The position numbers and the translations under genes are program-made. Source: Psilocybe azurescens (Eukaryota; Basidiomycota; Agaricomycetes; Agaricales; Agrocybaceae). From it: a stretch of DNA of 17,846 nucleotides. The stretch spans positions 1 to 17,846 of the forward strand of contig JAJIRX010000003.1 of NCBI GenBank assembly GCA_023853785.1. The letters are read 5' to 3'. Every line of letters starts with the position of its first letter. The first letter of the stretch is position 1. The notes under the pieces were generated by a model. It worked only from the letters and a program-made list of their open reading frames with translations. It was not told the origin of the DNA and made no database searches. This document shows positions 1 through 17,846 of the stretch, piece after piece.

Positions 1-1826
1 ACTTGGTACAAGATCGATCATCATGGTGGAACTTGCGTTCATGATACATATACTGACGAGACCCCCTGAGATATTCAGTGAGTACAGCGGTCATAAGTAT
101 AAATCCAATCGAATGTCTTACCGATGAAGTGCAAAATCAGAGGAGCAGCTATGTTCACCTTGCGCTGGATACACCAGCCATATCCAGCACATGTTATCCC
201 CAGAATCACAGAAAAGAAAGGCAAGAGTCGAAGGCGGGCCTGGCAGGGAAATGCACGATTTGAGCAAAATGTAGTATTGTTATTGTGCTTATTTTCTCAC
301 CTGTTCGAGAGCGATGCCTTCTTCATGGTTCACAGTCAGCTTCGAGGATGTCCCTGAGAGGCGGGCTTCTGCGGATTTCTTGAACCGTTGGTACTCCATA
401 TCAAGAATACGTCCGATGACAGTACTTCCAATGGACACACCACCACCAGTGGCCAAAAAGCACAAGCCAATCGTGGTCTCGTTTAGAAAGGGATACGTGT
501 CTTTGAAGAGCGTGGAGATCGTAGCCAGGAAAGAATAGAAGACAGCACAAGTGAGTGCACTTATTAGCAGTAGAACATCAACGTCGGGATTCAAGAATAG
601 ACCGAATGGATTTCGAGGTATCTTTGACTGAGTCGGTCTTACTGGAATCTTGTCCGCCTTTCTTCGTCCACGACCAATCACAGGGATGACTGGTTTGTAT
701 ATGAGAAAAGTGTCCTCTTTATTTTTGGCTGAGATCGAAAGCAAGGTTTCTGGCTGGAATCTGTGTAACAGCATAAGCTGAGGCGTCACTTCAAAGCTAG
801 ACAGAGCACTCGCAGTATAATGATAATGAAGCAAACGGCTGATGCAATGCAGAGACACCAGAAAATGGATCTATTATCAAAGACGTAAGCAATAATGTTG
901 TATTCCGATATACTTCACGAACCTCCAACCCAGTTTATCAGCAAGCACTCCACCAATGACAGGACCTATGGATGGACCTAGCTATTTGTCACCTCACATA
1001 AGACTAATGTAAGTAACATATCTGTAATGCGAGCCTACCATTGGACCAATCGTGAATACTCCAACAAAGCCACCTCTTTCTGCTCGGGTGGAAATGTCTC
1101 CAATAACGCCGGCACCTAACCATATCAATGCACAATTTAGATAATACATATGCTCTCCTTAGAAAGTGTTTACCAATAGCAATCGTGCTAGCCGATCCTG
1201 TGGCTTGCAGGCAGCGTAACACCATTAGTAACCAGTAATCTGAAGTTGGAGTCAGGGCCAATCCGATGCAAGACAAAGTCAGAATCAGTAGGCATAGTGC
1301 AGAGATTGGTCGTCGGCCGACGTGATCTGAAACTGGACCCCATAACATGGGGGCTAAGTCCTGATAGTCAACAAGAGAATGCATTATATTGAGGATGTCA
1401 TTTACCAATACCCTGCAGGACCATATACATGGTGACCTATATGAGACGATAATTAAAAATGACGTGAAAGTAGGGTTGATCGAATGCAGGCATACCGTCA
1501 GGTTAATGAGTTCAGTGGATTTGTTAAATGCCTTTGAGATCGTAGGTATGGCTGGAAAATATATATTCGCAGTAAGTGGACTTAAGAAAGTAAAGGTAAG
1601 TCGATTTAAATTCAATTGAACTAGTCGTGAATTACCTGAAAATTCCAACGAAGGCAGTGAAAATCACGATAGACCATTTCTCATTTTTGGAGAACCTGTC
1701 ATGGCCCAACTGTGGAGGGCTCGATTGGACGGGACTGGTGTCTGAATGCAGTTGCTCGACTTGGACTGGCGTTCGTCCTTCGGCAAATTCTTTCTTGTCA
1801 TTTTCAGATCCGTCATGACTAGTCAT
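1..1826 (-). CDS. MFS transporter, DHA1-type drug:H+ antiporter (3' end cut by window)
   Basis: Multi-exon gene read on the minus strand. Exons: 1826-1636, 1580-1496, 1436-1406, 1353-1174, 1115-1039, 981-923, 870-810, 753-301, 239-122, 65-1. All join in frame, giving 440 residues before the window edge. A hydrophilic N-tail of about 50 residues precedes TM1. Motif A is at residues 108-118 (GPVSDHVGRRP, after TM2) and the antiporter motif C at 186-199 (GPMLGPSIGPVIGG, TM5), which together place it in the 12-TM DHA1 group (Qdr/Dtr-like). A PETL motif lies at the start of the long central loop, and a later exon carries an ARLRLLPFF...GYGW block usual for the second half. The product should be a proton-coupled exporter in the plasma membrane; the substrate cannot be read from sequence. 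The start at 1826 has G at -3 and gives a normal N-tail. The intron at 809-754 has a weak GTGCTC donor. About 40-100 C-terminal residues are missing. No frame breaks were seen. Confidence 0.9.
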
Positions 1827-2716
1827 CTCAGACAAAAGAAGAGTGGGTGCAAGCAAGACGAATTGGCTTCTCGACATTAAATATGTTGAAGGATGGACTC
1901 TCCCGTTCACTAAAAATAGCATTGTCGGGTATACTTCCGTGCTCAGGCTTACCTTCCGGGCGCTAGGCTGCCACGCGATTGATAAAAAGATGAACACAAC
2001 AATGATTCTCGCGAATTTTAGATTTCGCGTTCTAATAAGAATATCGAGATTATTTTTCGTAAAAGTCTTGCTATAAGTAAGGCTCCTCCTACCATATGAC
2101 CTTTCTGGAGCATGATGCATGATGGTTGAAGCTGAGGTCCGTATAGTGTGCCAGTGCTTGCCTTTGTCTTCATGAGACGCACGGCCAAACAAAGAAGGAT
2201 CGAGACGGGTTATTTTCTCACGCACGTTCTCAATCATTTAAATGATCTTTGGAGGATCAGTGGCAGATGGCCTCAAATATAAGTACGAGCTCTCTTGGAT
2301 CCCATCGCCTGCTGATTGCTATAATTCAACGTGCTGTGCCTTTACACAGGCCTTTTATTGCGTGTGTATCTCAGTTCCCAACAAGGAAGGCCTATTTGCG
2401 GGGCCCCTATAGTTATCGATGAAAGACTCCGCGAGCTGATGGATACAGTAGTACAGCCTGTACAGCAGAGCCTTTGTGAGTGTACTTTATCTGCTTACAG
2501 GTGGATTAGAACAAGCTGAGCGTGACTTATAGAAGTGCACTGAGCAGAGCCTGAAGTTCATGTTTGCCGTACACATCACAAGGTGTCGGGTCTTTCGGAC
2601 TTAGGTTCGCACCCTGTGTGGAGACACTGTCAAGCTTTCTAAGGACATATACACAAACCGGAACCGTGCGCTGAGCGCCACAAAACTCCGCCTTTCGTTT
2701 ACGACTCTTTACGACC
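1827..2716. other. Divergent intergenic region between the MFS gene and the first membrane-protein paralog
   Basis: No convincing separate gene. A TATA-like AATATAAG lies at 2275-2282, about 450 nt from both flanking start codons, so it could serve either direction. On the minus strand the MFS frame stays open upstream to an ATG at 2237 (see findings). A 13-bp palindrome GTACAGCCTGTAC sits at 2451-2463. The plus-strand ORF at 2331-2519 resembles no known protein and is probably chance. Confidence 0.5.
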
Positions 2717-4675
2717 ATGCCTACCCTCAGCACGACCATCGAGGATAGCTCTCCTGTAATCGTCTACTCTGGAAGCGGAGGAGGAGACTGGGTGGCGGGG
2801 AATTCTTCAAATGATCCACTAGCTTCCCTGTGCGTGTTTCTTGACCGTTGGCATTGTGTCCACCTCTAAAGGACGTTGCCTTGCGATGTCTACAGATACC
2901 TCGCAAGGGAGCTTCACACTCACCTCCAAAAACAGCGCCAATGCCTCGTTCTCGTTCTATGGGACTGGTGTTCAGATCTTTGGTGCTAAACGATCCAACC
3001 ATGGACCCTATCAGGTCACCATAGACTCGACTACGTACGCCCAAGTCAATGGGCAGGGGCGGACATCTTCCAGACATCCTTGTTCTCTGCCGTGGCTCTG
3101 ACCAATGGATTCCACAAAGTCACGATCACCAACTTTGGCACTACGTTCTTGGACATTGACTTCGTGCGTGATTGACTGACTATCGGAAACGTTCGTTCTC
3201 GTTTGATGGTCGACTTCTGTAGATAACATGGCAGACACCTGTAGGGTCTTCAGACGAACAATTGCTATCTTCTACTGTACAGGACTCAGAGGCACCCTTC
3301 AAATATACCCCAGAATCAGCATGGAATGCGAGTCCACCCAATGTTGGAATGTTCTCGGGAGGTTCTGGGCAGTACGTGGAGTCTTATTTTTGGAAATAGT
3401 ATGATATCAACATGATCTTTTTATATAGCACTACAACGACAGCCGGATCATCTGTAGAATTCACATTCACGGTCAGTGTTTACCTATCATTCTGATGATA
3501 ACGCTCTAATAGCCTCTCTTAGGGCAAGTGGCTGTACCAACTTCATGTTACTCTTGCACATATTGATATCGATATCAGGTTCTGCCGTGGCAGTCTTTGG
3601 CCCAGTAGGCCCCAGTGGTGCTCAATTTTCAGTCCAACTAGATAATGATAGCCCCGCGAATTATTCTACAAATAAACCATTCTACAGACCGCAGCAGTTA
3701 CTCTTCCAAGCCGGAAATCTTGGGAACGGGCAACATACTGTCAAAATGATACAGCAGTCTTGGGACAACTCTGCCTTGTCTCTCTCGGTTGACTATGCAC
3801 AGGTTTTCACCACTCACTCTCTACAAAACAGGTGAGTAATGATACGTATCTTGGTATCGGGCTCAACCTATCTGACCCAACTACAAGTGCTGCCGCAGGG
3901 TCAGTTATTCATTATATGTACGTCGCCTTTCGGCAAATTACTAACCTGATCCGTAAGAAGATTGTCCACGGGCGCTATCACAGGCATCGCCATTGGCACC
4001 GTCGCTTTATTTGCTGCGATCATTGCTGCCCTAATTATATTCCTACCTTCGAAACATATCTCAAACTCTTCCGTTTGAAAGGAAGGTCTGTAGAAAAAGG
4101 TTCGATCACGGGACCGTTCCAGTACCAACGAGTCAGTGGAGATATATCTGCTGGCCTTCCACCCCAGCCAGCGACATACGGACGTCATAACCATAGTGCA
4201 CAACCATCGCAGTCAATCTCAAATTTCACTCCACCATCTACAGGGTTCCCTCTACATCTGGTGGGACATACGCACCAAGTACAGACACGTCGTCACAGGG
4301 CCCGAATGTATGTTCCTTCAAAACTTTGATGTGTTTTGCTGCAGCACATTCTGATCACATCGACTTCTCCTAGACCCAAGTAGTTTCCATTCCGTTCACC
4401 ACGGATGGGAAATATCGACCTGACTTGCCAAACACACCTCAGCTTTTGCCACCACCAGGGGTGCGCAGGGATCCAAGTCCGTCGTCAAGTAGAAGTCGGC
4501 TTCAGTCGTCGTTGCCTCCTGGAGCCGAACAACCAAGCGTGATTACTGATGATGAGTTGGGAAGGATTATGGAGCAGTCGAGCCGGGGTCATATCGTAGG
4601 CCATTGCCCGCACCATTGCGTCGACCTACAGAAGCAAGTTTGGCTTGGACAGAGCCGCCACAGTATCAACGGTGA
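2717..4675 (+). CDS. Single-pass membrane protein with two lectin-like ectodomains, copy 1 of a tandem pair
   Basis: Exons: 2717-2829, 2896-3163, 3223-3371, 3429-3471, 3523 (one nucleotide), 3579-3831, 3888-3899, 3961-4183, 4244-4307, 4374-4675. The protein has two galactose-binding-like beta-sandwich domains (domain 1 with GAKRSNHGPY.VTID; domain 2 with FGPVGPSGAQ and a GNLGNGQHTV block). A Ser/Ala stalk, a TM helix around residues 285-308 (GIAIGTVALFAAIIAALIIF) and a Pro/Ser-rich cytoplasmic tail ending EPPQYQR follow. No cleavable signal peptide is evident. This architecture recurs in agaricomycete genomes, where members are usually called transmembrane or hypothetical proteins; ligand and role are unknown. 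Frame problems: an apparent extra C near 2899, missing G in the G4 run at 3056-3059, one unresolved break between about 4058 and 4110, and a missing G near 4577. An alternative acceptor at about 2915 would avoid the first break but delete five residues. The start is set by the MPTLSTTIEDSSP opening shared with copy 2. Confidence 0.75.
3523..3523 (+). other. Candidate single-nucleotide exon (G) in paralog copy 1
   Basis: The upstream exon ends ACG in phase 0 at 3471 and the downstream exon begins GT TCT GCC at 3579, so one base must be supplied to make Gly (FTGSAVAVFG). Within the 107-nt gap, an acceptor CTCTCTTAG ends at 3522, one G follows, and GCAAGT, the consensus of GC-AG introns, starts at 3524. 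This splits the gap into introns of 51 and 55 nt, both normal here. The paralog has the same layout at 6303. Confidence 0.6.
3888..3899 (+). other. 12-nt exon followed by an intron with a NAGNAG acceptor
   Basis: The exon TGCTGCCGCAGG encodes the Ala-rich stalk between introns 3832-3887 (56 nt) and 3900-3960 (61 nt). The second intron has a perfect TACTAAC branch site near 3940 and ends in AAGAAG (3955-3960), where use of either AG keeps the frame and adds or omits one Arg. The matching exon in the other paralog is 66 nt. Confidence 0.6.
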
Positions 4676-5470
4676 TGGAGAGAATTCAATACTTTTCAGG
4701 GCTTTTTGAAGAACTTTTTGTGGCTTTTATCATATATCTCTTGCGACTGCCATAGTCAAAAACAGTAACGATCGTGGACTTACTTATCTACTTACCTCTC
4801 CGCTTTCTAGGGCTGCGGTTCTGTGTACCTATTTCGCTTATTTCTTGGACCCGACGAAGACATTTCCGTGGGCATGTGCAGTAAAGTATTCCTATGTAAC
4901 ATAATAGATCAACCTGTGTACGTTACAACGAAGTAGAAGTATCACCTCAAAGTTGCGAGCGTTCAGGACAAACAATTAGTAGAATACAAGTTGCCTTGAA
5001 ATATAGACTGATGATTGTCCAGAGAACCAACAATTTTTAGAGCTTCGAGTACGCGATAAAGGTCCACCTACATCTTTTAAGCACACTGCTTGCAAGTGAA
5101 CGAGAGACATTCGTGAGATAAATTGGGCATATAAGTCCATTGACGCGCGTCGCGGCGCCTCCCTGAAACCCGAAACTTGAGCCGATTTGGTAAATTTGTT
5201 CAAAATCAATGTTCTTCATGGATCACCGCCATCAAGCCGCCACCCCTGTGATTTGCTTCCCAACCCGCGTGAACGTTGAAGTCTGTTCCTTTGAAATTGT
5301 TGACTCACCACGGTAAATCGTGCTGACTCGGCGTGCATACGCAGCAATCATGACATCGCTCGTCCCTGTTGCTTTGTTCGGAACTTTGTGTTTCAATGAG
5401 CTGAAATCTCCAGGCATATATTTAACGTTGGAGTTCGCTCCTCTCTTTTCTTCAATATTGCTGGTCAATT
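4676..5470. other. Intergenic region between the two paralogs
   Basis: It holds the 3' flank of copy 1 and the promoter of copy 2. Short minus-strand ORFs at 4976-5219 and 5232-5468 match nothing I recognise and look like chance reading. A 10-bp palindrome GACGCGCGTC lies at 5142-5151, resembling but not identical to the MCB element ACGCGT. Confidence 0.5.
5417..5425 (+). promoter_or_regulatory. Putative TATA box of paralog copy 2
   Basis: TATATTTAA about 46-54 nt upstream of the start codon at 5471, a spacing that leaves a short leader. The leader itself is pyrimidine-rich (CTCCTCTCTTTTC), common in fungal 5' regions. Confidence 0.4.
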
Positions 5471-7203
5471 ATGCCATCGTTCACGACGTTACTTGAAGAT
5501 ACCTCTCCCATACTTGTCTACTCGCAGGCGAACTGGCAAGCTGGGACTTCCAATGGAGATGATCTATTTGACAAGTCAGTTCTATTGTTACTTATTCGAG
5601 TAAAGATTTACGTTGCGACATGTGTACTTACTGCCGGCGGTTTCTCTTGCCAGATACTCAGATGCTACATTTACGGCCTCGCAGACTAAAGGTGCAACCA
5701 TGTTTTTCGGATTCAATGGCACATCCGTCGCGATCTATGGCGCTAAACGAGGCAACCACGGGCAATACAACGTCACGATCGACAATTTCAACACTATCAG
5801 CGCCAGTGGTGCTTCAGATACGGAACAATTCCAACAGCTATTGTATACCTCGGGGACTTAGAGTCAGGCTTTCACAATATGACTATCCTTAATCTCGATG
5901 GTAACTTCTTAGATGTGGACTATGTGAGTGACTGTTTTCCTTTTCAATTGAATACTTTTCCGAACTGTTTGTCGAATTGTCAGGTAACATTCAAGACGAA
6001 TGTTGGCCAAGATGGCGAAGATATCATCATCAATACATTTCAAAATGCGCATCCTTCATTCTCATACACACCCGCTTCTTCCTGGAAGACTCCAAGTCAG
6101 GTTGAGAGATTTATGGGTGGGTCGGGCCAGTGCGTAGAGTTTATTATCAGAACAAAGACCATAGTGACGAACTTACACTGTCAGTGCAACGACAGACTCT
6201 GCCACAATGACATTTATGTTCCATGTAAGTCCTATTCTGTTACGTGAATTGCAACTACTGAGCATTGTTCCATTCTTTCTTTCTTTCTTGGTATACTTCT
6301 AGGGTAAGGTTACTAGTGCCCCTAGAGCATTAGCAAGGTATTTACCTGTATGCTTTCTCTTTTAGGAGATGCAATTGCCCTGTACGGCCCAGTTGGTCCT
6401 TCTGCTGCGTCTTATACCGTGCAAGTCGACAGTGGAAATCCAATGCTCTACGCTGCAAACAGGGTGGTTTACCGCTCACAGCAAGTTTTATTCTTCGCAG
6501 GCAATCTCGGTGCGGGTGTGCACTCCTTCAGGTCCAAACCCCTTCTGCTTCCGGGGAATTGGCCATAGACTACGCCACTGTCTACACTACACGTTCATTG
6601 GGAGGAAGGTGAGCATCCTTTGACCTTTGCTTGGGTCGGCTTTGATTGAAAAACCAGCCTACTATCCGATGCTTCGGTTCTCAGCAGCATTAATAACACC
6701 GATACCTCAAACAATAACACAAGGTAGGTTCGAATTTTATTCCCTCGTCTATATTACTCATTTTCATTTCTAGTACTGTCTATCGAACACCAAAATCTGT
6801 GATTGCTGGCCTGGCCGCCGTCTCTTCAATTGCTTTGTTTATCTTGCTTGGCTGCGTCTTCCTTTCCGTACGCCTACGCCGCGTAAGAAGATCTATGAAC
6901 GAATTACTTAGAGTCGGTGGCCTGGATCACGAATTTGATACTACCGTACAGCCATTCACGGTGGAATACCACCCTGTCGGAAGTACCCCAAGCCTCCAGA
7001 GCACTAATAGACCAAGCAGCGGAATGCACTTAGTCGGGTCCACAGACAATGGCGGTTTCACCACTGTGGCGCTTACTGCTCCTGGGAGAGCTGTGATTGG
7101 GGCCACGAAATCCTCCAATGGTCATAGAATAAACCCTAGCATTGCCAGCACGTCCGCGTCCAGCTTGGTAGCTCCACCGCGGTACCAGCTCGAACCTCGG
7201 TGA
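5471..7203 (+). CDS. Single-pass membrane protein with two lectin-like ectodomains, copy 2 of a tandem pair
   Basis: Exons: 5471-5574, 5654-5923, 5984-6129, 6185-6224, 6303 (one nucleotide), 6366-6608, 6658-6723, 6774-7203, giving 433 residues once two missing bases are allowed for. Domain 1 (about 36-125) carries GAKRGNHGQYNVTID and FLDVDYVTF. Domain 2 (about 180-285) carries ALYGPVGPSAASYTV and a GNLGAGVHS block. An Asn/Thr/Ser stalk, a TM helix at about 300-322 (IAGLAAVSSIALFILLGCVF), a basic stop-transfer RLRRVRR and a 105-residue Ser/Thr-rich tail follow. It aligns with copy 1 over the whole ectodomain and shares intron positions there, but its tail is one exon and unrelated in sequence. 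The expected topology is N-terminus outside; ligand and function are unknown. Frame is lost at TT 5858-5859 and TT 6527-6528, each mended by one T. AATAAA at 7477-7482 is a possible poly(A) signal. Confidence 0.8.
6303..6303 (+). other. Candidate single-nucleotide exon (G) in paralog copy 2
   Basis: The upstream exon ends CAT in phase 0 at 6224 and the downstream exon starts GA GAT GCA at 6366, so one base is needed for Gly (FHGDAIALYG). The 141-nt gap contains a (TTTC)n pyrimidine tract and the acceptor ACTTCTAG ending at 6302, then G, then the donor GTAAGG at 6304. Splitting there gives introns of 78 and 62 nt. An unsplit 141-nt intron would be the longest in the window and out of frame. 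Confidence 0.6.
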
Positions 7204-8000
7204 CTTGGAAAAAGGCGCAACAGTCGCATAATGCTTCATAACATCAGGCGGTCTCTCATCAGCTCTTGGTTGAGGATGTGGTAATTTATAGTAATATGTT
7301 AATGAATCGATAGACACAATTCAAGGATGTAACTTTGGGCAATATGTAGCAGTATTTAAATTATTATTGATGATCATCTTGATCGGGAAGGACCCATGAA
7401 CTTGAAGTCCGATGGCTAGTCCACAAAACCACAACTCGACTATACAACACCTGGACAGAAGGCATATTCATAGGTGAATAAAGCTACATTACTTGACACA
7501 CAAAAGACACCTGGTATACGAAAGAATATCTCAGTTATTAACCACATATGCGCCCAAAGTAAATTATTTACTTTACACTACCGGATGCCTATTAGTATTG
7601 TTATGAGTACAAAGAACAGGTGGAGGTCGTGATCCAATTGGACCTCCATTAGGTATTACATTGCTAGATTGTACACGATGAAAGACATCCAGACAGCACC
7701 AAATGAAGGCAATAAGCTTGGGCTGTATGATGAGGATTATGATGGTCGTTCTGGTGTATCGGGTATCGAATGAGTGGTGGTTTGACGATGAAAGTGGGTC
7801 GAGGAAGTATTCACGGGTTTTTGTTCCTAGATATACTTGGAGGTCGTGAAAGGCGTAAACGAGGGTGGGTGTTAGACATAGAGGTTAAGGAAAGCGCGGG
7901 GTTCCGAGAGGAGACGATTTGGGTTCCGTCGGCCCAACATGATCCCGCGCCCAGCAAGCATAAAGTTAAGAAAAGGTCGAACCCCAAAAAGCTTTTTTTT
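7204..8000. other. Convergent 3' intergenic region between copy 2 and the kinase gene
   Basis: This contains the 3' flanks of two convergent genes. AATAAA at 7477-7482 is on the plus strand. A T10 run lies at 7992-8001, just at the kinase stop. The plus-strand ORF 7770-8267 runs into the kinase in antisense and has no recognisable product. Nothing else was seen. Confidence 0.5.
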
Positions 8001-9341
8001 TTAAGGTTGCAATTCTTCCATCTGGATCATATCAAACTTGCTGAGTCTTCTACGCCCAGCATCACACCTGCGCAGGTACTCTTTTGCCCTCTCTTTGAAC
8101 AATTCGCAGTCGTCGTACAGGTCAGCTGGGAGCTTATCTTTCCGTTGCTCCCATGGCTTTATGTCGACGGACTCGCAGCGGTCCAGACATACCATGATCA
8201 GGCCAAAGCTGTATGCGTCTGCCAGCAATGGGTCCTGGCATTCTCCTCGGAGGATTTCAGGTGCTGAAAATGGCCGTGTCCCGGGGTGAATTTGCTCATA
8301 CTTCACCGTCGGCAGTTTCGGGGTCGATGCAGACTGTTTGCGGGCGATGTACGGGAAGGGATCCACAGGCTCGTCGTCAGGAGACTTGAAGACAGAGTCT
8401 GCTGAGACAGAACGGCCGAAGTCAAGAAGCTTAATGGTATTTGTCCGTTTTGTAACTTGAATGTTCAGTAACGATAGGTCCCCATGACTCAGTCTGTACG
8501 AATGCAAGTGAGTAAGACCGTCTAACAGCTGGTTGTGATAATCGATTTTTTGCTTCGTCGTCAACTTTGGACGCTCTATGATGACATCGTATAACGTTCG
8601 ACCGTCGATGTACGCCAAAACCATCCCAACATTCTCTAACGATCCCAGGAACGCACATATGTTTCTATGCCGTGCCACTGTTGTGTACACTCGCAACTCT
8701 GCAAGGAATTGCACGGTGACATCAGAGGCGTTAGATTGCATTTCCCCGTTGATCTCGAGCTGGATGACATCCGGCTTCTTGACTACACATCGAAACAGCT
8801 CTGAAGCAGACCCATGAGCAAAGGGCTGCAAACTGGCGGTAGGATTAGGAGGAGCCGAGTAAGCTGTTGGTGTTGGGAACGAGAATATGGACGTGGGATG
8901 GCGTGGAGGATTGTAGATGGGGGAAGGAGGTGGGAATCGCTTCGCTTGTAATCGGTGCCGTGGTGATGGAGATTGTGGTGGCGTTGTTGATGTTCATCTA
9001 CGCCATGATTATACTGATCATAAACAGGCGGCTTTTCAACGGCTGTCTCCTCCGATGACGAGAACGAGTTCACTGAATGCGAAGGTTGTGTTTCTTCTTC
9101 TTCGTCCATTTCCACTGCATCGGAGGCAGTGACGTGAGATCCAATCGAATCAGACTGTATATTATAACGCACCCATCCACCAATTCTTCTTCGACGTCAA
9201 TGTTACCCGCTTTACGTGCATCGCCATCGGTGGTCTAGGGACTGTGTGTTGTACTGTCGGCGTCCGAGATTCAGTCGGTGTGTCGGGCGCTTGGGCGCTG
9301 CTGAAGCCTCTTGTGAATGCAGGACGCGAATTTTGGTGCAT
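8001..9341 (-). CDS. Protein kinase-like protein with low-complexity N-terminus; beta3 Lys not evident
   Basis: Proposed exons 9341-9173, 9114-9002 and 8939-8001 give 406 residues. The last exon is an uninterrupted 313-codon frame. The N-terminal ~130 residues are low complexity: an acidic block MDEEEET, then Pro-rich repeats. The kinase domain follows: degenerate glycine loop AHGSASELF (about 135-143), alpha-C FLAELRVY with Glu175 and a HRNICAFLG strand, catalytic loop HGDLSLLN (Asp248), LDFGRS (Asp267) and SAPEIL (320-322). HGD replaces HRD, as is common in agaricomycete kinases. The usual beta3 Lys is not seen: the segment reads VIQLEI, with KK five to six residues before the Gln. The C-lobe is short after the APE motif. 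The first intron (58 nt) is firm. The second (62 nt, GTAGAT donor, GCGAAG acceptor) is chosen because it links the two open frames; a GTTTAT donor 24 nt upstream is equally in frame. The start at 9341 has A at -3. Confidence 0.75.
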
Positions 9342-11507
9342 TATGGTAGATGAAAACCACAAGTCTGAAAATTCAGTGACGAAAGTTAAGAAGAAAGGTT
9401 CGGAATTGCCACAGTATGCTTTCGGCCTTGGCAATTAGGAGGGCGTCCGAATGGGGTATGTCAGTGATCGGTTCTCAACACAGGGCCTTTATTGTTATGA
9501 TTGCTTTTCACATATGTAAGATATTTACTGCAGTTTAAGTGTCATATACCTATATATAATACACACAAATGTCCAACGAACGAAAGGAAGGTTCTGGCAA
9601 AGATTATCGAAATCACTTGCCCACCCTTTGGTTTTCACAAGATTATCTCGAAGTCAAGAACCCGCGCCGCGTGTGCAATGTCTAGAGAAGTCTAGTGCCA
9701 TCGGACAGGGCCGAGGTTGATAAATGACTCTGACTGATTATGAAGAGATTTAGCAATGTTATTTAGTTATTTAGCTTGATATGTACCCCAGTCACTTCTT
9801 TCCAGCCTTTAGTATTGAACAAGATTCAGAAAACCTTAAGCCCCAGAGAGGTTGCAGAGCTGATCTATAACTTTCATATTCTTTCGGTGAATGTCAACGA
9901 GATCCGAACAGGTAGCAGCAAATTCGTTGTTTTCCATTTGCCCACCCACGTTGACGTCATTAAACACAATTTCAATTTCAAGAGTCCCCTTCTTTCTTGG
10001 ACACAGGATAACCTCTGTAAGCATTGTATCCACAGCACCAGCCGTAGGGGTCATTAGCGCCTGCATAAGTACTATTCAGAACTTGTAGCTCTTGAAAGAT
10101 CGGTGGATCCTACGTAGATTAGTGGTGCTATATTTCAGGGCTTATGCTGGGGTAGAAACCTGAAAACTAGGCAAGAGGATGAGAAGCCGAGAAGCCACGG
10201 TGCAGGGATTCTTTGCATGAGCAATAACACTCTTAGCTGCAGAACAACCATCAAAGGTGTAAAACTGAATTATTGTTGTTCCAAAACCCCCATCAAAAGA
10301 TTGACAGAGGTAAGACTATCATCTATGAAGATAAACATCCGTTCTTTCCCCAGATTATTAGTAGAACGTATTTCTTGCTGGCCTTAATGAAGCGACCTTC
10401 GGAACAGACGTCAACTTTCTGTATTGTTTTCAGTATTATGTACCATGTCGCCAAATGAACAAACTTACTTTCATTGCTTCAGCGTGTAACTTAATGCTAC
10501 ATACTGTGAGTACATAGCCCTTTGTGTTCTGGAGAAAGCCCTGATCGACATTGAAGAAGAAATGAAGCACTGATGTCAGCTTGTTAACTTTTGGCAGCGG
10601 GGACATACGGCGAATCACACACTTTCGTGGTAGGACAATTTCCATTTGTTGAGACCAGGATTTTACTACAGTGTGAGCATGTGAGATTAACATCTACTAT
10701 CGTGGGGCTATAACACTGTGTGAGGAAACAGGTCCAACGGCCTGTGAGCGTAAATTTTGGATATTAATTAAACGTCCGCTCTTTTCATGGCAATGGCTGC
10801 GGCTATCCATTTCATCTCTTGTTTTAGAGACACCATGCAGGTAGATAAAGACAGAGATTATCGGGGAAAACATTTTCACTCTCAATTTATTCTCGGAGGC
10901 TGTCCATAACGTGGTTATGAGCGTCTAAAATTTGACTATATAAGACAAGCAATCTCGGGCAACTCGGTCAAACCCAGTCCATTCTACTTAATCTGTTATA
11001 CTTTGGCCATGTAGCAGTATTAATAGTATTATTGGTCGCTGACTGCGATCACTCTTCGTAGTGGCTGATGCGTCTTGATCGCTGTCCATTGAAGACCCAG
11101 TTGTTTGTCGTCTTGTGAGATAACCTACGATTACCACTAGTATGTCATAATTTAACCATCAATAAATATACGCTCCATGCATCATGGAAACCTTACTTTA
11201 GATACCAGTGACATCTGACGTTGTTGGACATTTCCCATGAGCAAGTTAGCCATGTAATCCGACATTTATACGCAAGGAGGCTTGCCTCTGGCGCACACCA
11301 GGTGACCCAGCCATGGCGCTCGTTTTCCCATCCGACTGACCCGAATGCATAACATATAACTCTATATTTACTCTCCCAAGTTTTCGGATCGCTCGCGTTC
11401 TCTCAACCGGCTTCAGTTTGCAAGCATCGCTCAATTGCAGTGTCTTTTCTAAGTGTTTAACGACGCTGAGCCTTTCACTTCGCTTCTTTTTCTACCAATT
11501 AGAAAAT
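9342..11507. other. Gene-poor region with a possible unrecognised or decaying minus-strand gene
   Basis: TATATATAA at 9550-9558 could be the kinase TATA box, about 210 nt upstream of its start. On the minus strand two stretches look protein-like: 10066-9836 (reads through GTLEIEIVFNDVNVGG) and 10693-10464. The second ends at a GTAAGT donor at about 10463, and a 50-nt intron would carry it into KVDVCSEGRFIKASKKY. I do not recognise either, could not join them in frame, and cannot tell a relic from chance. A TATATAAG lies at 10936-10943. Nothing else was identified. Confidence 0.35.
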
Positions 11508-11573
11508 ATGCCATCGTTCATCACGTCAATTGAGGATACCAACGCGAGCTCCACCACCATACTCATTTGTTAG
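11508..11573 (+). pseudogene. Relic of exon 1 of a third copy of the lectin-like membrane-protein family
   Basis: The reading frame opens MPSFITSIEDTN and stops at TAG 11571-11573 after 21 codons. The first bases match copy 2 closely (identical over ATGCCATCGTTCA, then GAGGATACC versus GAAGATACC), and both have an AATT shortly before the ATG. A TATATTTA lies at 11363-11370, like the one before copy 2. The conserved SP.(I/L)VYS segment is lost and no further exons could be found downstream, so only the first exon survives. It could be a truncated duplication or the remnant of a deleted third tandem copy. Confidence 0.6.
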
Positions 11574-12792
11574 AGTTGACCACGCATAGGTAACTCGGAC
11601 AGACACTCCTCCATAAAATCAACACTCTTTGGCATATTCGTTTGTACAGACTAGTATGTATTTATATTTATCTTCAGAATCTCGTCCAAGATTTCCACCA
11701 ATCCAATCAATTGCAGAATGTTTACGGTAAGGCGGAGTCACAATGAAACACAGCGTCTTGTCAGAGTTATCCGCCTCACAAAATATAAGTGATGATAAAA
11801 CAGCGCGCTGTACACTCGGTCCTCTAATTGGCTAAGTAAATTGTATCAAGAGCTCGATCATCCGACGCGCGAGTGAGCGCCTAGCAAATATAGAAAACTT
11901 TCCGTTATCCAAACTATTATGTACGAGGAGCGAGCGCACACAGCAGCTTGCCGACCGCATACCCATTCAAATTTGAGCGCCGCAGCGCATAATTTACAGG
12001 GTAGTCCGCCTGCATCAAAGCAATAATTAGAAAAGCAATCACTCAGCCTGGAAGAAATATTCTGCCCCTTTTCATTCAATCTGTTTGTACTTGATACATC
12101 CAGCCAGAGCACTATGCTATACCGCTATACCCTTGTCTGAAGCAACCCAAGTCCCGCTCTATAACCGCACGTACAACTTTCCCAGCTGTTATTCCAAAAT
12201 TCAGCACTTATTCTTACAATATAACACACGAACAGCGCCAAGACCAAATGCAGCTACCTGTGTGACTAGGGATGCATAGCACCAGGGAGCAAGTATCAAG
12301 ATTAGGTTAGTCCAGAATACTTGTAGTTACGTAGTCTACAAGCTGACATTAAGTATGTACGTGGCTTATACAACACGTAGTAGGCAAGTACTAGATTGTC
12401 ATATGAAGGGAACACTCATGAAGTAGCGGCGAGAGTCGTCAGTGGTAATCGATGATGAGGGTGAGGGTGATGTCCGTGTTGCTGTCGTGAAATTAAATAC
12501 AATGTGAGGGGGATAAGAGAAAGAGGGGTATGGGTGAATAAGTGATCCTTTTCAAAGCAAAAAAGCAAAAGAGTCCGAAAAGTCCGATTCATGGGATGGA
12601 TGCATAGCAAGAATGTTAAAAATGTGACAAAGGGCGACTGGAAAAGGTTAGAATCAAAGAATGTCTAAAACCAGAAGTCAAAAGTGTCCAAGCAATGCAG
12701 GCAGACAGAATGAAGGAATGAAAGTATCGCGAGAGAGCGGAAACTCAGAGAAGCGTTCTTCTCCTTTCACCTTCACATAAGCGTCTTTCTTT
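11574..12792. other. Gene-poor region downstream of the oxidase gene
   Basis: Short ORFs on both strands (11858-12112, 12085-12279, 12416-12610) show no family motif and low-complexity reading. The stretch 12416-12780 is purine-rich on the plus strand and is likely the 3' flank of the oxidase gene on the minus strand. Nothing else was seen. Confidence 0.45.
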
Positions 12793-15425
12793 CTAGTATA
12801 GTCCAGATGCTAACAAGACGACGAGAAGGCAGCAGATGGCATGCATCCACCAGAAGTCGAGCGTAGCATTACGCCAGCCGAATCTTTAGTGTCCTTACTC
12901 GAGCCGCCATCGGCCGAGGACGACGAGCTTTGCACGATGTTGGTGGACGGCAGGTCAGCCACAGCGAGCTTTGCTGTTTCCCGAGCGCGCCGGACCCCAG
13001 CATGACCTGCAATCCCACCGAGGGGACACCGTTGACGACGACGAAGATGAACGCGGGCCCCGGTGCGATGATCGCTGGGTTGGGTGGAAGCTGCGATACA
13101 TGCAGCACGCCCGTGTTGTTCGCCGCAAATCCGGTGTATGTCGCCGCTAGCTCGACGTACCGCTGACCCATATTCTACAAGCAGAAATCAAGATACATTG
13201 ATCAACACACGTCAGGTTTGATAGGACATGGGCTAGTATGAGCGTGACAGGAGACTTACCATGGCATGGGTCGAGAACCCAGTCCGGATGATCACGACTT
13301 TGGTCTTGTTGAGATTCTGCACGTCTCCAAACAGATCGTCCGAGTCCAACACGACATCAAAGAAGGACCCCCATATGAATACTGAGCAAGGATTCCCTTG
13401 GGTTGCGGGCGCCTTTTATTGTAATAGGGTGGATAGAATATCTCCGTGCGGTACTCAGTTGGAAACTCGACATCCGGCCCAACGGTATAATCGGGGTTGG
13501 GATTCGACCCAGAAACAAGCACAGACCCTGATTAACAATAACAAAATGCAAGTTCAGTTCTAAAAATAGCCTCGCACGATCTAGCGCAGAGCATTTACTT
13601 ACCGTCAGGCAGCAGTGTGGCTGAAGAGTGGTACAGCCGAGGCACGGTACTCGATTGCAATCCATCTGAAGACCATCTGCTACCGTCCGCAGCGGCTGGA
13701 TCGTAAATGACAGGCGTTAGGACGGGGCTGGTTGCGTATGAATGACCGATCGCCCAAGAGTCATTGCCATATCCAGCCGTTCCTAGATACCCAGCAATTC
13801 GTGAGTCAAAACCGTGATAGGAGTGTATGGATGGGCAGGGGAAGGATTCAATTTACCTAAACGTGCACCGTTAAGATTTAGCACCTTGCCATCAGGAAGG
13901 GCGATGAAGTTCGCCATTGAGCGGGCGTCGGGTAGGTCGTCATCTTGTACGTAGCTTCCTGAGACGTCTGGAGTAAGCTTGACGCAAGAGGTCGAGGCTG
14001 GATATGTTGGAACAATGAATGTCTTTTGGGTCCACCTAACATGACAAGGGAAAACGGAAAGGAGATAGAAATGAAGTAATGAGATAAAAATAGACGATAG
14101 GAGTACATATCACGTACTGCTTGGGCTGTACATTCGAGCCTCCACAGAAGAGGATGGTTGCGGTGTAATTGTTCGCAGGGGTCAGCGGGAGCATGATGTT
14201 CCCTGCACTTGCAGGATACACACGTACGGCATCGGGAACATCATCAAGTGGCGTCTCGACGTTTGCCGTGTAGTCCAGTGTTACGGTGGCCCAGTTGGAC
14301 TGGATCAGGAGGTTGCCAGAGGGTAGTAGCCAGGTGAGGGGAAGAGATTCGCAGGAAGGGTATTCTGGAGGATAGGAGAAAGTATTGGGTCCCCCTTGGA
14401 GGAAAGAATTCGTATGTTGGGTTATCCTGCGACGCATCGTTAACGTATCCTCCATTCCTACATCCACCTAACTGTGGTTTAGGTCTATATTAGACATGAA
14501 TTATGGAGTCAACCTGTGGAGTTCCTCACAATTATGGCGGTACCATCCTCAAGTGTTTCACTAGTTAAGAGCGGGTATATTGAGCCGCGAACTTGGTCGA
14601 AAATAGACAACTTACACCGTAGGGTACCAGCGCTGATCAATTTGGTTGGGCGAGAGTGTCCAGTCACAACTTCCGTCATCGCAAGGTGTTAACAATCTTC
14701 ATATTGTTGATCAGTCTTCTGCGTTCATCGATAGGAACACGTTTAGATTTATACCTTATCCTATGACCAATTGCTTCAGCTACACGTGTAAGCGTCATTC
14801 TAAAATTAAACGGCTCACGATTGTCTTCCGTCTGGATCGTCGTATGCACCTCCGCCAGTCTGACTCGCCGCAGGTTGTCCACCATATGTAATTGCTTGGT
14901 TTCCTCCAACGTTCAACCATGTTCCATTGCCGAGGACATTTCCGCCCTGACGAGAATCTATTAGTATCGGCATTGTGTGACCCAGCCAAGGACTCACAGC
15001 ACAGAAAGTGTTGGTAAGGGCGTCCATGGGCCTCTGGTTATTGGACGAAAGGGACCATTCTGTATTGAATAATTAAACGTGATCACTGTATAGCGCGTCC
15101 TCGTTTACATACCTGACGCCCAAGCCGGGTGCCCATTTATTTGAGTGGGGTTTCCTTCGACTTTGTCTACGAAGAAGACCTTGTCCGGTGTGGCTAGGAA
15201 AACCTGTGGCGAGACTGTTAGCGAGATGTGCCAGGTAGAAGTATGCTTCATGCCCACCTGCTGTGCGCTGACAAGACTATTTCCAATGAGCTCGAACCCT
15301 CCAACAGTTCCCGTGCGCGTAGGTTGACCCGGAGCAGGCAGAGTAGTTGCAGATTGACCCAATACTCCGACGGCTGCAGAGAGCGAGGACACTAAGAGCA
15401 ACGAGGAGAGAGGGAGGTGCCCCAT
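12793..15425 (-). CDS. Copper radical oxidase, glyoxal oxidase-like (AA5_1), secreted
   Basis: Twelve exons: 15425-15258, 15203-15113, 15059-14998, 14946-14819, 14760-14755, 14696-14616, 14560-14530, 14471-14118, 14035-13857, 13782-13603, 13527-13260, 13174-12793; 644 residues after allowing five missing bases. A signal peptide (LSSLLLVSSLSAAVGVLG) is followed by the Glyoxal_oxid_N propeller and the DUF1929-type C-terminal domain. Active-site residues of the family are all present: Cys106 (TFCAGGNVLGNG) and Tyr176 (QRWYPT) for the Cys-Tyr radical cofactor, Tyr418-His419 (RLYHSSATLLPDG) and His515 (GFSTHAM) for copper. Spacing 176 to 418 equals the Tyr135-Tyr377 spacing of Phanerochaete glyoxal oxidase. 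The enzyme should oxidise aldehydes or alcohols to acids and release H2O2, feeding extracellular peroxidases. A hydrophobic C-terminus (WWMHAICCLLVVLLASGLY) suggests membrane or GPI anchoring. Frame is lost at 14391-14395, 14338-14341, 13359-13361, 12970-12972 and near 12872, always by one missing base. Confidence 0.88.
14338..14395 (-). other. Pair of one-base frame breaks in homopolymers of the oxidase
   Basis: After EFFPP the frame breaks at a G5 run (14391-14395); adding one G gives GDPILSPILQNTLPANLF. It breaks again at a C4 run (14338-14341); adding one C gives LTWLLPSGNL. Both restored segments are family-like, and no intron signal lies between them. Confidence 0.7.
14755..14760 (-). 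other. 6-nt microexon in the oxidase gene
   Basis: Minus-strand GATAAG lies between CATAG (acceptor) and GTATAA (donor). With exons 14946-14819 and 14696-14616 it completes Ser-Ile-Arg before LLTPCDDGSCDW, where family members have an (A/S)IR motif. The flanking introns 14818-14761 and 14754-14697 are each exactly 58 nt. Skipping it keeps frame but removes Ile-Arg; an unspliced 122-nt intron would be atypically long. Confidence 0.75.
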
Positions 15426-15475
15426 CGACGGCGAACGAACGAGATGAGATGAGATGGGAGGGAAGCGAGGTTAAA
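15426..15475 (-). promoter_or_regulatory. Pyrimidine-rich 5' leader of the oxidase gene
   Basis: On the minus strand the 50 nt before the start codon are C/T-rich, with a CATCT/CATCTCATCTC repeat (plus-strand GATGAGATGAGATG at 15440-15453). Such CT tracts are common near transcription starts of well-expressed fungal genes. No clear TATA box was seen. Confidence 0.35.
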
Positions 15476-15627
15476 GCGAAAAAAATCTCGAGCAGGGTTA
15501 ATTTTAAGGAGACCGTGATGCCAGGATTACGGTCTGCAGCCCGTAGCCCGCCAGCGTCAAAGGCGTGTCGAAAGGCCGGGAAGAACGTAACTAAACCCTC
15601 TTGGAAATCAAAAACAACTGGAAATAG

Positions 15628-15942
15628 GTGCCTTCATGGACAGAAATGGTCAAAGTGGTGAGAACGGCGAGCATGTGCCGGTATTATTTGTGCATCATTG
15701 ACATAATCTCAGATCCCTGGGAAGTTCAAACCGCCCAACATGACCTGCGGCATTCTGCGATATTAGTGTCATTTAAGCTAGAAGATACCAAGGCTTTCTT
15801 CAAGTCAAAGCTGTCACTGTCGAGCTGGAAGAAAAGTAACTGGGAAGCGATTGATACTGAGACACTCTCGCAGATCGTCCGAGAAGGCATAGAACGGAAC
15901 CACCAGGCTTTGGTCAACGGTGTCGTCAACCGGTCACGATGA
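15628..15942 (+). mobile_element. Possible degraded non-LTR retrotransposon (LINE) fragment
   Basis: The frame from about 15690 reads HDLRHSAILVSFKL and later SLSSWKKSNWEAID, followed by a helical stretch. This resembles the spacer after the apurinic endonuclease domain of fungal LINEs, where an SDH-type motif precedes a W/F-K-K-x-x-W segment. No reverse transcriptase motif, poly(A) tail or target-site duplication was found, so the call rests on a short weak resemblance. Confidence 0.22.
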
Positions 15943-16878
15943 CTGCACTCTAAGCATGCCGACAAGCCGTACTACGCCGTCCTCTGGCCCGAAATGATGC
16001 ATCACAGCCAAGCTTCTCCGCTCCACCACCACCTGTCGTCGGTCGCCAACCCGTTAACCAAACGATGATGTCAATGTCGACCACGCGTTTTTGTTTTGCG
16101 ATGACTGGGAAAATAACATCCTCAACCAGATTCACAAATCCTCTGCAAGGATGTTCTGCTTTCGATTCACGACATTGTGCAGGCACTGCAGGCCCTAGAG
16201 TAAGGAAGGCTTCACGTGTTAGGCACCACCGCAGAACATTGACATAATCCTCTGGGAGGCTGGGAACCGAAAGGGTCGGCATGCTCTATCTCCCCATTTT
16301 AATGAAGTTTCCGAAGAAATATGGAACGTTCTTCTTCATCACTCACTTTTCTGGACGAAGCACTCACACCCAATGGAATGATGGTTCACTGAAGACATTA
16401 ACACAACGAATCTACGGTATTCAATTACCAGTACAGGGCGACGTTCCTCACTATAGAATAACAACACCGCTTCCCCATGACATGGCTTTGACATAATGCT
16501 AAGGCCTGAGTCGTCAGACAGGTGATCGCAGTTAAACTTGAAGGCTTTTTGCAAGGCGCTTGTGCTGCATCATGATATGAATCCGGCGCTGATGTTCAAC
16601 CTTCCAACAATCATCATGATATCGAGCTTGATTTGTTACCAGTGCTAGGATCCCCAGACTCCCTCCGACATCCATTCACCCTACATTCAAGCTTTTTTAC
16701 AAGTCCGAAATGAATGGGACAGTACTAATTGCTGTGCCAGTACTCTCTGTGTGTGTGACAGCGTTGATTGAAGACCCTGGCCCTTGTCGTTTCCGTCTCT
16801 TTTCCTTTTATCTCATCGGCCCCAAGAAATTGTGCCTTTATGGGGCGGTGTATTAATATCAAGCGCTGGGCAAGCGTG

Positions 16879-16886
16879 TATATATA
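16879..16886 (+). promoter_or_regulatory. TATA box of the receptor gene
   Basis: TATATATA in a GC-richer setting, 128-135 nt upstream of the start codon at 17014. It predicts a leader of roughly 100 nt; the region after it is pyrimidine-rich (CCCTTCTTCCTC). Confidence 0.5.
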
Positions 16887-17013
16887 CCTGCGGTCGTACT
16901 ACATCGTTGTATATCCCTTCTTCCTCGGACGCCCCCATCGTTGATTCTTTGAGTCTTCTTTTCACCGGCGCTTGCCCATCCGAGTCGCACAAACATTCCG
17001 ACTGCCGAGTCTG

Positions 17014-17846
17014 ATGGACGGCACAGGTCATCTGCCCAACGGAATCATATGCACACCGGAGCAGTATGCGATCTCCACTAGCAGCTCCTCGATCCACACC
17101 ACTCTGCACTGTTTGACACGAGGAGAAAGTATCGGTCTAACGGTAAATATCTTGGAGTATATTAAACTTGGAGCATCAGTTCGTTGTTGATCAATTAAAT
17201 CAATCTGTTGCGTAGGTCGTGTCTCAGGCGGGCATAATCTCTTTGGTCGCAGTAGCTTATGTTTGGATGATCATCGCTGTGAGCAGACTGGTCTACACAC
17301 ATGTCTTTTTAGAGTGATTGGTCTGACATTCATATGCTTTCCGCAGAGAAATGTTTTTAGGTTGCACTTCAAGAGTAGCACAAACATGGAACGAGGTCGT
17401 ATTTTCCAAGAGCCTACGGACCTCCTTATGGTAGGAATCACTTTTCGCTCTGCTTAATGGAGTACTATATCTGAAGTAGCGTTATAGTTTTCATTATTCT
17501 CTGCCGATGTCCTGCAAGCTATTGGTGCCGTTATGGACGTCAAATGGGTACATGACGGAAGGGTGCAAATTGGACACTTCTGTAATGCGCAAGGTTAGTC
17601 GTTGTGTCCGATCAGAATTCTTCTTGCCGGATTCTTCTAGCTGAACTTTCTGCAGGCATAGTCCAGCAACTTGGAGAGACGGGTGTTGCAATTACAACAC
17701 TTGTAAGCAATCTTATTGAATAGCACAAAAACCAAGACACTTATAAACTCATTATTTTGAAGACAATTGCCGCCTATACCTTCATCGGAATATGGCTCGG
17801 AAAAGGCGTGAGATCGATGCGTATAACGACAATCGTTGTCTCAATT
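17014..17846 (+). CDS. Seven-helix G-protein-coupled receptor, Git3/cAMP-receptor-like (3' end cut by window)
   Basis: Exons 17014-17142, 17216-17278, 17347-17430, 17488-17593, 17656-17702 and 17763-17846 (to the edge) join in frame for 171 residues with no frame break. A hydrophilic N-terminus of about 43 residues precedes TM1 (VVSQAGIISLVAVAYVWMIIA). A basic loop (RNVFRLHFKSS) leads to TM2 (TDLLMFSLFSADVLQAIGAV). An extracellular loop MDVKWVHDGRVQIGHFCNAQG with a conserved Cys leads to TM3 (QQLGETGVAITTLTIAAYTF), and TM4 starts at the edge. The DVLQAIGAVMDVKW and QQLGETGVA blocks are typical of the agaricomycete family related to Schizosaccharomyces Git3 and Dictyostelium cAMP receptors. 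It should sit in the plasma membrane and signal through a G-alpha subunit; the ligand is unknown. The start at 17014 is the only ATG giving a continuous N-terminus. Confidence 0.85.

Follow-up and report, generated by a model that had tools for sequence, protein, structure and literature searches.

A Putative One-Nucleotide Exon in a Gene Family of Psilocybe azurescens Predicted to Encode Cell-Surface Proteins

Can a single base serve as a coding exon in a mushroom gene, and how would such an exon come about? The question is raised by a G at position 6303 of a stretch of the Psilocybe azurescens genome (70.4 Mb, 937 contigs); this stretch, contig C3, was analyzed over its whole length of 17,846 bases and is referred to here as the window. 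The window holds two copies of a gene, and in copy 2 the G lies in the context TTCCAT/GTAAGT..TTCTAG/G/GTAAGG..TTTTAG/GAGATG, where slashes mark splice sites. A first-pass annotation had proposed that this base is an exon by itself, and the coordinates, intron lengths (78 + 62 nt) and motifs that it gave for copy 2 are all exact; the stretch left unsplit is 141 nt and out of frame, and a TTTC run stands ahead of the intron 1 acceptor, both as claimed. Judging from the sequence, we consider it very probable that the G at 6303 forms an exon of one nucleotide. The prediction is that it is spliced between introns of 78 nt and 62 nt and so opens a glycine codon of the second ectodomain.

The site and the protein it would encode

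5471, plus strand: start of copy 2
5471-5574, 5654-5923 and 5984-6129, plus strand: copy 2 exons 1-3, with ordinary introns (5575-5653 and 5924-5983) between them
6130-6184, plus strand: copy 2 intron after exon 3
6185-6224, plus strand: copy 2 exon preceding the site, 40 nt, ending ..ATTDSATMTFMFH, placed by spliced alignment
6225-6302, plus strand: copy 2 intron 1, phase 0, 78 nt, GTAAGT..TTCTAG
6303, plus strand: copy 2 predicted one-nucleotide exon G, which would open the glycine codon G/GA
6304-6365, plus strand: copy 2 intron 2, phase 1, 62 nt, GTAAGG..TTTTAG
6366-6608, plus strand: copy 2 exon beyond the site, GA GAT GCA.., read as (G)DAIALYGPVGPS..
6799-7203, plus strand: copy 2 open frame (ORF) with a predicted transmembrane segment, a helix in the P0001 model, and a cytoplasmic tail
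3472-3522, plus strand: copy 1 intron 1, 51 nt
3523, plus strand: copy 1 predicted one-nucleotide exon G
3524-3578, plus strand: copy 1 intron 2, 55 nt, with the GC donor GCAAGT
11504-11540, plus strand: probable remnant of a third copy, a start-codon region with 84% identity over 37 nt to the one in copy 2

Copy 1 does have the matching arrangement that had been described for it, with a GC second donor where copy 2 has GT. A second haplotype of the window lies on contig C434 (98.1% over 8.08 kb); there, intron 1 of copy 2 is 74 nt long, the missing 4 nt falling in the TTTC tract, and AG/G/GTAAGG is identical. The frame of copy 2 suffers one-base breaks in C3, near 5850 (5845-5860) and 6524 (6520-6530), neither of which is found in C434, and C3 could represent either a haplotig of lower quality or an allele in decay. 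The frame break in copy 1, near residue 85 (about 3040-3070, in a G-rich run), is present in both haplotypes; copy 1 is either a pseudogene or carries a sequencing error common to the two. Elsewhere in the window, on the minus strand, are pieces of a galactose/glyoxal oxidase-like gene (12869-14467; Pfam PF09118 and PF07250), a protein kinase-like gene (8001-8831) and an MFS transporter-like gene (1004-1648).

In the predicted structure of the relative P0001 (mean pLDDT 74.4; 235 of 457 residues at 90 or above, mostly in the ectodomain), the site glycine, G186, lies between strands 179-185 and 188-196 of the second beta-sandwich, and a helix at 285-318 would fit a membrane anchor. G186 is invariant in 30 aligned relatives, the rows having been picked for being clean. 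Foldseek matches are mostly to carbohydrate-active enzymes and binding modules, with low whole-chain TM-scores. When five proteins were scanned with the Pfam CE2_N profile (PF17996, CE2_N-like carbohydrate-binding jelly roll), P0005 scored 30.3 against a cut-off of 27.9, and P0001, P0015, P0025 and the copy 2 fragment fell below it. The modeled fold would have a broad likeness to carbohydrate-binding beta-sandwiches, no closer than that. We predict that the family consists of cell-surface proteins, and we would guess that these bind glycans. Loss of the base at the site would shift the reading frame, and with it the second domain, the membrane anchor and the tail would go, which is probably why the base is kept.

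Close copies, splice parses and gene models of other species

Fourteen close copies were found in the genome. Thirteen, at nine loci, carry AG/G/G[TC]AA, and the fourteenth (C28:67k) is intronless at this place. The nine loci are copies 1 and 2 (two haplotypes each), C28_187, C28_184, C28_176, C325_9, C28_32, C28_75/C29_7 and C28_73/C29_5, the last two of which are probably haplotype pairs. Three features expected of a single-nucleotide exon are found here: an AG acceptor and a GT or GC donor flank one base in all 13 twin-intron copies; the base is required for the reading frame in 12, the exception being C28_184, in which an upstream base has been lost and the one-base exon is no longer needed for the frame; and there are relatives in which the codon is uninterrupted (C28:67k) or singly interrupted (eight paralogs). 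The twin introns of the 13 copies measure 51-78 nt (intron 1) and 55-64 nt (intron 2), and the stretch between exons, at 107-141 nt, is roughly as long as two of the single introns found in relatives (51-65 nt). The second donor has a G at +5 in 12 of the 13 copies, C28_184 (GTAATT) failing.

The intervening sequences of seven of the nine loci were aligned, C28_184 and C28_32 being omitted for their disturbed frames. They are 33-53% identical, save for two close pairs (75% and 82%), and only 10 of 159 columns are invariant among the seven aligned loci: seven of these columns make up AGGG-AAG and two are the final AG. The exon G is invariant in 7/7. Outside AG/G/G[TC]AA, the intron sequences of the close copies have mostly lost similarity. 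When each of the 13 stretches was subjected to 2000 dinucleotide shuffles, an admissible NAG/N/G[TC]RNG site, with both introns at least 45 nt long, arose in 0.25-1.85% of cases (in copy 2, 1.5%); requiring G as the single base brings this down to 0-0.3%. Such an admissible site is present in 12 of the 13 real stretches, C28_184 again failing.

These observations bear on the objection that sequencing or assembly error has dropped a base from the exon end, which is then followed by one ordinary intron. C3 does have one-base indels relative to C434, and frame breaks in the modeled part are absent in only four of the 13 copies (copy 2 on C434, C28_187, C28_75 and C29_7), with at least one in the other nine, so several copies may be decayed or carry assembly errors. 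As an explanation of the site, we nevertheless regard error as scarcely credible, since the twin-intron signals recur in two haplotypes and at nine loci, the same phase gap is found at eight of the nine (C28_184 having lost it), the inter-exon stretch has the doubled length noted above, and gene models of other genera indicate this gap too. Members of the family are found along C28 at 32, 67, 73, 75, 176, 184 and 187 kb, and frame breaks near residues 21 and 166 are common to C28_176 and C28_32, and also to C325_9; the family on C28 suggests duplication and decay.

How the site is best parsed was explored in two ways. Among parses enumerated with GT/GC-AG introns of at least 45 nt, the motif F-x-G-x-A is obtainable through a single G in 12 of the 13 copies, C28_184 being the exception, and in copy 2 the motif F-x-G-D-A is read only by a parse that retains G 6303. 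Frame-compatible alternatives with one intron number 0-18 per copy; there are many in single copies, they differ between copies, and C28_75 and C29_7 have none. We also used spliced alignment with any exon length allowed, taking as template the C28:67k protein, in which the glycine is an uninterrupted GGC codon. The one-base exon was chosen in 12, 11 and 11 of the 13 copies at intron costs of -14, -18 and -22, respectively; the exceptions were C28_184, with its lost upstream base, and C28_73, for which it was chosen at -14 only. The margins over the best parse lacking the acceptor are modest, 5.5-18 at a cost of -18 and 0.5-18 at -22 (0.5 being that of C325). This refined alignment adds weight to the donor +5 G and to acceptor position -3, and its outcome depends on scoring the +5 G; a cruder alignment with weak splice-site scores placed a one-base exon in just 3 of the 13 copies. 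Branch-site words ([CT]TNA[CT]) occur in many introns, not all; there are none in copy 2 intron 1 or in intron 2 of C28_75, C29_7, C28_73 and C29_5, and because they are missing from some introns they were not used as evidence.

Proteins of other species provide a separate view of the site. Three protein searches returned 24, 85 and 25 matches, comprising 128 protein ids; the site strings of 118 of these were read and sorted by hand. Ten that lack the site or the domain were omitted (P0021-P0024, P0104, P0105, P0107, P0124, P0127 and P0128); three of these (P0021, P0023 and P0105) have F-x-G at a comparable place and would raise the clean models to 29/85. Of 82 genome-based models, 26 are clean and 56 are aberrant here, 27 taking the form F-x-V and 29 some other; 15 of the 29 "other" models also change or lose adjacent residues and hence are not site-specific. 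The neighboring D-x-D-[YF] junction looks normal in 74 of the same 82. The F-x-V form is what one would get by translating, as Val, the GT of a donor that directly follows the F-x codon, and it occurs in Agaricineae, Marasmiineae and Tricholomatineae, plus one Fomitiporia (Hymenochaetales). The last, P0106 of Fomitiporia mediterranea (FQVCDGV), carries this signature beyond the Agaricales, and may reflect a one-base exon that predates the order or an unrelated annotation error. In the 26 clean foreign models, a one-base exon and a single intron are indistinguishable.

Several aberrant models can be read more closely. P0066 (Lentinula aciculospora; FQ/ETEFRCMVP) and P0069 (Mycena leptocephala; FQ/EMESRYTGL) run out of frame after FQ, and when they are back-translated with one G placed in front, both can read GDG[VI]..YGP (the GDGVSLYGP type), which random stretches did in 0/3000 cases; from their sequences, these models likely joined the two exons minus the base. 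In P0018 (Flammula), 39 codons (117 nt) are retained; just one AG/G/G[TC]RNG position within them leaves an intron 1 in the range 45-75 nt, and that intron would be 55 nt long. F-x-G-K is the continuation in both P0085 (Psilocybe cubensis) and P0050 (Lentinula raphanica), as though the second donor GG[TC]AAG had been translated. Transcript-like ORFs of relatives (jgi, lgn and ena; contigs of 1.1-3.8 kb), none of them from this genome, have the right length in 36/36 cases, with Gly in 35 and Ala in 1, a cleanness that is partly selected, since these ORFs were found for being open. They appear to be cDNA, to judge from long open frames on short contigs.

One might instead suppose a single intron with a shifted donor (GTNA/GT or another weak site), so that Val-Arg or Val-Ser replaces the glycine and there is no one-base exon. 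Parses of this kind exist in several of the P. azurescens copies, and annotators have made similar choices, as in FQVRDAI (Galerina P0007), FQVRDAV (Mycena P0026 and P0033) and FSVSAAV (Galerina P0080). The transcript-like ORFs, however, lack the extra residue in 36/36 cases; no one-intron parse exists in C28_75 or C29_7, and those of the other copies vary from one to the next; the conserved AGGG[TC]AAG would be left without a role; and what P0066 and P0069 read is consistent with exons missing just one G. We therefore think a shifted donor very unlikely and retain the one-base exon as the preferred reading. The first-pass annotation had held this exon to be old and retained in the family, a view that draws support from the second haplotype, the nine loci and the models of other Agaricales. 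The misread gene models suggest that many other mushrooms have it as well.

Origin of the twin introns

Eight distant paralogs (two on C188, one on C750, three on C28 at 120-125 kb, and one each on C174 and C477) suggest what may have preceded the twin introns; the weak matches C631 (no readable site), C325:10128 (one orientation inspected), C500 and C427 were left out of this set. In 8/8 with a readable intron, one phase-1 intron of 51-65 nt interrupts the same glycine codon, and AGGG[TC] occurs inside none of these eight single introns. Intron 2 of copy 2 matches the single intron in place. Since a single phase-1 intron is the state of all eight, intron 1 is probably the later arrival, having entered one base upstream of the old donor. 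Two findings had been named in advance as counting against the one-base exon: relatives with an encoded G followed by one 50-70-nt intron, together with reads that correct the locus. The first does occur, in these same eight paralogs; as to the second, the two haplotypes agree and give no such correction. The single-intron relatives, being more distant, are best read as the ancestral state. This state, the intron-free relative and intron 1 as probably the newer intron all go beyond the first-pass annotation.

We suspect, on the evidence of the paralogs, that the ancestor would have had one phase-1 intron inside the glycine codon (G/GN), that a phase-0 intron would then have been gained exactly one base upstream of the existing donor, and that the leftover base would thus have become an exon. 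In C28:67k both introns would later have been lost, likely through cDNA, and if this copy is indeed cDNA-derived it would itself record correct splicing. In the tree, C28:67k falls inside the Agaricales group: its placement outside a 42-row group is rejected (p-AU 0.004), and its placement outside a 17-row subgroup is not (p-AU 0.205). As the groups were named after the tree had been seen and the branch of C28:67k is long, secondary loss is likely only.

A different history would leave the twin structure real, with one base lost at the exon end and the loss rescued by a cryptic AGGGT within a long intron, as Nelson and Syed have proposed for CYP621A (PMC12940212). It fits the phase-0 first donor, and it sits well with the comparison of intron 1 with intron 2 in seven copies, where pairwise z values of -0.7 to 2.7 give no clear support for duplication of intron 2 as the source of intron 1. 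It also needs a long ancestral intron, whereas the single introns of all eight distant paralogs are only as long as intron 2. We consider this history unlikely, if worth keeping in mind, and favor the gain of intron 1.

Splicing and comparison with known systems

The footprint of U1 on a donor spans positions -3 to +6. On the second donor it would overlap the AG that closes intron 1, which makes simultaneous recognition across one base implausible; removal of the two introns would then be stepwise, and we think this likely. Each intron has a full donor and a full acceptor. Once intron 1 is removed, donor 2 matches U1 better in C28_187, C28_176, C325 and C28_32, whereas the match stays as it was in copies 1 and 2, C28_75, C29_7, C28_73, C29_5 and C28_184; given these mixed results, no splicing order is favored overall.

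Two successive removals could also leave no base in the mRNA, as in a stwintron or at a zero-length ratchet point. Complete introns do lie adjacent in series here, and stwintrons have been described in several Ascomycota. With no base kept, however, the frame would be lost in the intact copies, and the second donor, GTAAGG, is already whole while intron 1 is still in place, whereas a stwintron by definition has an interrupted splice signal. We regard such an arrangement as highly improbable at this site. In terms of class membership, no outer splice signal is interrupted by an inner intron, the signals of both being complete, and the AG/GT of recursive splicing at a zero-length exon is replaced by AG/G/GT, with one base between that is needed for the frame. 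What the stwintrons (PMC9024468, PMC6616335 and PMC5639578) share with the site is two consecutive excisions at one place in fungal nuclear genes; they differ in that the outer intron's signal is interrupted, and here both signal sets are complete and one exon base is left.

One-base exons are already known from plant APC11 and VPS55, Fusarium CYP621A and Candida snoRNA hosts (PMC4674806, PMC8831610, PMC12940212 and PMC5033589). CYP621A (PMC12940212) offers a close likeness: its exon is coding, has the form AG/G/GT, completes a conserved glycine codon and was missed by annotation; the unsplit stretch, 139 nt in F. graminearum, has roughly the length of two normal introns, and an intron-free relative served as a length marker. 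There, the base is the middle one of the codon, in one orthologous gene of one ascomycete genus, and RNA reads are described. Here, in contrast, it would be the first base of the codon, the family is multicopy and basidiomycete, both GT and GC second donors occur, the exon is predicted from genomic sequence, and single-intron paralogs suggest the ancestor. The plant exons (PMC4674806 and PMC8831610) resemble this one in extending across a wide taxonomic distance and in being absent from reference annotations, and APC11 has intron-free relatives, ascribed there to reverse-transcription loss; the genes are unrelated, and the tests there used mutated constructs (APC11) and RT-PCR. In the Candida snoRNA polycistron (PMC5033589) the transcript is non-coding and, unlike here, no reading frame is involved. 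PMC12940212 presents its case as the first one-nucleotide exon of a fungal gene; the single-base exons of Candida snoRNA hosts date to 2016 (PMC5033589). By titles and the beginnings of abstracts in the open-licence PMC literature, we found no one-base exon from a basidiomycete or from this family. The kind is known; the breadth and visible origin are unusual among one-base exons.

Taken as a whole, the account we propose is that an intron landed one base upstream of a donor and made the smallest exon, that this exon was kept through duplication and speciation in three Agaricales suborders, that it calls for obligatory two-step splicing, and that it is misread in most of the models examined; we would put the chances of the entire account at about even. 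With 56 aberrant models among the 82 classified, it would seem that the family is misannotated at a single position in many genomes. Few one-base exons turned up in the literature, and this one is found at nine loci in one genome and, by inference, in many genera. The apparent states before (one intron), after (two introns and one base) and upon loss (no intron) stand side by side, and they would offer a natural series for how the spliceosome treats an exon too small for both of its sites to be bound, and for how such exons arise.
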